This document shows, piece after piece, positions 1 through 64,000 of a stretch of DNA of 64,000 nt. Made by a program: the position numbers and the translations under genes. Location: NCBI RefSeq assembly GCF_017068455.1, contig NZ_CP070608.1, positions 124,001 to 188,000 on the forward strand. The letters are read 5' to 3'. The notes beneath the pieces were generated by a model. That model worked only from the letters and a program-made list of their open reading frames with translations. It had not been told where the DNA came from and did no database searches. Each line of letters opens with the position of its first letter. Positions within the stretch are counted from its first letter, which is position 1. Source of the stretch: Fulvivirga lutea (GTDB lineage Bacteria; Bacteroidota; Bacteroidia; Cytophagales; Cyclobacteriaceae).

Positions 1-156
1 CTTTCCTTTGTCTTCCGGTTTAATTAATGCACTACCTGCATGATGTGCATAGGGCAATGTAGACGGTGTGGTTGTAATCTTATCTCTAAGTCGTTCCAAC
101 TCTTCGTCAGACATAACTACTACACTTCCTATTTTCTTTTCTTCTTTATCTGCCAT
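1..156 (-). CDS. N-terminal part of a conserved hypothetical protein (possibly DUF2452), cut by window edge
   Basis: The reverse strand from 156 opens with ATG and stays open for 52 codons to the left edge, so only the N-terminus is present. It is hydrophilic and begins MADKEEKKIGSVVVMSDEEL, then TLPYAHHAGSALIKPEDKGK. There is no signal peptide or membrane segment in this part. The PYAHHAGSALIKP stretch reminds me of the DUF2452 family, a recollection rather than a search result. It is divergent from the TonB receptor at 288. A good -7 box lies upstream at 199-206. Confidence 0.7.
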   Translation of the reverse strand, partial: MADKEEKKIGSVVVMSDEELERLRDKITTTPSTLPYAHHAGSALIKPEDKGK

Positions 157-198
157 CTGTTTATCAACAAATTTTCACCAGCTATGTTACCTGTAATA

Positions 199-206
199 CA
201 AAGGTA
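199..206 (-). promoter_or_regulatory. -7 box for the gene at 1-156
   Basis: TACCTTTG on the minus strand matches the Bacteroidota TAnnTTTG element exactly. It would give a leader of about 38 nt before the ATG at 156. No clear TTTG is seen 19-20 bp further upstream. Confidence 0.45.
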
Positions 207-287
207 TGCTGGAATTTAATAAATAAAGAATTCGTTTAAACATCACCTAATTTTGAACGGTTAAACCCATTACAAACCAAAATAAGT

Positions 288-2588
288 TTGATAAACCTGT
301 TAAAATATAGCACTACGTTTCTACTCATTGTAATGTGCAGCCAGCAAATAGTTGCACAAGTTGAAGTGAGAGGTCAGGTAGTTGATGCTGAAACAAAGGA
401 AGCTTTGGCCTTTGCTAACATTCAGGTATTGAACACAAAATCTGTAGCTACTTCTGATAGTCTTGGCAGGTTCACAATTCGTGTATCCCATCCTACAGAT
501 TCATTATCAGTATCATTTATTGGATACCAGACCAGTCAATTGACTGCCGCTGAAGTATTGAATAGTTATTTAATTAAGCTTACCGCAGCAACTACAACTT
601 TAAGAGAGGTGGAAGTATTGGGTGAAAAATCTACAGTTATTCAACAGTTTGAAAGTATAAGGCCCGGAAAGCAAGTGCTCAAAAAAGAAACAGTGATGGA
701 GCTACCCGCACTTGCTGGTGAGCCTGATTTTATAAAAGCACTTACATTATTACCGGGTACTACAAAAGGTGTAGAAGGCTCAACCGACTTTTTTGTTAGA
801 GGTGGAGATGCTGATCAAAACTTGGTATTGATGGATGGAGCTACTGTTTACAATACAGGTCACTTATTTGGTTTTTTATCAGTATTCAACCCATCTGCAA
901 TTGGAGAAGTGAATATGCTTACTGGTGGCTTCCCATCAGAATATGGTGGAAGGCTTTCATCTATTATTGATATTAGAACCAAACGGTTAGATGCTGACAG
1001 AACCGTTATTGAAGGTGGTATAGGATTAATTTCATCAAGGGTTGCTATAGAACATCCAATTATTAAGGATAAGTTGGCTATTCAAGTGGCCGGTAGAAGA
1101 ACCTATGCAGATCAGGTAGTTAAACTCGCTAACATTAGCTTACCCTACTATTTTTATGATGCCAATGTTAACCTAGATTGGACTATTAACAAAAATCAGC
1201 GTCTAAACTATAGCTTCTATATTGGCGATGATGTGTTGAATTTCATCAGAAACCGTGATGAAAATGTTTCAGGAGATGAAGCTGGTACATCTTTCACCAT
1301 CGGAAACATCATCCAGACACTTAGCTATCAATATGAAGCCAGCAACTTAAAAAGCACAACAGATTTTCACTTTACGCGATTCGATTACCGTATCAATAGC
1401 TTCTTTCAAGATAACTTCATTAATGTGATCACCGACATACAGGATATTGGCGTACAGCAAAAATTTGAATGGGAAAGTACAGATAATCGCAAGTTTAATA
1501 TTGGGTTCTCTACAATTTATAGAACTGTTGATCCCAACCTCATTAATTCAGGCGGAGAAATCTCTGAGCTTGTACCTGAAAGCGAAGGCACGGAAAGAAA
1601 TGTGACTGAATCAGCTGTTTTTGGAGAGTGGGAGTTTAAGAAAAACCAGCTGCAGGGAATTATTGGTTTAAGAGCCTCCGCAGCATTTCTGGAAAACACA
1701 ACCTATATAAGGCCTGAGCCTCGAATGGCATTGAGATATGGATTAAATGACCATTGGGCAGTAAAAACAAGCTATACACGTATGAGTCAATACATTCACC
1801 GCGTATCCAGCTCATCATTTGCATTGCCTACTGATGTTTGGTATCCCGTAAATAATCGAGTAAAACCTCAGTCGGCAGATCAGTTTACACTTGGAGTAAT
1901 AAAGGCTATTCCAGAGAGAAGCTCCACCCTTTCACTGGAAGGCTATTATAAACTCATGCAAAATCTCGTTGAGTTTAATGAAGGTACTAACCTCATACTT
2001 AATAACGATTTTGAAGAGGCCATTATTCAAGGGGATGGCGAGTCTTATGGCTTAGAGTTGTTAGCACGAAAAGAGGCTGGCCGATTTAAAGGTTGGCTGT
2101 CTTATACACTTTCATGGACAACAAGACAGTTTGAAGAATTAAATAGAGGCGAAAAATTTAATGCCAGATACGACAGAAGGCACAATGCTTCTATAGTGGG
2201 AAACTATCAACTAAATAAGCGTTGGAGTGTATCGGCTGTTTGGGAGTTTATTTCTGGCGCCAGATTTACTCCTATAATAGGTTATTATGGTATCCCAAAT
2301 TCAGCAGCAACGGGAGTTGATTTAATTCCACAGTTCCCGGACAGAAATTCAGTGAAACTGGCCGATTCTCATCGGTTGGATATTAGCCTTATTTTTAAAA
2401 ACAGAATTAAACCGAATCAACGTTGGCGAGGCGAATGGCAATTTAGTTTGTACAACGTATACAATAGAGCAACACCTATTGCCATTGATATTGAATACAA
2501 TGAAGCCGCAAACACCTACAGCTACGAACAACCGGGGTTATTGGGCCTTTTGCCATCCATATCCTATAACTTCACTTTTTATAAATGA
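288..2588 (+). CDS. TonB-dependent receptor with carboxypeptidase-like N-terminal domain
   Basis: A 766-residue outer-membrane active transporter, probably importing a substrate too large for porins using TonB energy. Residues 1-24 form a signal peptide ending IVAQ. A carboxypeptidase regulatory-like beta domain follows (about 25-110), then the plug (about 130-230, with FFVRGGDADQNLVLMDGATV and GGFPSEYGGRLSS), then the 22-strand barrel. The start is a TTG. The next ATG (330) would remove the signal peptide, so I keep TTG although it sits inside a TAAGTTTG sequence that resembles a -7 box. The gene overlaps the DUF4249 gene by 4 nt, the usual partnership for this receptor type. The substrate cannot be read from the sequence. 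Confidence 0.9.
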   Translation: MINLLKYSTTFLLIVMCSQQIVAQVEVRGQVVDAETKEALAFANIQVLNTKSVATSDSLGRFTIRVSHPTDSLSVSFIGYQTSQLTAAEVLNSYLIKLTAATTTLREVEVLGEKSTVIQQFESIRPGKQVLKKETVMELPALAGEPDFIKALTLLPGTTKGVEGSTDFFVRGGDADQNLVLMDGATVYNTGHLFGFLSVFNPSAIGEVNMLTGGFPSEYGGRLSSIIDIRTKRLDADRTVIEGGIGLISSRVAIEHPIIKDKLAIQVAGRRTYADQVVKLANISLPYYFYDANVNLDWTINKNQRLNYSFYIGDDVLNFIRNRDENVSGDEAGTSFTIGNIIQTLSYQYEASNLKSTTDFHFTRFDYRINSFFQDNFINVITDIQDIGVQQKFEWESTDNRKFNIGFSTIYRTVDPNLINSGGEISELVPESEGTERNVTESAVFGEWEFKKNQLQGIIGLRASAAFLENTTYIRPEPRMALRYGLNDHWAVKTSYTRMSQYIHRVSSSSFALPTDVWYPVNNRVKPQSADQFTLGVIKAIPERSSTLSLEGYYKLMQNLVEFNEGTNLILNNDFEEAIIQGDGESYGLELLARKEAGRFKGWLSYTLSWTTRQFEELNRGEKFNARYDRRHNASIVGNYQLNKRWSVSAVWEFISGARFTPIIGYYGIPNSAATGVDLIPQFPDRNSVKLADSHRLDISLIFKNRIKPNQRWRGEWQFSLYNVYNRATPIAIDIEYNEAANTYSYEQPGLLGLLPSISYNFTFYK

Positions 2589-3430
2589 GCAAGGTAATTA
2601 CATATCGAATAATCACATTTCTTTTTATCGCATTTAGCATTTCAGGTTGCCTGCCAGATCCTTTACCTGTGAATGATGTACCTGTAGCACAGAAAACTGT
2701 TGTAGTTGGTTCGCAAAACTTACCAGACCAATTTTTAGTGGTATCACTCACAGAAAACTTTGGCGCCTTAGACGCAGGGCCTGATTCCGATTTGGAAGAA
2801 ATACTAAATGATGTGCTAATTACAGGTATCGATGTAAATGTTGAGGTTAATAATGAAGAGTACCCTCTTAACAACAATGGTTTTGGTTTATACATTGGAA
2901 ATGATGTTCCTGAAATAACTGGAGCCACTTATACCCTCAATTTTATAAGTCCTTTTAACCAATTACCGGTAACGGCCTCTACTCAACTTCCTGAATTTAT
3001 TGGGTTTGACAGCCTGAATGTTTATGTGAATGAGACACCTTTCGATACTCTAATAAGTGTTGATATGAGAATACAAGACCCACCTCAGAAAAACTGGTAT
3101 ATGATCAATGTTCAAACCTTTAATGAAGATTTTGATATACAGGAAAGGCCGTATGTAGAATTATTGGAAGACTCTGAATTTAATGGGACAACTTACAATC
3201 ATCAATTTGTTACGCCTTTTCAAGACTATGTTACCGGAGATACTGTGTTAGTTTCTATGGCCAACATCACGGAAGAGTATTATAATTTTCTCGAGATTAG
3301 AAAAGACAACAGATTTTCTCTATTAGATGGTTTAGGTGAGCCTGTGAATTACCCTTCGAATGTAGAGAATGGCATAGGATTTTTTCATGTCCATCAATCA
3401 GACATACGGCTTTTTATTTTAGTAGAGTAA
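2585..3430 (+). CDS. DUF4249 family outer-membrane lipoprotein
   Basis: 281 residues with a lipoprotein signal (SISGC, lipidated Cys 22) and then a beta-rich periplasmic or surface domain. The match to DUF4249 is from the N-terminal pattern and from its position. Genes of this family commonly follow a TonB receptor of the type at 288, and here the two overlap in an ATGA. It is therefore likely a partner lipoprotein of the receptor, perhaps in substrate capture; that role is inferred. Its stop codon abuts the stop of the convergent DUF2214 gene with no spacer. Confidence 0.82.
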   Translation: MSKVITYRIITFLFIAFSISGCLPDPLPVNDVPVAQKTVVVGSQNLPDQFLVVSLTENFGALDAGPDSDLEEILNDVLITGIDVNVEVNNEEYPLNNNGFGLYIGNDVPEITGATYTLNFISPFNQLPVTASTQLPEFIGFDSLNVYVNETPFDTLISVDMRIQDPPQKNWYMINVQTFNEDFDIQERPYVELLEDSEFNGTTYNHQFVTPFQDYVTGDTVLVSMANITEEYYNFLEIRKDNRFSLLDGLGEPVNYPSNVENGIGFFHVHQSDIRLFILVE

Positions 3431-3868
3431 TTACAATCCTACCCCTTGCGCCATTAAAGCTGCCAATAATGGAATGATAACTAGCAGTGTAAGTTCCACA
3501 CGAATAATAAACCGTAATCTTCTTGGTACGATTACAGGCTCGTCTGAATGACCCTTTCGCTCTTTAAAAAAGAACATTGTAGGCCAAATGGACAATGTAC
3601 CAACTACTAAGAATAGTATTACTTTGGTCCAAAAAATGGGGTTGTTTGAGTAATATTCTGCCGGTTTTCCAATACCGAACCACAGATACAAACCAGCTCC
3701 AACCACTATGAGTGCAAACAGACCATAAATTCCATCTATTTTAAATACTCTTCTCAATTCAGCGCGGGTCATATTCTCATGTACAAGCCTCGATTCAGCA
3801 AATACCATGGCAAAAACAACCATAAAACTGATAAAGTGTATGTATCTGACAATTATTAGTTCGTTCAT
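3431..3868 (-). CDS. DUF2214 family inner-membrane protein
   Basis: 145 residues with four hydrophobic segments (about 7-27, 48-68, 84-104, 124-144) separated by short charged loops, including an RRLRF loop before the last helix. It resembles the DUF2214 family of small four-helix membrane proteins, whose function is unknown. It lies 17 nt downstream of the minus-strand gene at 3886 and is probably co-transcribed with it. Confidence 0.7.
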   Translation of the reverse strand: MNELIIVRYIHFISFMVVFAMVFAESRLVHENMTRAELRRVFKIDGIYGLFALIVVGAGLYLWFGIGKPAEYYSNNPIFWTKVILFLVVGTLSIWPTMFFFKERKGHSDEPVIVPRRLRFIIRVELTLLVIIPLLAALMAQGVGL

Positions 3869-3885
3869 TGTGCTTAGCAGTGTTA

Positions 3886-4539
3886 TTAAGGTTGTGGTTG
3901 ATATTCTAAAGCTCTCAAATGTTCCATAAAAAAGGAATGACCCTGATGCTTATCACTTTTCACTGGTTTTATTAGCACTTCCTGGGTTTCTGTATTCACA
4001 CGTATTAAAGTCCATGTGGTGTTTGCCAATTTATTCAGTTGATCATATTGATAGTCCTTTATTTCATCTGATTTTATACTTTCTTTTCTAATAGGTAAAA
4101 AAGTAGCCGTGGCAAAAGATGAACAATTGGAAGGTGAAACCTGCAACAACTCAATTACATCTTTATTGGCCAATTGGATTTGAACGGTGGATTTAAACTT
4201 CTCAAGGCAGCCAATATAACTGGTAAATCCTAAATTGAAGGCATAAACACTATCTACACAGCTCGTATTACCAAAAAAATTACCTCGATCAAACTCCCCA
4301 ATGTTCATCCAGGTTTTTGTAACTGATGATTTCTTACCCGTAAACGGATCAACCTTAGTTGTCCTAATTTCTACATCAGATTCGTTACTAGCTTTATGGC
4401 TTTGTGTTAATGACCAAGTACCATCCTGATAGAGAATAACAGTATCTCCCTTATCTGTTACCGCCATATTTTGTGCATTCAGGCTAACTGCGGTTAAAAT
4501 GAATACTGATGTGATAAAATATTGAATTTGAGCTATCAT
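3886..4539 (-). CDS. Secreted protein of unknown function
   Basis: 217 residues with a cleavable signal peptide ending near SLNAQ (about residue 22). The mature start, AVTDKGDTVILYQDGTWSL, is a short motif often seen near the N-terminus of secreted Bacteroidota proteins. The rest shows no enzyme motif. Two cysteines (in TSCVDS and GCLEK) and a third in PSNCSS could form disulfides. It is divergent from the caspase-like gene and upstream of the DUF2214 gene. Function not recognised. Confidence 0.7.
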   Translation of the reverse strand: MIAQIQYFITSVFILTAVSLNAQNMAVTDKGDTVILYQDGTWSLTQSHKASNESDVEIRTTKVDPFTGKKSSVTKTWMNIGEFDRGNFFGNTSCVDSVYAFNLGFTSYIGCLEKFKSTVQIQLANKDVIELLQVSPSNCSSFATATFLPIRKESIKSDEIKDYQYDQLNKLANTTWTLIRVNTETQEVLIKPVKSDKHQGHSFFMEHLRALEYQPQP

Positions 4540-4613
4540 ATTGTTAAATTAACATTTAATATTTGGTAATTAAAATATACCGAAATCAACAATTTAAAGA
4601 AAGGCATATTACG

Positions 4614-5912
4614 ATGAGAAGTTTTTTATCGGCTAGTTTATTAATTCTAATTTCAACGCTTTCCTACTCGCAAGACAGACGGATAGCACTTGTCATCGGT
4701 AACTCTGATTATGAGCAAAGTGGTGTATTAAAAAACCCGGTAAATGATGCGAATTTAATGGCGCAAACACTGGAGGAATTGGATTTCACTGTAATTAAGA
4801 AACTAAATGCCACTAAATTCGACATGGAGAGTGTGATTTATGATTTTAGCCGTAAACTAAGTGAATATACAGTAGCACTATTTTATTATGCAGGACATGG
4901 CATACAGGTGGAAGGAACTAATTACCTGTTACCAATTGACGCTAAACTTAACGACAAAGTGGCTGCCGAATTTGAGGCGATTGATGTTAGTAAAATTGTT
5001 TCTCAATTTGAAAGATATCCTGATAACATAAACATTGTCATATTGGATGCTTGTAGAAATAACCCTTTCAAAAGTTTTTCGAGAGGTGGAGAATCAGGCT
5101 TTAAGGCTATACCTGCACCAAGTGGTACTATAATCGCTTTTGCGACTGGCGAAGGTGCAACAGCATCTGATGGAACTGGAGGTAATGGGCTATATACCAG
5201 TGCTTTAGCTGAAGAAATGCAAAAGCCTCAACGTATTGAAGATGTATTTATCAACACCAGAGTTAAAGTGAGAGAACGAAGCGATAACCAGCAAAGCCCA
5301 CAAGAATGGTCTCAATTAACGGGAAGATTTTTCTTCAATCCTGAAGGTGCAACAGCAGCCACAAATGATTATATGAATGAGGCAGTTATTGCTAAAAATG
5401 ATAAACCAAAAACAGCTCCAACGTTAGATAGAGGTATCATAAGTTCAGGTGGTCAGCGTGCTAAAGTTCATTTATCAGATTTATTGGAATTCGGATATAG
5501 CGTGGATGAAGTACTAGAATCAGGAGTGCCAAGCAGATATATGCACGGCATTAATTTTCAGGGTGGTATAATTGTAGATATTGATGAAGAAAACAGAACC
5601 GGCCTTATTGCAGCCCCATTTGATCAGGCGAGAGGTGCCAAAGTGAATTTCGAAGAGGCTAATGAAATTTGTGAGTTTTTGGAAATTGATGGGTTTGATG
5701 ACTGGAAACTCCCATCAAGAGGTCAACTTATCAAGATGTATAAAAACTTGAAAGAGAACGATTATGGTAATTTCACCCTTGACAGTTATTGGAGTGGCTC
5801 AACCAATGGTTACAATAATGCTTGGGGCTTCAGTTTTTCCAGTGGAAGTAAATACGATTTCGATAAAACCGGAAAACACTATGTAAGAGCTGTAAGAGTA
5901 TTTACCTACTAA
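4614..5912 (+). CDS. Secreted caspase-family (C14) protein fused to a DUF1566 domain
   Basis: 432 residues from ATG 4614; an upstream TTG at 4563 would only add a charged stretch before the signal peptide. Residues 1-20 are a signal peptide (TLSYSQ). The caspase-like fold runs from about 23 to 245, beginning RRIALVIGNSDY. Its catalytic dyad is visible: His 95 in YYAGHG and Cys 147 in LDACRNNP. After a linker, residues about 310-432 look like DUF1566 (GGIIVDIDEENRTGLIAAP, WKLPSRGQL, YWSGSTNG, VRAVRVF). This suggests an exported cysteine peptidase with a C-terminal recognition or carbohydrate-binding-type module. Substrate unknown. Convergent with 5916. Confidence 0.85.
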   Translation: MRSFLSASLLILISTLSYSQDRRIALVIGNSDYEQSGVLKNPVNDANLMAQTLEELDFTVIKKLNATKFDMESVIYDFSRKLSEYTVALFYYAGHGIQVEGTNYLLPIDAKLNDKVAAEFEAIDVSKIVSQFERYPDNINIVILDACRNNPFKSFSRGGESGFKAIPAPSGTIIAFATGEGATASDGTGGNGLYTSALAEEMQKPQRIEDVFINTRVKVRERSDNQQSPQEWSQLTGRFFFNPEGATAATNDYMNEAVIAKNDKPKTAPTLDRGIISSGGQRAKVHLSDLLEFGYSVDEVLESGVPSRYMHGINFQGGIIVDIDEENRTGLIAAPFDQARGAKVNFEEANEICEFLEIDGFDDWKLPSRGQLIKMYKNLKENDYGNFTLDSYWSGSTNGYNNAWGFSFSSGSKYDFDKTGKHYVRAVRVFTY

Positions 5913-5915
5913 TTT

Positions 5916-6740
5916 CTATTGATTGATCTTCTTTAAATTGAAATTATAGCTGTCTTCTTCAACACCTGGTTGATCTACAACGGCAACTATTTGGATAGCT
6001 CCAAGAGCTGTATTGCCTCTGCCTACCATATATACATCACCGGATTGTACACCCGATATTCTGGTAAGTTTAAGTCCGGATTCATACGCACTTTTAATCG
6101 TTAAAGAGTTTGCGGAAGCATAATTAAATCCATTAAATTCCACGAAGTTAAGCCCAGTAAAACTTTCCCAACTTCTGGAAAGCGTTTCACCATTCACCAA
6201 TTCGTCACTTGTATCATAGATATCTACAGAAAATGTTAGTGTGTCTTGCAAATAACCAGGAGCAACAGCATCCAAAGAGAACGCATTCGGTTGGCTTGAA
6301 GCTAAAGAATGGATAACATGCCCTGAGGTTTCCGTTACCAGAGAAGCACCTTTATTAATTAGCAACCTTCTTGCTATCTCAATTTGATTCTGCGCACTAT
6401 TTGTAAAAGTGAATTTTAGAATTGATTCGGTAGAATCAGGATATTGAGGTATGATATAATCTAACACATAATTAATAGAAGGCTGTGCAAAAGTAGAATC
6501 AAAGTGTTGGACAACACCGAAAACTAAGTCTCTCGACTCCACTTTCATATTTAATGTAGTACCAACATTGGTAGACGCACTTACATTTAATAGGATGCGC
6601 TCGTTTGCGTTAGCTTCAATGGTAGTTTCATTAGGGTCGACAAACACTATTATCGGTGATTCTGCATCAGAATCTTCACACCCACTTATTCCAATAACTA
6701 ACATTGGAATTGCTAAAATCAATAAAATAAGGTTTTTCAC
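5916..6740 (-). CDS. Lipoprotein of unknown function
   Basis: I place the start at GTG 6740, giving 274 residues and a typical lipoprotein signal (VKNLILLILAIPMLVIGISG then Cys). An ATG further up (6803) would require translation through a perfect hairpin at 6764-6789. The mature part is beta-rich and Thr/Ser/Asn-rich, with no catalytic motif. It is the last gene of the minus-strand run that starts at 9461, and the hairpin lies just ahead of it. Function not recognised. Confidence 0.7.
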   Translation of the reverse strand: MKNLILLILAIPMLVIGISGCEDSDAESPIIVFVDPNETTIEANANERILLNVSASTNVGTTLNMKVESRDLVFGVVQHFDSTFAQPSINYVLDYIIPQYPDSTESILKFTFTNSAQNQIEIARRLLINKGASLVTETSGHVIHSLASSQPNAFSLDAVAPGYLQDTLTFSVDIYDTSDELVNGETLSRSWESFTGLNFVEFNGFNYASANSLTIKSAYESGLKLTRISGVQSGDVYMVGRGNTALGAIQIVAVVDQPGVEEDSYNFNLKKINQ

Positions 6741-6763
6741 AGTTGTATTAGTAGAAATATAAA

Positions 6764-6789
6764 TGCCAGACGTAAAGTTACGTCTGGCA
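6764..6789. terminator. Perfect 12-bp inverted repeat; probable terminator or attenuator
   Basis: TGCCAGACGTAA and its exact reverse complement are separated by AG. Read on the minus strand it follows the stop of the gene at 6813 by about 24 nt and is followed by TTTATATTTCT, as in an intrinsic terminator. It ends only 23 nt before the GTG start of the next gene. Confidence 0.65.
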
Positions 6790-6812
6790 CTTAGCATTAT
6801 CAAATATAAAAT

Positions 6813-7262
6813 TTAGTTACTCTCAACCTTGTATTTAAAGGCTTGTATTTCAACAGTTCTTAGAGTTCTGCTTCCCAAGAAAAGTTTATGAGTATTTTCA
6901 TAGTCGCTAGAGATAATGTAGTAAGTAGCATCAGGATACTCATCTACTACTTTATAAGCAGCTTTCTGCATCTCTGGTTGCAACTTAATATCTTCCGGAC
7001 CAGTGAATTTTAGTCTTCGTACATCTCTGTAGTTGTAGACTCTATTATTCACAGAATCTATTCTTTTAACAAGGCCAAATAAATATTCACGCTTGCTAAT
7101 TGATATTTCTGTTTTTCCCAAATAGTCAAAATCACTCAACTGCACATCCAATCTAACAAAATCCGGTGTTAAGGATGTTGTCCTTCTTTCGCTAAACGTA
7201 TAATAGTTGCTGCAAGAAGATAGTGTAGCTAGTGTAATTAATACTAATATTAATCTTTTCAT
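6813..7262 (-). CDS. Small lipoprotein of unknown function
   Basis: 149 residues with a lipoprotein signal (LATLSSC, Cys 17). The mature region has a repeated beta-strand character (VRLDVQLSDFDYLGKTEISI) and a C-terminal YKVVDEYPDATYYIISSDYE segment. This pattern resembles secreted DUF6567-type proteins seen in Bacteroidota, but I would not assign it. It sits 10 nt downstream of the barrel gene at 7273, in the same operon. Confidence 0.68.
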   Translation of the reverse strand: MKRLILVLITLATLSSCSNYYTFSERRTTSLTPDFVRLDVQLSDFDYLGKTEISISKREYLFGLVKRIDSVNNRVYNYRDVRRLKFTGPEDIKLQPEMQKAAYKVVDEYPDATYYIISSDYENTHKLFLGSRTLRTVEIQAFKYKVESN

Positions 7263-7272
7263 ACAATTCTAT

Positions 7273-8055
7273 TTATCTTCTGAAGTAATAAGAAAGCATA
7301 AATCTTAGATCTGCTCCCAATTCAAACTCTTTGTATTCAAGCGACTGATATCTTAATTCTGCGTCATCAGATAAGGTATAGAACGTTTGATCCGTTACCA
7401 CACCACCTACAGATGATTTAGAGTTAACCTCATATTGCAAATTGCTATGCTTTAATCCTCTTATAGAAGCTTCAACAGCTAGTGCTAAAGGTAAATCTGC
7501 AATAAAAGCCTGAACACCAAAATTGATATTAAAACCCCAAACGAAAGTGCTTTTTGTGTATTGATCTGCGATAAAATCTCCCGTTAAAGTAGTTTTCTCG
7601 GTAGTAAGCACTTCATTTTTCTCTGTACCAATGATAATACCTGCACCAGCGTAAGTATCTAACAAGTTAGTACTTGAGAAGTGGTACTGAGCACTCGGCA
7701 TAAATCTGTAAAAAGATTCCTTATCAATATTATCTTCCTGACCTAAGGTATTTACTAAGTCACCCTGAATTTTCTTGGTCTTTTCGTAAATCTGAGTGTT
7801 TAATCTCAACTCTAATTGATCTGTTAGATAATATTTAAAACTCATTAAAGGATATCCTCTTGTATCTAAATCTGAATCGCTGAACTCATCAATTTCCTGA
7901 GCACTAATTCCTAACATAAATCCGAAATCACCAGCTTCAGGTCTAGTACCTACTGCAATTCTGGATTCAACATTTTCTCTTTCTAGCAGCTGGCCAAAGG
8001 TTACTGAACTCACCAATGTTGCTGCTGTTAGCAATACTATTTTATATATTTTCAT
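7273..8055 (-). CDS. Outer-membrane beta-barrel protein
   Basis: 260 residues: signal peptide ending VTFGQ (residue 22), then alternating amphipathic strands ending in a C-terminal aromatic strand (LRFMLSYYFRR). Strand-turn patterns such as YYLTDQLELRLNTQIYEK and AGAGIIIGTEKNE are typical of small 8-10-strand barrels. There is no OmpA peptidoglycan-binding tail. The gene lies 17 nt after the Ig-like lipoprotein gene, so the barrel may anchor or export the neighbouring lipoproteins; that is inference. Confidence 0.75.
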   Translation of the reverse strand: MKIYKIVLLTAATLVSSVTFGQLLERENVESRIAVGTRPEAGDFGFMLGISAQEIDEFSDSDLDTRGYPLMSFKYYLTDQLELRLNTQIYEKTKKIQGDLVNTLGQEDNIDKESFYRFMPSAQYHFSSTNLLDTYAGAGIIIGTEKNEVLTTEKTTLTGDFIADQYTKSTFVWGFNINFGVQAFIADLPLALAVEASIRGLKHSNLQYEVNSKSSVGGVVTDQTFYTLSDDAELRYQSLEYKEFELGADLRFMLSYYFRR

Positions 8056-8072
8056 TGTTATTAAGTCTTTGA

Positions 8073-9461
8073 TTAGTTGAATGTATATCTTCTAGAATTG
8101 GTCTTAGTATATCTGCCCAAATTGTCATATACATGAGCATTTGTTTCCCAATCTCCTGGGGCAAAAAAGCCTGCGCCTGAAACTTCGTCAAATGTTACTT
8201 CATAAGGTTCCGAAGCTAATGTAATCCACTCTGGGAACGGTCCAAACGGACTGTCTATGTCGCTTAGTCTTACAGATTCAATAGCATCGCCCTCTGCATC
8301 AGTCACAGTGACTGAAAATGTTATTGAGTATGATGCAAAATCAAAGTTAGCGCCATTTGAAGGTGAATTAAGAGTACCTCTTGGTATGAAGTTATCTGGA
8401 TCAACCAAAGTAAGGTTTAAGAAAGCACTTCTAGTTGCTCCATCAGTATCAGTACCTTTAACTTCAATAATCACTGTCCCAACTGAATTTTCAAAAGTAT
8501 CCCATTCAAATGAATAAGGAGCATCGTCAGGCGTAGCACTATAAACAGTACTTCCATCAATAATAAACTCTACACTTTCGAGGTTAGCGTCTGAAACAGT
8601 TGCATTTAAAGTTACAAGTTCCTGTCTTTCAACCTCTTCTAGGTTTCCAATTGTACCTGAACCACTTAATCCATTACCAACGTAAGTAGCGGTAAAACTT
8701 ACATCTGGTGCAGTATTTTCAGAACCAGTTATCTCAATTTCAACATCATCTTCGGCTGTATCACCATTTCCATTGGTGGCTATAACTGCTAAAACATGTT
8801 TACCAACAGGAAAATCAATTGTGTTAATATTAATAGAATATGGCTCTTCGTTGATAACCTCTAAGCTAGTTCCATTTAATAAAAATTCTACAGAGCTGAT
8901 ACCTGCATCAATATTATCATTAGGGGTAGCTGTCACTGCGAAAATATCACCCTGTCCATATACTCCATCACTTGGCAATGAGGCAAAACTTACAGTTAGA
9001 ACTTCAATGGTCCCAGCATTTGCTAAAGCCTCATCTAATGTTTCTTCACTTTCATCAAAATCAGAAGAATTTGTCCAAGTATCAGTAATGAATTTGCCAT
9101 CCTTTTCAAGAGTAGAGCTTATGCTGCTGTACCACCCATCAGAAAAAGAATCTTCTGTTGTCCAATCGCTTACTGTAGGAATGTATACAATTAGACTGTA
9201 AGATGCTCCGCCAGGAGTTGAGGAAGTTAATACCTCTTCGTCCTCAGTAGCAACGGCTCCCTGTATATAATGCAATTCATTCATGCTATTAAGAGTGAAA
9301 ATATACACATCCTCACCCTCAAACCCATCTGGTATGTTGGCCAGAACAACTGTCACCGTTTTTTCCTCATCGGTAAATTGAGGTGTGCTCGTTTCAATAC
9401 TTTCTTCTGTGCAGGAAAATACCACTGCTGCAGAAAGTAAAAATAGTAGAAGTTTTTTCAT
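8073..9461 (-). CDS. Surface lipoprotein with tandem Ig-like domains
   Basis: The start is taken at ATG 9461, giving a clean lipoprotein signal (MKKLLLFLLSAAVVFSC, Cys 17) and 462 residues; eight more codons are open upstream. The acidic mature chain contains at least three Ig-like beta-sandwich modules with the recurring pattern ISSVEFLLNGT, PYSININTIDFPVGKHVL and LESVEFIIDGS, PYSFEWDTFENSVGTVII (about residues 150-245, 275-355 and 365-430). Such modules usually serve adhesion or as spacers. It is the first gene of the 9461-5916 operon and has a -7 box at 9516. Confidence 0.75.
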   Translation of the reverse strand: MKKLLLFLLSAAVVFSCTEESIETSTPQFTDEEKTVTVVLANIPDGFEGEDVYIFTLNSMNELHYIQGAVATEDEEVLTSSTPGGASYSLIVYIPTVSDWTTEDSFSDGWYSSISSTLEKDGKFITDTWTNSSDFDESEETLDEALANAGTIEVLTVSFASLPSDGVYGQGDIFAVTATPNDNIDAGISSVEFLLNGTSLEVINEEPYSININTIDFPVGKHVLAVIATNGNGDTAEDDVEIEITGSENTAPDVSFTATYVGNGLSGSGTIGNLEEVERQELVTLNATVSDANLESVEFIIDGSTVYSATPDDAPYSFEWDTFENSVGTVIIEVKGTDTDGATRSAFLNLTLVDPDNFIPRGTLNSPSNGANFDFASYSITFSVTVTDAEGDAIESVRLSDIDSPFGPFPEWITLASEPYEVTFDEVSGAGFFAPGDWETNAHVYDNLGRYTKTNSRRYTFN

Positions 9462-9515
9462 AGTGTGTCTGTTAAATAAAACCAATTATAAATCGTAAAA
9501 TTTATATTTAAATGT

Positions 9516-9523
9516 CAAAGGTA
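9516..9523 (-). promoter_or_regulatory. -7 box for the lipoprotein operon
   Basis: TACCTTTG on the minus strand matches TAnnTTTG exactly, predicting a leader of about 47 nt before ATG 9461. The -33 region is AT-rich without a clear TTTG. The rest of the 300-nt gap up to tmRNA holds the inverted repeat at 9683 and the tmRNA terminator; no credible gene was seen in it. Confidence 0.45.
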
Positions 9524-9682
9524 ATAATTATTATTAAGTAATGTAATACCTATAATAGGGTATTTATTAAAACCTTTAATTCTGCTAAATAGCAGAATTA
9601 AGGAATTATTTACATATACACTTAAATAGTTAATAAAACGGTGATGTAAGAGATTTGGCAAAAAAGAAGAAAAGTATGCATC

Positions 9683-9720
9683 CGTGTGTAAAGATGATTC
9701 GTGAATCATCTTTACACACG
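9683..9720. repeat. Perfect 18-bp inverted repeat
   Basis: CGTGTGTAAAGATGATTC is followed by GT and then its exact reverse complement. A transcript from either strand would form an 18-bp stem with almost no loop. It lies between the tmRNA terminator and the promoter of the lipoprotein operon. It may be a second terminator, a protein-binding palindrome or a copy of a dispersed repeat; the flanks do not decide this. Confidence 0.7.
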
Positions 9721-9734
9721 TGTTTACTAAAACA

Positions 9735-9762
9735 AAAAGCTGCCCCTTCTGGGACAGCTTTT
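9735..9762 (-). terminator. Intrinsic terminator of tmRNA
   Basis: On the minus strand AAAAGCTGTCCC, loop AGAA, then GGGGCAGCTTTT form a 12-bp stem with one G-U pair, ending in a T-rich tract (TTTTTG). It begins 9 nt after the mature 3' end of ssrA. Confidence 0.9.
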
Positions 9763-9770
9763 GTAATTTG

Positions 9771-10166
9771 TGGAGTCGGAGAGATTCGAACTCTCGTCCA
9801 GAGAAGGCAACTATCGTAGCTTCTACATGCTTAGTTACTCTTAAATTTTCGTGTCAGGCCAAGGCGGCAACAACCTCAGACCAAACCTTAGTTGCAATTA
9901 GTTTCGCACATGCATCACAACCCTGCTAGCGCTAGCTTTGCTCATCGACACCCTAAATCAAAAACTGCAAAGCAGAGTTTTTGTAGGATGTGGCAGGGGA
10001 CTTGTCTTACAAGTTACCCAGGATCTCTACTATACTTCGAGATTATGCTGCCATGGCGTAATTAGATTCGCCAATTGTAATAAAGGACTATCTTTCAAGG
10101 CTCTCACCCCATGAGCCTGCATGCTTACCCACGTAACCACTCATCCTGTCAAAACCGGTCGACCCC
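9771..10166 (-). ncRNA. ssrA: Transfer-messenger RNA (tmRNA)
   Basis: About 396 nt. The 5' end GGGGTCGACCGGTTTTGACA and the 3' end with T-arm GAGAGTTCGAATCTCTC and CGACTCCA pair into a tRNA-like acceptor stem (GGGGUCG with CGACUCC); CCA is not encoded. The internal reading frame starting at GGC encodes the proteolysis tag GESNYAMAA followed by TAA (about 10040-10070). Pseudoknot-like complementary segments follow. tmRNA with SmpB rescues stalled ribosomes and marks the nascent chain for proteases. It has its own promoter and terminator. Confidence 0.96.
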
Positions 10167-10198
10167 ATTTTGTACATTGCAATTACGCATAGATATGA

Positions 10199-10229
10199 CA
10201 AATATAGAGGTAAATAAGTTCACTACTAA
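10199..10229 (-). promoter_or_regulatory. Promoter of ssrA
   Basis: Minus strand: -33 TTAG (10226-10229), 19-bp spacer, -7 TATATTTG (10199-10206), an exact TAnnTTTG. Transcription would start near 10194, leaving a short 5' leader to be trimmed to the mature end at 10166. Confidence 0.7.
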
Positions 10230-10279
10230 TTCTAATTCAAATTTGATCAGTGCTACATGGTTTTATAATTTCGCATCTC

Positions 10280-11068
10280 ATGAAAATACTACTGACAGCG
10301 GCGCTATTATTTTTCACTTTAACAACATATAGCCAGATATTAAAAGTTGATAAAGGCGAGTTGGACGCAGATTCTGCAGAATACTTCATAGGTAATATCA
10401 ATATTGATTTTAATATGAACAATAGAAGCTCCTCAGCTGATCAGGATATTACTTTTACCGGTTTAAACGGTAAGGCTGATCTAGTTTATATGTCCGATAA
10501 ACACGCCTATATATTGATTAACAATATCAACTATTTTAAATCTACAGGTGGCCCACTTATAAGTACAGGTTACGCGCACTTTCGTGTGAATTGGCTAAGA
10601 AAGAAAACATTCAGTTATGAATCGTTTTCACAAATTCAATACGATGATGGTAGAAAAATGCCGATGCGAAGATTGCTAGGTTCAGGAGTTCGCTGGCAAG
10701 TGATGAATACAGATAATTCGCAAATTCATTTAGGGACAGGTGTAATGTTTGAGTACGAAGAGTGGATAAGCTCTGAATTAGAAAGAACACTAGTTAGAGA
10801 AATTTGGAAGAACTCTTCATACATAGGTTTTGATGCAAATATTAATGAGACTGTTACTTTTAATGGCATTGCTTATTTCCAAGGAGGCATGGATACTAAA
10901 TCCAATATTTTCAGAAGTAGATTTAGCGGGGACTTCTCGCTCTCCTTTACACTCACCAACAATCTTTCGTTTAGCACATCCTTCTCCGCCCAATATGAAG
11001 ATCGACCCATCATAAAAATTAATAACTGGGTTTATTCGCTCACCAATGGTATTAAATGGGAATTCTAA
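10280..11068 (+). CDS. DUF481 family outer-membrane protein
   Basis: Start at ATG 10280, giving MKILLTAALLFFTLTTYSQ as signal peptide and 262 residues in total. The mature chain is a string of amphipathic strands (ADLVYMSDKHAYILINNINY, AHFRVNWLRKKTFSYESFSQ, RRLLGSGVRWQVM) ending in WVYSLTNGIKWEF, which fits a barrel of the DUF481 (YdiY-like) family. Its function is not established; family members are outer-membrane proteins. It is alone between tmRNA and dnaX. Confidence 0.72.
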   Translation: MKILLTAALLFFTLTTYSQILKVDKGELDADSAEYFIGNINIDFNMNNRSSSADQDITFTGLNGKADLVYMSDKHAYILINNINYFKSTGGPLISTGYAHFRVNWLRKKTFSYESFSQIQYDDGRKMPMRRLLGSGVRWQVMNTDNSQIHLGTGVMFEYEEWISSELERTLVREIWKNSSYIGFDANINETVTFNGIAYFQGGMDTKSNIFRSRFSGDFSLSFTLTNNLSFSTSFSAQYEDRPIIKINNWVYSLTNGIKWEF

Positions 11069-11096
11069 ATTTCTTCCTTCATCTCAGTTAATTTCT

Positions 11097-11128
11097 TTTC
11101 CTCGTTTAACCTGCAATTAGTAACTTCG
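11097..11128 (+). promoter_or_regulatory. Possible near-leaderless dnaX promoter
   Basis: TTTC (11097-11100), 20-bp spacer, TAACTTCG (11121-11128, one mismatch to TAnnTTTG). The ATG at 11134 is 5 nt past the -7 box, so the mRNA would have almost no leader. Confidence 0.35.
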
Positions 11129-11133
11129 AGCGG

Positions 11134-12234
11134 ATGGAAAAATTTGTTGTATCGGCACGTAAATACAGACCCAAAGGGTTTGATGAAGTAGTTGGCCAAA
11201 GCCATATTACTACTACTCTAAAAAATGCGATCGATAACAATCAATTAGCTCAAGCTCTACTTTTTTGCGGCCCCAGAGGTGTGGGTAAAACCACTTGTGC
11301 ACGTATTCTAGCTCGCATGATTAACGACTTTGATGAGTCGCATGATGGTAACGCATTGAATATTTTTGAACTGGATGCTGCATCCAACAACTCCGTAGAT
11401 GACATCCGAAACCTGATTGATCAGGTGAGATACCCTCCTCAATACGGTAAGTATAAGGTGTATATCATAGATGAGGTGCACATGCTTTCTACACAAGCCT
11501 TTAATGCATTTTTAAAGACTTTAGAAGAGCCACCACCCTATGCTATTTTTATATTAGCTACAACTGAGAAGCATAAAATTATACCAACCATTCTATCAAG
11601 GTGTCAAATTTTTGATTTCAATAGAATTCAGGTGAACGATATTGCTGATCACTTAAAGCAAATTGCTGACAGGGAAAGCATAAAATATGAAGATGAAGCG
11701 CTTCATTTAATCTCACAAAAAGCCGATGGTGCTTTGCGAGATGCACTTTCCATTTTTGATCTAATTGTTACGTTCTCATCAGATAGAAACGTTACATACC
11801 AATCAACTATAAGTAATTTACACATACTAGATTATGAGTACTACTTTAAAATGGTTGATCATCTTCTTAGTGAAGATATGTCAGCAGCCCTGCTCACATT
11901 TGATGAGATTTTAAAACAAGGCTTTGACGGCCATAATTTTATTGTAGGTCTTAGCGAGCATTTAAGAAATTTGATGGTGAGCAAAGACAATACTACCATT
12001 CAATTGATGGAAGTGCCTGATGCTGCCAAAGCTAAATATGCTGAGCAAGCCAACAAATCATCTTTATCATTTTTACTTTCAGCATTAAATATTGCCAATA
12101 AGTGCGATTTGAGTTATAAAGGAGCCAAAAACCAACGATTACATGTTGAGCTCGCTCTGATGAAACTTGCGCACATAAATGCCGCTGTTAGCATGTCCAG
12201 TTCATCGGCTGATGAAGTAAAAAAAAAAGTCTAG
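11134..12234 (+). CDS. dnaX: DNA polymerase III subunit gamma (zero-frame short product)
   Basis: Reading the zero frame without slippage gives 366 residues ending DEVKKKV. This holds the complete ATPase and collar domains and stops where tau-specific sequence begins, which is how gamma is made in E. coli and Thermus. Short and long forms would share residues 1-364 or so. Confidence 0.7.
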   Translation: MEKFVVSARKYRPKGFDEVVGQSHITTTLKNAIDNNQLAQALLFCGPRGVGKTTCARILARMINDFDESHDGNALNIFELDAASNNSVDDIRNLIDQVRYPPQYGKYKVYIIDEVHMLSTQAFNAFLKTLEEPPPYAIFILATTEKHKIIPTILSRCQIFDFNRIQVNDIADHLKQIADRESIKYEDEALHLISQKADGALRDALSIFDLIVTFSSDRNVTYQSTISNLHILDYEYYFKMVDHLLSEDMSAALLTFDEILKQGFDGHNFIVGLSEHLRNLMVSKDNTTIQLMEVPDAAKAKYAEQANKSSLSFLLSALNIANKCDLSYKGAKNQRLHVELALMKLAHINAAVSMSSSSADEVKKKV

Positions 12235-12875
12235 CTAAGACATCAGCAGCACCTGCAATTTCTCACAATAAGTCATCTGAAGAAACAGAAGCACCACAGC
12301 CAACCAAAGTAAGTGAAGAAGAACAATTAGAAACCGATTCTAATGACACTCCTGTGGCTCAGAAGGCTAAATCTGAAGTTAAGATCAACTCTCAAAAGCT
12401 TAAGTCAACCACCAAAATACCAAAGCTCAGCAACATTTTAGAAGAAGCTAAAGCTGAGGAAGAAGAGAAAAAAGCGAATACAACTGATGACGATGAGCTT
12501 TATGGTGAAGAAAAATTTACCGAAGAAGCGTTACTCACCATTTGGAACGAGTTTGCCGAAAAAGCAAAAGCAGAAGGCAGAGATTCTGAATATGCAGTAC
12601 TTAAGCAACAAGTAAGGCTGGAGAATGAGTATACAATCATAATTACTTTTACCAACTCGGTTAAATTGGTAATTCTCGATAAGTTTAGATCAGACCTTAT
12701 AACTTATCTTAAATCGAAACTTAATAACAGACATATTAAGTTAGAAACTGAATTAAAAGAGGAAGAACAATCGAAAGTGCCGTATACCAATGGCGAAAAG
12801 TTTGACTTTATGGCGGAAAAAAAACCTATCCTCAAAGAGCTTAAGAATAGGCTTGGATTAGATCCCGATTTTTAG
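11134..12875 (+). CDS. dnaX: DNA polymerase III subunit tau (full length, via -1 shift)
   Basis: The clamp-loader subunit that opens the sliding clamp and links polymerase to helicase. N-terminal AAA+ ATPase: Walker A GPRGVGKTT, DEVHMLS, arginine-finger region SRC, then collar domain III to about residue 360. The zero frame ends at TAG 12232-12234, just after ten A residues (12219-12228). The -1 frame is open from there to 12875, with a linker rich in Glu, Lys and Ala and a conserved C-terminal domain (EEALLTIWNEFAEKAKAEGR, NRLGLDPDF). Joined by a one-base backward slip the product is 580 residues, the expected tau length. A conventional frameshift mutation is the alternative. Confidence 0.85.
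12219..12234 (+). other. dnaX: Putative programmed frameshift or transcriptional slippage site in dnaX
   Basis: Ten consecutive A residues (zero-frame codons GTA AAA AAA AAA GTC TAG) are followed by a stop 3 nt later. E. coli dnaX slips on A AAA AAG with a downstream stem-loop; Thermus dnaX uses RNA-polymerase slippage on an A9 run. I see no strong stem-loop or upstream Shine-Dalgarno stimulator here, so transcriptional slippage is the more likely mechanism. Confidence 0.7.
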
Positions 12876-12892
12876 AATAGAAAAAATAATAT

Positions 12893-12966
12893 CATGCTGA
12901 GGAACAAAGCATCTTACTAAGTTAATTAGTTAAAATATCTAAGTAAGATCCCTCCTTTGTAGGGAT
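12893..12966. repeat. Imperfect palindromic intergenic element; possible bidirectional terminator
   Basis: CATGCTGAGGAACAAAGCATC opens the element. ATCTTACT (12911-12918) pairs with AGTAAGAT (12942-12949), and ATCCCT (12948-12953) with AGGGAT (12961-12966). The layout resembles dispersed GCTGAGGAACGAAGCATC-type palindromes I recall from Bacteroidota genomes. It lies between the convergent dnaX and DUF3078 genes. Confidence 0.45.
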
Positions 12967-12984
12967 TATAATTATTAGTAAGTG

Positions 12985-13917
12985 CTACTCTTCTTTCGGT
13001 TTTTCTCCGAAATTAAATGTAACTCCAATATTCAAAACATTTCGAAGCTGCAATCGGGGGCCAACATTACCATCGTCATCTTCGATATCTACATCATGAT
13101 CGTAAATAGCCTGCAAAGCAAAATTAGTTGTGATAAACTCGTTCACTTTGAAGTTTAGAAACAGGTCGAAATTTACATCGATATGTTCCGGCTCTTCATA
13201 GGCAGCAAATAGTAATAAACTGGATTTAAGATTTACATTTTTCATTATCTCTTTTTGAAAAAGAGAACTCACACTCCACCCAGCCTGTGATCTAATATTA
13301 TCGCCCGGCTCAACACCATACGCTCCAACATCCGCTAAATCATCATCTAATACAAAAGTGATTTTATTCATTAAAGGAGAAATAGTTGCGGAAAAAGCAT
13401 CATTAGGCTTATAGGAAGCGCCTATGTATGGTGAGAGATAACCAGGCGCCATAAATGTGGATATTAATGTATCTGTTCCGTCTGCCGCACCAGCATAATT
13501 AAAACCATCATCAAATTGAGTTCTAAAATCTATACCACCGGATAATTGCCAATTTTTAGATAAATAGCGGCCATACTGGCTTGTTACAATCAATACATCG
13601 TTGTTTTTTCTTGATCCAGAATCGCCAATTTTTACCAAGCCATAACCTGCTTGAAGAGAATTAAACCATGTATGGCTTCTTCTTCTTTTGTTGGCAAACA
13701 AATTCACTTCTGAGCCATAGGCTACGGCATTTTCACCTCCACCAGCCCAGTTGTCTACACCTACTTGTTGAAAGAAAAACCCTGCATTACCTCCGGTTGT
13801 CCAGGCTGAGTCTCTGGAAATAGGAGCTGGTTCCTGATCTTGTGCATAAATATTTGCACTTATCCCTACGAATAAAAAGACAGTAAGTAATTGAATAGTA
13901 CTTTTAATTATATTCAT
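12985..13917 (-). CDS. DUF3078 family outer-membrane protein
   Basis: 310 residues. The signal peptide ends NIYAQ (residue 25). The start of the mature chain, SAWTTGGNAGFFFQQVGVDN then WAGGGENAVAYGSEVNLFAN, is characteristic of DUF3078, followed by HTWFNSLQAGYGLVKIGD and barrel-like strands to a C-terminal LNIGVTFNFGEK. The function of the family is unknown; it is widespread in Bacteroidota envelopes. A -7 box TATTTTTG lies upstream at 13953-13960, just before the stop of the receiver gene. Confidence 0.83.
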   Translation of the reverse strand: MNIIKSTIQLLTVFLFVGISANIYAQDQEPAPISRDSAWTTGGNAGFFFQQVGVDNWAGGGENAVAYGSEVNLFANKRRRSHTWFNSLQAGYGLVKIGDSGSRKNNDVLIVTSQYGRYLSKNWQLSGGIDFRTQFDDGFNYAGAADGTDTLISTFMAPGYLSPYIGASYKPNDAFSATISPLMNKITFVLDDDLADVGAYGVEPGDNIRSQAGWSVSSLFQKEIMKNVNLKSSLLLFAAYEEPEHIDVNFDLFLNFKVNEFITTNFALQAIYDHDVDIEDDDGNVGPRLQLRNVLNIGVTFNFGEKPKEE

Positions 13918-13960
13918 AATTTATGTTCAATGAATTAAACTAAATAATGAACCAAAAATA

Positions 13961-14371
13961 CTATAAATTGTTCACCTTAACTTCTTCTAAGGCTGTTTCT
14001 GTGAGTGGTTTAGTGATAAATTTGATTACATGATTGTTATTGACAATCTTATCAATATCACGCTTATTATCAGAACTGGACAGGATAATAACTTTGCACT
14101 TATCTTTAATAGTGTCGTTGAACTTTTCAAACTCGTATAAGAACACAAAACCATCTACAATTGGCATATTAATGTCCAAAAAAATCAGATTAGGAAGGTC
14201 TTCAATTTTATCCTGATTTTCTCGAAGGTAATCAAGGGCGCTTTTTCCTGAATTCTTAACTTCTACCCTATTTGCAAACTTTGTTATTTCAATGATCCTC
14301 TTACTGATGAAATTGTCTGTGTCATTATCATCAACTAGCATCACTAAATCTATCGGCTTAGAATTCGTCAA
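13961..14371 (-). CDS. Stand-alone response regulator receiver protein
   Basis: 136 residues with no output domain. Phosphorylation features are visible: acidic pair in MLVDDNDTD (about 14-15), phosphoacceptor Asp in LIFLDINMP (about residue 67), switch Ser in VIILSSSDN and conserved Lys in FITKPL. The start is TTG 14371; the first ATG (14341) would cut off the first beta strand. CheY-like proteins of this kind relay phosphate or bind a partner. No histidine kinase is adjacent, so its partner is unknown. Confidence 0.85.
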   Translation of the reverse strand: MTNSKPIDLVMLVDDNDTDNFISKRIIEITKFANRVEVKNSGKSALDYLRENQDKIEDLPNLIFLDINMPIVDGFVFLYEFEKFNDTIKDKCKVIILSSSDNKRDIDKIVNNNHVIKFITKPLTETALEEVKVNNL

Positions 14372-14560
14372 CGTTTTATTTATTTATGTTCTACTAATAT
14401 AAGGTCTGATTGACCAAGTTAACTTCAAACTTCTTTAAAATTTGATTGTAGTTCCCCACAATTAATAACTTTTTTTTTAATGTTCAAAAGATATATCCGC
14501 AAGTTTTATCTACGGATAGCAAAAATTAGCATTTTACTATCAATTAATCTTTCGATAGTT

Positions 14561-16468
14561 CTAGTTTTCAGTTTCTGCTACTTGAATTTTTAATTTTTCT
14601 CCGTACCCAATGTTAAAGTCTTCCTTGCTATTCCACCTCATTATATCCTGAACACTAACATTGTACATCCTGGCTATCTTATATAATGTATCTCCCTCCT
14701 TCACCTCATGCTCGATAAATTTGGTTGTTGAGTCTGATGATTCATTTGCAGGAGTTGCACTCTCATTTTTTTCAACGGGCTCGTCTCTTACATAGACAAT
14801 TACCTTTTGGCCAACACTCAATTTATCTGAGATTGTCAGGTTATTCCAATCCAATATTTCAAATACAGAAACATCATAAATTTTTGAGATGGCGTAATAG
14901 GTTTGTCCCAATTGCACCTCATGTATTTTTAAAAAACCCTGTTCCGATTTTTCCTCTTTTGCATCAATTTCTTCATCCTTTAAATTTACCACAGTCTCTT
15001 CCTCCGCTGCAGTTGAGTCTACTTCAATATTTTCCAACTCTACCTGAACAGTGTCTGTTTGTGAAGTTTTTACAGAATCTATGGAAACCTCATCAGCTAC
15101 AATTTCTTTAGCTACTACTTTTTCTTTTGGTTTTTCTATGACAATCGGCTGCTCCAACTCTACTTTCACTGGTTCTTCCACTTCACGATATTCAATAGGA
15201 ATTTTAGCAGGCCTGATAAAACGCAGCCACAATACTCTGCCTGGAGTTATTTTCGTATCATCTTTAATACGATTTTTTACTTTAAGCTTCTTTAATTTAA
15301 TCCCGAATTTTTGTGACACCGACCAAAGTGTTTCATCAGGCTGTAATACATGATAGTACGCTTTTGCCTTACCTCTCTTCTTCTTCATGTAGTACACTTG
15401 CCCCGGAATTAACTTTCCATCAATTCCCAAATCGTTGTACTTTAAAAACTTACTTAATGAAATATCAGCCTTCTTGGCTAATTCAGGAATCTTGTCATTC
15501 ATGCCAGCCACGATTCCAGGAAGGCCATTGATTTCCACAATTTTTCCCGCTCTAGCCTCAATATCATCTTCTATCCGTGGAAACTCGCCTGGCTCATCAA
15601 ATGTATATTCAACCTGCTTTTGCTCCACTTGTTTTTTTGGTTTTTCAGCAGCCAACACTGGTGCAGATGTATCCAATCCAGCTTTTGGAAGGATCACAGC
15701 ATAGGGCTTATCGTCAGGTATCTTGCCCTTAGAAAGCCATTTGTTATATTTTTCTACTTCCTCTACATCCAATCCTGTTTCATTGGCTATCTCCTTTAAG
15801 GATTTACCGGCACCGTCATAATACTCGCTTATTACAATTTCGCCCTTCTGATCGGTTGAGCCTTCAAAAGCTATTTTATGAGCCAAATATTTTTTTACGT
15901 ACCAGTATGTCTTTTTATCGATAGTCATAGATTTAGCACCTTCTTGACCCTTAAGTACTTTCATAGCACCGCCTGCACCCATCTGATATGCCTGTAACGC
16001 GTGAAGCCAGTTATCAAAAAACTGGTTATTGTTATGCATATATTTTGCTGCTCCGCGAGTAGAGGCCACAATGTTTTTTCTTTCGTCAACATACTTATCT
16101 ACACGCATGCCTACTTCAACTGCAGTAAAATCTTTGAATTGCCAATAGCCAACGGCATTAGAGCTGGAAACTGCATCTGAAATTAGTGCGCTTTCCTGGA
16201 GACATAAATATTTAAAATCATCAGGCAGGCCTTCTTCTCTAAAAATGCGCTCTATTATTGGAAAGTAGGTTCTTGCCCTTTCAGCTTTAATTTCAAAGTA
16301 TTTAGGGCTGGCAGTTAGTGCATCAACATCTTTTTGAATTTCCTCTCTGGCATCATCCATAATCCTTAATTTGATGCCAGCGAATTCCATTCTGGAAGGA
16401 ACTCGTTTCTGTTGCGCATTAGAATAGTAGCCAGCCAATAAAAGGCAGCTCAAAAAAAGTATTCTCAT
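14561..16468 (-). CDS. Lytic transglycosylase (MltD-like) with three LysM domains
   Basis: 635 residues, signal peptide ending YYSNAQ. The SLT/GH23 domain (about 75-215) has the catalytic Glu 92 in CLQESAL, followed by SNAVGYWQF and the ALQAYQMGAGG segment. Three LysM peptidoglycan-binding modules lie near 371-418, 513-560 and 585-633 (HEVKEGDTLYKIARMYNVSV in the last), spaced by an acidic Glu/Val-rich linker. It cleaves glycan strands to 1,6-anhydro ends in the periplasm. It overlaps the O-methyltransferase gene by 4 nt and is the last gene of that operon. Confidence 0.92.
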   Translation of the reverse strand: MRILFLSCLLLAGYYSNAQQKRVPSRMEFAGIKLRIMDDAREEIQKDVDALTASPKYFEIKAERARTYFPIIERIFREEGLPDDFKYLCLQESALISDAVSSSNAVGYWQFKDFTAVEVGMRVDKYVDERKNIVASTRGAAKYMHNNNQFFDNWLHALQAYQMGAGGAMKVLKGQEGAKSMTIDKKTYWYVKKYLAHKIAFEGSTDQKGEIVISEYYDGAGKSLKEIANETGLDVEEVEKYNKWLSKGKIPDDKPYAVILPKAGLDTSAPVLAAEKPKKQVEQKQVEYTFDEPGEFPRIEDDIEARAGKIVEINGLPGIVAGMNDKIPELAKKADISLSKFLKYNDLGIDGKLIPGQVYYMKKKRGKAKAYYHVLQPDETLWSVSQKFGIKLKKLKVKNRIKDDTKITPGRVLWLRFIRPAKIPIEYREVEEPVKVELEQPIVIEKPKEKVVAKEIVADEVSIDSVKTSQTDTVQVELENIEVDSTAAEEETVVNLKDEEIDAKEEKSEQGFLKIHEVQLGQTYYAISKIYDVSVFEILDWNNLTISDKLSVGQKVIVYVRDEPVEKNESATPANESSDSTTKFIEHEVKEGDTLYKIARMYNVSVQDIMRWNSKEDFNIGYGEKLKIQVAETEN

Positions 16469-17106
16469 TTTTTTCTTAAAATCATCAAGCCATCACGAAT
16501 AGGTAAAAGTATGTTTTCTACTCTATTATCTGTATGTACCTTCTTATTAAATTCTATTAATGCCTGTGTGTCTTTATCATTACTCTTCACCTCTTCTACT
16601 ACTTTCCCACTCCACAATACGTTGTCCGCAATGATATAACCTCCTACATTCACCTTATCGATCACAAGATCATAATAATTAGCATAATTATCCTTATCAG
16701 CGTCAATAAATACTAAGTCCCAGGCAAAATCTAATTCGGGTAGTATGTCTAGTGCGTTACCAAACTTTTGAATAATTCGATCTTCATATCCCGCTTTTTT
16801 AACGTATTTCGAGACGATTGATTCCAACTCTTCATTTATATCAATAGTGATTAACTTACCGTCCGCCTGTAGCCCTTCCGCCATACATATCGCTGAATAG
16901 CCTGTATAAGTGCCTATTTCCAGAATATATTTGGGAGCAATCATTTTAGAAAACATGCTAAGTGCACGGCCTTGCAAATGCCCTGAAAGCATTCTTGGTT
17001 TTAAGATTTTAAGGTGTGTTTCTCGGTTGAGTTCTTTGAGAATATCTGACTCTTTATCTGTATGATCTTCAGAATACTTTTGAATCTTACTATCTATGAA
17101 ATCCAT
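16465..17106 (-). CDS. SAM-dependent O-methyltransferase (caffeoyl-CoA type)
   Basis: 213 residues, the usual length. Motif I ILEIGTYTGYSAICMAEGL binds SAM; LITIDINEEL, FIDADKDNY (metal-binding Asp) and YIIADNVLWSGKV are the other hallmarks of the class I cation-dependent family. It would methylate a catechol-like hydroxyl; the physiological substrate is unknown. It follows the M16 protease by 1 nt and overlaps the transglycosylase by 4 nt. Confidence 0.88.
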   Translation of the reverse strand: MDFIDSKIQKYSEDHTDKESDILKELNRETHLKILKPRMLSGHLQGRALSMFSKMIAPKYILEIGTYTGYSAICMAEGLQADGKLITIDINEELESIVSKYVKKAGYEDRIIQKFGNALDILPELDFAWDLVFIDADKDNYANYYDLVIDKVNVGGYIIADNVLWSGKVVEEVKSNDKDTQALIEFNKKVHTDNRVENILLPIRDGLMILRKK

Positions 17107-17107
17107 A

Positions 17108-18340
17108 TTAGTTAGGTGTAAAAGTGAGTGTACTTAGGTCTTTTTGTTGGAACATTTCATTCGCCATATCTTGAAGATCAGACGCAGAAACACTTTTTAT
17201 CTTTTTAAAAATATCATCCAAACTATCGATTCTATTAAGGTCAAGAATGCTCTTGCCCATCATGAGCATGAAGCTCGTATTATTTTCTTCGGCCATGGCC
17301 AGTTGGCCCATCAATTGTTCTTTGGCTGTATGAAGTTGCAATGTTCCTAAAGGCTTTTCCCTTAGTTTTTTCAATTCTTTATTGACCAGATCTATACTTC
17401 TATTGAGTTGCTTTGGCTCAGTACCAAAAAATATTCCGAACAAACCTGTATCGGTATATGACTGATACACAGCATCAATGGAATAAACGAAGCCATATTT
17501 TTCCCGAAGTGCCAGATTAAGTCTGGAATTCATGCCAGGACCACCAAGAATATTCGTGAGCATAAAAAATGGCAACCTATTCTCCGACCCTATTGGATAA
17601 GCATCGCGCCCAATAGCACAATGCGATTGCGTTATATTCCGGTTAATCTTTACCAAATTAGGCTGATAATTATAAAATGGCAGCCGCTCCTTTTTAGCAT
17701 TGTATGTAGGTATATGGCTTAGATACTTTTCTGCTTGTTTAATAACCTTTTTAAAAGGCATATTTCCTACCGAGCAAAAGACAAGCTTCTCAGTATTAAT
17801 ATGTTCTTTGATAAACTGCTTAAAATCATTTCGGCTGAAAGATCGAACACTTTCCTGAGTGCCTAGAATATTCATGCCTAGGGGATGGTCTGCAAAAATC
17901 ACTTTATCAAATTCATCCTGAATAGCATCATCAGGTGCATCGTAATACATGGCCATTTCTTCCAATATCACATTTCGCTCTTTTTCTATCTGCTTTTCAG
18001 GGAAAATTGAATCAAAAGTGATGTCTGTCAGTAATTCAAAAGCCTTATCGAAATAACTATCTAACGTAGATGCATAAAAGGCTATTTTCTCTTTTGTCGT
18101 ATATGCGTTGAGTTCGCCACCTACAGAATCTATACGATTGAGAATATGAAATGCCTTTCTTTTGGTAGTTCCTTTAAAGGCCATGTGCTCCCAGAAGTGA
18201 GCTATGCCCTGATTTGTCTCATTTTCATCCCTGCTGCCAATATCGAGCATAAAGCCACAATGGGCAATCTTTGTAGATGTAACTTGTTTGTGTAATAACC
18301 GGATGCCGTTTGGCATCGTATGCATTTCGAATTCCTTCAT
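17108..18340 (-). CDS. M16 family zinc peptidase
   Basis: I use ATG 18340 (410 residues). The longer TTG frame start at 18361 lies inside the -7 promoter box, so it would not be in the mRNA. The inverted zinc motif HFWEH (His 48, Glu 51, His 52) and the distal ligand Glu 128 (EEMAMYYD), 76 residues later, are intact, so this is a catalytically competent processing-peptidase-like subunit. A C-terminal M16 domain follows (about 165-350, with GGPGMNSRLNLALREKYGFV). No signal peptide, hence cytoplasmic. It is the first gene of the operon with the methyltransferase and transglycosylase. Confidence 0.9.
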   Translation of the reverse strand: MKEFEMHTMPNGIRLLHKQVTSTKIAHCGFMLDIGSRDENETNQGIAHFWEHMAFKGTTKRKAFHILNRIDSVGGELNAYTTKEKIAFYASTLDSYFDKAFELLTDITFDSIFPEKQIEKERNVILEEMAMYYDAPDDAIQDEFDKVIFADHPLGMNILGTQESVRSFSRNDFKQFIKEHINTEKLVFCSVGNMPFKKVIKQAEKYLSHIPTYNAKKERLPFYNYQPNLVKINRNITQSHCAIGRDAYPIGSENRLPFFMLTNILGGPGMNSRLNLALREKYGFVYSIDAVYQSYTDTGLFGIFFGTEPKQLNRSIDLVNKELKKLREKPLGTLQLHTAKEQLMGQLAMAEENNTSFMLMMGKSILDLNRIDSLDDIFKKIKSVSASDLQDMANEMFQQKDLSTLTFTPN

Positions 18341-18358
18341 ACCTAACCCTGTGGTGTG

Positions 18359-18366
18359 CAAAGTTA
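18359..18366 (-). promoter_or_regulatory. -7 box of the M16 peptidase operon
   Basis: TAACTTTG matches TAnnTTTG; the start near 18354 leaves a leader of about 14 nt before ATG 18340. The -33 region is weak. Confidence 0.5.
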
Positions 18367-18440
18367 TAATAAATTAAGCTTTGTGCTGCCTATTCCGCTA
18401 ACGAACATAATTGACCGAATACGTTCATCCCCCAATTTGA

Positions 18441-18474
18441 AAATAGGCTCAAATCAGTCAATTAGAGCCTATTT
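18441..18474. repeat. 10-bp inverted repeat in divergent intergenic region
   Basis: AAATAGGCTC and its exact complement GAGCCTATTT are separated by 14 nt. T-rich bases follow on both strands. It sits between the divergent M16 operon and the small gene at 18523, about 48 nt ahead of the latter. It could be a terminator-like attenuator or an operator. Confidence 0.5.
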
Positions 18475-18522
18475 ATTTGGCATAGGTATTGTCTTAGCTG
18501 TGGTGTAACTAACTGTTTTATT

Positions 18523-18771
18523 ATGGAAACTGTTGAGACCACATTTGTGCTCACTTACAGTGATGAGCAATACGAGCGAGCTCGGGAATATGTAGAAGAT
18601 ATGAAAAAACACCCTAGAAGAGTATTTTGGGTAGGTAAGAAAGGAAAAAGCGATGAGGAGCTAATTATCTCCCATATTGCTCACAGAATTCTAAGTGGTT
18701 TTTATAATAATTACGATCCTTCTATAGCCAGAACGCAGATTAGAGATATGAAAAATCAGAAGGCTTCTTAA
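18523..18771 (+). CDS. Small hypothetical protein
   Basis: 82 residues, soluble and highly charged (VETTFVLTYSDEQYERAREY, HPRRVFWVGKKGKSDEEL, HIAHRILSGFYNNY). No known motif recognised. ATG start and protein-like composition support a real gene. Its TAA stop shares bases with the convergent nucleoside phosphorylase stop (TTAA at 18768-18771). Confidence 0.6.
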   Translation: METVETTFVLTYSDEQYERAREYVEDMKKHPRRVFWVGKKGKSDEELIISHIAHRILSGFYNNYDPSIARTQIRDMKNQKAS

Positions 18772-19625
18772 ATTCTATCCAGCACTTTTCTGATCAACGA
18801 GTCTATAATTTTATTGGGGTTCTTGGAGAATTTATTTTTGATGCGATTAGCAATAATGGCATTCACACTTAACACTTCATGGCCTAACATTCTTCCCAGT
18901 GCATAATAACCGGCCGTCTCCATTTCAAAATTCGTAAGCCAAAAACCATTTTTATGGTAGTAGTTGAGTGTTTCTAAAAGTGTTTTATTTTTTAGGGGCA
19001 AGCGCAGTTCTCGGCCTTGTGGAGCATAAAACCCCGGGCAAGTTACCGTATTTCCCACCACCATATTTTCACCAATTTGCTCTCTCAATGTTTCGGACCC
19101 CCTCACCACATAGGGGGTAAATGGTAGTTTTGTCTGTTCCTTTAGTTCAGATGCAATCTCCATTTCAAATTTATCCTGAGGCAGATTATAAAAACACATG
19201 AGCGTATCCAGGCCTACTGCATAATCAGACACTAAATGGGTGCCAAGAGGAATATCTTCCTGCATGGCTCCTGATGTTCCGATTCGTATGATTTTTAATT
19301 TTTTCTTTCGTTGCTTGGGCTCACGTTTTTTCAGATCGATATTAACCAAGGCATCAAGCTCTGTCATAAATATCTCAACATTATCGGTGCCCATGCCGGT
19401 ACTCATAACGGTAATCTTCTTGCCCTTGTATTTACCTACGTGCGTAATGAATTCGCGCCTGTTCATTTCAAAATCAACATCATCAAAATATTGACTGATC
19501 ATGTACACACGACTGGGGTCACCAACGGTGAGAATAGTATCTGAAATATGAGATGGTTTTAAGTTTAAATGATAAACACTACCATCTTTATTTAGAATCA
19601 GTTCTGATTCTGGAATTTTACCCAT
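18768..19625 (-). CDS. Nucleoside phosphorylase (uridine phosphorylase-like)
   Basis: 285 residues of the PNP/UDP phosphorylase fold. Visible features: TVGDPSRV (phosphate-binding Arg), VMSTGMGTDNVEIFMTEL, IRIGTSGAMQEDIPLGTHLV, and the nucleoside-binding FEMETAGYYALGRMLGHE. It would split a nucleoside with phosphate into base and ribose-1-phosphate for salvage. Specificity (uridine, purine or other) cannot be settled by reading. Cytoplasmic. Convergent with the gene at 18523. Confidence 0.87.
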   Translation of the reverse strand: MGKIPESELILNKDGSVYHLNLKPSHISDTILTVGDPSRVYMISQYFDDVDFEMNRREFITHVGKYKGKKITVMSTGMGTDNVEIFMTELDALVNIDLKKREPKQRKKKLKIIRIGTSGAMQEDIPLGTHLVSDYAVGLDTLMCFYNLPQDKFEMEIASELKEQTKLPFTPYVVRGSETLREQIGENMVVGNTVTCPGFYAPQGRELRLPLKNKTLLETLNYYHKNGFWLTNFEMETAGYYALGRMLGHEVLSVNAIIANRIKNKFSKNPNKIIDSLIRKVLDRI

Positions 19626-19700
19626 AGCACCAATTAAGTGCGATAAGATAGGTATTTATGAATCAAATTGAAATGGAATGTATGTTAATTAAGAATAAAA

Positions 19701-20339
19701 TTAACTTTTTACTTCTGCCGCAGGATTTCCAAAAACTGTTTTACCTGCAGGAACATCAGCTATAACTACTGAACCTGCTCCTACTCTAGCTCCTTTTCCA
19801 ATCTTCACCCCAGAAACAATCGTTACACCAGAACCAATAAAAGCCTCATCTTCAATTTTTACTTCTGCATTAATAATGCTTCCAGCACCCACCTGAACTA
19901 AGTCGCCCAGCTCTGAGGAATAATCTATAGTAGCATTGCTATGTATTATACAATGACTACCCACTTTGGCATTGGCCGCGATAATCACACCTGCATTAAT
20001 GAAGTTGCCATGCTCGATATGCACAGATTCTTCTACATATGCCTTTTGATGAATCGCATTCATGGGCATTACTTTTCTGCGCTTATTCAACATCTCCACC
20101 GTTGCCTTTCTCACCTTATTATTATCGAATGCTACAAATGCTTCACACTTCTGACCTATAAATTTCAGAAAGCCGTCATCATCAGTTGCGCCAAGAATAG
20201 CCACCTCATTTATAGTTTGGTTGTGTAGCTTTTCATCATCATCCAGGAAACCATAAATAACCACTCCATTACTTTCAAGTACAGCCATTGCTGCCTTTCC
20301 TAATTCATTTGCGCCAAATATGATTACCGGATTTTCCAT
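19701..20339 (-). CDS. NeuD/PglD-type sugar acyltransferase (left-handed beta helix)
   Basis: 212 residues. N-terminal Rossmann-like part (PVIIFGANELGKAAMAVLES, GFLDDDEK) binds the nucleotide sugar; the C-terminal half is a left-handed hexapeptide-repeat helix (VHIEHGNFINAGVIIAANAK, IGKGARVGAGSVVIADVPAG) ending VFGNPAAEV. This is the architecture of PglD/NeuD acetyltransferases, which acetylate amino sugars for surface glycans. It has its own promoter inside the end of the upstream gene, and that upstream gene encodes a polytopic membrane protein. Confidence 0.87.
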   Translation of the reverse strand: MENPVIIFGANELGKAAMAVLESNGVVIYGFLDDDEKLHNQTINEVAILGATDDDGFLKFIGQKCEAFVAFDNNKVRKATVEMLNKRRKVMPMNAIHQKAYVEESVHIEHGNFINAGVIIAANAKVGSHCIIHSNATIDYSSELGDLVQVGAGSIINAEVKIEDEAFIGSGVTIVSGVKIGKGARVGAGSVVIADVPAGKTVFGNPAAEVKS

Positions 20340-20358
20340 GAGCTAATTCTTTTTTCTG

Positions 20359-20389
20359 CAAAGCTAATGTTTAACACTCCTCTGCCAAA
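20359..20389 (-). promoter_or_regulatory. Promoter of the acyltransferase gene
   Basis: Minus strand: TTTG (20386-20389), exactly 19 bp, then TAGCTTTG (20359-20366). The TAG of the -7 box is also the stop codon of the membrane-protein gene. The predicted start near 20354 leaves about 15 nt of leader. Confidence 0.75.
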
Positions 20390-21644
20390 GACTATTGAAT
20401 TTGAGTTTCTCTAAAAGCGGGTGATTGAAAAGTAATATGAAACACAAAAATGGAAGCAAAGTCGACTTATATCTCGAAAGTGTACCGAAGTTCGGAGCAG
20501 AAAAAGCCAAAAATGTTACCGTAATGAAAACAAACATGAGACATGATGCCATCAACAAAAATTCAGTGATAGCCGCTTTCTTAGGAATATATATTAATCG
20601 AGATATAGTTAATAATAGCAGTAACAGACATTCAATGCTTTGAAATAACAAAAGGCTTGATTGTGCCTCCCAAATAAAAGGACGATATAGACCTGAAAGT
20701 AAGGCCTTAGGCGCTGACAAAACAAGGCCGCTAATGTTACTCAATTCATTAAAAACTATATAATTACCTGGACTAGATTTAGCGGCATAGGCATTATAAT
20801 TTTTCAGAATTACTCCGTGTATTTCATTTATGCCCAGGTTTGGATGGAAAAGTGTAACAATCAATACAATAGCTGTGAATAAAGTAAGGTAGGTGGCCAA
20901 CAGTAGAATACGACTATTAGCTATACTTTCCTTTATTTGTAATATATAAACGGTGAGTACAAGTGTCAATGAAACGGAAATGTAGACTCCCGCATAATAG
21001 TATTTTATTTTCCATAGCAGGATAAAACAGAAGATGAATAACACTACATCTTTGAATTGATACTTTCGATCAACTACCCAATTAAAAATATAATTAGATA
21101 GCACACAAATTAAGAAAAAGGTTAAGCTCTCTTTTATAATGCCTGATGACCAAAACACTGCGGATGGAATAAGAAACAATGAAAGAATGATGGCTAATTT
21201 CTGCGAAGGATAATGTTTAATTAGCGACTTAGCAAAAAGCCAAGCTCCCGAGAAAGACAACAGTGAAAAATATGACGCTACAATCCAATAATTATTGGCT
21301 GAAACTAGACAAAATACACTCGTGATTTTAGTGAAAAACAAAGCGCGTGGTTCATAAACAAATTGTGTTTTAAAAAGCGCACTCGATGAGGTAAATAGGT
21401 ATTCGAGATAATTAATTGGTGATGTAATTGCCAATTCTGCTAGCTGAGTACCTTCTTTATAATATGCCAATGTATCTCCATAACCATAATAATGCATATA
21501 GAGCCAACCCAATAGAATACCGCACACAAACTTTACTAGTAAGCCAAGGGTAGCATATATTTTAAACCTTGAACTCCTTTGAACCAGTAACACACTAATT
21601 CCAGCCAGGCATAAAATATTGAGAATGTGAATGAAGAGTATCAT
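20364..21644 (-). CDS. Polytopic membrane protein, possibly in surface polysaccharide assembly
   Basis: 426 residues with about 10-11 hydrophobic segments. An early periplasmic-side loop holds YYGYGDTLAYYKEGTQL, and a large loop around 265-305 contains NYNAYAAKSSPGNY. The pattern resembles EpsG/Wzy-type polymerases or GT-C transferases, but no decisive motif is seen. The adjacent acyltransferase supports a glycan role, weakly. Its start shares one base with the stop of the DUF2851 gene (TAATG). Confidence 0.65.
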   Translation of the reverse strand: MILFIHILNILCLAGISVLLVQRSSRFKIYATLGLLVKFVCGILLGWLYMHYYGYGDTLAYYKEGTQLAELAITSPINYLEYLFTSSSALFKTQFVYEPRALFFTKITSVFCLVSANNYWIVASYFSLLSFSGAWLFAKSLIKHYPSQKLAIILSLFLIPSAVFWSSGIIKESLTFFLICVLSNYIFNWVVDRKYQFKDVVLFIFCFILLWKIKYYYAGVYISVSLTLVLTVYILQIKESIANSRILLLATYLTLFTAIVLIVTLFHPNLGINEIHGVILKNYNAYAAKSSPGNYIVFNELSNISGLVLSAPKALLSGLYRPFIWEAQSSLLLFQSIECLLLLLLTISRLIYIPKKAAITEFLLMASCLMFVFITVTFLAFSAPNFGTLSRYKSTLLPFLCFILLFNHPLLEKLKFNSLWQRSVKH

Positions 21645-22924
21645 TAAGCTTCGGCTAATATTGAATGACCAATACTACAACTTAAACATTTTCTTTTGGT
21701 GCAGTAGTGATTATACAACTGAATCATACCTTGTGAATCGGCAGCGTTTTTTGGTTTCAATCCTAAATCACTGTAGACTTTCGTTAACCTATTACTTTCT
21801 GGCTTTAGCTCTTCTAAAAGAGTAACGGCTCTCTCGGTGAAATGATAATCATCGACTGTTTGACCATAAGCAACTAGTAATGGAGCTATGGTATTAATTA
21901 CAATTAAGTCAAAAGTGCTCTTACCAATACCACTATTCTTTGTTTTTGATTTCTTGTTGAAATGGTAATGAGATTGCCAATATACTCCTGGAGTAGTACG
22001 CAGCCACTTTACCAATTGTTCAATATCAGAAGTATTAATAAATTCTTGAAATATAGATTGAGTATCCTTCAATATGGCTGCCAATTGACCAAGTCTAATG
22101 GTTGGAAAGTTAGCAGGCCTCAATCTTAAAAACTTCCAGTGGGCAGTATTTAAAGATGGATCTAATTGATATTTGTTGGAAAGGAAGTTGAATCGTGTTT
22201 TTAACTCCTTGAAATATAAATCATCACTGGCCTCATTTAAAAAACCTGCCGTACCAAAAAGTAGGGCCTCAATATCTTCAATGGATTGATTGTGTTTTTT
22301 GATCAATCGGAAAGGTAATTCCTTAGCAAGATTGCCAAAAGGTTCTTTATTAACTTTTAAACCAAAGGATTGAAATAAACAGCGATAAGCCGTCTCTTCC
22401 CAGTCGCCATTCGTTGATTTTAATATTGAAAGTATTTCACTCGATTTTAATTTCAATCGTTCGACAAGCAGTTTATCGAGCATTGAGAATTTTGTAATCT
22501 CTTCTACATTCGCAAAAGAATCTTCACAAGGTATTCCTATTCCATTACTTTGAATTAACGACTTGTACCTGGTAACAAGATTTAAATCTACTTTTGATTT
22601 TAACTCTACAACTGGAATAACAGAACCATCTTTTCTTTGAACCTCTTTATCATTCTCCCAGACTACATGAAGAATTACATCTTCATAAGCGACATCATTT
22701 TGATGTTCATGATCATACCAATTCGAAGATTTTACATGTAGCTCTACACTACCTGACCACTCAATATCGTCTATCTTAATTCTGGCTTCTTTAAAATCGG
22801 GTCCTGCATCTGAATTATGAAAGCCAGTTGTAAATATTATTAAGTTTTGTCCGTCACTTGTTGCTAGTGCCGACTTATCAAAATATTGATGCTTCCAAAC
22901 GTAGTGCAAAAAAGCCTCTTGCAT
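21644..22924 (-). CDS. DUF2851 family protein
   Basis: 426 residues, soluble. The N-terminus fits DUF2851: LHYVWKHQYFD, GFHNSDAGPDFKEARIKIDD, WSGSVELHVKSSNWYDHEH, ILHVVWENDKEV. The GPDF, E-HVKSSDW and H-H pattern recalls PD-(D/E)XK nuclease folds, although that is my inference. The C-terminus has a Cys cluster, CTKRKCLSCSIGH, likely binding a metal. Function of the family is unknown. It follows pyrF with no gap (TAAATG) and is co-transcribed. Confidence 0.83.
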   Translation of the reverse strand: MQEAFLHYVWKHQYFDKSALATSDGQNLIIFTTGFHNSDAGPDFKEARIKIDDIEWSGSVELHVKSSNWYDHEHQNDVAYEDVILHVVWENDKEVQRKDGSVIPVVELKSKVDLNLVTRYKSLIQSNGIGIPCEDSFANVEEITKFSMLDKLLVERLKLKSSEILSILKSTNGDWEETAYRCLFQSFGLKVNKEPFGNLAKELPFRLIKKHNQSIEDIEALLFGTAGFLNEASDDLYFKELKTRFNFLSNKYQLDPSLNTAHWKFLRLRPANFPTIRLGQLAAILKDTQSIFQEFINTSDIEQLVKWLRTTPGVYWQSHYHFNKKSKTKNSGIGKSTFDLIVINTIAPLLVAYGQTVDDYHFTERAVTLLEELKPESNRLTKVYSDLGLKPKNAADSQGMIQLYNHYCTKRKCLSCSIGHSILAEA

Positions 22925-23740
22925 TTACATATATTTTTCAAGGTAGCCTTTCATTTCCGCTTGAAGGTTTGATGCTGCCATGCCTGCAGCCCGCGCAAAA
23001 TCTTCATCAGAACCTGCATAAATAATTCCTCGAGAACTATTTACAAGTAATCCACATTCGTTATTCATTCCTTCTTTACTCACAGCTTCTAAATCGCCAC
23101 CCTGTGCTCCAACACCGGGCACTAGAAAGAAATTGTCTGGTGCCAATGAACGAATATGGCCAATTCTTTCTGCTTGTGTGGCACCTACTACAAACATCAA
23201 ATGTTCTGCTGTTGCCCACTGTCTGCTTTTTTCAATCACAGTTTCATAAAGTGCCTTTTCTTCACCATTCTCGATTAACTGAAAATCATGACTTCCAGGA
23301 TTTGATGTATGCGCCAAAAGTATCACCCACTTATCATGAAACTCGAGAAAAGGGGTCACTGAATCCACACCCATGTAAGGCGCAACGGTAATAGAATCGA
23401 AATTCATGGTTTCGAAAAATGCCTTAGCATAAAGCTTTGAGGTATTCCCTATGTCGCCTCTTTTAGCATCGGCTATGGTGAAAATATCTTTGGGAATGTA
23501 ATCGAGTGTTCTCTGAAGGCTTTCCCAACCTTTTGTGCCTAATGCTTCATAAAAGGCAATGTTAGGCTTATAGGCCACACAATATTGATGAGTAGCATCA
23601 ATAATTTGCTTGTTGAACTCGAAAATCGGATCGTCTGAATCTCTTAAATGCGCAGGGATTTTATTGATATCGGTATCCAGACCTACGCAGAGGTAAGACT
23701 CCTTCTTCTTTATTTGAGCAACGAGTTCAGCCTTATTCAT
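22925..23740 (-). CDS. pyrF: Orotidine 5'-phosphate decarboxylase (PyrF, type 2)
   Basis: The last step of UMP synthesis, OMP to UMP plus CO2, in the cytoplasm. Start at ATG 23740 (271 residues), since the eight extra codons upstream run back towards the terminator. Features: LCVGLDTD, catalytic DAKRGD (Asp 91, Lys 93, Asp 96), [20 protein letters not shown] and [10 protein letters not shown] for phosphate binding. The length of about 270 fits the longer bacterial type. A terminator hairpin ends 18 nt upstream of the ATG, so the promoter must overlap it or read-through feeds the gene. Confidence 0.95.
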
Positions 23741-23758
23741 AAATGTAAAAATAAAAAA

Positions 23759-23776
23759 GGCCACTAATTAGTGGCC
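23759..23776 (-). terminator. Terminator after the LolA-like gene
   Basis: On the minus strand GGCCACTAATTAGTGGCC, a perfect 18-nt palindrome, is followed by TTTTTTATTTTT. It ends 18 nt before the pyrF start; the T-rich stretch also contains TATTTTTA, one base off a -7 box, 5 nt from the ATG. Confidence 0.85.
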
Positions 23777-23801
23777 TCATATATCGTATAATTAATTGTA
23801 A

Positions 23802-24443
23802 TTATCTCAAATCGATGATATCAACGCCCGGAAAATCAGCTGCATTAAATGTAAAATCTGAATCTTTGGCATTATTTAGTTGCTTAAAGTCTTTGATAGA
23901 GTATTTGTATTTATTCCCTGACTTATCAAACATTGTCCAGCTTTTTAAGCTATTGTCGCTCTTTGCGATAAATAACTTAATCTTAAAAAACTGAGCATCT
24001 CTATCGTTAGGAATAAGATCAATTTCTGAGCATAGTACTCCATTTACATTTTGCTCTCCTAATAAAACATACTTATACCCATTCTTGTAGGCATCATATA
24101 TTTTCGATGGAGACATCTCGTCATCTTCTGGATTATAGTTATCAATATTTACTTCATTTACATCCGGCAAGTAGGTCCAGACTGTAGTTCCATTATTAAT
24201 AACTAACTGCTCCTCTAATTCGAGCTTGTACATCTCGCCTTTCACCGCTATTTTACCGCTGAATTTTTCATTCAACCCTTCAGTTTCGTTGATGAGACTG
24301 GAAGTAATATTGGCACTGTAAGCTGGTATTTTTTTGTATTTGGCACTCATGGCATCCAACACTGCCAATGCATTTTCATCGTACTGAGCCATGCTTGCGG
24401 TGGCAAACACTCCAAATACTACCGCTAATAATATCTTTTTCAT
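23802..24443 (-). CDS. LolA-like outer-membrane lipoprotein carrier
   Basis: 213 residues, signal peptide ending TASMAQ (residue 19). The fold pattern matches the LolA/LolB family in Bacteroidota: LDAMSAKYKKIPAYSANITS at the start, FSGKIAVKGEMYKLELEEQL, NNGTTVWTYLPDVNEVNIDN, and SWTMFDKSGNKYKYSIKDFK. It would ferry lipoproteins across the periplasm to the outer membrane. It is 31 nt downstream of ftsK, a common arrangement, and is followed by a strong terminator. Confidence 0.85.
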   Translation of the reverse strand: MKKILLAVVFGVFATASMAQYDENALAVLDAMSAKYKKIPAYSANITSSLINETEGLNEKFSGKIAVKGEMYKLELEEQLVINNGTTVWTYLPDVNEVNIDNYNPEDDEMSPSKIYDAYKNGYKYVLLGEQNVNGVLCSEIDLIPNDRDAQFFKIKLFIAKSDNSLKSWTMFDKSGNKYKYSIKDFKQLNNAKDSDFTFNAADFPGVDIIDLR

Positions 24444-24474
24444 TTCAATTTCTGATTTACTCTATTTCTGATTT

Positions 24475-26949
24475 CTATTCGTTCAAGCTGTTCAATAATT
24501 GTTCCAAACTATATTCATCAGGAATTAAAACTTCTCTTGCCTTACTTCCTTCAAACGGACCAACGATTCCCGCTGCTTCTAACTGATCAATAATTCTGCC
24601 AGCTCTATTATATCCAAGCTTTAATTTACGCTGAATTAATGAGGTACTACCCTGTTGATGCATAACTATTACACGGGCGGCATCATCAAACATCGCATCA
24701 CGATCCGATAAATCCACTTCGCCAACACCCGTGCTATCGCCTTCTCCTACATATTCGGGCAGCATATAGGCCGATTCGTAACCACGCTGGTTTCCAATAT
24801 ATTCACATATTCTGTCCACTTCCTCCGTATCAACAAAAGCGCATTGGATGCGAATCAGATCCGACCCTTGTGATAAAAGCATATCACCCATACCTATCAA
24901 CTGATCTGCACCACCTGTATCAAGAATGGTTCTTGAATCGATTTTTGAAGTTACTCTAAATGATAACCTAGCCGGGAAATTAGCCTTGATAATACCTGTA
25001 ATAACGTTTACCGAAGGTCTTTGAGTAGCAACCACCAGATGAATACCAATGGCCCTTGCTAACTGTGCCAATCTGGCGATAGGCGTCTCAACTTCCTTAC
25101 CGGCTGTCATCATCAAATCGGCTAACTCATCAATTACCAATACGATGTACGGTAAGAATCTATGTCCTTTTTCTGGATTTAGTCTGCGCTTAATAAATTT
25201 GGCATTATACTCTTTCAGATTTCTTGCGCCTGCCTCTTTTAGTAAATCGTAGCGGTTATCCATTTCAATACATAAAGAATTTAATGTATTGATTACTTTT
25301 TTAGTATCCGTGATAATGGCCTCTTCGCCATCAGGCAACATAGCTAAAAAGTGGCGTTCTATTTTGTTGAAGAGTGTCAATTCCACTTTCTTAGGATCAA
25401 CCAAAACAAACTTCAGTTGAGATGGGTGCTTTTTATAAAGCAATGAAGTTAATAGCACATTTAACCCAACAGATTTACCCTGACCAGTAGCTCCTGCCAT
25501 TAATATGTGAGGCATTTTGGCTAAGTCGATAACATGCACTTCGTTAGAAATGGTTTTACCAAGCGCAACAGGTAGTTCCTTATCGCTCTTCATAAACTTT
25601 TCGGTAGAAAGCACCGAGCGGATGCCCACCATCTCGCTATTTTTATTTGGCACTTCAATACCAATGGTTCCTTTACCCGGAATGGGAGCAATAATACGAA
25701 TACCAAGTGCTGCAAGGCTCAAGGCAATATCGTCTTCCAGGTTTTTGATTTTGGAGATCTTAATACCAGCTTCCGGAACAATTTCATAAAGTGTTACAGT
25801 GGGGCCAATGGTTGCTTTAATACTATTAATGCCAATTTTAAAATTGACAAGTGTTTCGATAATCTTATCCTTATTGGCTTCAAGCTCCTCCTTAGTTACC
25901 TGAGCTTTGCTGTTATCGTGATCGTCAAGTAATTCGAGAGTCGGATATTTATATGAGCCGAGATCTAAAGTAGGGTCATAGTTCTCCTGTGAATCTGCCG
26001 TTTTCTCTTCATTCTTTTCCTCTTCTACTTCAAACGCAGGCTGTGGCTCTTCTTTTTCCGGTAACTCTACATCCAATTCAAGATTCGGCTCTTCCTTCTT
26101 CTTTGTAGTATTTGTTGGCTTAGGTGCTTCAAAAACTACCTCGTTTTCCTGCTCATCTTCCTTTTCTTGTTCTGGCTCTTCAACTTTTTCCTCTTTGTTT
26201 TTTACTACCCAGGATTCACTTTCATCTTCATTCTCCTCACTTTCCTCATCGTCCTCAAGTAAGTCGCCATCATCCTCTTGTTCTTTGTCAGCTACAATTT
26301 CATCACCATCTACCACGGTTTTACTCTGCAAACCAATGAGAGTAGTGACATTGAAAAAATAGATAACGAATACTAAAAAAGTGAAGATTAAGAACAGTAA
26401 CGTTCCCCACCCAATTAACCCTTCGAAAACTATAGCTAATTCGTAACCTATGCCTCCACTCAAAAATCCCCATTCAGAAACTCCCTCAGAATTATAAACG
26501 GAGTAACCCAATAAAAGGCTTAGCCAAATAGTGAAAAACAAGCAAAAGGTTAACGTTGATTTAACGGAGATAATCTCTCTTTTAAAAACAATCTTATGGC
26601 CCATGATAAACAGCAATGGTGGTGTGAAGAATGCAGCCAAACCAAACCACCTAAAAATGAAATTATGCGAGATGATGGCACCATACAGCCCCAGCCAGTT
26701 TTCAGCCTCTCTTCCAGATTGTATAACACCCGTTTCTTTAATGGCCTCCACAACACTTTGATCTGCCTTACCTGTAAATAAATAAGAAATAAAAGCAACA
26801 AAAAGATAGAAGGCACTGATCATTAAGAAAAAGCCAACGGCTAGCTGAAATCTTTTATCTTTAATGAATGCTAGATTCAGTTTTAGCCTTGAGCCTTTCT
26901 CTTTTTTTGATTCCTTGAAAGTGTTGGATTTGTAGGTGTTTTTGGCCAT
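24475..26949 (-). CDS. ftsK: DNA translocase FtsK
   Basis: 824 residues. Four N-terminal membrane helices (within about 30-200) anchor it at the septum. An acidic Glu/Asp-rich linker (about 220-330) leads to the alpha and beta motor domains with Walker A GATGQGKSV near 484-492, Walker B LVIDELADLM and RPSVNVITGIIKANFPAR. A C-terminal winged-helix gamma domain (about 755-824, QRKLKLGYNRAGRIIDQLEA) reads chromosome polarity sequences. It pumps the terminus region and works with XerCD at dif; xerD lies about 2 kb away. A -7 box is at 26963. Confidence 0.96.
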   Translation of the reverse strand: MAKNTYKSNTFKESKKEKGSRLKLNLAFIKDKRFQLAVGFFLMISAFYLFVAFISYLFTGKADQSVVEAIKETGVIQSGREAENWLGLYGAIISHNFIFRWFGLAAFFTPPLLFIMGHKIVFKREIISVKSTLTFCLFFTIWLSLLLGYSVYNSEGVSEWGFLSGGIGYELAIVFEGLIGWGTLLFLIFTFLVFVIYFFNVTTLIGLQSKTVVDGDEIVADKEQEDDGDLLEDDEESEENEDESESWVVKNKEEKVEEPEQEKEDEQENEVVFEAPKPTNTTKKKEEPNLELDVELPEKEEPQPAFEVEEEKNEEKTADSQENYDPTLDLGSYKYPTLELLDDHDNSKAQVTKEELEANKDKIIETLVNFKIGINSIKATIGPTVTLYEIVPEAGIKISKIKNLEDDIALSLAALGIRIIAPIPGKGTIGIEVPNKNSEMVGIRSVLSTEKFMKSDKELPVALGKTISNEVHVIDLAKMPHILMAGATGQGKSVGLNVLLTSLLYKKHPSQLKFVLVDPKKVELTLFNKIERHFLAMLPDGEEAIITDTKKVINTLNSLCIEMDNRYDLLKEAGARNLKEYNAKFIKRRLNPEKGHRFLPYIVLVIDELADLMMTAGKEVETPIARLAQLARAIGIHLVVATQRPSVNVITGIIKANFPARLSFRVTSKIDSRTILDTGGADQLIGMGDMLLSQGSDLIRIQCAFVDTEEVDRICEYIGNQRGYESAYMLPEYVGEGDSTGVGEVDLSDRDAMFDDAARVIVMHQQGSTSLIQRKLKLGYNRAGRIIDQLEAAGIVGPFEGSKAREVLIPDEYSLEQLLNSLNE

Positions 26950-26962
26950 TCTGTCAAAAATA

Positions 26963-26970
26963 CAAAGCTA
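26963..26970 (-). promoter_or_regulatory. -7 box of ftsK
   Basis: TAGCTTTG, an exact TAnnTTTG, with predicted leader of about 10 nt before ATG 26949. No clear -33. Confidence 0.45.
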
Positions 26971-27027
26971 TTGAATATTATGAAATCGTGTTCTGATAAT
27001 ATATAATTTTATGAAAATGAAGTTAAA

Positions 27028-28110
27028 TTATAATCTCCCATCATACTTCAGTAGATCAACGATCAGTTTGTCCATCAATTTGGGTATACCTGATTCCATG
27101 GAATTTGTAGTAACAAGATAGGCTCTATTAATTTCAGGGGCTAACCACACTACGCTATACCACATGGTATTGCTTCCATTATGGGTATACACCCTTTCTC
27201 CACCCCATTTTCTTTCTACAATTCTCCATCCAAGTTTGTAAGAATTAGAACTTGATTGTATTTGATGTAAATAAGAGGCACTTAATTTACTTTCATTGGG
27301 TAGTTTCAAGTGTTCCTGAATAAATTTTGACCAATCAATTAAATTAGCATGCACTCGTCCAGCAGGCCCTAAAGCTTCGGCATTGTCTCCATATGAAGGT
27401 CTCCATGAGCCATTTTTTCTGATATGACCAGTTGGTGCATTGTAATCTCCTTTATTTATTACAGGCCCAAAACCAGCCGAAAACATGTCCAATTTATTAA
27501 AAATATAAATTCTGATAAGCTCTTCCCATGAATTACCTGTGACTCTTTCAAGCATACATGCTGCTACCATAAAGCCAAGATTGGAATAGATAAATTGACC
27601 TTTCTTGTGTGGGCTTGTATTTAATAAGTTTTCCTTTAATAAGGCGAGCCTTCTCTCTCTGATCTCCAATTCTTCATACGCCCACCAATCTGAAGCATTG
27701 GCTGCAATACCAGAGGTATGAGATAATAACTCAATGAGTGTAACAAAATGATAATCAGCATGAATACTATCAACTAAATCTGGAAAGACTTCAATGAGTT
27801 TTGTTTTATAAGAGATTTTACCCTCATCAACAAGACTTCCTGCCAATGCAGCTGTCATTGATTTTGTACAAGAACCCAAATGAAAGGCATCATCAGTTTG
27901 TATAGATGTAGAACTGTTCCATATCCTCACACCAGAAACAGCAAAATCAAGTACACTATCTTTTGAGATAATTGAGACCCCCGCACCGGGTATCTCCCAT
28001 TCTTTAACTCGATTAGCTAATAATGCAGTAAGATTTTCATCAACTGGCTGAGAACAGGAGGAACTATAAAGGACAGCAATTATAAATATGCTTTTTAATA
28101 CCGTTGTCAT
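27028..28110 (-). CDS. Serine hydrolase, class C beta-lactamase/esterase family
   Basis: 360 residues with an N-terminal export signal ending YSSSCSQ; the Cys at 19 may be lipidated, but the lipobox is poor. Catalytic motifs: SxxK as Ser 80-Cys-Thr-Lys 83 (LGSCTKSM), YxN in FIYSNLGF, and HxG as YTHNGSN replacing KTG, which is typical of esterases and DD-peptidase-like members rather than true beta-lactamases. Periplasmic. It overlaps pyrD by 4 nt, with no evident functional link. Confidence 0.88.
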
Positions 28111-29135
28111 TTAAGAATAGTCCTATTAATATCCTTAATTAATTTGGGGCCTTCGTAGATAAACCCGGTATAAACCTGCACAAGTGAAGCGCCAGCATTG
28201 AGTTTTTCAATGGCATCTTCTGCCGACATGATACCACCAACACCTATTATTGGAAATTCCGGCCCAAGATTTTTTCTTAAATATTTAATTACTTCAGTAG
28301 ATTTTTCTTTCACCGGTTTACCACTTACCCCACCTGCACCTATTGCGGCTACTTCTTCTGTTGAAGTGATGAGCCCCTCTCTGGAGATGGTCGTATTTGT
28401 AGCAATCAAACCATCTAGCTTTACTTCTTTGGCAATATCAACAATATCTTGCAACTGCTCGTCCGTTAAATCAGGGGCAATTTTCAACAATAGAGGCTTC
28501 CTTATAGCGCGTTCATTATTCAAGGCCTGAAGTTTGGAAAGTATTTCAGTTAAAGGCCCTTTATCCTGTAAAGCTCTAAGATTTGGCGTATTAGGTGAAC
28601 TAACATTCACCACAAAATAATCTACGTGATCAAACAGCTCATTGAATGTAATTTCATAATCCCTGAAGGCTTCTTCATTTGGAGTTACTTTATTTTTACC
28701 AATGTTTCCTCCAACCAAAATAGATGAGTTTCTACTTTTTAATCTTTTTACCGCAGCTTCAACCCCTTGATTATTAAAGCCCATTCTGTTGATAATAGCT
28801 TGATCTTTTTTTAGCCTAAATAACCTTGGCTTGTCATTCCCGGGCTGTCCCTTAGGTGTAAGTGTTCCTATTTCAATAAACCCAAAACCAAAGCAAGCCA
28901 GCTGATCAATTAACTTCGCATCTTTATCAAAACCTGCGGCTAAACCAACCGGGTTAGGAAATTTAAGTCCAAAATATTCTCGCTCTAATTTTTCATCCTT
29001 TGATTGATACATGAACTTCCACAGACTGCTCATCCCTGGAATAAACGACAAAAATTTGATCATCGAAAAAGTGAAGTGATGCACCTTTTCCGGATCAAAA
29101 AGGAATAATATTGGGCGAATTAAAGCTTTATACAC
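28107..29135 (-). CDS. pyrD: Dihydroorotate dehydrogenase (quinone), class 2
   Basis: 342 residues. It oxidises dihydroorotate to orotate with FMN and passes electrons to the quinone pool at the inner membrane. Class 2 signs: N-terminal amphipathic extension ([20 protein letters not shown]), [16 protein letters not shown], the catalytic Ser in [37 protein letters not shown] and [12 protein letters not shown]. It is the first gene of the pair with the serine hydrolase. A -7 box TAAATTTG lies at 29162-29169. Confidence 0.95.
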
Positions 29136-29161
29136 AGAAACGGACTTAGATTAATTTGGCG

Positions 29162-29169
29162 CAAATTTA
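29162..29169 (-). promoter_or_regulatory. -7 box of pyrD
   Basis: TAAATTTG, exact match to TAnnTTTG; leader of about 22 nt to ATG 29135. It lies in the 54-nt gap after xerD; the -33 element is not obvious. Confidence 0.45.
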
Positions 29170-29189
29170 GCCTTTTGAAGTTAAGGTCG

Positions 29190-30089
29190 TTAACTCCGAG
29201 GGTGAAATTCCTGAATTACCTGCTTTAAGTAATCACGATCCAGATGGGTGTAAATTTCTGTGGTTGTGATGGACTCGTGGCCTAACATTTCTTGCACTGC
29301 CCTTAAGTCAGCACCGCCTTCAATAAGATGTGTGGCAAATGAATGCCTAAATGTATGCGGACTAATGTTCTTTTTAATGCCAGCTGCTTTTGCCAGATTT
29401 TTAATGATGGTGAAAATCATCACCCTAGTCAATTTCTTACCTCTCCTATTTAAAAAAGCAAAATTCTCCTGTCCGGACTGAATTGGAACATGTACTCGCA
29501 CTTCTCTTCTGTAGATGTTCAAATATTTAAGGGCATCTTTTCCAATGGGTACCAAGCGCTCCTTGTCTCCTTTCCCAATTACCCTTAAGAAGCCAATGTC
29601 TTCTAAAATATTGGTTAATCTTAAATCTATGAGTTCTGAAACCCGAAGCCCGGAGCTATACAAAACTTCTAACATTGCCCTATTTCGCTGGCCTTCGGGT
29701 GTTGAATGATCTATTGCTTCAAACAACTTTTCAATCTCACTAAAGTCTAAGGTATCCGGTAGCTTTCTACCAAGCTTAGGGCCTTCAATCAATGCCGTAG
29801 GATCATTATCCATCAAATCTTCAAAGATCAGGTATTTATAGAATGCCTTTATTCCTGATAGTATTCTTGCCTGCGAATGCGCTGATAACCCCAACTCATT
29901 CACGTAAGCCAAAAAACCCTGAAGTTGATTGCCTGTTACTTTGAGCGGGTCTATCTGCTCACCAGAAATATCAAAGTATTGAGCTAGTTTTTCAATATCC
30001 CTAACATAGGCCTCAATGGAGTTTGGCGAAAGTGATCGTTCCAATCTAAGATAATTCTTGAAAAGTTTGATTTGCGCAGCCCAACTCAT
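29190..30089 (-). CDS. xerD: Tyrosine recombinase XerD
   Basis: 299 residues, standard length. N-terminal SAM-like DNA-binding domain (1-100) and catalytic domain with the full set: Arg 149 (SSGLRVSEL), Lys 173 ([11 protein letters not shown]), His 245 and Arg 248 ([11 protein letters not shown]), His 271 ([15 protein letters not shown]) and nucleophile Tyr 280. It resolves chromosome dimers at dif. Housekeeping type: no mobile element around it. Divergent from aroQ. Confidence 0.93.
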
Positions 30090-30180
30090 GAGGATTGAAA
30101 TTAATGCTTTTCAATTGAATTCATGAAAAATATCTGAAACGAATGCTGTAAAGTAAGAATATTGTAGTTTTAACAATAAG

Positions 30181-30609
30181 ATGAAGATTTTAATCATTAA
30201 CGGTCCAAATTTAAACTTGCTAGGCAAAAGAGAGCCCGAAATTTATGGGGCTACCTCTTTTGAAGACTTCTTAAAAGAGTTGAAAGCAGAGTTTTCTCAA
30301 ACGACTATTGAGTATTATCAAAGCAACGTAGAAGGTGAGCTCATAAATAAAATTCAGGAAGTGGGTTTTAGTTATAATGGCATTGTATTAAACGGTGGCG
30401 CATACACACATACATCTGTAGCAATTGCCGATGCTATAGCCGCAATAGAAACACCTGTTATTGAAGTTCATATCAGCAATATTTATAAGCGAGAAGAATA
30501 TCGACATATTTCACTAACAGGTAAAAACTGCGCTGGTGTTATCACTGGCCTTGGCCTTGATGGTTACAGACTTGCCATTGAACATTTGATCAGAAAGGAG
30601 GCTTCATGA
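30181..30609 (+). CDS. aroQ: 3-dehydroquinate dehydratase, type II
   Basis: 142 residues. It converts 3-dehydroquinate to 3-dehydroshikimate in aromatic amino acid synthesis. Motifs: NGPNLNLLGKREPEIYG with Arg 17 and catalytic Tyr 22, LNGGAYTHTSVA, and EVHISNIYKREEYRH with His 97. Forms dodecamers in other species. It overlaps the following aminotransferase gene by 4 nt (ATGA). Confidence 0.95.
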   Translation: MKILIINGPNLNLLGKREPEIYGATSFEDFLKELKAEFSQTTIEYYQSNVEGELINKIQEVGFSYNGIVLNGGAYTHTSVAIADAIAAIETPVIEVHISNIYKREEYRHISLTGKNCAGVITGLGLDGYRLAIEHLIRKEAS

Positions 30610-31664
30610 TCAGCTTCTACCCCGGCCCATCTAAAGTTGAGAACAAACTTTCTGAATACTTTGCAGAAGCACACTCGCAAGGTATACTGAGCATGAACCA
30701 CCGGAGTCCGGGTTGCATGCAACTAGTGGAAGAAACAAGCTCACTTATTAAGAAAAAATTAAATGTACCGGAAGAATATAGTATTTTTTACGTTTCAGCT
30801 GCCACTGAATGCTGGGAAATACTTGCGCAATCTTATGATGGTATTAGCTACCATTTTTACAATGGAAGCTTTGGTGAGAAATGGTTTAATGCCACTCGAA
30901 AAATTAAGCCTCAGGCCATTGGCTATCAGTTTGATTTAAGTAAAGAATTGAAACTAGGTGAGTTGGACCTTTCCATGGAAGAAGGCCTCATCTGTATCAC
31001 TCAAAATGAAACATCTAATGGCACCAGGGTTTCGAATAAGCGTATTGCAAAAGTTCGTAAAAAATACCCCGACCATTTAATTGCAATAGATGCCACCTCC
31101 TCTTTGGGCGGTGCTTTTCTTCAGATAGAAAATGCAGATATTTGGTATGCTTCGGTGCAAAAATGTTTTGGCCTTCCTGCAGGTATGGCTTTAATGATTT
31201 GTTCCCCAAAAGCTATAGAGGCGGCCATGAACTATGCTGAAAACAAGCATTATAATAGTTTGACATCCATCATTCAAAACATGGAGAAAAATCAAACAAC
31301 GCACACGCCAAATGTGGCAAACATTTATCTGCTCAACAGGGTAATGAATGAAAGAAAGAACATTTCTAAAGTTGCCAACAAACTTGAAAAAAGAGCTGCT
31401 GAGTTTTATGAGTTCATTGGCACAAAGGATATGGTTAATCCACTCGTTGATAAGAAAAACATTCGATCTAATACCGTTTTTTCAGTGAAAGGAAAACCAG
31501 AAAGTATAGAGCGTTTAAAGTCAAAAGCATTGGAGAAGGGACTTACTCTGGGTAATGGATATGGAGAGTGGAAAGGCCATACTTTCAGGGTGGCTAATTT
31601 CCCACAGATCACCAATAAAGAGATGAAAAAGCTGTTATCATTTTTAGATGAAAATCTCACATAG
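30606..31664 (+). CDS. Class V aminotransferase (SerC/alanine-glyoxylate type)
   Basis: 352 residues, PLP-dependent. Lys 186 in WYASVQKCFGLPAG is the Schiff-base lysine and Asp 162 in AIDATSSLGG the pyridine-nitrogen partner. The opening FYPGPSKV and SMNHRSPGC resemble phosphoserine aminotransferase, and TQNETSNGT matches its substrate loop. Phosphoserine or a related amino acid is the likely substrate. It is coupled to aroQ by a 4-nt overlap. Confidence 0.85.
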   Translation: MISFYPGPSKVENKLSEYFAEAHSQGILSMNHRSPGCMQLVEETSSLIKKKLNVPEEYSIFYVSAATECWEILAQSYDGISYHFYNGSFGEKWFNATRKIKPQAIGYQFDLSKELKLGELDLSMEEGLICITQNETSNGTRVSNKRIAKVRKKYPDHLIAIDATSSLGGAFLQIENADIWYASVQKCFGLPAGMALMICSPKAIEAAMNYAENKHYNSLTSIIQNMEKNQTTHTPNVANIYLLNRVMNERKNISKVANKLEKRAAEFYEFIGTKDMVNPLVDKKNIRSNTVFSVKGKPESIERLKSKALEKGLTLGNGYGEWKGHTFRVANFPQITNKEMKKLLSFLDENLT

Positions 31665-31679
31665 AATTAACATTTATCC

Positions 31680-31710
31680 TCTGTGAACTTGACTATTTAA
31701 ACTAGCTTTG
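31680..31710 (+). promoter_or_regulatory. Promoter of the MarC/rnhA pair
   Basis: TCTG (31680-31683), exactly 19 bp, TAGCTTTG (31703-31710). The ATG at 31715 lies only 4 nt past the -7 box, so the transcript is probably leaderless. Confidence 0.65.
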
Positions 31711-31714
31711 CAAA

Positions 31715-32287
31715 ATGATTACATTCAAGGACATTTTCTCAGTAACACTTATTCTATTCTCGGTGATAGATATCGTAGGATCAGTTCCAATTGTTATTGA
31801 TCTTAGAAAAAAACAAGGTAAAATTCATTCGGGCAGGGCTACTGTAATTTCAGGTGCTTTGATGATAGCTTTCTTATTTCTTGGGCAAAGTATTCTTAAG
31901 CTATTCGGTCTTGACGTAGGTTCTTTCGCGGTAGCCGGAGCAATTGTGATGTTTATCATTGCCATGGAAATGATCTTGGGTGTAACTTTATTTAGAAACG
32001 AGGGTGAAAGTAAAGCCGGGTCTATCGTTCCATTGGCATTCCCTCTTATTGCTGGTGCTGGAACATTAACAACCATTCTTTCATTAAGAGCGGTTTACGA
32101 AACTCCTAATATCCTTATTGGTATTGTAATCAATTTGATTTTTGTTTACATGGTATTGAAATCTACAAATTGGCTGGAACGAAAAATCGGTGAATCGGGC
32201 TTTAATATTTTGAGAAGGGTTTTTGGCATCATCTTATTGGCTATAGCTGTAAAAATATTTAAGGAACATATCGGCCTGATCGGATGA
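31715..32287 (+). CDS. MarC family membrane protein
   Basis: 190 residues with six hydrophobic helices. The family signature appears as LFSVIDIVGSVPIVI near the N-terminus and IVPLAFPLIAGAGTLTTIL in the middle. MarC proteins are inner-membrane proteins of unsettled transport function, once linked to multiple antibiotic resistance without good support. It overlaps rnhA by 4 nt. Confidence 0.9.
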   Translation: MITFKDIFSVTLILFSVIDIVGSVPIVIDLRKKQGKIHSGRATVISGALMIAFLFLGQSILKLFGLDVGSFAVAGAIVMFIIAMEMILGVTLFRNEGESKAGSIVPLAFPLIAGAGTLTTILSLRAVYETPNILIGIVINLIFVYMVLKSTNWLERKIGESGFNILRRVFGIILLAIAVKIFKEHIGLIG

Positions 32288-32742
32288 TTACCATCTACAC
32301 AGATGGAGCAGCTAAGGGCAACCCAGGCCCAGGCGGTTATGGTGTGGTTATGATGGCCAATGTAAATGGCAAACCCTACCGAAAAGAACTCAGTGAAGGC
32401 TTTAAAAATACCACAAATAACCGCATGGAATTACTTGCGGTGATTGTTGGTTTGGAAACTCTAAAGAAGCCGGGCACACCCGTTACCATCTATTCGGATA
32501 GCAAATACGTAGTAGATGCCGTTGAAAAAGGCTGGTTATGGAACTGGCAAAAGAAAGGTTTCAAAGGCAAAAAGAATATCGACTTATGGCAGCGCTTTAT
32601 TCCTTTATTCAAGCAGCACAAAGTGAAGTTTGTTTGGGTAAAAGGCCATGCAGGACTCAAGGAAAATGAGCGTTGCGATCAACTAGCAGTAGAAGCCGCA
32701 GAAGGTGGTGGGTTGAAGGATGATGTTGGCTATGAAGGCTAA
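32284..32742 (+). CDS. rnhA: Ribonuclease HI
   Basis: 152 residues. It cuts RNA in RNA-DNA hybrids, removing R-loops and primers. The DEDD metal site is complete: Asp 7 (YTDGAAKGNPGPGGYG), Glu 49 (NNRMEL), Asp 72 (YSDSKYV) and Asp 132 (ERCDQLA), with His 122 in VKGHAG. The basic protrusion WNWQKKGFKGKKNIDLW, which helps bind hybrid, is present. The stop abuts the convergent DUF456 stop as TAATTA. Confidence 0.95.
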   Translation: MITIYTDGAAKGNPGPGGYGVVMMANVNGKPYRKELSEGFKNTTNNRMELLAVIVGLETLKKPGTPVTIYSDSKYVVDAVEKGWLWNWQKKGFKGKKNIDLWQRFIPLFKQHKVKFVWVKGHAGLKENERCDQLAVEAAEGGGLKDDVGYEG

Positions 32743-33228
32743 TTAAAACAAATCAATAACCGCTTTTACAAAATAGTAAGTCATCATTAAGCTAGCAATC
32801 AGCTTAATCAGCGTTCCAAAAAGAAATCCGATAAATGAACCCCAGGCTGAGCGCATAGCCTCTTTACGCTCTCTGCCCACCATTAACTCGCCCACAAATG
32901 CACCTAACATTGGCCCGATTATAATGCCCAATGGTGGAAAGAATAATACTCCTAAAATAAGACCAACAACAGAACCTGAAACGCCCGCTCTGCTACCACC
33001 ATACTTTTTAGTGCCATACGTTGGCACCACATAATCTAGGCCTTGGGCAACGATTGTAACACCTGCCCAAATGAGCAGAAATTTGTTAGTAAATGGTGCC
33101 TGATCAGTTAATTGTAAAAGCAATAACCCAACATAGCTAAGTGGTGGGCCCGGAATAATGGGAAGAAAACATCCCAATATGCCAATGATCATTAACAGGC
33201 CGGAGAAGAGGTAAATTACTATGTCCAT
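32743..33228 (-). CDS. DUF456 family membrane protein
   Basis: 161 residues with four to five hydrophobic segments. Glycine-rich helices (GILGCFLPIIPGPPLSYVGL, GVSGSVVGLILGVLFFPPLG, IIGPMLGAFVGELMVG) match the DUF456 pattern. No function established. Convergent with rnhA with zero spacing. Confidence 0.82.
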   Translation of the reverse strand: MDIVIYLFSGLLMIIGILGCFLPIIPGPPLSYVGLLLLQLTDQAPFTNKFLLIWAGVTIVAQGLDYVVPTYGTKKYGGSRAGVSGSVVGLILGVLFFPPLGIIIGPMLGAFVGELMVGRERKEAMRSAWGSFIGFLFGTLIKLIASLMMTYYFVKAVIDLF

Positions 33229-33275
33229 ATTTCAAAATTGATAGTGACCAAAATAGAAAATTTGGTTGTATTCAT

Positions 33276-33746
33276 CTAATGCGGCCTATGGTCTCTTCTT
33301 CTAGGGTGAGAAGTTACTTTATTCATTATGGAGTCAAACATCTGCTGTTGTTTTGGGGTACAGTAACTCCTCAATTCATTGAAATGATTGAAGTTAGCTA
33401 GCTCCATTTCAGCATGCTTTTCACCAATTTTCTGAATGATATCTTTGGCCTCACTCTCGCTTTGTTCTTTTATTAGTGAGCTCAAGTCGTTTCTTAACTT
33501 CCTAATTTCTTTCTTAAGTGAGTTCATTTTTTCAAAATGCCTTCTTCTTGATTCCTCAAATTTCTTTGATTGCACTTCATCTAAACCAAGCTTTCGCTCA
33601 AAGTACATTTCATGCCGATGTTTGCCTGGGCCATCACCATCAAACCCTTTTTTTATATTCCACAAAAAGGCCAATGTAGTTAAATTGATGATAATCAATA
33701 TTCCTATTATTGCGACTAAAAATTTATTCTGTTTCATACTCTTCAA
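33276..33746 (-). CDS. Spy/CpxP-like periplasmic sensor, membrane-anchored
   Basis: 156 residues: one N-terminal membrane helix (about 8-28, uncleaved in appearance), then a His/Arg-rich helical domain. LTxxQ-like motifs appear as LGLDEVQSKKFEESRRRHF and CTPKQQQMFDSIM. Ends in a basic His-rich tail (RRRDHRPH). It resembles the CnrX/ZraP/CpxP group, which sense metal or misfolded protein for an extracytoplasmic sigma system. It overlaps the anti-sigma-like gene by about 20 nt and is the last gene of that operon. Confidence 0.72.
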   Translation of the reverse strand: MKSMKQNKFLVAIIGILIIINLTTLAFLWNIKKGFDGDGPGKHRHEMYFERKLGLDEVQSKKFEESRRRHFEKMNSLKKEIRKLRNDLSSLIKEQSESEAKDIIQKIGEKHAEMELANFNHFNELRSYCTPKQQQMFDSIMNKVTSHPRRRDHRPH

Positions 33747-34035
33747 TTAATGCATAATAACTTTCCGATTCTGGATAATACTGCTCCTTTAATTCTGTTA
33801 ATTGCTGTGTTTCATCGGCAGTACTATTCTCTCCACTAAAGGATAAGTAAACGCCAATATTTATTATCAATAGCGCTGTTAACATTGCCCAGCTTATCCC
33901 TTTCTGTTTGAATGAAAGAGATACATTTCTCTCCATTCTTGCCGCCAGTCGTGTGTAGAAAAATGGTTTTACATTAATAGTATCCATTTCATCGAGGCTA
34001 GATAATGTCTTTTCTATTTCTTCATTTCTATTCAT
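33724..34035 (-). CDS. Putative anti-sigma factor
   Basis: 103 residues: cytoplasmic N-terminal part (EEIEKTLSSLDEMDTINVKP, FFYTRLAARMERN), one membrane helix at about 49-67 (ISWAMLTALLIINIGVYL), and a short periplasmic acidic tail. This topology, the size, and the place directly after an ECF sigma gene (13-nt gap) make an anti-sigma role likely. No zinc-binding HXXXCXXC motif is present, so it is not a ZAS-type protein. Confidence 0.65.
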   Translation of the reverse strand: MNRNEEIEKTLSSLDEMDTINVKPFFYTRLAARMERNVSLSFKQKGISWAMLTALLIINIGVYLSFSGENSTADETQQLTELKEQYYPESESYYALIEEYETE

Positions 34036-34048
34036 AACATTTTGTTTA

Positions 34049-34636
34049 TCACGATTTATCCACTTTATAATACTGCTCCAGCTGCTTCCTTAAATTTGAA
34101 TTAGCTCTAAAAATAAGCGATTCCACAGCTGACAAACTTAGCTCCATTACCTCGGCTATTTCTTTATATGAAATGCCTTCTACCTTATGCATGATAAATG
34201 CAGCATGTTGTTTTTCTGGTAAGGAATCAATGGCTCTATATAATACCTGGCTTCGTTCTGCATTTTCGAGTTTTACACCAGGATTAACCCAATCATAAGA
34301 ATACTTGCTATACTTTTCTTCGCTGCCAAATAAGGAGGTGAGCCAGCCAAACCGCTTGCTCCGTTTGTAGTACCTTATCCGCTCTAACGATTTATTTACG
34401 GCAATTCTAAATATCCAGGTTGAAAGACTGGATTGCATCTCAAAACCCGTAATGGATTCATGAACTTCAATAAACACCTCCTGAGCAACATCTTCAGCCT
34501 CTTCTTCATTCTTCACATACCCAAGGCACAGCCTAAAAACTTTATCCTGATGCTCCTCCACAAGATGCTTAAAAGCAGGCCCATCACCTGCTTTTAATAA
34601 TTCGATAAGTTCTATTTCACCTTGTTGTATCTGCAC
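34049..34636 (-). CDS. ECF RNA polymerase sigma factor
   Basis: 195 residues. Region 2 (about 25-95) includes HQDKVFRLCLGYVKNEEEAE, DVAQEVFIEVHESI and STWIFRIAVNKSLERIRYYK; region 4 (about 130-185) includes LPEKQHAAFIMHKVEGISYK and the helix-turn-helix LSLSAVESLIFRANSNLRKQ. It would direct polymerase to a small envelope-stress regulon, held inactive by the next gene product. The gene lies 5 nt after the upstream Spy-like gene. Confidence 0.9.
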   Translation of the reverse strand: MQIQQGEIELIELLKAGDGPAFKHLVEEHQDKVFRLCLGYVKNEEEAEDVAQEVFIEVHESITGFEMQSSLSTWIFRIAVNKSLERIRYYKRSKRFGWLTSLFGSEEKYSKYSYDWVNPGVKLENAERSQVLYRAIDSLPEKQHAAFIMHKVEGISYKEIAEVMELSLSAVESLIFRANSNLRKQLEQYYKVDKS

Positions 34637-34641
34637 TTTGA

Positions 34642-35088
34642 TTAATGCCTTTTGTGCCTGTCGCCTCGTTTATCTTCGTGTCTTTTCTCCAAAAACAGTT
34701 GCTGCTCTTTGGTTAGAATTTGCTTAACATCTAATCGATGATTCACTTCTCTCTTGTCCAACTTAGTTTTCAGCTCACCCATCTCTTCTACCAACTCCAT
34801 CACCTTTTTTCTATCTACATTTTCCTCCTCTGTCAAGGTTTTCAATTTAGCTCTTTTTTCATTGAGTTCATTTTCAATGGGCCTAATCTCATCCTTAAAA
34901 GCTATTCTTAACTCCTTCATTTTAGATTCCTGCTCTTCTGTTAAATCAGGAATTCTAGGCCCTCTTTCACCATCGTCCATTCCTCTTTCAAGTCTATGGC
35001 CATGCATTGGACCATGCTGTGCACTAGCAAAAGTGAAACCTCCAATCACAATTAACAGTGATAAAGCGGTTGATTTTAATTTTTTCAT
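34642..35088 (-). CDS. Spy/CpxP-like periplasmic protein
   Basis: Start set at ATG 35088, giving a signal peptide MKKLKSTALSLLIVIGGFTF-ASAQ and 148 residues. The mature protein is helical, very rich in Lys, Glu, Arg and His, with two LTxxQ motifs (DLTEEQESKMKELR, ILTKEQQLFLEKR) that define the Spy/CpxP family. These are periplasmic chaperones or stress sensors. It is the first gene of the sigma operon, so the operon probably controls its own chaperone. Confidence 0.75.
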   Translation of the reverse strand: MKKLKSTALSLLIVIGGFTFASAQHGPMHGHRLERGMDDGERGPRIPDLTEEQESKMKELRIAFKDEIRPIENELNEKRAKLKTLTEEENVDRKKVMELVEEMGELKTKLDKREVNHRLDVKQILTKEQQLFLEKRHEDKRGDRHKRH

Positions 35089-35175
35089 CTTCTTTAAATT
35101 TTGAGTTTCTAAATATTTATGACCTTTGGATGTCATCTCAAACTAAAACTTGTGGTGACCAGACACTATTTTTTT

Positions 35176-35682
35176 ATGGATATTAAAAAGGAGCTCCTCA
35201 AAGAACATTCTAAAGAGCAGGCCGAATACATTGCTGCTTTTATTGGAACGGATAAAAACAGGTTCAAAGATTTAATGAGCCTATTTTTGGGTGATGATTA
35301 CAGGACAAGTCAAAGAGCTGCGTGGGCGGTAAGCAAATGTCACGATAAAAATCCTGAACTAATTGCACCTTACCTGAAGCATATGCTCCAAAATCTTGAG
35401 AAAGCGCACCATGATGCAGTAAAAAGAAATACCCTTAGGATTTTGCAAGATATTGAAATACCCGAATCACTTTGGGGAAAGACAGCAGATGTTTGTTTTA
35501 AAGTGATGCAGTCATCCGCTGAACCTATTGCAGTTAAAGTATTCGGCATGACTGTTTTGGCCAATATCTGCCAAAAAGTACCGGAACTTAAAAATGAACT
35601 GAGGCTGATTATTGAAGATCAGTTACCTTATGGTTCTGCAGGATTCAAGAGTAGAGCTAAAAAAGTGCTGAAGGACTTATAG
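35176..35682 (+). CDS. HEAT-repeat-like helical protein
   Basis: Start at ATG 35176 (168 residues); the earlier ATG at 35119 lies in the divergent regulatory region. Helix pairs such as KDLMSLFLGDDYRTSQRAAW, PELIAPYLKHMLQNLEK and VKVFGMTVLANICQKVPELK look like HEAT or alkylation-repair-like repeats. Cytoplasmic, no catalytic motif. Its last 6 nt overlap the convergent saccharopine dehydrogenase gene. Role unknown; probably a protein-binding scaffold. Confidence 0.7.
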   Translation: MDIKKELLKEHSKEQAEYIAAFIGTDKNRFKDLMSLFLGDDYRTSQRAAWAVSKCHDKNPELIAPYLKHMLQNLEKAHHDAVKRNTLRILQDIEIPESLWGKTADVCFKVMQSSAEPIAVKVFGMTVLANICQKVPELKNELRLIIEDQLPYGSAGFKSRAKKVLKDL

Positions 35683-37011
35683 TACCTGCTTTTCACTCAT
35701 TTCGAAGCCAAGTTCATCCAACTCCTTTAATATAGGGTCATAAATTTCCTTTTTGATTGGAATATGAACCCCTGTCTCTTTGATTTCTCCTTTTAAAACC
35801 ATTTTAGCAGCTATAGCAACAGGCAAGCCCACTGTTTTAGCCATGGCTGTTTGTACTGAATCATCTCCGATGGCAACCAAAGTACTGTGTATTTCCCTCT
35901 TTTTATCGCCTTCCAAATATTCAAACTTATGCCACATTACAATCATGTCAAGATCTTCTGGTTCTAATGACCATTTCTTCTTTAAAATATGCTCTAATAT
36001 TTGAGCAGGCGTTCCTTTATCAAGGCCAACTGGCTCTTTATCGAACATACCTACCCACTTCATTCGGTGCATCTCAGGTCCTTCCAGATCAAGGCCCATG
36101 TAATGCGCCAGTTTTAATTCCACAGAGTCATGCGGATTATACGATAAAAATGAGTTTAAAAACTCCCTGTGAGTCATTTCACTCACACCTTCCATTTCAT
36201 AGCTATCATCGGTGGCTCCGAGCTGAACAAAAATATCCCAGGTTCTGCAGAAGCCTGGCCGTCTAAACGTACCTCTATAAATGGTTGAAATTCCTCTCAA
36301 CCCATAAACATCTAAATACTTTAGTGAATCTCTATTCGCATAACCTTCGAAATATCCATAGCCAGGAATATGCACTTGTTCAGTTCTCCTAAACAGTTTT
36401 TGATAAGGTATATATTTGAATTTATCCTCCTGAATAAACTTAACTATACCCTGACCTGCCAAAACTACATTTCGAGGATTCCAGGTAAATTTGTATTCCC
36501 ACGGGTTGTCATCATCAGTTCCCGGAGCTAATAATCCTCCAGTAAAAGATTCAAAAGCAGTTAGCTTATGCCCAGCCCCTCTTATTTTGTCTATCACCTG
36601 CATCGCAGACATGTGATCAATTCCAGGATCTAAACCACACTCATTTAACAAGAAAACACCTTTCTTTTTGGCCTCTTCATCCAACGCTTTCATATCATTG
36701 GAAACATAAGAGGCAGTAAGCATATGTACCCCTTTTTCAACACATACCTTGGCCACCAATGGATGGTAATTTGCCGGAAGCATCGAAATTACAATATCAG
36801 CCTTTTCTACTTCACTAACACATTGATCGTGGTCGTTAATATCAAACTGAAAAGCTTCAGCAACTTCACTTCCATTGCATTTGTTCTTTGCCAAATCCAA
36901 AGAATAGTCTCCAACTCTTAATTTCCAATCATTAGCTGAACATTGCTTAATAAGGTAATCAATTAATGATGTGGCCGATCTGCCTGCCCCCAGGACTAAT
37001 ATTAACTTCAT
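35677..37011 (-). CDS. Saccharopine dehydrogenase family protein
   Basis: 444 residues from ATG 37011, placed so that MKLILVLGAGRSATSLIDYL begins the Rossmann fold (GAGRSA). Other features: ADIVISMLPANYHPLVAKVC, ECGLDPGIDHMSAMQVIDKI and GTDDDNPWEYKFTWNPRNVV. These match saccharopine reductase (Lys9-type), which joins aminoadipate semialdehyde and glutamate or splits saccharopine in lysine metabolism. No partner lysine gene is adjacent, so the direction is open. Confidence 0.88.
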   Translation of the reverse strand: MKLILVLGAGRSATSLIDYLIKQCSANDWKLRVGDYSLDLAKNKCNGSEVAEAFQFDINDHDQCVSEVEKADIVISMLPANYHPLVAKVCVEKGVHMLTASYVSNDMKALDEEAKKKGVFLLNECGLDPGIDHMSAMQVIDKIRGAGHKLTAFESFTGGLLAPGTDDDNPWEYKFTWNPRNVVLAGQGIVKFIQEDKFKYIPYQKLFRRTEQVHIPGYGYFEGYANRDSLKYLDVYGLRGISTIYRGTFRRPGFCRTWDIFVQLGATDDSYEMEGVSEMTHREFLNSFLSYNPHDSVELKLAHYMGLDLEGPEMHRMKWVGMFDKEPVGLDKGTPAQILEHILKKKWSLEPEDLDMIVMWHKFEYLEGDKKREIHSTLVAIGDDSVQTAMAKTVGLPVAIAAKMVLKGEIKETGVHIPIKKEIYDPILKELDELGFEMSEKQVL

Positions 37012-37133
37012 TACTTGTATGGTATTTTTTAGCGGGCTCAAATAAAAGAATTAACAAGATGAATCAACAATTCCCAGTAATAAAAATTTTAATGGAAGCT
37101 GTAGAAACGTATATTGCAAGGCTCAATTAATAA

Positions 37134-37622
37134 ATGAAGTCATACATGACCACTTCAACAGATAACTTTAAAGTTTACAGGAACTTCGCTGAACTGGAAG
37201 GTGAGTTTCAGATTCTGATAAAGAAGGCCGAAGAGGCATTAAAAACCAGTTACTCGCCTTATTCTGGTTTTACTGTAGGTGCTGCACTGGAGTTAACAGA
37301 CGGCAGTTTTATTTTAGGTGCCAATCAGGAGAATGCTTCATACCCTGCAGGATTGTGCGCAGAACGTGTAGCTCTATTTCAAAAAGGTGCGGTTGCTCCG
37401 AATCAAAAAATAAAAGCCTTAGCTGTTGTTGCAAAAAGAAGGGAAGAAAAAAATTACAGATCGGCCGGACCATGTGGTATGTGCCGCCAGGTTATGTTGG
37501 AATTTGAGCAAGCTCAGGCTCAAGACATGAAAGTATTATTTAAAGGAGATGGCGAAACTTGGATATTATCACATTCTTCATCAGCACTCCTTCCCTTTTC
37601 TTTTGGAAAGGATAATCTATGA
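37134..37622 (+). CDS. cdd: Cytidine deaminase
   Basis: 162 residues, homotetrameric type. It hydrolyses cytidine or deoxycytidine to uridine plus ammonia in pyrimidine salvage. Zinc ligands Cys 75, Cys 114 and Cys 117 with catalytic Glu 77 are visible in AGLCAERVAL and GPCGMCRQVMLEF; substrate loop TSYSPYSGFTVGAAL. Divergent from the saccharopine dehydrogenase gene. It ends 74 nt before the signalling block. Confidence 0.95.
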   Translation: MKSYMTTSTDNFKVYRNFAELEGEFQILIKKAEEALKTSYSPYSGFTVGAALELTDGSFILGANQENASYPAGLCAERVALFQKGAVAPNQKIKALAVVAKRREEKNYRSAGPCGMCRQVMLEFEQAQAQDMKVLFKGDGETWILSHSSSALLPFSFGKDNL

Positions 37623-37696
37623 TCTTTACCTTTAATCTTTTTAATTTATAAGTATATTGTAAATTCGAATATTGGCTTTATAATTCAACTCCATTT

Positions 37697-40015
37697 ATGG
37701 GGAAAAACTTTAAAAATCTTACACTACTTCAACAGACTTACCTCCTCTTTGGTGGATTTGCTCTTTTAGCAATTATCAACTATGTGGTAATTAAAGATGC
37801 CCATAATGATTACAGATCTTATGAAGTAAAATTTCAAGAACTACAGAATTTTAAAAATCAAACAAAAAATTATAAAGAATTATCCTTTAAAGCTGTTGAA
37901 GACACATCAAAATCAGAAGACCTCAAGGAAAGCATTGATTACATCGAATCAACTTTAAGAGTATTCAAAAAGGGTGGTGAGCTACCTTTTAAAAAACAAA
38001 CAATTTCAGCTGGTTCAGAAAATTTAAAAGCGGTAATAGAAAAGCTTGAAGATAAGTGGACTACCATTAAGAAAGCCCAAAGCAATATTCTATTCGAGCC
38101 TCAGAAAATTGACACAACGGTTCAGCAGTCTGTTATGATTCAGGTTAATGATTCAACTACGGCAAATGAAATACAAAACAAAACAATCTCCATTGAAAAT
38201 AGGGTATTTCGGGAGTCAGCCAATGTTCTAAAATTGGAGTTGCAGCAGTTCCATAAGCTTCTATCAGAATTAGCTACCGTTTTAACAGAGGATCAAAAGA
38301 AATCTAGTGACTGGTTACACCTAATATTGGCGTTCTTTCTTGCTTTTAATCTAGTAGCTATTATTGTTGTGCTGCTGTTAATTAAAAGAAATCTATTCGT
38401 TCCTCTCAATAGCTTAGGGAAGCTCATATCAAACGAAGAGTTCAACAAAAAATCAGAGTATGATCAACCCAATGAGTTAGGGGTTATTTCTAGAAGCATC
38501 AATCATCTGGTCGATATGCTGAATAATTCTACTGATTTTGTTAGAAAAATTGGTGAAGGCAAAATAAATGAGTCCATCACTGGGGTTAAAGAATCTGAAG
38601 TGCGGAAAGGAAGTCTTCAGGCTGCGCTATTAAATATGCGCGATCAGATGAAGAAAATGGACGAAGAGGAAGCGGAAAGAAACTGGACAACACAAGGTCT
38701 TGCCAAATTTGTGGACATACTGAGAGCCAGTGACAACGTTCAGGAGCTAAGTGATGAAATAATATCCAGTCTGGTAGAATATACTAACTCCAATCAGGGA
38801 GGTATTTACATTATTAATGAAGAAGATGAGAATGATAAATTCCTTGAACTCATTTCGCTCTATGCTTTTGATACGAAGAAATATGATACAAGAAAGTATC
38901 GAATGGGCGAAGGTTTGGTAGGACAAACTTTCATGGAAAAGAAAACCATTTACTTGCTTGAAGTACCTGAAAGTTATATTCACATTGGCTCTGGTCTTGG
39001 CGATGCCAACCCTACTTCCATCTTACTAGTACCTTTAAAAATTGAAAATGATATTTATGGCGTTATCGAGTTGGCATCTTTTCATGAGTATAAAGAGTAT
39101 CAGATTCAATTTGTTGAAAAATTAGGTGAAAGTATTGCTTCTACCATTGCGGGCGTAAAAGCAAACCAAAAAACAAAGCAACTACTCGAAGAATCGCAAC
39201 AACTAACTGAGCAGATGCAGGCTCAGGAAGAAGAAATGCGCCAAAACATGGAAGAGCTTACAGCCACACAAGAAGAAATGGGGCGTAAAGAGCAAGCCGT
39301 TAACGCCCAAATTGATGCCATCAATAGGTCTTTAGGCACATGTGAGTACTCTGCCGATGGTGCTATTATTAATGCAAACAGAGTATTTACTGATGCTTTG
39401 GGTCTTGATCAATCTAAAATTTCTGATAATAACTTCTACAGCTTGCATGGTGGCATCAATCTTTTAGATGAGCTAACACAAGGCAAAAGCTGGTCTGGCT
39501 GGCTTGAAAAAAATCATTCTTCTGGCAACACAGTTGAATTGAAATCTTATTTCAACCCTGTTCAAGGGGAAGATGGCGAGTTGTTAAAGATTATTGAAAT
39601 TGTTACCCAATTTGAGCGGGATCAGAAACCTGCTACTAAAGCAGAAACAAAGAGAGAACTTGAAGATGTTGAAGAGGAAATGCGTCAGCAAATGGAAGAG
39701 TTAGAAATTACCCAGGAACAGCTGAACGCTAAACTTTCTACATCAGCCAATATAATCAATGCTTTGTCGGAAGAAATGAATTATGTGGTTTTTAATGAGT
39801 TAGGTGACATTCAGGAAACGAGCCAAGCTGCTAGAGTTAGTGTAGGGGATAAAAACAACATAGCAGATATTCTGGATAGTGATGTTAAGAGCTTAACCTC
39901 TGCTGATGGTAAGCTCAAGTTAAAATTGAAAGAAAAAAAGATAGAAATAGATGCAACGGTGAGAAAGATTACCGATAGCAAAGGTGGAAATAAGTTTTTG
40001 ATTATCTGGCACTAG
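37697..40015 (+). CDS. Membrane HAMP-GAF-PAS signalling protein without output domain
   Basis: 772 residues. Membrane helices at about 13-30 and 202-226 flank a helical extracytoplasmic domain. HAMP follows (about 227-282), then a linker ERNWTTQGLAKFVDILRASD, a GAF domain (about 330-485; GEGLVGQ, SGLGDANPTSILLVPL), a coiled coil rich in Gln/Glu pairs (LTEQMQAQEEEMRQNMEEL), a PAS-like domain (about 545-640), a second Gln/Glu coiled coil and a C-terminal PAS-like end. There is no histidine kinase, cyclase or MCP hairpin. It may be a receptor whose coiled coils are the substrate of the CheR/CheB encoded next; that is inferred. Confidence 0.82.
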   Translation: MGKNFKNLTLLQQTYLLFGGFALLAIINYVVIKDAHNDYRSYEVKFQELQNFKNQTKNYKELSFKAVEDTSKSEDLKESIDYIESTLRVFKKGGELPFKKQTISAGSENLKAVIEKLEDKWTTIKKAQSNILFEPQKIDTTVQQSVMIQVNDSTTANEIQNKTISIENRVFRESANVLKLELQQFHKLLSELATVLTEDQKKSSDWLHLILAFFLAFNLVAIIVVLLLIKRNLFVPLNSLGKLISNEEFNKKSEYDQPNELGVISRSINHLVDMLNNSTDFVRKIGEGKINESITGVKESEVRKGSLQAALLNMRDQMKKMDEEEAERNWTTQGLAKFVDILRASDNVQELSDEIISSLVEYTNSNQGGIYIINEEDENDKFLELISLYAFDTKKYDTRKYRMGEGLVGQTFMEKKTIYLLEVPESYIHIGSGLGDANPTSILLVPLKIENDIYGVIELASFHEYKEYQIQFVEKLGESIASTIAGVKANQKTKQLLEESQQLTEQMQAQEEEMRQNMEELTATQEEMGRKEQAVNAQIDAINRSLGTCEYSADGAIINANRVFTDALGLDQSKISDNNFYSLHGGINLLDELTQGKSWSGWLEKNHSSGNTVELKSYFNPVQGEDGELLKIIEIVTQFERDQKPATKAETKRELEDVEEEMRQQMEELEITQEQLNAKLSTSANIINALSEEMNYVVFNELGDIQETSQAARVSVGDKNNIADILDSDVKSLTSADGKLKLKLKEKKIEIDATVRKITDSKGGNKFLIIWH

Positions 40016-40104
40016 CAATCAGGTAATTAAATAGATAATTGGAAAAATTATACGTGAATTTTATTAATTTACAAATTACAAAATACCTCTAAGCCAATCG
40101 ATTA

Positions 40105-40923
40105 ATGAAGGATATAGATATTGCAGACTTAAAAAAGATCACAGAGGTGGTAAAGACAAAGTACAACTATGACTTTACCAATTACGCAATGTCTTCTTTT
40201 AAAAGAAGAATTTCGAGAATACTCGAAATGAATAATTTCACTATTGAAGTGCTCATGCGCAAATTGAATGAGCCTGCGTTCCTTGATGACTTTTTAAACG
40301 AAATTACAGTAAATGTAACTGAGATGTTCAGGGATCCTTCATTTTGGAGGGTATTACGCGATGACATTATCCCCGGCATCCTTTTAAATCATCAGAAAAT
40401 CAGAATATGGCATGCCGGTTGTTCATCAGGTGAGGAAGTATTTTCGATGGCCATCATGCTGAAAGAGTTGGACTTATTGGATAGTGCCAGCCTTATAGCT
40501 ACTGATCTGGACACCAATATTTTAGAGAGGGCCAAATCAGGTGAGTACAACCTGAAAAACATGGAACTCAATGAGAAAAACTACATACGCTATCAAGGAA
40601 TAGGTTCTTTAAAAGACTATTATGAAGAAAAGAACGGTAAGGCTATCATGGATAAAAGCCTTGTTGAAAATGTATCGTTCAGAAAACATGATTTAGTAAA
40701 TGGCGAAATATTCAACAAGTTCGATTTGATACTATGTAGAAATGTGATGATTTACTTCAACCAGACATTGCAAAATGAGGTACTGAAGAAATTTCACGAA
40801 AGTTTATTTAAATATGGATACTTGGCCATCGGTTCCAAGGAATCTCTCATATGGTGTGATATAGCGAATAAGTTTATAATCGTTAATAACGAAGAGAAAA
40901 TTTATAAAAAGATTAAGGACTGA
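40105..40923 (+). CDS. cheR: CheR-type protein-glutamate methyltransferase
   Basis: 272 residues, complete. N-terminal helical domain (FTNYAMSSFKRRISRILEMN) and SAM-binding domain: IRIWHAGCSSGEEVFSMAIM, IATDLDTNILERAKSGEYN, FRKHDLVN and LILCRNVMIYFNQTLQNEV. It transfers methyl groups to receptor glutamates. No TPR tail. Normally it partners chemoreceptors, but none is nearby; the flanking HAMP-GAF coiled-coil proteins are the plausible targets. It is 15 nt upstream of cheB. Confidence 0.93.
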   Translation: MKDIDIADLKKITEVVKTKYNYDFTNYAMSSFKRRISRILEMNNFTIEVLMRKLNEPAFLDDFLNEITVNVTEMFRDPSFWRVLRDDIIPGILLNHQKIRIWHAGCSSGEEVFSMAIMLKELDLLDSASLIATDLDTNILERAKSGEYNLKNMELNEKNYIRYQGIGSLKDYYEEKNGKAIMDKSLVENVSFRKHDLVNGEIFNKFDLILCRNVMIYFNQTLQNEVLKKFHESLFKYGYLAIGSKESLIWCDIANKFIIVNNEEKIYKKIKD

Positions 40924-40938
40924 GAGACTCTATAACCG

Positions 40939-41532
40939 GTGACTGATTTTAAATTAGATAATCGATATAAGGCCATAGTTATAGGTGGCTCGGCAGGAAG
41001 TTTTCAGGGAATAGTCAAAATTCTATCTGCACTACCCTCGAACTTTCCGCTACCAATAATTATGTGCTTGCATAGATTGAAACATGTGCGAAATGGTTTC
41101 GTAGAGGCTCTTTCTATTAAGAGCACTATAGAAATTGTTGAACCATACGATAAAGAACATATTAAAAAAGGAAAAGTCTATTTGGCACCATCTAATTACC
41201 ATATGTCTACAGAGCTTGGTCATTACTTCAGTTTATCTACAGAAGAAATGATCAATAACTCTCGTCCGGCTATTGATATAACGTTAGGTACAACCGCCTA
41301 TGTGTTTAGAGATAAACTAATAGGTATATTATTATCTGGAGCTAACAGAGATGGTGGTATGGGCATGAAATATATTAAAGACCGTGGCGGGATGACGATT
41401 GTACAAGAACCGAGCGAATGTATGATTGATACCATGCCAAAAGCAGCAATGAATCTCACAACCATTGATCATGTGCTTAAAATTGATGAGATTGTAGAGT
41501 TTTTTAACCAATTACATAAACAGTATAAGTAA
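40939..41532 (+). CDS. cheB: CheB-type methylesterase lacking the receiver domain
   Basis: 197 residues with a GTG start. Only the esterase domain is present: Ser 18 (GGSAGS), His 45 (MCLHR) and Asp 138 (SGANRDGGMGMKYI) form the triad, with RPAIDITLGTTAYVF between. Canonical CheB has an N-terminal receiver that blocks the site until phosphorylated; here control must come from elsewhere. It reverses CheR methylation or deamidates Gln. TAAATG joins it to the next gene with no gap. Confidence 0.92.
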   Translation: MTDFKLDNRYKAIVIGGSAGSFQGIVKILSALPSNFPLPIIMCLHRLKHVRNGFVEALSIKSTIEIVEPYDKEHIKKGKVYLAPSNYHMSTELGHYFSLSTEEMINNSRPAIDITLGTTAYVFRDKLIGILLSGANRDGGMGMKYIKDRGGMTIVQEPSECMIDTMPKAAMNLTTIDHVLKIDEIVEFFNQLHKQYK

Positions 41533-42399
41533 ATGAAATTAGATCAGCGAAAAATAAGCATAGCTCTTGTCTTAGTTTATATCATCTGCGGTATCTACGC
41601 TACTTATACGTTGTTTACTTTCCAAAACGATTTAATCTATGACGTTCAGGTGCTGGAGATTTCAGATTTAGATAATGCTGCTCCTGTTCTCAATGGCCTA
41701 TATTTTTCAATGGGAATATGCATTTTGGCCGGTCTTGGTGTCCTATTATATATGTTTAACAATAAGGGCATGGAGATCATTTACGTAGAAAAGAAAGAAG
41801 AAAAGTCAAAGAAGGACGAGGATAAAGAGAAAAAGGACAGCAAGAATAAGACATTTAGCGTATCATCCATAAAAGAGGCATTAAGCGAAAAATCGAAATC
41901 TGAAGAGAAAATTTTAGGCGAAGGCTTAACAGAAATTTGCAAAGCACTTGAAGCAGGAGTAGGTGCCTTCTATATGTTAAAGAAAGATGGCGACAAAAAG
42001 GTTCTTCAAATGAATGCTACTTACGCTATGAGCCTAGGTGAAAGCCAGCGGCCAACCTTTGAAATGGGCGAAGGTCTGGTAGGCCAGGTAGCATCAGAAA
42101 AGAAAGCTATAATCATTGACGATATACCAGATGATTATATAAAAATCATTTCAGGCTTAGGGAGTGCATCCCCTACTCACGTTTTAGTAGCTCCAGTTAT
42201 TTACGGAGAAGAATTATGTGGCGTGGTAGAGATAGCATCATTCACTTCATTTTCAGAGAGCGATCGAAAAGCTGTGGAAGCTGCATTCGAGTTGGTTACT
42301 GATAAATTGTATGGTAAAAGTGAAAGTGCCAAACCAACTGAAAAAGCAGAGCCTAAGAAAGAAGGTAAGAAAACGAATAAAGGAAATAAAGAAGCATAA
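41533..42399 (+). CDS. Membrane-anchored GAF domain protein
   Basis: 288 residues: two membrane helices (about 9-29 and 55-76) with a short outside loop, a Lys/Glu-rich linker, then one GAF domain (about 120-268) containing EMGEGLVGQ, DDIPDDYIKIISGLGSASPT and CGVVEIASF. A charged Lys-rich tail ends it. The GAF is clearly related to those in the proteins at 37697 and 42414. It has no output domain, so it probably works as a subunit or sensor for one of its neighbours. Confidence 0.78.
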   Translation: MKLDQRKISIALVLVYIICGIYATYTLFTFQNDLIYDVQVLEISDLDNAAPVLNGLYFSMGICILAGLGVLLYMFNNKGMEIIYVEKKEEKSKKDEDKEKKDSKNKTFSVSSIKEALSEKSKSEEKILGEGLTEICKALEAGVGAFYMLKKDGDKKVLQMNATYAMSLGESQRPTFEMGEGLVGQVASEKKAIIIDDIPDDYIKIISGLGSASPTHVLVAPVIYGEELCGVVEIASFTSFSESDRKAVEAAFELVTDKLYGKSESAKPTEKAEPKKEGKKTNKGNKEA

Positions 42400-42413
42400 A
42401 ACATATCAATTAT

Positions 42414-45400
42414 ATGTTTAAACAGATATCCATAAGTACAAAGATCACCGGCCTGGTAATAGGTATAGTGCTTGTAACCCTATTGGCCATAAGCTACTTA
42501 TCATTTAGGTTGAGCCGTGGTGCAATACAAGATAGATACAGCGAAAGCTTAAGAGTAGTTGCTGAAGCACAGTCCGGCAAAATTGAAACAACATTTGAGT
42601 CCTTAATAAGTAATCTAAAACTTTTACAGGAGTCTAAAACCATTAAGGAGGGTGCGGTTTCTTCGGGTAGTGGCAGCTCTGCTGGTGGTATGGATATGGG
42701 TTTTGGAGATGACCCATTTGCTATGGATATGGGTGGCGGTGATGATCCTTTCGCCATGGATTCTGGCGGTGACGATCCTTTCGCTATGGATATGGGCGGT
42801 GGAGATGACCCATTTGCTATGGATATGGGTGGGGATGATGCATCTGCCGAGCCAGCTGACCCTAAGTATGACGTCAAAGGATTTTTGAATGAAGTAAAAT
42901 CCTCTTATGGATATAATGATGTATTCATTACAGAATCTACCGGCAAAATATTGTTTAGCACCAGCTCTAAAATGTCTGCCGGTTCAAATTTTATTGATCC
43001 TGATGGCACAACCTTAGCTAATGCAGTGCAAGGAGTTCATTTTAGTAATGTTACCAAAAAAGAGAATGGTGCATACGTCATTTATGCAGGTGCTCCGGTT
43101 AATCACCCAAGTGGAGAAACTTCAATCATTTTGATTGAATACCCAATGACTAAGATTTATGATATTCTGAGTGATTCTACTGGTTTAGGTAAAAGGGGTG
43201 AAGTTATACTGGCAAAACTAGACTCTTCTTCCGGCAGAATTAATTACGTAAACAAGCCAAGGCTAGATCCGGATGGTGCATTTAAACTACTAACGTTGGG
43301 TGACGCTAACTCAAAAGCGATCCAAAAGGCGGTTACTGGTGCAAAAGGATCTGGTGCTAACGTTGATTATAGAGGTAAAGAAAATTTGGCATACTATACT
43401 TACCTACCAAAAGCTAAGCTAGGCTTGGTGGCAAAAATTGATACAGAAGAAATTTATAGCGAGGGTAACGCACTGTTTAATAAGTTCATGTTTGCAGGAT
43501 TCTTCATCTTGATTATTTCTGGAGTGATATCACTGATTTTTTCAAAGTATTTAACCAACCCATTATTATCACTGAAAAAGACATTGGAGCTTGTTGGCAA
43601 TGGAACACTTCCTGAACAGGTTGAGCGTAAAACATCAGATGAAATAGGTCTAATGGCAAATAGTGTTAACCATTTGGTTAAAACACTTAAGAATACCGCC
43701 AATTTTGCTCAGCAAATAGGTGAAGGTAACTTCTCTGCCGATTTCAAACTCGTAAATGATGATGACGCACTAGGCCTGGCATTGGTGAACATGCGCGATA
43801 ACCTAGTAGAAAGTGAGAAACGTGATAAAGAACGCAACTGGATTGTAACTGGTGTTGCAGAAATTGGTGAAATACTTAGAGCGCATGATAACCTTGAGCC
43901 ACTTGGCGATGCCGTTGTAAAATATATCATCGGAAAAATTGGGGCTGTTCAAGGTGCCTTTTATGTGGTAAATGAAGATGATCCGGATGACATTTTCATA
44001 GAGATGAAAGCAAGTTTTGCTTACAATCGTAAAAAACACTTAAATGCAAAATTTAAATTTGCTGAAGGTCTGGTAGGACAAGCAGCCGCTGAAAAAGATA
44101 CCGTACTAAGAACAGAAATCCCTCATGATTATGTAACGATCACATCAGGTATTCTGGGTGATAAAAGACCAACCAGCATTCTCATAGTGCCTTTAATAAC
44201 TGAGGAAAAGGTATATGGTGTTGTTGAGTTTGCCGGTTTTGAAAAGTTTGATAGTGGTAAGGTAAAATTTGTTGAAGAGCTAAGTCTAATTCTTGCTCGT
44301 ACAGTGTTCAACATCAAAGTAAATGAAAGAACACGCAAGCTTTTGGAAGAGTCTCAGGCAATGAGTTCTGAGTTACAAGAGAAGCAAGAGATTCTTCGTC
44401 AGAATGCTGAGGAAATGCAGGCTACTCAGGAAGAGCTTCAAAAATCTAACTCCAAGTTAGAAGAGCAAATTGAAGAGGTAAATAGAACGCAAAACAGAAT
44501 GCAGCTTCTATTGGAGAATGCCTCCGAGGTAATCACTATTTATGAAGAAGATCTATCCGTTAGATATATCAGTCCATCAGTAGAGCCAATTCTTGGCTAC
44601 ACGCAAAAAGAAATGATTGGTGTAAGCGATGCTGATAAGGTAAATAAAGAGCATGTGGCTGAGTTCAAAGGAATGTTCAAAAGCCTTCTTGAAAATCCCG
44701 ATGAACAGATCACTATTCAGTATGAGTATTTAACTAAAGATGGCAACTACATCTGGATTGAATCTACTGGCACCAACTTTATGTCGAACCCTGCCATCCA
44801 TGGTTTAATAGTTAACTCGCGTGACATTACCGAAAGACGAAGAGCAGAGCAAGAACAGAGAATGCGTAGTAAAATGCAGGCTCTTTCGGAAAACTCTCTC
44901 GATCTGATTACAAGGTTGGAAGATGATGCCATTTCTTACATCAACCCTGTTATTGAAGAATATACGGGCAAAGGACCTTCAGACTTCTTAAATCAGAAAA
45001 TTAAGGAGGCCGATTTAGCTCAAAATGTACTAGATAAGTGGCTGGAAATTATTGAAGAAGTCAATAGTACCAATAAAAAGGTAGCAACTGAAATGGACTT
45101 CCCTTCCGAAATGGGTGACAGAGTAATGCAGGTTAATGCCATTCCGGAGTTTGACGATAATGAAAAGCTTGAATCTGTATTAGTAGTTTCTCATGACATC
45201 ACAGAGAGAAAGTTAATTGAGCTGGAAATCCAGAACAAAAACAAGAAGATCGCAGATAGTATCAACTATGCTAAGAGAATTCAGAATGCTATTCTGCCTA
45301 ACAACAATGTGATTAATAAGGTACTACCTGATTCATTCATTCTTTACAAGCCTAAAGATGTGGTGAGCGGTGACTTCCCATGGTACGTTAAAATAGGTGA

Positions 45401-46001
45401 TGATATTTACATGGCTGCTGTGGATTGTACAGGTCATGGTGTTCCTGGAGCCCTTTTATCATTAATTGGCTATTTCTTGCTTAATGATATCGTTAGAAGT
45501 AGAAAAATATCTGACCCGGGTATAATCTTAGATCAGCTGGATGAAGGCGTTACTACAACACTTCGTCAGGACCAGGATGATTCTAAAACGAAAGATGGAA
45601 TGGATATCGCACTTTGTAAAATAAATACAGCTACAAGAAAGGTTGAATATGCAGGTGCTCACAGGCCGTTATATGTGGTGAAGAAAGGTGAGATGGAAGA
45701 AATTAAAGGTAATAAGTTCGCTATTGGTGGAGGTATCTATAAAAACCAAACCAACTTCACTAATCATAAAGTTGAACTTAATGAAGGTGATTCATTCTAC
45801 TTTTGCTCAGACGGGTTTCCAGATCAGTTTGGTGGACCAGATAACAGAAAGTATGGCCCTAAGCGCTTAAGAGAGAAAATCATGGAAGTTCACAACATGT
45901 CAATGAAAGACGCTTATGTGAAGTTTGATGACCATTGGACAAATTGGATGGGAGAAGAAAAGCAAACTGATGATGTATTGTTAATTGGTATAAAATTGTA
46001 G
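42414..46001 (+). CDS. Cache-HAMP-GAF-PAS-PAS-SpoIIE phosphatase (SiaA-like)
   Basis: 1195 residues. TM1 at about 11-31, a Cache-like extracytoplasmic domain with a DDPFAMD tandem repeat (residues 93-142), TM2 near 362-380, HAMP to about 440, GAF (about 485-640; FAEGLVGQ, SGILGDKRPTSILIVPL), coiled coil to 700, two PAS domains (about 700-820 and 825-945), and a C-terminal PP2C/SpoIIE phosphatase (about 960-1195). Metal-binding aspartates are visible in VVSGDFPWY, DCTGHGVPGAL, FCSDGFPDQFGG and QTDDVLL. By analogy to SiaA it would dephosphorylate the SiaC-like protein encoded 0.7 kb downstream. Confidence 0.88.
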   Translation: MFKQISISTKITGLVIGIVLVTLLAISYLSFRLSRGAIQDRYSESLRVVAEAQSGKIETTFESLISNLKLLQESKTIKEGAVSSGSGSSAGGMDMGFGDDPFAMDMGGGDDPFAMDSGGDDPFAMDMGGGDDPFAMDMGGDDASAEPADPKYDVKGFLNEVKSSYGYNDVFITESTGKILFSTSSKMSAGSNFIDPDGTTLANAVQGVHFSNVTKKENGAYVIYAGAPVNHPSGETSIILIEYPMTKIYDILSDSTGLGKRGEVILAKLDSSSGRINYVNKPRLDPDGAFKLLTLGDANSKAIQKAVTGAKGSGANVDYRGKENLAYYTYLPKAKLGLVAKIDTEEIYSEGNALFNKFMFAGFFILIISGVISLIFSKYLTNPLLSLKKTLELVGNGTLPEQVERKTSDEIGLMANSVNHLVKTLKNTANFAQQIGEGNFSADFKLVNDDDALGLALVNMRDNLVESEKRDKERNWIVTGVAEIGEILRAHDNLEPLGDAVVKYIIGKIGAVQGAFYVVNEDDPDDIFIEMKASFAYNRKKHLNAKFKFAEGLVGQAAAEKDTVLRTEIPHDYVTITSGILGDKRPTSILIVPLITEEKVYGVVEFAGFEKFDSGKVKFVEELSLILARTVFNIKVNERTRKLLEESQAMSSELQEKQEILRQNAEEMQATQEELQKSNSKLEEQIEEVNRTQNRMQLLLENASEVITIYEEDLSVRYISPSVEPILGYTQKEMIGVSDADKVNKEHVAEFKGMFKSLLENPDEQITIQYEYLTKDGNYIWIESTGTNFMSNPAIHGLIVNSRDITERRRAEQEQRMRSKMQALSENSLDLITRLEDDAISYINPVIEEYTGKGPSDFLNQKIKEADLAQNVLDKWLEIIEEVNSTNKKVATEMDFPSEMGDRVMQVNAIPEFDDNEKLESVLVVSHDITERKLIELEIQNKNKKIADSINYAKRIQNAILPNNNVINKVLPDSFILYKPKDVVSGDFPWYVKIGDDIYMAAVDCTGHGVPGALLSLIGYFLLNDIVRSRKISDPGIILDQLDEGVTTTLRQDQDDSKTKDGMDIALCKINTATRKVEYAGAHRPLYVVKKGEMEEIKGNKFAIGGGIYKNQTNFTNHKVELNEGDSFYFCSDGFPDQFGGPDNRKYGPKRLREKIMEVHNMSMKDAYVKFDDHWTNWMGEEKQTDDVLLIGIKL
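42708..42839 (+). repeat. In-frame tandem repeat encoding DDPFAMDMGGG units
   Basis: Four consecutive 30-33-nt units encode DDPFAMDMGGG, DDPFAMDSGG, DDPFAMDMGGG and DDPFAMDMGG, followed by DDAS. The DNA copies differ at synonymous positions, so the repeat is not brand new. It lies in the extracytoplasmic sensor part of the phosphatase and is acidic and Met-rich. Confidence 0.9.
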
Positions 46002-46104
46002 ATTTTTAATTAAAAGTCGTATTTTGACAAACTATAATCAAAATCGACTAACAAACTTATAGATAAAGACTTATAAAGAACCTGAATAAAACGCTTTAAG
46101 ACTT

Positions 46105-46635
46105 ATGAAGTATATTTTTGATTTGCACAAAACCATGCTTGAAAACCATCTGATCTTGGTATACGAGGGTGAATTTACCCAGGAAATTACCAAATCAGTA
46201 TTGGCCATGGCGGAACGAAATATGGATTCTTCAGGTGAGGAATCTACTGTCAAAAGGAAAGTATTCAATGTAATGGTTGAGTGCTTACAGAATATTGTAA
46301 AACATGCAGATGATGTTGCTAACAATCATTCAGCTGTATTTATGGTGGGTAAGCAAGAAGACAAATACATTATCATTTCCGGCAACCCAATTATGAATGA
46401 GAACATAGATGGCTTGAAAGGTAAAATTGACCAGATTAATGAGCTGGATAAGGATGGTTTAAAGGAACTTTATAAAAGCATAATCAAGAGTACTGAAATC
46501 TCTGATAAAGGAGGTGCAGGTCTTGGGTTTGTAGATATGGCTAGAAAGTCAGGGAATAAACTAGATTATGATTTTGTTGATATAGGGGATGGCAATTCAT
46601 TTTTCTGTTTACGGTCATCAATAGATAGACTATAG
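46105..46635 (+). CDS. siaB: SiaB-like protein kinase (DUF6272)
   Basis: 176 residues with a GHKL-type ATP-binding fold: N-box Glu 59 and Asn 63 in MVECLQNIVKHADD, and the G-box DKGGAGLGFVDMARKSG. This matches the SiaB family, which phosphorylates SiaC. It lies between the SpoIIE phosphatase and siaC, the order found in the Pseudomonas siaABC cluster. Cytoplasmic, acting in opposition to the phosphatase. Confidence 0.88.
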   Translation: MKYIFDLHKTMLENHLILVYEGEFTQEITKSVLAMAERNMDSSGEESTVKRKVFNVMVECLQNIVKHADDVANNHSAVFMVGKQEDKYIIISGNPIMNENIDGLKGKIDQINELDKDGLKELYKSIIKSTEISDKGGAGLGFVDMARKSGNKLDYDFVDIGDGNSFFCLRSSIDRL

Positions 46636-46676
46636 TTTAATTTTTTGGTAATAACGATTATAAATAAGCATTAATA

Positions 46677-47039
46677 ATGGACATACTAAATTTAGAAGGC
46701 ACTGAAGATACTCCTAAAATTATTTTAGATAAAGGAAACGGTATTTTTGAAATTTCTGGTCGTAGCTTACCGGAAGACTCTGCTGAATTTTATCAGCCTG
46801 TATTAGATTGGATCGAAGAATATTCTAAAGACGCGAATGCAAGCACTGAATTCATGTTCAAATTAGAATATTTCAATACAGCTTCTAGTAAACTAATACT
46901 TGATGTTCTATCTGCATTGGAAGATATCGATGGTATGACTATCATATGGTACTTTCATGAAGATGACGAAGATATGGAAGAAGCAGGTGAGGAGTTTTCT
47001 GAACTTGTTGAAATTCCGTTCGAATTTAAAACATACTAA
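46677..47039 (+). CDS. siaC: SiaC-like regulatory phosphoprotein (DUF1987)
   Basis: 120 residues, the normal family length. The phosphorylatable Thr 68 sits in LEYFNTASSKLILDVL, the same motif and number as described for Pseudomonas SiaC. Opening LNLEGTEDTPKIILDKGNG is typical. In Pseudomonas, unphosphorylated SiaC activates the diguanylate cyclase SiaD. No GGDEF gene is present here, so the target must differ; the ABC transporter 52 nt downstream is the nearest candidate. Confidence 0.88.
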   Translation: MDILNLEGTEDTPKIILDKGNGIFEISGRSLPEDSAEFYQPVLDWIEEYSKDANASTEFMFKLEYFNTASSKLILDVLSALEDIDGMTIIWYFHEDDEDMEEAGEEFSELVEIPFEFKTY

Positions 47040-47091
47040 GTTATACCTAATTTTTTGCCAGTAAATTGCTGCTAACAGCAGACGGTAGCCT

Positions 47092-50000
47092 ATGAGTGAG
47101 GAAATACTTAAAGCACTTACCCAACTTTTTGCCATTATTACCAAACAAGATGGAGGTGTTACTGAGAAAGAAAGGCAGTTTGTAATAAGTTTTTTTCAGC
47201 AGGAGCTAGACCAAGACTCTGTTAAAGAGTATGTTGAGCTTTATGATAAATTCGCTGGCTATAATCAGGATGGCGATGAGGAGAAAGAGGAAGAAGGAAG
47301 TAAGAAAAGAAAATTAACCTCCGTTCGTGACTCCGTTAAAACTTTAGGTCTTTGTAAGAAAATCAACAAAACACTTACCCAAAAACAAAAGGTAGTTGTT
47401 TTAATTAAAATTTTAGAGTTAGTAGGGTCAGATCAAAACTTTACTTCTCAAAGGATGGAAATTATTGACACCATTAGTACGGTGTTCAATATCGTGAAGG
47501 ACGAATACAAGCTTATTGAAAGCTTCGTTATCAAAACAGAATCTTCAGAACTTAATTTTGGTGATATACTTATTGTTGATGGTGAAGGTGAGCATGATCA
47601 CACACCTGAAAATAAGGAAGAACTAGAAGAAAAAGGGATTTACTCTAAACACTTCTACTCAGATATAGATGGCCACATCATATTCTTGAAGGTAAATAGT
47701 GTTGACATGTACTTCACCAAGTACATTGGTAAAGATCAAATAGTGCTTAATGGGTTTATCATGCAGAGAAACAGAGTATATCTGTTTTCTCATGGTAGTA
47801 CTGTTAAAACACCATTAGGCGCAGCTCTTTATTACAGTGATTTAATCGCACTTTTTAATGAGGAGTTAAAAACCACCAAGCTTTCTTTTAATGCCGACAT
47901 CCAGGAATTTAGATTCCCTAATGGTGCTCTTGGTTTGCGTGATGTAGTCATTTCAGAAGGTCCAGGACAGCTCATTGGAATTATGGGTGCCAGTGGTGCA
48001 GGTAAAACCACCTTAATGAATGTTTTGGCTGGCATAGAGCAACCTACATTAGGCTCAGTTAAAATTAATGGGTTCGACATAAACACCCAGAAAGACCGTA
48101 TACACGGTGTTATTGGGTATGTTTCGCAGGATGACCTTCTGATCGAGGAGTTAACTGTTTACGAAAACCTTTATTATAATGCGAAACTATGTTTCGCCAA
48201 CTTGTCTGAAGAAGACTTAAGTAAAAAGGTTCTTGATGTTTTAGAAAGCCTAGGCCTCGATCAACGTAAGGATTTAAAAGTTGGTAGTGTTCTAGATAAA
48301 ACCATAAGTGGTGGACAAAGAAAACGTTTAAATATTGCCCTTGAGTTAATTAGAGAACCTGCAGTAATGTTTGTTGATGAACCTACATCAGGTTTATCAT
48401 CAAGAGACTCAGAAAATGTAATTGACTTATTAAAAGAGCTTTCCTTGAAGGGGAAACTAATATTTGTGGTAATTCACCAGCCTAGTTCTGATATCTATAA
48501 GATGTTCAGCAAAATGTACATCATGGATACTGGCGGCTACCCTGTATTCTATGGTAATCCAGTTGAGGCAGTAACTTATTTTAAGAAAGCTTCTAACCAG
48601 GTTGATTCACAAAGAGGACAGTGCGAAACATGTGGTAACGTTAACCCAGAGCAAATATTTAATATCATTGAGGCTAAGGTGGTTGATGAATATGGGCAGC
48701 TCACAAACAAGAGGAAGGTTAACCCTCAACAATGGCACGAAGGCTTTAAAGAGCATTTTTCAATTGAAAAAGTTGAAGATATCAACGAAGAGCCTGCGCA
48801 TTCACTATTTATACCAAATAGATTAAAGCAGAGCTTAATTTTTACTACACGCGATATGTTGAGTAAGTTAAGCAACAAGCAATATTTGCTGATTAACTTA
48901 CTAGAAGCACCTCTTTTGGCGCTAATATTAGCGTTTATCATTAAGTATAAGAGTAGCCCTTTTGGCAATGATTATCTTTTCCGTTTTAATGATAACATTC
49001 CCGCGTTTATGCTCATGAGTATCATTGTAGCTCTTTTTATGGGGCTAACAGTGAGTGCCGAAGAAATAATTAGAGACAGGAAAATACTTAAAAGAGAGTC
49101 TTTCCTAAATTTAAGTTGGAATAGCTATCTTATATCAAAAATCATTATACTTTTCTTAATGTCCGCAATTCAAACCATGTCGTTTGTGATAATTGGGCAT
49201 TTAATTCTTGAAATCCATGGAATGACATTTGCCTTCTGGTTTGCGTTATTTACCTGTTCATGCTTAGCAAACGTATTAGGCTTAAATATTTCAAGTGCAT
49301 TTAATTCTGCCGTTACCGTGTACGTAATGATTCCGCTTTTACTCATTCCGCAAATGATTCTAAGTGGATTGCTATTTAGCTTTGATAAATTAAATGAAGT
49401 ACTCAGCACCAAGGGTAAAGTTCCTATTGTGGCAGATTTTATGGCTTCTAGATGGGCCTATGAGGCAATGGCCGTTCATCATTTTAAGAATAATGATTAT
49501 GAAGAGCCTTACTACGAATTAGAAAAAACTGAAGCTGAAGCAGATTTTAAGGCAGCATATCTGGTAGAGGAGCTAAAGAAAAAACGTCAATACATTTCAG
49601 AAAATATTGGAACCGATAGCGATTCAATAAAAGCTATCCTGAAAAAGAATTTAAATATAATTAAAGAAAACATTGTTGGTGATCCTTTCCAGGAAGGGTT
49701 AGAGAATGTAAATGTTAACGATCTAACGTTAGAAACTTTTACTCCAGATGTTAGCAAGACTCTCGAAACATATTTTAAGAACTATAAAGACTATTATCAG
49801 GATATATATAATAAAAGTGTTGTTCGGAAAGATCAGATGGTGTATTTCTTTGAGAACAATCCTGAATATGACTATAATCTTAATGAACTAAAGAATGAAT
49901 ATTATAATGAGAGTTTAGCTGATCTTGTTATGAACGTTGCTGAAAAAGATAGGATCATTGAATATAACGGTGAACTGATACAACAAATTAATCCTATTTT

Positions 50001-50211
50001 TAATGAGCCTGATAAACCAAACCACTTTTTTGACTATAGGGCTCACTTTTTTGCTCCTTCGAAATATTTTGCTGGAACATACTTTAGCACATATGTATTT
50101 AACTTGCTTGTCATCTGGTTAATGACGATATTGTTATACATTACCTTATATTTTGAAGCTCTTAGAAAAGGATTAGATAAATTAAGTAAAATAAGATTCT
50201 CTAAGAAGTAG
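47092..50211 (+). CDS. ABCG-type ABC transporter with TerB-like N-terminal domain
   Basis: 1039 residues, a half transporter with the ATPase before the membrane domain. Residues 1-150 are helical and resemble TerB/DjlA (LFAIITKQDGGVTEKERQFV). Residues about 150-270 are beta-rich, perhaps FHA-like. The ATPase has Walker A GASGAGKTT (about 298-306), signature ISGGQRKRLN (about 405), Walker B VMFVDEPTSG and switch VIHQPSS. Six membrane helices begin near 600. A charged insert of about 200 residues (790-995) separates the last helices. Export of a lipid or other amphiphile is typical of the family; substrate unknown. Confidence 0.85.
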   Translation: MSEEILKALTQLFAIITKQDGGVTEKERQFVISFFQQELDQDSVKEYVELYDKFAGYNQDGDEEKEEEGSKKRKLTSVRDSVKTLGLCKKINKTLTQKQKVVVLIKILELVGSDQNFTSQRMEIIDTISTVFNIVKDEYKLIESFVIKTESSELNFGDILIVDGEGEHDHTPENKEELEEKGIYSKHFYSDIDGHIIFLKVNSVDMYFTKYIGKDQIVLNGFIMQRNRVYLFSHGSTVKTPLGAALYYSDLIALFNEELKTTKLSFNADIQEFRFPNGALGLRDVVISEGPGQLIGIMGASGAGKTTLMNVLAGIEQPTLGSVKINGFDINTQKDRIHGVIGYVSQDDLLIEELTVYENLYYNAKLCFANLSEEDLSKKVLDVLESLGLDQRKDLKVGSVLDKTISGGQRKRLNIALELIREPAVMFVDEPTSGLSSRDSENVIDLLKELSLKGKLIFVVIHQPSSDIYKMFSKMYIMDTGGYPVFYGNPVEAVTYFKKASNQVDSQRGQCETCGNVNPEQIFNIIEAKVVDEYGQLTNKRKVNPQQWHEGFKEHFSIEKVEDINEEPAHSLFIPNRLKQSLIFTTRDMLSKLSNKQYLLINLLEAPLLALILAFIIKYKSSPFGNDYLFRFNDNIPAFMLMSIIVALFMGLTVSAEEIIRDRKILKRESFLNLSWNSYLISKIIILFLMSAIQTMSFVIIGHLILEIHGMTFAFWFALFTCSCLANVLGLNISSAFNSAVTVYVMIPLLLIPQMILSGLLFSFDKLNEVLSTKGKVPIVADFMASRWAYEAMAVHHFKNNDYEEPYYELEKTEAEADFKAAYLVEELKKKRQYISENIGTDSDSIKAILKKNLNIIKENIVGDPFQEGLENVNVNDLTLETFTPDVSKTLETYFKNYKDYYQDIYNKSVVRKDQMVYFFENNPEYDYNLNELKNEYYNESLADLVMNVAEKDRIIEYNGELIQQINPIFNEPDKPNHFFDYRAHFFAPSKYFAGTYFSTYVFNLLVIWLMTILLYITLYFEALRKGLDKLSKIRFSKK

Positions 50212-50236
50212 TATTTATCAGCCATTAATCCGGCCA

Positions 50237-50260
50237 ATTACAAATAATAATATTTGTAAT
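50237..50260. repeat. AT-rich 10-bp inverted repeat overlapping a promoter
   Basis: ATTACAAATA, ATAA, then TATTTGTAAT, a perfect dyad. It contains the TTTG of the -33 element for the gene at 50307, so it could be an operator for that gene. It also lies 25 nt after the ABC transporter stop. Confidence 0.6.
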
Positions 50261-50283
50261 AGATAAATGAATTTATAATTTTG
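50253..50283 (+). promoter_or_regulatory. Consensus promoter of the lipoprotein gene
   Basis: TTTG (50253-50256), 19-bp spacer, TAATTTTG (50276-50283): a full match to the Bacteroidota consensus. Predicted start near 50288, 19 nt before ATG 50307. Confidence 0.8.
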
Positions 50284-50306
50284 TTACCATCATAAATGTT
50301 GTGCAT

Positions 50307-51203
50307 ATGAGGAAATTATCATTGATATTGGCAGTTCTGTTTTTTGCCTGCAACTCAGGTAAAAAACCAGATGAACAGGCATTTTTAGAGAGTTTGGATT
50401 CAACAAAAGTTGAAGGTCCAGCTATTTCTGAAGAGGCCATTAGTAGCATTATTCAACAAATCCCATCACCCTTAGAAATCTCAGTTCTTTTGAAAGAATC
50501 TGGAACTAAGTATGACAAAAGTTTCTTGAATTCTGCAGATAATATATCAAAATACAATAGCAACTACAGAAAGTCTTTAAATCTTGGTATTTACGGTACT
50601 GATTTAGGTTACACTAACATTTATGAGCAAAATCAAGATGGTTTAGATTACATGGCTGCTATTAAAGAGCTAGCTGATGGGTTAAGCATCGGTCAATTTT
50701 TTGACATAGAAACCATCGGAAGATTAGCTACAAATAGCAAGAATCTGGATTCACTATTGTTAATTACTACTCAGAACTTTAATAACATTAACCACTATTT
50801 ACAGGAGCAAAACAGAGCTAATTTAAGTGTGCTTTTGTTAGCTGGTGGTTGGTTAGAAGCTATGCATATCACTTGCCAGGTAGCTAAGAAAAATCCTGAC
50901 AACAAAGAATTAAGAGATACAATTGGTGAGCAAAAGATCATTTTGGAAAACATAGTGCTTCTTTTAAGCTTCTATAAAGACGTTGATCAAAACATGGCAT
51001 CACTTTTGAATGAAATGCAAAAGTTACAGTCGGAATACGAAAAAATTCAGATTGTAAAGACCTACAAAGAATCAACCTTCGAGGTTGTTGATGGTGTGAT
51101 GGTTATAAAAGATAATAGTACAAGTGAAATAAAAATTACTAATGAAAATGTACAGAACATCACGAACATCATTAGTAGTATTAGAAAAAGTGTAATTAGT
51201 TAG
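50307..51203 (+). CDS. Helical lipoprotein of unknown function
   Basis: 298 residues from ATG 50307 (a GTG 6 nt earlier is possible). Lipoprotein signal MRKLSLILAVLFFAC. The mature chain is helical throughout (LNLGIYGTDLGYTNIYEQNQ, LLLAGGWLEAMHITCQVAKK, QKIILENIVLLLSFYKDVDQ), with no enzyme motif. It has its own strong promoter yet follows the ABC transporter closely. It may be a periplasmic partner of the transporter or sensor; this is contextual only. Confidence 0.75.
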   Translation: MRKLSLILAVLFFACNSGKKPDEQAFLESLDSTKVEGPAISEEAISSIIQQIPSPLEISVLLKESGTKYDKSFLNSADNISKYNSNYRKSLNLGIYGTDLGYTNIYEQNQDGLDYMAAIKELADGLSIGQFFDIETIGRLATNSKNLDSLLLITTQNFNNINHYLQEQNRANLSVLLLAGGWLEAMHITCQVAKKNPDNKELRDTIGEQKIILENIVLLLSFYKDVDQNMASLLNEMQKLQSEYEKIQIVKTYKESTFEVVDGVMVIKDNSTSEIKITNENVQNITNIISSIRKSVIS

Positions 51204-51220
51204 TGGAAAATAATCAGAAT

Positions 51221-51652
51221 ATGAAAAAGGTATTTTATACAATAATAACGGCATGTTTATTTTTAATTGCCGGTACAACTGTTAAGGCACAATGCAATGC
51301 TGAGCAATACACAAACGCTTGTATTCCAAAATTAGCTTCTGGTTTTAATTTCCTTAAGAGTTATAAAATCGATGGACAAGGAGGTTCTAAAACAAAAGTT
51401 GAATACTCTTATGTATTTACTAAAGGAACCCAATACATGATTAATGTATGCGCTACTGGAGAATCAACTGACGGAATTATTGTTAGCTTATTTGATAGTA
51501 ACAGAAACCAGGTTGCTAGTAGCAAATTTAACGGCCAGTTTCTGAGTGCAATCGCCTACCCTTGCAATACAACAGGCATTTATTACATACAGTACACGTT
51601 TGATAATTCAACACAATTCTGTGGAGGAAGTGCGTTAGGGTTCAAGCGATAG
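51221..51652 (+). CDS. Small secreted cysteine-containing protein
   Basis: 143 residues from ATG 51221; a GTG at 51203 would place six polar residues before the signal peptide. Signal peptide ends TVKAQ (residue 21). The mature part has five Cys (QCNAEQYTNACIPK, MINVCATG, YPCNTTG, QFCGG) and a beta-sandwich pattern (YSYVFTKGTQYMINVCATGE, GIIVSLFDSNRNQVASS), like small pre-peptidase C-terminal or adhesion domains. No function recognised. A terminator follows at 51678. Confidence 0.75.
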   Translation: MKKVFYTIITACLFLIAGTTVKAQCNAEQYTNACIPKLASGFNFLKSYKIDGQGGSKTKVEYSYVFTKGTQYMINVCATGESTDGIIVSLFDSNRNQVASSKFNGQFLSAIAYPCNTTGIYYIQYTFDNSTQFCGGSALGFKR

Positions 51653-51677
51653 TTCAAAGAATTAAAATTTATTAATA

Positions 51678-51704
51678 AGCAGGTTTCATTCATTGGAACC
51701 TGCT
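51678..51704 (+). terminator. Intrinsic terminator touching the next start codon
   Basis: AGCAGGTTTC, loop, GGAACCTGCT, then A and seven T (51706-51712). The T run ends at the ATG (51713) of the hydrolase gene. Confidence 0.85.
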
Positions 51705-51712
51705 ATTTTTTT

Positions 51713-52363
51713 ATGCAGGAACATCATTTCAACTTTTCATATAAAGGTAGATACAGTCAACTTGGTGAGCTAAATACAAAGACTAAGCATGTTCTTTTTG
51801 TTCTTCATGGCTATGGACAACTGTCAAAATTCTTCATTAGAAAGTTTAGCTGCCTGGAAGATCATGGTTTTTGTATAATTGCGCCCGAGGGGCTATCAAA
51901 GTTTTATTTGGAAGGATTTAGTGGTCGTGTAGGTGCTACGTGGATGACCAAAGAAAACAGAGAGGTTGACATCGAAAATTATATAGAGTATTTAAATCAG
52001 CTATACACTAATATAAAAAAAGATATCAGCACTGGTGTTAAAATCACACTTTTAGGATTTTCACAAGGCTCAGCAACAGTTTCACGCTGGATTGCTTCTG
52101 GCCAAATCGAATTTAACCAATTAATTCTTTGGGCAGGTATTTTCCCACCCGATATGGACATCACTGTAACCAGAGAAATTCTTACAAGTAAAGAAATCAA
52201 ATATGTGTATGGGCTGGATGATCCTTTCATTAAAAAAGAAAGGCTTCAAGAGATGTCTGAAATTTCAAGTCATTTGAAACTAAATCCAGAAACAATAACC
52301 TTTAACGGGAAGCATGATATAGATACAGATACCTTGCTACAGATTTTTGTTAACAACAGTTGA
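51713..52363 (+). CDS. Alpha/beta hydrolase, carboxylesterase/phospholipase type
   Basis: 216 residues. Nucleophile Ser in LLGFSQGSATVSRW, oxyanion region VLFVLHGYGQ, acid Asp in YGLDDPFI and His in NGKHDID, the arrangement of cytoplasmic carboxylesterases of the YpfH/Est group. Substrate unknown. No signal peptide. Its ATG directly follows a terminator T run, and its 3' end overlaps the convergent SDR gene by 27 nt. Confidence 0.8.
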   Translation: MQEHHFNFSYKGRYSQLGELNTKTKHVLFVLHGYGQLSKFFIRKFSCLEDHGFCIIAPEGLSKFYLEGFSGRVGATWMTKENREVDIENYIEYLNQLYTNIKKDISTGVKITLLGFSQGSATVSRWIASGQIEFNQLILWAGIFPPDMDITVTREILTSKEIKYVYGLDDPFIKKERLQEMSEISSHLKLNPETITFNGKHDIDTDTLLQIFVNNS

Positions 52364-53095
52364 GGACGCTTGATCTGTTGGTAAAACCAATAAATCGGCC
52401 ACGTTCACATGCTTGGGCCTTGTAATCACAAAATGAATAAGCTCGGCTATGTCATGTGGTAGTAACGGTGAGTAGCCTTTATAAACCGATTCTGCCCTTT
52501 CCTTATTACCTTTAAATCTAACTTCAGAAAATTCAGTTTCTACCAAACCTGGGTTAATTCCTGTTACTTTGATTCCATACTTATTCATATCAAGCCGCAT
52601 TCCTTGTGTAATGGCGTCTACAGCATGTTTAGATGCACAGTAGACATTTCCATTAGGATACACTTCTTTTCCCGCTATGGAGCCTATATTAACTATATGG
52701 CCTTTCCTTCTGGAAACCATGCCGGGCATAACAAGCTTAGACAGGTGCAACAAGCCTTTGACATTAATATCAATCATGGCGTCCCAATCAGCTATAGAAC
52801 CATCTTGAATAGGATCTAATCCATGAGCATTACCTGCATTATTAACAAGAATATCAATACTCTTCCATTCTGCTGGCAAAGAATCAAAGGCCTTTTGAAG
52901 CTCATCATTATTAGTGATATCAAATGAAAGTGTCTTAATTTCGGTGATGGCACCTAGTTTATTTTCAAGCTCAACTAATCGTTCCTTTCTTCTTCCGGTT
53001 AAAATTAATTTATAACCATTCTTAGCCAAAAGTTCAGCAGTAGCTTTACCTATGCCTGAAGTGGCTCCGGATATAAAAACAATTTCTTGACTCAT
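52337..53095 (-). CDS. Short-chain dehydrogenase/reductase (YdfG-like)
   Basis: 252 residues, classical SDR. Cofactor motif SGATSGIG (9-16) with Arg 35-Arg 36 after the second strand indicating NADP preference, NNAG at 85-88, and catalytic Ser 139, Tyr 152, Lys 156 (YCASK). It resembles serine/3-hydroxy acid dehydrogenases (YdfG group), which oxidise small hydroxy acids. It overlaps porT by 4 nt and is the last gene of the ubiE-porT operon. Confidence 0.9.
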   Translation of the reverse strand: MSQEIVFISGATSGIGKATAELLAKNGYKLILTGRRKERLVELENKLGAITEIKTLSFDITNNDELQKAFDSLPAEWKSIDILVNNAGNAHGLDPIQDGSIADWDAMIDINVKGLLHLSKLVMPGMVSRRKGHIVNIGSIAGKEVYPNGNVYCASKHAVDAITQGMRLDMNKYGIKVTGINPGLVETEFSEVRFKGNKERAESVYKGYSPLLPHDIAELIHFVITRPKHVNVADLLVLPTDQASSTVVNKNL

Positions 53096-53823
53096 TGGAA
53101 AAGTAGATATAGCGTAACAGTATTGGTATTCAGGCGATCGATGCCTGCACTCAAATCGTTGTCACCATCCAGCATATTGGTTATTCCTTTTGAAAACCGT
53201 ATTTCTGGTGAAAATTTGAACAAAGGATAATACATATCAATACCAAATCCGACATCGAGTGACAAGTTGAACGCTTTAATATCCAGGTTTTCTTTACTCA
53301 CTTCGTCTACATCATTTTTACCAGAGGCTTCAAAGCCGGGCTTCACTCCTCCTACCATATACATTCTGAAATTACCTCTTCGCTCCGATTTATATTTTAA
53401 GAGCAGTGGCAGTTCTACAACCGTAGTTTCTACTAATTCTTCCAATGGGGTTGAATCTAATGATTGATATTCCAGTCTATGTTCATAAAATGAAACTTTA
53501 GGCAATAAACGGATGTCAAGGAATTCTGACATATTCATGTTTACAATAAAGCCCAAGCTAAAGCCAGGAGACCATGAAGGCGATATTGAATACAATGTAT
53601 CAAGTTCTCTTGACACAAAGCGATCTGAATATTTTAATTGATAAGTAGTAGTATGCAAACCAATTAGAAAACCATAACTAAGAAAACGATCGTCATAGTT
53701 AGGGTTGTTCATTTCAACATTACGCTGAGATAATGCTGGTTTGGCTAAAAGCAATATAAGTAGCGCAAAAACTACTTTTGTCCTATGTAAATAGAGCTTA
53801 TCCCAAATGTGAGTGGCTTGCAT
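53092..53823 (-). CDS. porT: PorT family outer-membrane protein
   Basis: 243 residues. A long n-region ([16 protein letters not shown]) precedes the signal core [17 protein letters not shown]. The mature barrel ([53 protein letters not shown]) fits PorT, an outer-membrane protein needed for type IX secretion. The ubiE-porT gene order is common in Bacteroidota. No other start codon would keep the signal peptide, so the 52-nt overlap with ubiE is real. Confidence 0.83.
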
Positions 53824-54494
53824 TTATTGTCTTTAAATCCTGCGTTCTCTAATACCCTTAAGAATTTATCACCATCAGGGAATGCATCTACTGACTCCGG
53901 CAAATATGTATATGCTGAAGAGTCTTTGGATATCAGTCTTCCAATTTTAGGTAAAATTGCCTTAAAGTAAAAGTTGTAGAGTTGCTTAAATGGGAATTTA
54001 GTAGGTTTAGAAAATTCTAATATTACTGCTTTTCCGCCCTTTTTAAGTACCCTGTTCATATCTTTCAGGCCTTTCTCTAAATCCTCAAAGTTTCTTACAC
54101 CAAAAGAAACGATTATGGCATCGAATGTATTGTCTTCGAATAAGAGTTTCTCTGAGTCGCCCAGTTGTAAGTCAATAATATTATCCAAACCCCTCCTCTT
54201 CATCTTTTCCTTACCCACAGTGAGCATTCCTTCAGATATATCTACCCCAACAACCTTTTCAGGCTTCAATGCCAATGCTTCAATTGCAAAATCGCCTGTT
54301 CCAGTGGCTATGTCAAGTATATACTTCGGTTGGTCTTTTTTCAGGTATTTTATAGCCTTCTTCCTCCATAAAATATCAATTCCTAAGCTCAAAAAGTGAT
54401 TTAAAAAATCATACTTCTTGCTGATGTTGTTAAACATCTCTGCTACTTGTTGTTTCTTACCTGTATTTTTTTCCTTGTACGGAACTACTGACAT
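53772..54494 (-). CDS. ubiE: Demethylmenaquinone methyltransferase
   Basis: 240 residues, also called MenG. It adds the last methyl to menaquinone using SAM. Features: [23 protein letters not shown] motif [52 protein letters not shown] and [17 protein letters not shown]. All match the family closely. First gene of the operon with porT and the SDR gene. Confidence 0.95.
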
Positions 54495-54578
54495 CCCTTA
54501 AGATTAGTTAAAATGAAGTTGCAAATATCATCCAGATAGAATGATATTCCTAATCAAAACAACTATGATGGAGATATG

Positions 54579-56648
54579 TTATTTGCCGCTGAGTACTTTG
54601 AATTCAACTCTTCTATTGAGCTCTCGGCCTTCTTTTTCATCATCATTACTTGCCAAAGGTCTTTCTTCACCGTAACCAACAGCAGTAATTCTTCTGGCAT
54701 CAATGCCCTTTTTAACGAGGTAATCTTTCACAGCGTTAGCTCTTCTCTGAGATAATGCCTTGTTATAGTCTTTCGGCCCAATGTTATCTGTGTGACCAGA
54801 AATTTCAATCTGTAAACCTGAGTTTTCAGCCATCATAGACTCTAACTTATTCAACTCTGGATAAGACTCATCTCTGAAAGTGGCTTTATTAAAGTTGAAA
54901 TAAATATTTCTTAATACCGAACGGGTACCAACTTCCAGTTTTCGCATCGTAACCGTTCTATCAATAATTTGTGGAACTGTTGTAGCCGCTGGCAAGGTTA
55001 TGTCTAAGTTTTGGAATACATATCCGCTGTTTTCAACCGATAAATTATAAGTCTTACTTTCCTTAGAACTTACTTTAAATTCAAAAACTCCAGGGCCTTT
55101 GTTAGTTTTACCCGCCACTAAATTATCTGAGCTGGTTAGGCTTACTTTGGCCTCTAACGGATTCTTAGATTCATCCAACACTTTTACAGTTAAAATAACT
55201 GGCTGTAACTCTTCCGTTTTCGGTTTTACTGCAACTAAATCCTTTGTTGTTTCTTCTTTTGGCTCCGTTTCTACTTCCTCAGCAGTTTTAGACATTATAT
55301 TATCAGCAACTTCATCCTCCTGAAGTATTGTTACCATATAAATGTCTGTAAAACCCATACCATCTTCTCTCACTGATGCATAGTAGCCTCTTTTGCCATC
55401 TTTAGTACTTACGAAGAAGATATCATCATCGGGCGTGTTAATAGGAAACCCTAAATTCTCTGGATCACCCCACTCCGCTGCTGCACTATCGTAGGTTGAT
55501 TTAAATATGTCATATCCACCCATTCCCTTTCTTCCCAATGAGCTGAAATAAAGTGTTTTACCATCATAATCTATAAACGGTGCGTCATCATCATATTCGG
55601 TATTAATCTTGGGGCCTAAGTTTTTTGAACGAGCCCACTCTCCATTCCTATCCTTGATACTGTAGTATATATCTATACCACCTTGTCCGCCCGGACGATC
55701 ACTGGCAAAAAACAATATCTGACCGTCTGGAGAAATAGATATGGAAGCTTCCTTAAAACCTTCTGAATTTACGCTCTCACTTAATGGTTCCGGGAAAGTC
55801 CAGGTACCATCTTCTTTTCTGTCAGACTCATAGATATCGCCATTATTTTCATCCTTGTAAAGGAATAACTGCGTACCATCTGCTGAAAGTGCAAGGTTAG
55901 AATCATGAAAAGGTGTATTAACTACATTACCAATATTCTCCGCTTTGCTCCACTGACCATTTTTCTTGGTACTGATAAATATATCTTCGTAAGGCTTGTT
56001 ATCAGAAAACACATTTTCATTCAAGTTACCTTCTCTTCTTCTTGAGGTGAAAATTAAAATTGTTTCATCTTCGTTGAGAACAGGGCCATATTCCTCATAT
56101 TCTGAATTGATAGCACTACCAACATTCACGATGGAATAATGCGCAGGGTTAGCTACAAACTCTATTGCATTCTGACATTCATATATTTTACGATCAACCA
56201 CTGACAACTCAATTCTATCTCTACCTCGGTAACCGTCTCTATCGATCAGCTTTTGTCTATATCTACTATAAAATGCTAAGGCTTTATCGAATTCCATTCC
56301 ATAATGGTAGCTCTGGCCTATCCAATATTCGATATCAAATCTATATTCTGCATCTAATTCTAATACCCTTAAGAAGTATTTTACGGCATTTTTCTTCCCA
56401 ACTGTTTTTAAATAAAAGTCTCCTGCTCTCCAGTTTGCTATGATATTGGTTGGATCAGCTTCAGCGGCCTGAACGTAAATATCCCTCACATCCACAAGTG
56501 GTTGAGCGGCATCCATCATTGTTTCGGCTAGTTCTATATAGGTCTGAGCGGTTTCTTTAGCATCTTCATCTTGGGCTATAGAGCTAAGGCCAAACCCCAG
56601 AAATAGAGTTAGAAAAAATAAAAGCCTTAATTTATGATACATCTTCAA
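54579..56648 (-). CDS. OmpA family protein with TPR, beta-propeller and CRD (PorE-like)
   Basis: 689 residues, signal peptide ending SSIAQ. Order: TPR helices (about 30-170), WD40-like PD40 propeller (about 175-440; LFFASDRPGGQGGIDIYYS, TLYFSSLGRKGMGGYDIFKS), acidic linker, carboxypeptidase regulatory-like domain (about 480-560), and OmpA peptidoglycan-binding domain (about 575-689; ISGHTDNIGPKDYNKALSQR). This order is that of PorE of the type IX secretion system, but many Bacteroidota paralogues share it. Lack of a lipobox differs from PorE. It may tie an outer-membrane complex to the cell wall. Confidence 0.85.
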   Translation of the reverse strand: MKMYHKLRLLFFLTLFLGFGLSSIAQDEDAKETAQTYIELAETMMDAAQPLVDVRDIYVQAAEADPTNIIANWRAGDFYLKTVGKKNAVKYFLRVLELDAEYRFDIEYWIGQSYHYGMEFDKALAFYSRYRQKLIDRDGYRGRDRIELSVVDRKIYECQNAIEFVANPAHYSIVNVGSAINSEYEEYGPVLNEDETILIFTSRRREGNLNENVFSDNKPYEDIFISTKKNGQWSKAENIGNVVNTPFHDSNLALSADGTQLFLYKDENNGDIYESDRKEDGTWTFPEPLSESVNSEGFKEASISISPDGQILFFASDRPGGQGGIDIYYSIKDRNGEWARSKNLGPKINTEYDDDAPFIDYDGKTLYFSSLGRKGMGGYDIFKSTYDSAAAEWGDPENLGFPINTPDDDIFFVSTKDGKRGYYASVREDGMGFTDIYMVTILQEDEVADNIMSKTAEEVETEPKEETTKDLVAVKPKTEELQPVILTVKVLDESKNPLEAKVSLTSSDNLVAGKTNKGPGVFEFKVSSKESKTYNLSVENSGYVFQNLDITLPAATTVPQIIDRTVTMRKLEVGTRSVLRNIYFNFNKATFRDESYPELNKLESMMAENSGLQIEISGHTDNIGPKDYNKALSQRRANAVKDYLVKKGIDARRITAVGYGEERPLASNDDEKEGRELNRRVEFKVLSGK

Positions 56649-56838
56649 TGTTATTTCAAGTCGTTGACTTAGTTAAAAAAATTACGTTCTTCCGAGACGA
56701 ACGTTCAATATGCTAATATTTAAGCAATAATAAAATTAATTTTTATTTCAAGTATTACTTTAAGTCCAAAAAATTACATCCTTGCAATTAAGCAAATAAA
56801 TATAGTTAATTGTTTTAATTTTAACAATTTGCGCCTTT

Positions 56839-57429
56839 ATGGAGATACTCCAATCAGAGTTTGTAAAAAGCAGCAGTAAAATTGAAGAGTGCCCGGAAGC
56901 AAAGTATCCTGAATTTGCGTTTATAGGCCGATCCAATGTAGGCAAATCTTCCTTGGTGAATATGCTGGCCAATAATAAAAAGCTGGCAAAGGTGTCTGGA
57001 AAGCCGGGTAAAACGCAGTTAATCAATCATTTCTTAATAAATAACAATTGGTTTTTAGTTGATTTACCCGGTTATGGATGGGCTAAAGCATCGAAAACTG
57101 ATAAGGCCAAATGGGGAGAAATGATACATGACTACATTATTGGACGCGAAAACCTGCACAATGTCTTTGTTTTAGTTGACTCCAGGCTCACTCCGCAACA
57201 AATAGATGTTGAATTTATTAATTGGTTGGGTGAAAATGGTATACCATTAGCCATCATTTTTACAAAAGCTGATAAACAATCAAAAAATAAGAATCAATCT
57301 GCCATAGCTAAATACAGAAAAGTACTAAAATCAACCTGGGAAGAACTACCTCCTATGTTACTAACGTCATCAGCGAGCTTTGAAGGAAAAGAGGATGTAT
57401 TAAAGTTTATAGAAAATTACATTCGCTAA
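56839..57429 (+). CDS. engB: Ribosome biogenesis GTPase EngB (YsxC)
   Basis: 196 residues. G1 GRSNVGKSS (30-38), G2 around KPGKTQLINHF, G3 DLPGYG, G4 TKAD, G5 TSSASF. EngB helps large-subunit ribosome assembly and is usually essential. The 190-nt gap before it holds AT-rich DNA; ACAATTTG just ahead of the ATG is a weak -7 candidate. Confidence 0.94.
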   Translation: MEILQSEFVKSSSKIEECPEAKYPEFAFIGRSNVGKSSLVNMLANNKKLAKVSGKPGKTQLINHFLINNNWFLVDLPGYGWAKASKTDKAKWGEMIHDYIIGRENLHNVFVLVDSRLTPQQIDVEFINWLGENGIPLAIIFTKADKQSKNKNQSAIAKYRKVLKSTWEELPPMLLTSSASFEGKEDVLKFIENYIR

Positions 57430-57449
57430 CGTTATTCAGTAAAATCTTT

Positions 57450-57457
57450 TAGATTTG
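57450..57457 (+). promoter_or_regulatory. -7 box of the DUF5606 gene
   Basis: TAGATTTG, exact TAnnTTTG, with about 17 nt of predicted leader before ATG 57479. No good -33. The preceding AAATCT and AGATTT form a small dyad. Confidence 0.4.
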
Positions 57458-57478
57458 AGCCTCAATTTTTAAAACACT

Positions 57479-57940
57479 ATGGAATACAGCGAAATAGCTT
57501 CAGTATCGGGTAAAGGCGGACTTTTTAAGGTTGTAAAACCGACAAGAACAGGCGTAATTTTAGAATCTCTTGATGATAAAAAGCAGAAACTTGTTGCGAG
57601 CGCGACACAAAGAATTTCTGTTTTGAGTGATATATCTATTTATACTACAACCCAGGAGGGTTCTATTCCTTTAGAAGACGTTTATAAAAAGATTTATTCT
57701 GAGTTTAAAGATGACCTGGGGGTTACGCAAACCTCTGACCCCGATGAATTAAAGGCATTTATTAAGCATGTGATTCCAGAATATGACGAAGCACGAGTTT
57801 ACGTTTCGGATATTAAAAAATTGGTTAACTGGTACGGAAGCCTATTGCAATATGCTCCAGAGCTTTTAATGGAAAAAAAGAAAGAGGATAAGCCTAAAGA
57901 GGCAAAACCAAAGAAAGCTGCTAGCAAAAAGAAAAGTTAA
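57479..57940 (+). CDS. DUF5606 family protein
   Basis: 153 residues. The N-terminal third is a small beta barrel (SVSGKGGLFKVVKPTRTGVI, LESLDDKKQKLVASATQRIS) and the middle is helical; a Lys/Ala-rich tail (KPKEAKPKKAASKKKS) suggests nucleic acid or ribosome contact. DUF5606 is common in Bacteroidota and has no known role. Its TAA shares one base with the ATG of the next gene (TAATG), so translation is coupled. Confidence 0.82.
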   Translation: MEYSEIASVSGKGGLFKVVKPTRTGVILESLDDKKQKLVASATQRISVLSDISIYTTTQEGSIPLEDVYKKIYSEFKDDLGVTQTSDPDELKAFIKHVIPEYDEARVYVSDIKKLVNWYGSLLQYAPELLMEKKKEDKPKEAKPKKAASKKKS

Positions 57941-58248
57941 TGAGTGAGGATCTTCTCACCACATCAAAACTAATAATTAAGGATTTTAACCTTGAGGAAA
58001 GTGATCTTCCTTCTGTAAAGGCTGTAGAAGATTTAAGGGCAGCATTATTGAAAATAGTTAGTTACTTGCTCAATAATGATTTCGAGAAGTTTATTCTGGC
58101 AATGTATCGCATAGATATTAGCGAAACGAAGGTTAAAACTATTTTGGCAACATCAGACCCAGAAAATATAGCTTCTGAATTAACAGATCTAATCATCGAG
58201 CGTGAATTGCAAAAAGTGGAGACCAGAAAAAAGTACAGTTCTAATTAA
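57940..58248 (+). CDS. Small hypothetical protein coupled to DUF5606
   Basis: 102 residues, helical ([60 protein letters not shown]), acidic in the first half. No known family recognised. Start overlaps the DUF5606 stop by 1 nt and its end overlaps fbp by 8 nt on the other strand. Confidence 0.7.
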
Positions 58249-59230
58249 AGAACGACTCCGCTTTTTCCACCATATCCTTTGAACCTACAAAGAATGGTAC
58301 CCTCTGATGAAGTTCGTTAGGTTCGATATCAAGAATGCGTTGTGTACCTGTAGACGCCAATCCACCAGCTTGTTCAATAATAAACGCAAGTGCGTTGCAC
58401 TCGTACATCAGCCTTAATTTTCCATTGGCATCTTTCGCTGTTTGCGGATAGATATAAATACCTCCTTTAAGTAAGTTTCTATGAAAGTCTGCGACTAACG
58501 ATCCAATATATCTTGCAGAATGACCAGATTCTTTACAATGCTCTACATACTTCTTAACAGGCTCAGGAAAACTATTGTAAGAACCCTCATTAATGGAGTA
58601 GATTTTTCCCTGTTCTGGTATTGACATGTTCGGGTGTGAAAGGAAATACTCACCTAACGATGGTTCATAGGTAAAGCCATTTACACCATGACCAGTAGTG
58701 TACACCAGCATTGTAGAAGAGCCGTAAAGTAAATAACCTGCGGCCACTTGTTCTGAACCTTTTTGCAATACATCAATTTCCTGAATTGGCGAACCTACTG
58801 GAGTAACTCTTCTGAAAATTGAAAAAATGGTTCCGATAGATACATTCACATCTATATTTGAAGAACCGTCCAGCGGATCTATTGCAATTACATAACGCCC
58901 TTCGTTATTCAAATCCACAATTTCATCATCTTCTTCAGAAATAACTGCACAGGCCTCACCCCCTTTGGATAGAGCCCTGGTAAACCTGATATTGGCAAGT
59001 ACATCCAACTTTTGCTGATCTTCACCTTGCACATTTTGAGTGCCAATGGCCCCTACTATATTGATAAGACCCGCCTTGTTTATTTCGCGGTTCACCACTT
59101 TGCCTGCCAAGGCAATGTCTCTCAAAAGCTGAGAAAGTTCACCTGTTGCAAATTGAAACTCATCCTGCTTTTTCTTGATATATCTATCTAGAGTAGTACC
59201 AATGGGTAAGGCTATGCGCGAATCTTCCAT
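58241..59230 (-). CDS. fbp: Fructose-1,6-bisphosphatase, class I
   Basis: 329 residues. It removes the 1-phosphate of fructose-1,6-bisphosphate in gluconeogenesis. Metal site: [10 protein letters not shown] and [20 protein letters not shown]; substrate contacts [37 protein letters not shown] and [19 protein letters not shown]. Length matches the bacterial class I. A full consensus promoter lies upstream at 59280-59309. Confidence 0.95.
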
Positions 59231-59279
59231 AAAATATAGAGAGGCTTTAAAATAAGGAATATAAACTGCTATTTTGGTG

Positions 59280-59309
59280 CAAATTTAGAAGATTAAATTA
59301 ATCATTCAA
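59280..59309 (-). promoter_or_regulatory. Consensus promoter of fbp
   Basis: Minus strand: TTG (59307-59309), 19 bp, TAAATTTG (59280-59287). Predicted start near 59275, leader about 45 nt. It overlaps the divergent aspartate kinase promoter. Confidence 0.78.
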
Positions 59310-59316
59310 TCGTTTG
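59285..59316 (+). promoter_or_regulatory. Candidate promoter of the aspartate kinase gene
   Basis: TTAG (59285-59288), 20 bp, ATCGTTTG (59309-59316); ATG 59323 follows by 6 nt. The -33 of this promoter lies in the -7 box of fbp. Confidence 0.45.
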
Positions 59317-59322
59317 CGTAAT

Positions 59323-60564
59323 ATGAAGGTTTTCAAGTTTGGTGGAGCATCCATAAAAAGTGCTGAGGCTATTCGAAATATGGCTTCCATTGTTCAGGAA
59401 AACGCACAAAAAGAGCTAGTTGTAGTAGTATCTGCCATGGGAAAAACTACCAACGCATTAGAATCTTTATTGGATAAGAAGAGAAAAGGTGAAGATTCCG
59501 AGTTAAACGAGTTGAGCAAATATCATTTCAATATTTGTGACGCCTTGTTTGACAATACCGAGGAGATAACACCAAAAATGAATGCGCTATTAACCGAACT
59601 TGAAGATAACCTTACCCAAACGAGTTTGCCGTATGATCAGCATTATGACCTGGTGATTAGCTATGGTGAGCTACTTTCTTCGCTCATAGTCTCAGAATAT
59701 TTAATAAACAAAGGACTGAACGTGTCTTTAGTGGATAGCAGAAAATACGTAATTACTGATGATAACTACAGAAACGGGTATATTGATTGGGATGAAACTG
59801 CATTACGAATTGGCAAGTTAAGACCACAATTGGAACAAGGCCTAATTCTGACTCAGGGTTTTATTGGCGGAACAAAAGATGGCCACACCACAACATTAGG
59901 GAGAGAAGGGTCTGATTATACGGCAGCTATTTACAGCTTTTGTCTGGATGCTGAATCAATGACAGTATGGAAAGATGTGCCGGGCATTCTCAATGCAGAC
60001 CCAAAACGAATTAAAGAAGCTGAACTTTTTCATGAAATAGCGTATAAAGAAGCTTCTGAAATGACTTATTATGGTGCTTCAGTAATTCACCCAAAAACTA
60101 TAAAGCCTCTAGCCAATAAAAATATTCCACTGTTTGTTAGAAGTTTTGACGACCCAAAAAGTGTTGGTACAATAATTCATGATTGTGAGGTTAAGCATCC
60201 TACACCCTCTATCATCATTAAAGAAAATCAATGCCTGGTTTCATTTAATGTATTGGATTATACTTTTATCAATGAAGAAAATTTGAGCCTAATTTTTCAG
60301 GAACTAGCGGGCCTTGACATAAAGATTAATATCATGCAAAATTCCGCTATTTCATTTTCTATCGTTGTCGACTATAGAGAGGATAAGCTGGAAGAGTTAA
60401 TAAAAGTGCTGAAAGAGCATTTTGAAATTAAGTACAATACGGGACTAGAACTAATCACAATTAAAAATTATCGAGCAGAAACTATTAGCCAGTATAGAAG
60501 TGGTAAAAACATATTGTTAGAGCAAACTTCACGTAATAACTACAGGGCACTATACGTAGTTTAA
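59323..60564 (+). CDS. Aspartate kinase (monofunctional)
   Basis: 413 residues from ATG 59323; the TTG at 59314 falls in the -7 region. It phosphorylates aspartate, opening the lysine/threonine/methionine pathway. KFGGASIKSAEAIRN is the ATP-site start; TQGFIGGTKDGHTTTLGREG and SDYTAAIYS, then VWKDVPGILNADPKRI, match the kinase domain. The C-terminal 110 residues form an ACT-like regulatory part. No homoserine dehydrogenase is fused. Confidence 0.92.
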   Translation: MKVFKFGGASIKSAEAIRNMASIVQENAQKELVVVVSAMGKTTNALESLLDKKRKGEDSELNELSKYHFNICDALFDNTEEITPKMNALLTELEDNLTQTSLPYDQHYDLVISYGELLSSLIVSEYLINKGLNVSLVDSRKYVITDDNYRNGYIDWDETALRIGKLRPQLEQGLILTQGFIGGTKDGHTTTLGREGSDYTAAIYSFCLDAESMTVWKDVPGILNADPKRIKEAELFHEIAYKEASEMTYYGASVIHPKTIKPLANKNIPLFVRSFDDPKSVGTIIHDCEVKHPTPSIIIKENQCLVSFNVLDYTFINEENLSLIFQELAGLDIKINIMQNSAISFSIVVDYREDKLEELIKVLKEHFEIKYNTGLELITIKNYRAETISQYRSGKNILLEQTSRNNYRALYVV

Positions 60565-61025
60565 GCTATTTTTTCTTCTAAAAACTTTTGTACGGACCTT
60601 TCAAGTATATCATAAACCTCCTGAAAGCCTTTGGGTCCACCAAAGTAAGGATCTGGAACATCCGCGCCCTTGTCTTCATTATCAAACTCACGCATGAGAT
60701 AAAGTTTATCATCAAATTGCCCTTCCTGATCGAGCTTTTTAATATTTGAAAGGTTGGCCTGATCCATCGCAATGATATAGTCAAATTCCCTGAAATCTGC
60801 TTTATCAAATTGCCTTGCTTTATGGTTCAATTTGAGGCCGTTTTCCTCAGCATTTTCGATTGTTCTTTTGTCTGGTTTCTCGCCAATATGATAGTTGCTT
60901 GTACCGCAGGAATCGAATTCAACTTTTTTTTCCACACCTAACTCTTTGGATAATTTTATTGCTAATCCTTCCGCTAATGGAGAGCGACATATGTTACCTA
61001 AACAAACAAACAAGACTTTTTCCAT
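60561..61025 (-). CDS. Low-molecular-weight protein-tyrosine phosphatase
   Basis: 154 residues. The P-loop CLGNICRS has nucleophile Cys 8 and Arg 14, and the general acid Asp 125 lies in VPDPYFGG. It could dephosphorylate tyrosine kinases of polysaccharide export, or act in another pathway. No such kinase gene is adjacent. Its stop shares bases with the convergent aspartate kinase stop. Confidence 0.93.
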   Translation of the reverse strand: MEKVLFVCLGNICRSPLAEGLAIKLSKELGVEKKVEFDSCGTSNYHIGEKPDKRTIENAEENGLKLNHKARQFDKADFREFDYIIAMDQANLSNIKKLDQEGQFDDKLYLMREFDNEDKGADVPDPYFGGPKGFQEVYDILERSVQKFLEEKIA

Positions 61026-61111
61026 AACAATTGATTTTGAGGTTACAATCTACTAATTACGGGTATTTAGGTTTACATAGCACTTTTTTAATCAACTGTT
61101 TATTATGTTGT

Positions 61112-61139
61112 AAGCCGCCTTTTGTGAAAGAGGCGGCTT
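61112..61139 (+). terminator. Orphan terminator hairpin
   Basis: AAGCCGCCT, 10-nt loop, AGGCGGCTT, then TTTCTTATTATT on the plus strand. It stands between divergent genes with no plus-strand gene before it, 38 nt ahead of the enoyl-CoA hydratase ATG. It may be an attenuator or end a small RNA. Confidence 0.7.
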
Positions 61140-61177
61140 TTCTTATTATTGTCCCACCTTGATTAAAATAAACTCGC

Positions 61178-61951
61178 ATGGAATTTATAAAAGTTAATAA
61201 GCAATATGACAAATATGTAGCCCTCATTGAGTTGAACAGACCCAAAGAGTTAAATGCACTAAACCTCCAGCTAATGGGTGAGCTTAGAGATGCTCTGAAG
61301 GATCTAGATAATGATGATGATGTTCGGGCAATCATACTATCGGGTAATGAAAAAGCATTTGCTGCTGGTGCCGACATCAAACAAATGGCTGATAAAAGTG
61401 CCATTGATATGCTTAAAATAGATCAGTTCAGCACCTGGGATCAAATACGTAAAACAAAAAAACCGTTGATAGCAGCTGTAAGTGGATTTGCTTTAGGAGG
61501 AGGTTGCGAGTTGGCTATGACTTGCGATATGATCATCGCCAGTGAAACTGCGAAATTCGGTCAGCCTGAAATAAAAATAGGCGTAATGCCTGGTGCTGGC
61601 GGAACTCAAAGACTAACAAAAGCTATAGGTAAAGCTAAAGCAATGGAATTAGTGCTAACCGGAAGATTCATTTCAGGAGAAGAAGCAGTGAGTTATGGAT
61701 TGGTAAATAAAGTGGTGCCAGTTGAAATGTATATGTACGAAGCACTTTCATTAGCTAAAGAAATAGCACAGATGTCGCCCATTGCAGCACAATTAGCAAA
61801 AGAGGCTGTAAACAGATCATTTGAAACACACTTGGATGAAGGGCTTACTTTTGAACGAAAAAATTTCTACCTGGCCTTTGCAACTGAAGATCAGAAAGAA
61901 GGGATGGCCGCTTTTGTGGAAAAGCGAAAGCCAGAATATAAAGGGAAGTAA
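61178..61951 (+). CDS. Enoyl-CoA hydratase/isomerase family protein
   Basis: 257 residues, crotonase fold. Oxyanion-hole segments AFAAGADIKQM and FALGGGCELAM; both catalytic acids are present, Glu 111 (GGCEL) and Glu 131 (QPEIKIGVMPGAGGTQRL), so it should hydrate trans-2-enoyl-CoA to 3-hydroxyacyl-CoA in beta-oxidation or butanoyl-CoA metabolism. Single gene with a strong terminator after it. Confidence 0.94.
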   Translation: MEFIKVNKQYDKYVALIELNRPKELNALNLQLMGELRDALKDLDNDDDVRAIILSGNEKAFAAGADIKQMADKSAIDMLKIDQFSTWDQIRKTKKPLIAAVSGFALGGGCELAMTCDMIIASETAKFGQPEIKIGVMPGAGGTQRLTKAIGKAKAMELVLTGRFISGEEAVSYGLVNKVVPVEMYMYEALSLAKEIAQMSPIAAQLAKEAVNRSFETHLDEGLTFERKNFYLAFATEDQKEGMAAFVEKRKPEYKGK

Positions 61952-61961
61952 ATAGAGAGAG

Positions 61962-61988
61962 AAAAAGGCTCCGACTGGAGCCTTTTTT
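61962..61988. terminator. Bidirectional terminator
   Basis: AAAAAGGCTCC, GACT, GGAGCCTTTTTT. A and T runs on both sides serve both the enoyl-CoA hydratase gene and the convergent gene at 61990. Confidence 0.92.
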
Positions 61989-61989
61989 A

Positions 61990-63069
61990 TTAATTAGTTG
62001 ATGATGCTTCTCTGAAGCTGAAACCAAAACCTACTGTGAGCATACTATTTTTCTGAAGTGTATAGTCTGCATTAATCGTAACAATCGCGAGCTTTAATCT
62101 AAACCCGGCAGTTAATCGTGGGCCGCTTTGGGAGAATTCCAAATTCACTGGATTAACTATTGTCTCAATTTCCTGATTAACGCCATCATCATACGTAATA
62201 TCGTAATCACCACTAAGTTTTAGGGATGAATTTACAATGTTATAACCAAGCCCTCCATAAAATGAAATTACTGAAAACTTCTTTGAAATAATACCTTGAA
62301 TTGTCCATGCATTTACGTCAAATGTAGACTTACCGTTGGTGGTAGATATTGATGCATCAGGAGAATTATTTGCAGTAGCACTTGCTAAATCATACTCTAA
62401 TGACATATCAGTAAATCCGATTAAGGCAGATAAATCAAAGGGGATATTTTTTAACCCCGGAATATGCTGTTTCACATCGTGCATAATTCCAAAACCTAGA
62501 AGCTTAAACTCACCATCATCACCTATATCAATCTTAGGTGTCCATCTGATTTTTAAATCTGTATTCTTATAAATACCTATACCCAATTGAGCCATTGGTA
62601 CGGGGATTGCCTCCATTGGAAAATTCTCTTTTAATCCAATCCCTGGAGGAGCATCAAATGTGCCTGAAAAATTCTGACCATTCACATCAACATCGTAACG
62701 ATACTGAGGCTCTCCATTTTCCGGACCAAATACAGTTGGAGATCTTGTAACATCAGGATCCGCATAATCGGCATTTATAAAATTAGGGGAATAGAAAAAA
62801 TCATCGCTAGGAATAAAAACTGAATTAGCTGTTATTAATAATTCCATACCCAAAGGCTTATGGGTTTTTCCACTACTGTACCATCCTCCAGTCAAACCTG
62901 TTGAGAATGAATTCATAAAAGGTTCAATATATCCTTCAGCCAAAGTATTTGCATCTTCCACGCCTGCTAAAAGTAGACCTTCAATATCATCCTGAGATTT
63001 AGCAAGAAATGAAATACACACAAATGTTAAAGTGAATATTGCGCTTTGTAAACCAACTTTAAACTTCAT
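61990..63069 (-). CDS. Outer-membrane protein, DUF6588-like
   Basis: 359 residues, signal peptide ending FLAKSQ (residue 25). The opening DDIEGLLLAGVEDANTLAEG then YIEPFMNSFSTGLTGGWYSS and the later PVPMAQLGIGIYKNTDLKIR and LLGFGIMHDVKQHIPGLKNI match my memory of DUF6588 proteins. The last strand LTVGFGFSF supports a barrel. Function unknown. Transcribed alone. Confidence 0.72.
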   Translation of the reverse strand: MKFKVGLQSAIFTLTFVCISFLAKSQDDIEGLLLAGVEDANTLAEGYIEPFMNSFSTGLTGGWYSSGKTHKPLGMELLITANSVFIPSDDFFYSPNFINADYADPDVTRSPTVFGPENGEPQYRYDVDVNGQNFSGTFDAPPGIGLKENFPMEAIPVPMAQLGIGIYKNTDLKIRWTPKIDIGDDGEFKLLGFGIMHDVKQHIPGLKNIPFDLSALIGFTDMSLEYDLASATANNSPDASISTTNGKSTFDVNAWTIQGIISKKFSVISFYGGLGYNIVNSSLKLSGDYDITYDDGVNQEIETIVNPVNLEFSQSGPRLTAGFRLKLAIVTINADYTLQKNSMLTVGFGFSFREASSTN

Positions 63070-63173
63070 ATCGATCTGATTTTCAATTATTAATGAGGAG
63101 TTAAATCTAAATATATAATTAAAAATTATTAGTACATAGATAATTATTATTCTATAAAGGTAACCCAGGCTGG

Positions 63174-63228
63174 CTTATGGGTAATTGCTTATTTACCTTT
63201 GCGGCTGATTATGGGAAAAGCCCATAAG
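63174..63228 (+). promoter_or_regulatory. ahpC promoter region with repeated TTATGGG/CCCATAA
   Basis: The -7 box TACCTTTG is at 63194-63201. CTTATGGG (63174-63181, in the spacer) and TTATGGG (63209-63215) can each pair with CCCATAAG (63221-63228), giving a direct and an inverted copy around the start site. This looks like an operator or a leader hairpin. Confidence 0.5.
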
Positions 63229-63264
63229 TGAGTAAGAATTTTAACATAAAATAAATAACAAATT

Positions 63265-63894
63265 ATGTCATTAGTAGGAAAAAAAGCTCCTGTATTTAAT
63301 GCACCAGCCGTAATTAACGGTGAGGAAATTGTAGAATCTTTTTCACTAGAACAGTACATAGGAAAGAAAGAAGTAATGTTCTTCTTCTACCCTAAAGATT
63401 TCACTTTTGTATGCCCAACTGAAATTCTTGCTTTCCAAGAAAAACTTGGTGAGTTCGAAAAAAGAGGTGTGGCTGTAGTAGGTGTTTCTTGCGATACTGA
63501 AGAAACTCACCTTGCATGGTTAATGACTGCAAAAGAAAATGGTGGAATTGAAGGAGTAAAATATCCTTTAGTAGCAGATTCAACTAAAACTATTGCTTCT
63601 AACTTTGGCGTTTTGGCTGGAGATTGGAACTACAACGAAGAAGGTGAATTATCATTTGAAGGTGCTCCAGTAGCATTCAGAGGTACTTTCTTCATCGATA
63701 AAGATGGTGTTGTAAGACATGAAACTATCAATGACCTGCCATTAGGTAGAAATATTGATGAGATGATCAGAATTGTAGATGCTTGGCACCACGTACAAGA
63801 GCACGGTGAAGTTTGCCCTGCTAACTGGGAAGAAGGCAAAGATGCAATGCAAGCTACCAGAGATGGTGTAGCTAGCTACCTTGCTTCACACTAA
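63265..63894 (+). CDS. ahpC: Peroxiredoxin AhpC (typical 2-Cys)
   Basis: 209 residues. It reduces hydrogen peroxide and organic peroxides. Peroxidatic Cys 50 in FTFVCPTE and resolving Cys 184 in GEVCPANW are both present, with Arg 139 in VAFRGTF. No ahpF is seen in the window, so the reductant source is not shown. It has its own promoter region and a strong terminator. Confidence 0.95.
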   Translation: MSLVGKKAPVFNAPAVINGEEIVESFSLEQYIGKKEVMFFFYPKDFTFVCPTEILAFQEKLGEFEKRGVAVVGVSCDTEETHLAWLMTAKENGGIEGVKYPLVADSTKTIASNFGVLAGDWNYNEEGELSFEGAPVAFRGTFFIDKDGVVRHETINDLPLGRNIDEMIRIVDAWHHVQEHGEVCPANWEEGKDAMQATRDGVASYLASH

Positions 63895-63916
63895 TTAGTA
63901 TTGAAATTTCAATGAG

Positions 63917-63942
63917 AAACCCTGACGGTTACGTCAGGGTTT
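63917..63942 (+). terminator. Terminator of ahpC
   Basis: AAACCCTGACG, GTTA, CGTCAGGGTTT followed by TTATTTTT, 22 nt after the stop codon. Confidence 0.93.
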
Positions 63943-64000
63943 TTATTTTTGTGGATGGCCTTATTTTTTTACAGAGCGTTTACCATATTCTACCGACTAG

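Follow-up and report, generated by a model that had tools for sequence, protein, structure and literature searches.

What does a Sia-type partner switch control in a genome that encodes no GGDEF protein, and what do the chemosensory enzymes CheR and CheB do beside it? These questions are raised by a locus of Fulvivirga lutea that lies in a window of 64,000 nucleotides, the whole stretch of DNA analyzed here; positions are those of the window, and every feature is on its + strand. In the SiaABCD system of Pseudomonas aeruginosa, a membrane PP2C phosphatase and a SiaB-family kinase are encoded with SiaC, which carries Thr68, and the gene of the presumed target comes after that of SiaC. The present locus has the same succession. 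SiaC is a phosphothreonine protein (PMC7647112), and SiaD is co-transcribed with SiaA, SiaB and SiaC (PMC7278518). SiaC activates SiaD; it is unphosphorylated SiaC that binds SiaD, phosphorylation prevents the binding, and DUF1987 proteins have been suggested to modulate adjacent proteins generally (PMC8457831). Our reading, to which we give a probability of about one half, is that the locus is a single operon for a signal-gated, adaptable exporter, in which CheR and CheB would tune the phosphatase and SiaC would gate the exporter.

Eight genes run from a receptor-like gene to the exporter gene with gaps of 0–103 bases in the list of open reading frames; strand, spacing and protein families are as the original prediction had them. 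The receptor-like protein (772 aa; 37697..40015) has a GAF domain, two hydrophobic stretches and a coiled coil. It had been described as HAMP-GAF-PAS; of these, Pfam supports GAF, whereas neither HAMP nor PAS attained E 0.01, and the Pfam search found no MCP signalling domain in it. It is an optional member of the operon, missing from three relatives in the family (L039–L041) that retain the rest, and present at locus L146 and at several Bacteroidales loci. It is followed by a CheR methyltransferase (272 aa; 40105..40923; PF01739, 1.8e-43) with an AGCSSGEE motif, and by a CheB methylesterase (197 aa; 40939..41532; PF01339, 9.9e-47) with GGSAG and DGGMG motifs and no Response_reg match. The CheB gene and that of a membrane GAF protein (288 aa; 41533..42399; GAF_2, 1.8e-15; two hydrophobic stretches) separate CheR from the HAMP-GAF phosphatase gene downstream. 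This SiaA-like sensor phosphatase (1195 aa; 42414..46001) has the domain order dCache-like, HAMP, GAF, coiled coil, PAS, PAS, PP2C/SpoIIE. Its SpoIIE match is clear (PF07228, 5e-18), the dCache match lies below cut-off (28.7 bits against 45), and so does that to the SiaA equivalog NF038263 (209.6 bits against 700), the best stretch of which is the PP2C end. Next come the SiaB-family kinase (176 aa; 46105..46635), SiaC (120 aa; 46677..47039) and the ABCG-type exporter (1039 aa; 47092..50211; ABC_tran 2.2e-30, ABC2_membrane 5.2e-19), in which the ATPase precedes the membrane domain in the order of an ABCG half-transporter. In Pfam, no protein of the operon matched a histidine kinase or receiver domain, an MCP signalling domain, CheA or CheW.

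The unit probably continues two genes past the exporter, and thus extends from the receptor-like gene to 51652. A predicted lipoprotein, orf300 (300 aa; 50301..51203), and a small secreted protein, orf150 (149 aa; 51203..51652), which matched no Pfam family, are found in 53 and 48 of 60 transporter loci, respectively, and no terminator-like stem in the region is longer than the one that comes after both. This hairpin of 11 pairs followed by a T run (51678..51704), a consensus match only, is the likely end of the unit; as a class, terminator-like sites are not commoner than in shuffled sequence (9 versus a mean of 8.0), and a scan for promoter-like sites gave 49 against a shuffle mean of 55.9, i.e., no excess. 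Cys17 of orf300 is invariant in 23 aligned sequences. The orf300 model is helical and good (pLDDT 82), yet the best PDB match in a structure search was at E 0.93, and assignment of a function by fold was dropped.

The kinase matches the NCBIfam SiaB_fam_kinase model NF038262 with 178.4 bits against a cut-off of 85, and the kinase chain of 6kko; Glu59 is invariant and Asn63 nearly so in 14 aligned sequences. SiaC matches PF09345 (1.5e-39; 134.8 bits against 24.5) and the DUF1987 chain of 6kko, 6kkp and 7e6g. Its predicted phosphosite Thr68 is encoded at bases 46878–46880, and residue 68 is threonine in 20 of 21 aligned SiaC sequences and serine in the remaining one. With catalytic residues in place, among them Glu59 of the kinase, the proposal of a Sia-type switch is supported. 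The locus nevertheless differs from SiaABCD. Like the phosphatase, the kinase and SiaC fall below their equivalog cut-offs (83.9 against 225 for NF038264, and 86.9 against 150 for NF038265); CheR, CheB and the membrane GAF protein are additional, as are two envelope proteins; and the gene that follows SiaC encodes an ABCG exporter, not a GGDEF cyclase. The predicted lack of a GGDEF gene extends beyond the locus, as a profile search of the whole 4.14 Mb genome gave zero matches, and the same search was positive in 8 of 14 control genomes. At the level of the class, GGDEF occurs in 7 of 295 genomes and SiaC in 173; 116 of 194 genomes of the order have SiaC. The known target of SiaC is therefore excluded here.

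What, then, takes its place? The presence of SiaC closely follows that of the transporter. In counts that ignore relatedness, 156 of the 295 class genomes have both SiaC and the TerB-ABCG transporter, 17 have SiaC only, 3 the transporter only and 119 neither; for the transporter family defined by TerB, FHA-like fold and ABCG, the 194 order genomes divide into 110, 6, 2 and 76, and among the 16 genomes listed for the window's own family 6 have both and 10 neither. The gene order, which had been expected to recur in relatives, is conserved in Cytophagales, Bacteroidales and others: 43 of 80 named loci have CheR, CheB, GAF, PP2C, SiaB, SiaC and transporter in this succession, and the conserved block comprises nine or ten genes in Bacteroidota. 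SiaC and the transporter are neighbors in 26 of 60 genera (19 of 53 if the count is restricted to loci retrieved by way of the transporter), convergent in 22 and co-directional in 4. A tree of SiaC places the co-directional SiaC outside a clade of 62 rows that contains 27 of the 28 convergent rows and 35 rows not beside a transporter. With few columns, long branches and many label changes in this tree, we make no claim of a single origin for transporter-linked SiaC.

The N-terminal part of the exporter is cytosolic in our reading and has two recognizable regions. Residues 8–141 (47113..47514) form a TerB domain (PF05099, 1.6e-5; found in eight of nine exporter sequences scanned), with Foldseek matches to 2ou3, a tellurite resistance protein, and 2h5n. 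The second region, at about residues 186–255 (47647..47856), is FHA-like: FHA domains top the Foldseek list for its AlphaFold2 model, although weakly (best E 0.045), a profile matched the MEK1 FHA domain at E 0.086, and the Pfam scan of the exporter gave no FHA match. A SiaC-binding stalk motif like that of SiaD was sought by eye in the exporter against the SiaD residues, and no convincing match was seen.

FHA domains bind phosphothreonine, by way of a phosphate-binding arginine and an NGT motif, and Rv1747 of Mycobacterium tuberculosis is an ABCG-type exporter with FHA in its domain order. It could thus be supposed that the FHA-like region recognizes SiaC phosphorylated on Thr68, in which case the exporter would be switched on by the kinase rather than by the phosphatase; SiaC is after all a phosphothreonine protein, and Rv1747 is encoded in one operon with PknF, which positively modulates it (PMC3908365). 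The parallel of an FHA-type exporter beside a gene for Ser/Thr phosphorylation goes no further than FHA-like here. The present exporter adds TerB, the kinase is of SiaB type and would act through SiaC, and in 139 aligned sequences the FHA-like region has no conserved arginine in the expected stretch and no NGT motif. Since these residues are unrecognizable, and SiaD takes SiaC in its unphosphorylated form, we consider this alternative improbable. A different objection is that SiaC has an unlinked target, either an anti-sigma factor or some other enzyme, and that the transporter is merely co-transcribed or co-inherited, its role being to handle something that the same response produces. In 34 of the 60 genera SiaC indeed lies beyond two genes of the transporter. 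The present genome has three SiaC genes and three transporters of the family with one adjacent pair, two of the SiaC genes being away from any such transporter, and in many genomes SiaC copies (up to 21) far outnumber transporters, so that other partners of SiaC must exist. An unlinked target does not readily account for the near-complete co-occurrence in two samples, or for the ten genomes of the window's family that have neither gene. Moreover, the neighbors are found in both orientations, and co-transcription cannot explain the convergent layouts. We therefore regard an unlinked target as somewhat unlikely. The earlier suggestion that SiaC acts on something new, perhaps the transporter, has gained from the co-occurrence and from neighborhood in more than one orientation, and we infer that SiaC binds the exporter. 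The output of the switch is probably this membrane exporter, which would be new for Sia systems.

The pairing of CheR with CheB is that of canonical chemosensory pathways, where the two enzymes provide reversible adaptation. Those pathways differ in having an MCP signalling domain, CheA and CheW, and a CheB that is not receiver-less. In the two sensor proteins of the operon we noted a shared EExxAT-like motif. EELTATQE, at residue 519 of the receptor-like protein (39251..39274), lies in the coiled coil and, judged against the methylation consensus, marks a putative CheR/CheB methylation helix; EEMQATQE, at residue 666 of the phosphatase (44409..44432), lies between GAF and PAS and is a putative methylation site. 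As the motif was derived from these two proteins of the window and later loosened, the following test is post hoc. The motif is present in 34 of 79 PP2C proteins, 15 of 18 receptor-like proteins, 1 of 48 membrane GAF proteins and 0 of 1586 unlabelled ORFs. In its loosened form it occurs in 41 of 49 SiaB-anchored operons with CheR and CheB versus 4 of 16 without; with the stricter first motif, and PP2C proteins alone, the figures are 29 of 48 versus 3 of 26 other SiaB-linked proteins.

Might these helices be ordinary linkers, with CheR and CheB modifying another protein of the operon such as the accompanying membrane GAF protein? The gene for the latter is present in all 44 loci of the named set that have CheR, CheB, PP2C and SiaB. 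Furthermore, 8 of the 49 cases with CheR and CheB, from seven loci, do not carry the motif, and not even EExxA[ST] is present in the PP2C proteins of L054 and L203. It is also found in the true chemoreceptor of this genome outside the MCP signalling domain, and may therefore be of a linker type and no methylation site. Set against this are the near absence of the motif from the membrane GAF proteins themselves and its restriction, among 196 ORFs scanned in stretches of the same genome, to four proteins, all within two CheR/CheB-bearing clusters. We judge the linker explanation distinctly unlikely. The enzymes might alternatively serve that chemoreceptor, their place in the operon being incidental. 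The predicted lack of CheA, CheW and a chemoreceptor holds at the locus and fails for the genome, as all three are encoded in a chemosensory cluster at about 60.7–71.3 kb of the contig, some 53–63 kb upstream of the window. This cluster, however, has its own CheR and its own receiver-bearing CheB, and the operon's enzymes are embedded in the conserved gene order described above. They are also kept in three members of the family (G014, G158 and G215) in which a search for the MCP signalling domain gave no match, and for this reason we hold service to the distant chemoreceptor to be highly improbable. Together with the distribution of the motif, retention in these three genomes supports the conclusion that CheR and CheB may act on the sensor set of the operon and not on a chemoreceptor. 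Their link to the sensors, as originally proposed, is thus strengthened, and methylation would be the means.

RsbM of Bacillus cereus is a CheR-type methyltransferase, and the RsbK-RsbM-RsbY sigma-B pathway resembles the present locus in that the gene of such an enzyme accompanies that of a HAMP-GAF sensor acting through a PP2C partner switch. RsbM methylates a helix of RsbK (HAMP, GAF, S-helix, kinase) upstream of that switch (PMC4574943). The modified helix lies behind GAF, and the EExxAT-like motif of the present phosphatase, a putative methylation site, is at the corresponding place. In that pathway the sensor RsbK is a histidine kinase of the hybrid kind, a receiver belongs to the PP2C protein, RsbM is described without a methylesterase partner, and the output is a sigma factor (PMC4574943). 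At the present locus sensor and PP2C are one protein, CheR is paired with CheB, and a transporter is the probable output.

These comparisons suggest how the operon might work. The membrane phosphatase would sense a cue, aided by the membrane GAF protein and in some lineages by the receptor-like GAF protein. CheR would add, and CheB remove, methyl groups on coiled-coil glutamates behind GAF, within the EExxAT-like motif, and so reset sensitivity; having no receiver domain, CheB is perhaps always active. The PP2C domain would strip phosphate from Thr68 of SiaC and SiaB would restore it. One state of SiaC (if SiaD is a guide, more likely the one without phosphate) would bind the cytosolic TerB/FHA-like N-terminus of the exporter and set its activity toward a presumed substrate, and the exporter would work at the envelope with the orf300 lipoprotein and the secreted orf150 protein.

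Our searches of listings of open-licence PMC papers gave no earlier account of this arrangement; other papers may hold one. With GGDEF nearly absent from the class sample and SiaC present in more than half of the genomes sampled at either rank, class or order, the SiaC-SiaD mechanism is inapplicable to most of them. The locus offers a concrete candidate output for this very common phosphoprotein family, whose role thereby becomes testable. We tentatively extend the proposal across Bacteroidota, at less than even odds: the Sia switch would gate export and not c-di-GMP, SiaC would dock on the TerB/FHA-like module of a dedicated ABCG exporter, and methylation of the phosphatase itself would give this exporter a short-term memory, with transport adapting in the manner of chemotaxis but without chemoreceptor, CheA or CheW. 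If this is true, methylation-based adaptation would operate on a phosphatase rather than on a chemoreceptor array, and an exporter would be controlled by a partner switch.

All of the genes that the original prediction assigned to the operon were found where it placed them, with intergenic gaps of 0-103 bases. The catalytic motifs of CheR (AGCSSGEE), CheB (GGSAG and DGGMG) and the PP2C phosphatase (SGD, DCTGHG and SDG) are in place, as are Glu59 and Asn63 of the kinase SiaB and Thr68 of SiaC. Profiles of SiaC and SiaB matched chains of the solved complex 6kko with E-values of 6.2e-27 and 6.2e-29, respectively. Two further genes probably belong to the operon. One (50301-51203) encodes a predicted lipoprotein whose Cys17 is invariant in 23 sequences, the other (51203-51652) a small secreted protein; they are present in 53 and 48, respectively, of 60 transporter loci taken one per genus. 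After the latter lies the region's longest terminator-like hairpin (51678-51704), of a class no commoner than in shuffled sequences. The sensor part of the phosphatase contains a tandem repeat (42689-42840; 33-base unit, 4.7 copies) encoding an acidic repeat of the GGDDPFAMD type, a DDPF trace of which is seen only in Fulvivirga sp. L146 among 38 long PP2C relatives.

The gene order was compared in 80 named loci, those among 545 that are most similar to the window's transporter; this choice biases the set to close relatives. The order CheR-CheB-GAF-PP2C-SiaB-SiaC-transporter is conserved in 43 of them, Cytophagales included, when one extra gene is permitted between CheB and GAF. SiaC adjoins the transporter in 62 of the 80; CheR is present in 45 of the 80 and CheB in 46. 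Record titles place Fulvivirga, Marivirga, Cesiribacter, Persicobacter and Flexithrix among the 43, together with Bacteroidales families (e.g., Marinilabiliaceae and Salinivirgaceae) and MAGs that carry the labels Flavobacteriia and Chlorobiota. The 80 also contain one MAG under the name Candidatus Planktophila, which probably reflects a binning error. Of the named relatives represented in the fetched loci, Fulvivirga lutimaris (Cytophagales, Fulvivirgaceae) is the closest, its transporter being 85% and its SiaC 96% identical. The first gene of the operon, encoding the receptor-like GAF protein, is optional, being missing in three family relatives (L039-L041) and found in Fulvivirga sp. L146 and several Bacteroidales loci. 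One locus (L054:4473-11035) has the arrangement CheR-CheB-(PF01161 protein)-PP2C-SiaB-SiaC-SiaB-SiaC with no adjoining transporter of this family; the Che-Sia and Sia-transporter links are therefore separable. Its first SiaB, which lacks the Asn-box stretch, is possibly a pseudokinase. In three other loci (L133, L135, L139) the operon is followed immediately downstream by a second PP2C gene, convergent with a SiaC-SiaB pair, the SiaB of which has 366-367 aa.

SiaC and the transporter also occur together across genomes. Using the transporter N-terminal profile as bait (present in 159 of 295 genomes of the class), we find both in 156, SiaC only in 17, the transporter only in 3 and neither in 119; 7 of the 17 SiaC-only genomes are assemblies less than 85% complete. 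The corresponding numbers for 194 genomes sampled at the level of the order, which overlap the class sample in the genomes of that order, are 110, 6, 2 and 76. Of 16 listed genomes of the window's own family, 6 have both, 10 have neither and none is discordant, the transporter profile giving no match at all in the ten without SiaC. None of these counts takes relatedness into account.

Neighborhoods were sampled in 60 genera, the window's own not included, by hand-picking for each a single transporter locus among the listed N-terminal-profile matches; each is a good match, though not in every case the top one for its genus. In all, 74 genera have a match, 13 of which, with weak or unlisted matches, are not among the loci compared. 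SiaC lies 1-2 genes from the transporter in 26 of the 60 (22 convergent, 4 co-directional), some loci ending at contig ends, and apart from it in 34. Leaving out the seven loci first fetched via SiaC, the genes are neighbors in 19 of 53. Since they are neighbors also in layouts that could not give a single transcript, this speaks for a functional connection in addition to co-transcription. Two more TerB-ABCG transporter genes of the source genome (L205:7168-11242 and L206:6793-9882) lie away from SiaC, one adjoining a lipoprotein gene of the same kind as that in the operon.

The transporter (47092-50211) carries a TerB domain, which 8 of the 9 scanned sequences match at an E-value of at most 5 (5.9e-7 for the best), then an FHA-like region, C-terminal to which are an ABCG-type ATPase and membrane part. 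Searching with an AlphaFold2 model of residues 1-271 (mean pLDDT 76.6), Foldseek ranks FHA structures first: the top 15 rows comprise 10 labelled FHA and 5 labelled CEP170, an FHA domain, with probabilities of 0.85-1.00 and weak E-values, from 0.045 with none ≤0.001. The single match up to E 5 in a profile search of PDB sequences was MEK1 (E 0.086), in entries of its FHA domain, named as such in the Foldseek rows. The canonical phosphothreonine-binding residues are unrecognizable in the FHA-like region.

What might SiaC act upon? In PMC7647112, SiaA is the phosphatase and SiaB the kinase for Thr68 of SiaC; PMC8457831 describes SiaD as bound and activated by SiaC, with Thr68 phosphorylation blocking binding, and its authors suggest that modulation of adjacent proteins is a common role of the DUF1987 family. 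A genome-wide search for GGDEF genes gave no match, the same search finding the domain in 8 of 14 control genomes. Across the class GGDEF was found in only 7 of 295 genomes (5 above the family's cut-off) versus 173 for SiaC, and the SiaC-SiaD mechanism is therefore not general there. A second SiaB-SiaC pair in the genome (L037:9666-12077; G000:C1 about 3.19 Mb) adjoins a gene for a POT-family peptide transporter (PF00854); the surrounding 20-kb stretch yielded no SpoIIE gene. A third, divergent SiaC (L038:9681-10079; G000:C1 about 27.7 kb) has no adjoining SiaB, and reads VSSSS versus FNTSS at the phosphosite region. Among G335, G386, G413 and G470, 21 SiaC matches occur in one genome, suggesting that numerous switches run in parallel and have other partners.

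The proposed lack of CheA, CheW and a chemoreceptor held for the operon but not for the genome, where a chemosensory cluster lies at about 60698-71289 of C1 (L067:4699-15290). It contains the genome's single MCP signalling domain, in a protein with several PAS domains (1157 aa), together with CheW, a CheY-like protein (identified by eye), a receiver-bearing CheB, CheA, a GAF-PAS protein and CheR. In three genomes of the window's family (G014, G158, G215) the MCP signalling domain gave no match, yet the operon CheR and CheB are kept. Chemoreceptor methylation follows the consensus EExxA[ST]. A similar motif, EE[MLIV]x[AS][TS][QNE][EQ], is present in 34 of 79 PP2C, 15 of 18 receptor-like and 1 of 48 GAF membrane proteins, and in none of the remaining protein classes, including 1586 unlabelled ORFs. 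Among SiaB genes whose gene run also holds an upstream PP2C gene, that run contains the motif in 41 of 49 with CheR and CheB versus 4 of the 16 lacking them (Fisher p 3e-5), a test that is post hoc because the motif came to notice in the window's two proteins and was relaxed afterwards, and that ignores relatedness, counts L054 and L085 twice and includes runs cut by contig ends. For PP2C proteins alone the values are 29/48 versus 3/26 with the first form of the motif, and 36/48 versus 5/26 with plain EExxA[ST]. Of 196 ORFs in stretches of the source genome picked around Sia, SpoIIE and Che genes, four encode proteins with the motif, and each of the four belongs to one of the two clusters holding CheR and CheB. 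Counting against a methylation role, the motif is missing from seven CheR/CheB loci and is present in the chemoreceptor in a part other than the MCP signalling domain; it could therefore be a linker type. The phosphatase motif is at residue 666, behind a GAF domain ending at 627, a place corresponding to the helix behind the GAF domain of B. cereus RsbK that, in PMC4574943, is methylated by RsbM.

At the level of sequence, the analysis establishes the parts, their conserved order, the co-occurrence of SiaC with the exporter and the lack of the known target; the gene system is real and widely conserved. We suggest that a cue would act on the membrane phosphatase with its GAF partner, leading to dephosphorylation of SiaC, which SiaB would counteract. 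SiaC may in turn set exporter activity, in either direction, through a putative contact, and the exporter would move a presumed substrate. CheR and CheB would tune the gain of the phosphatase by putative methylation. Here the Sia partner switch takes a new form: its output, reached through a putative SiaC-exporter contact, is probably new, and its proposed adaptation layer is unusual.
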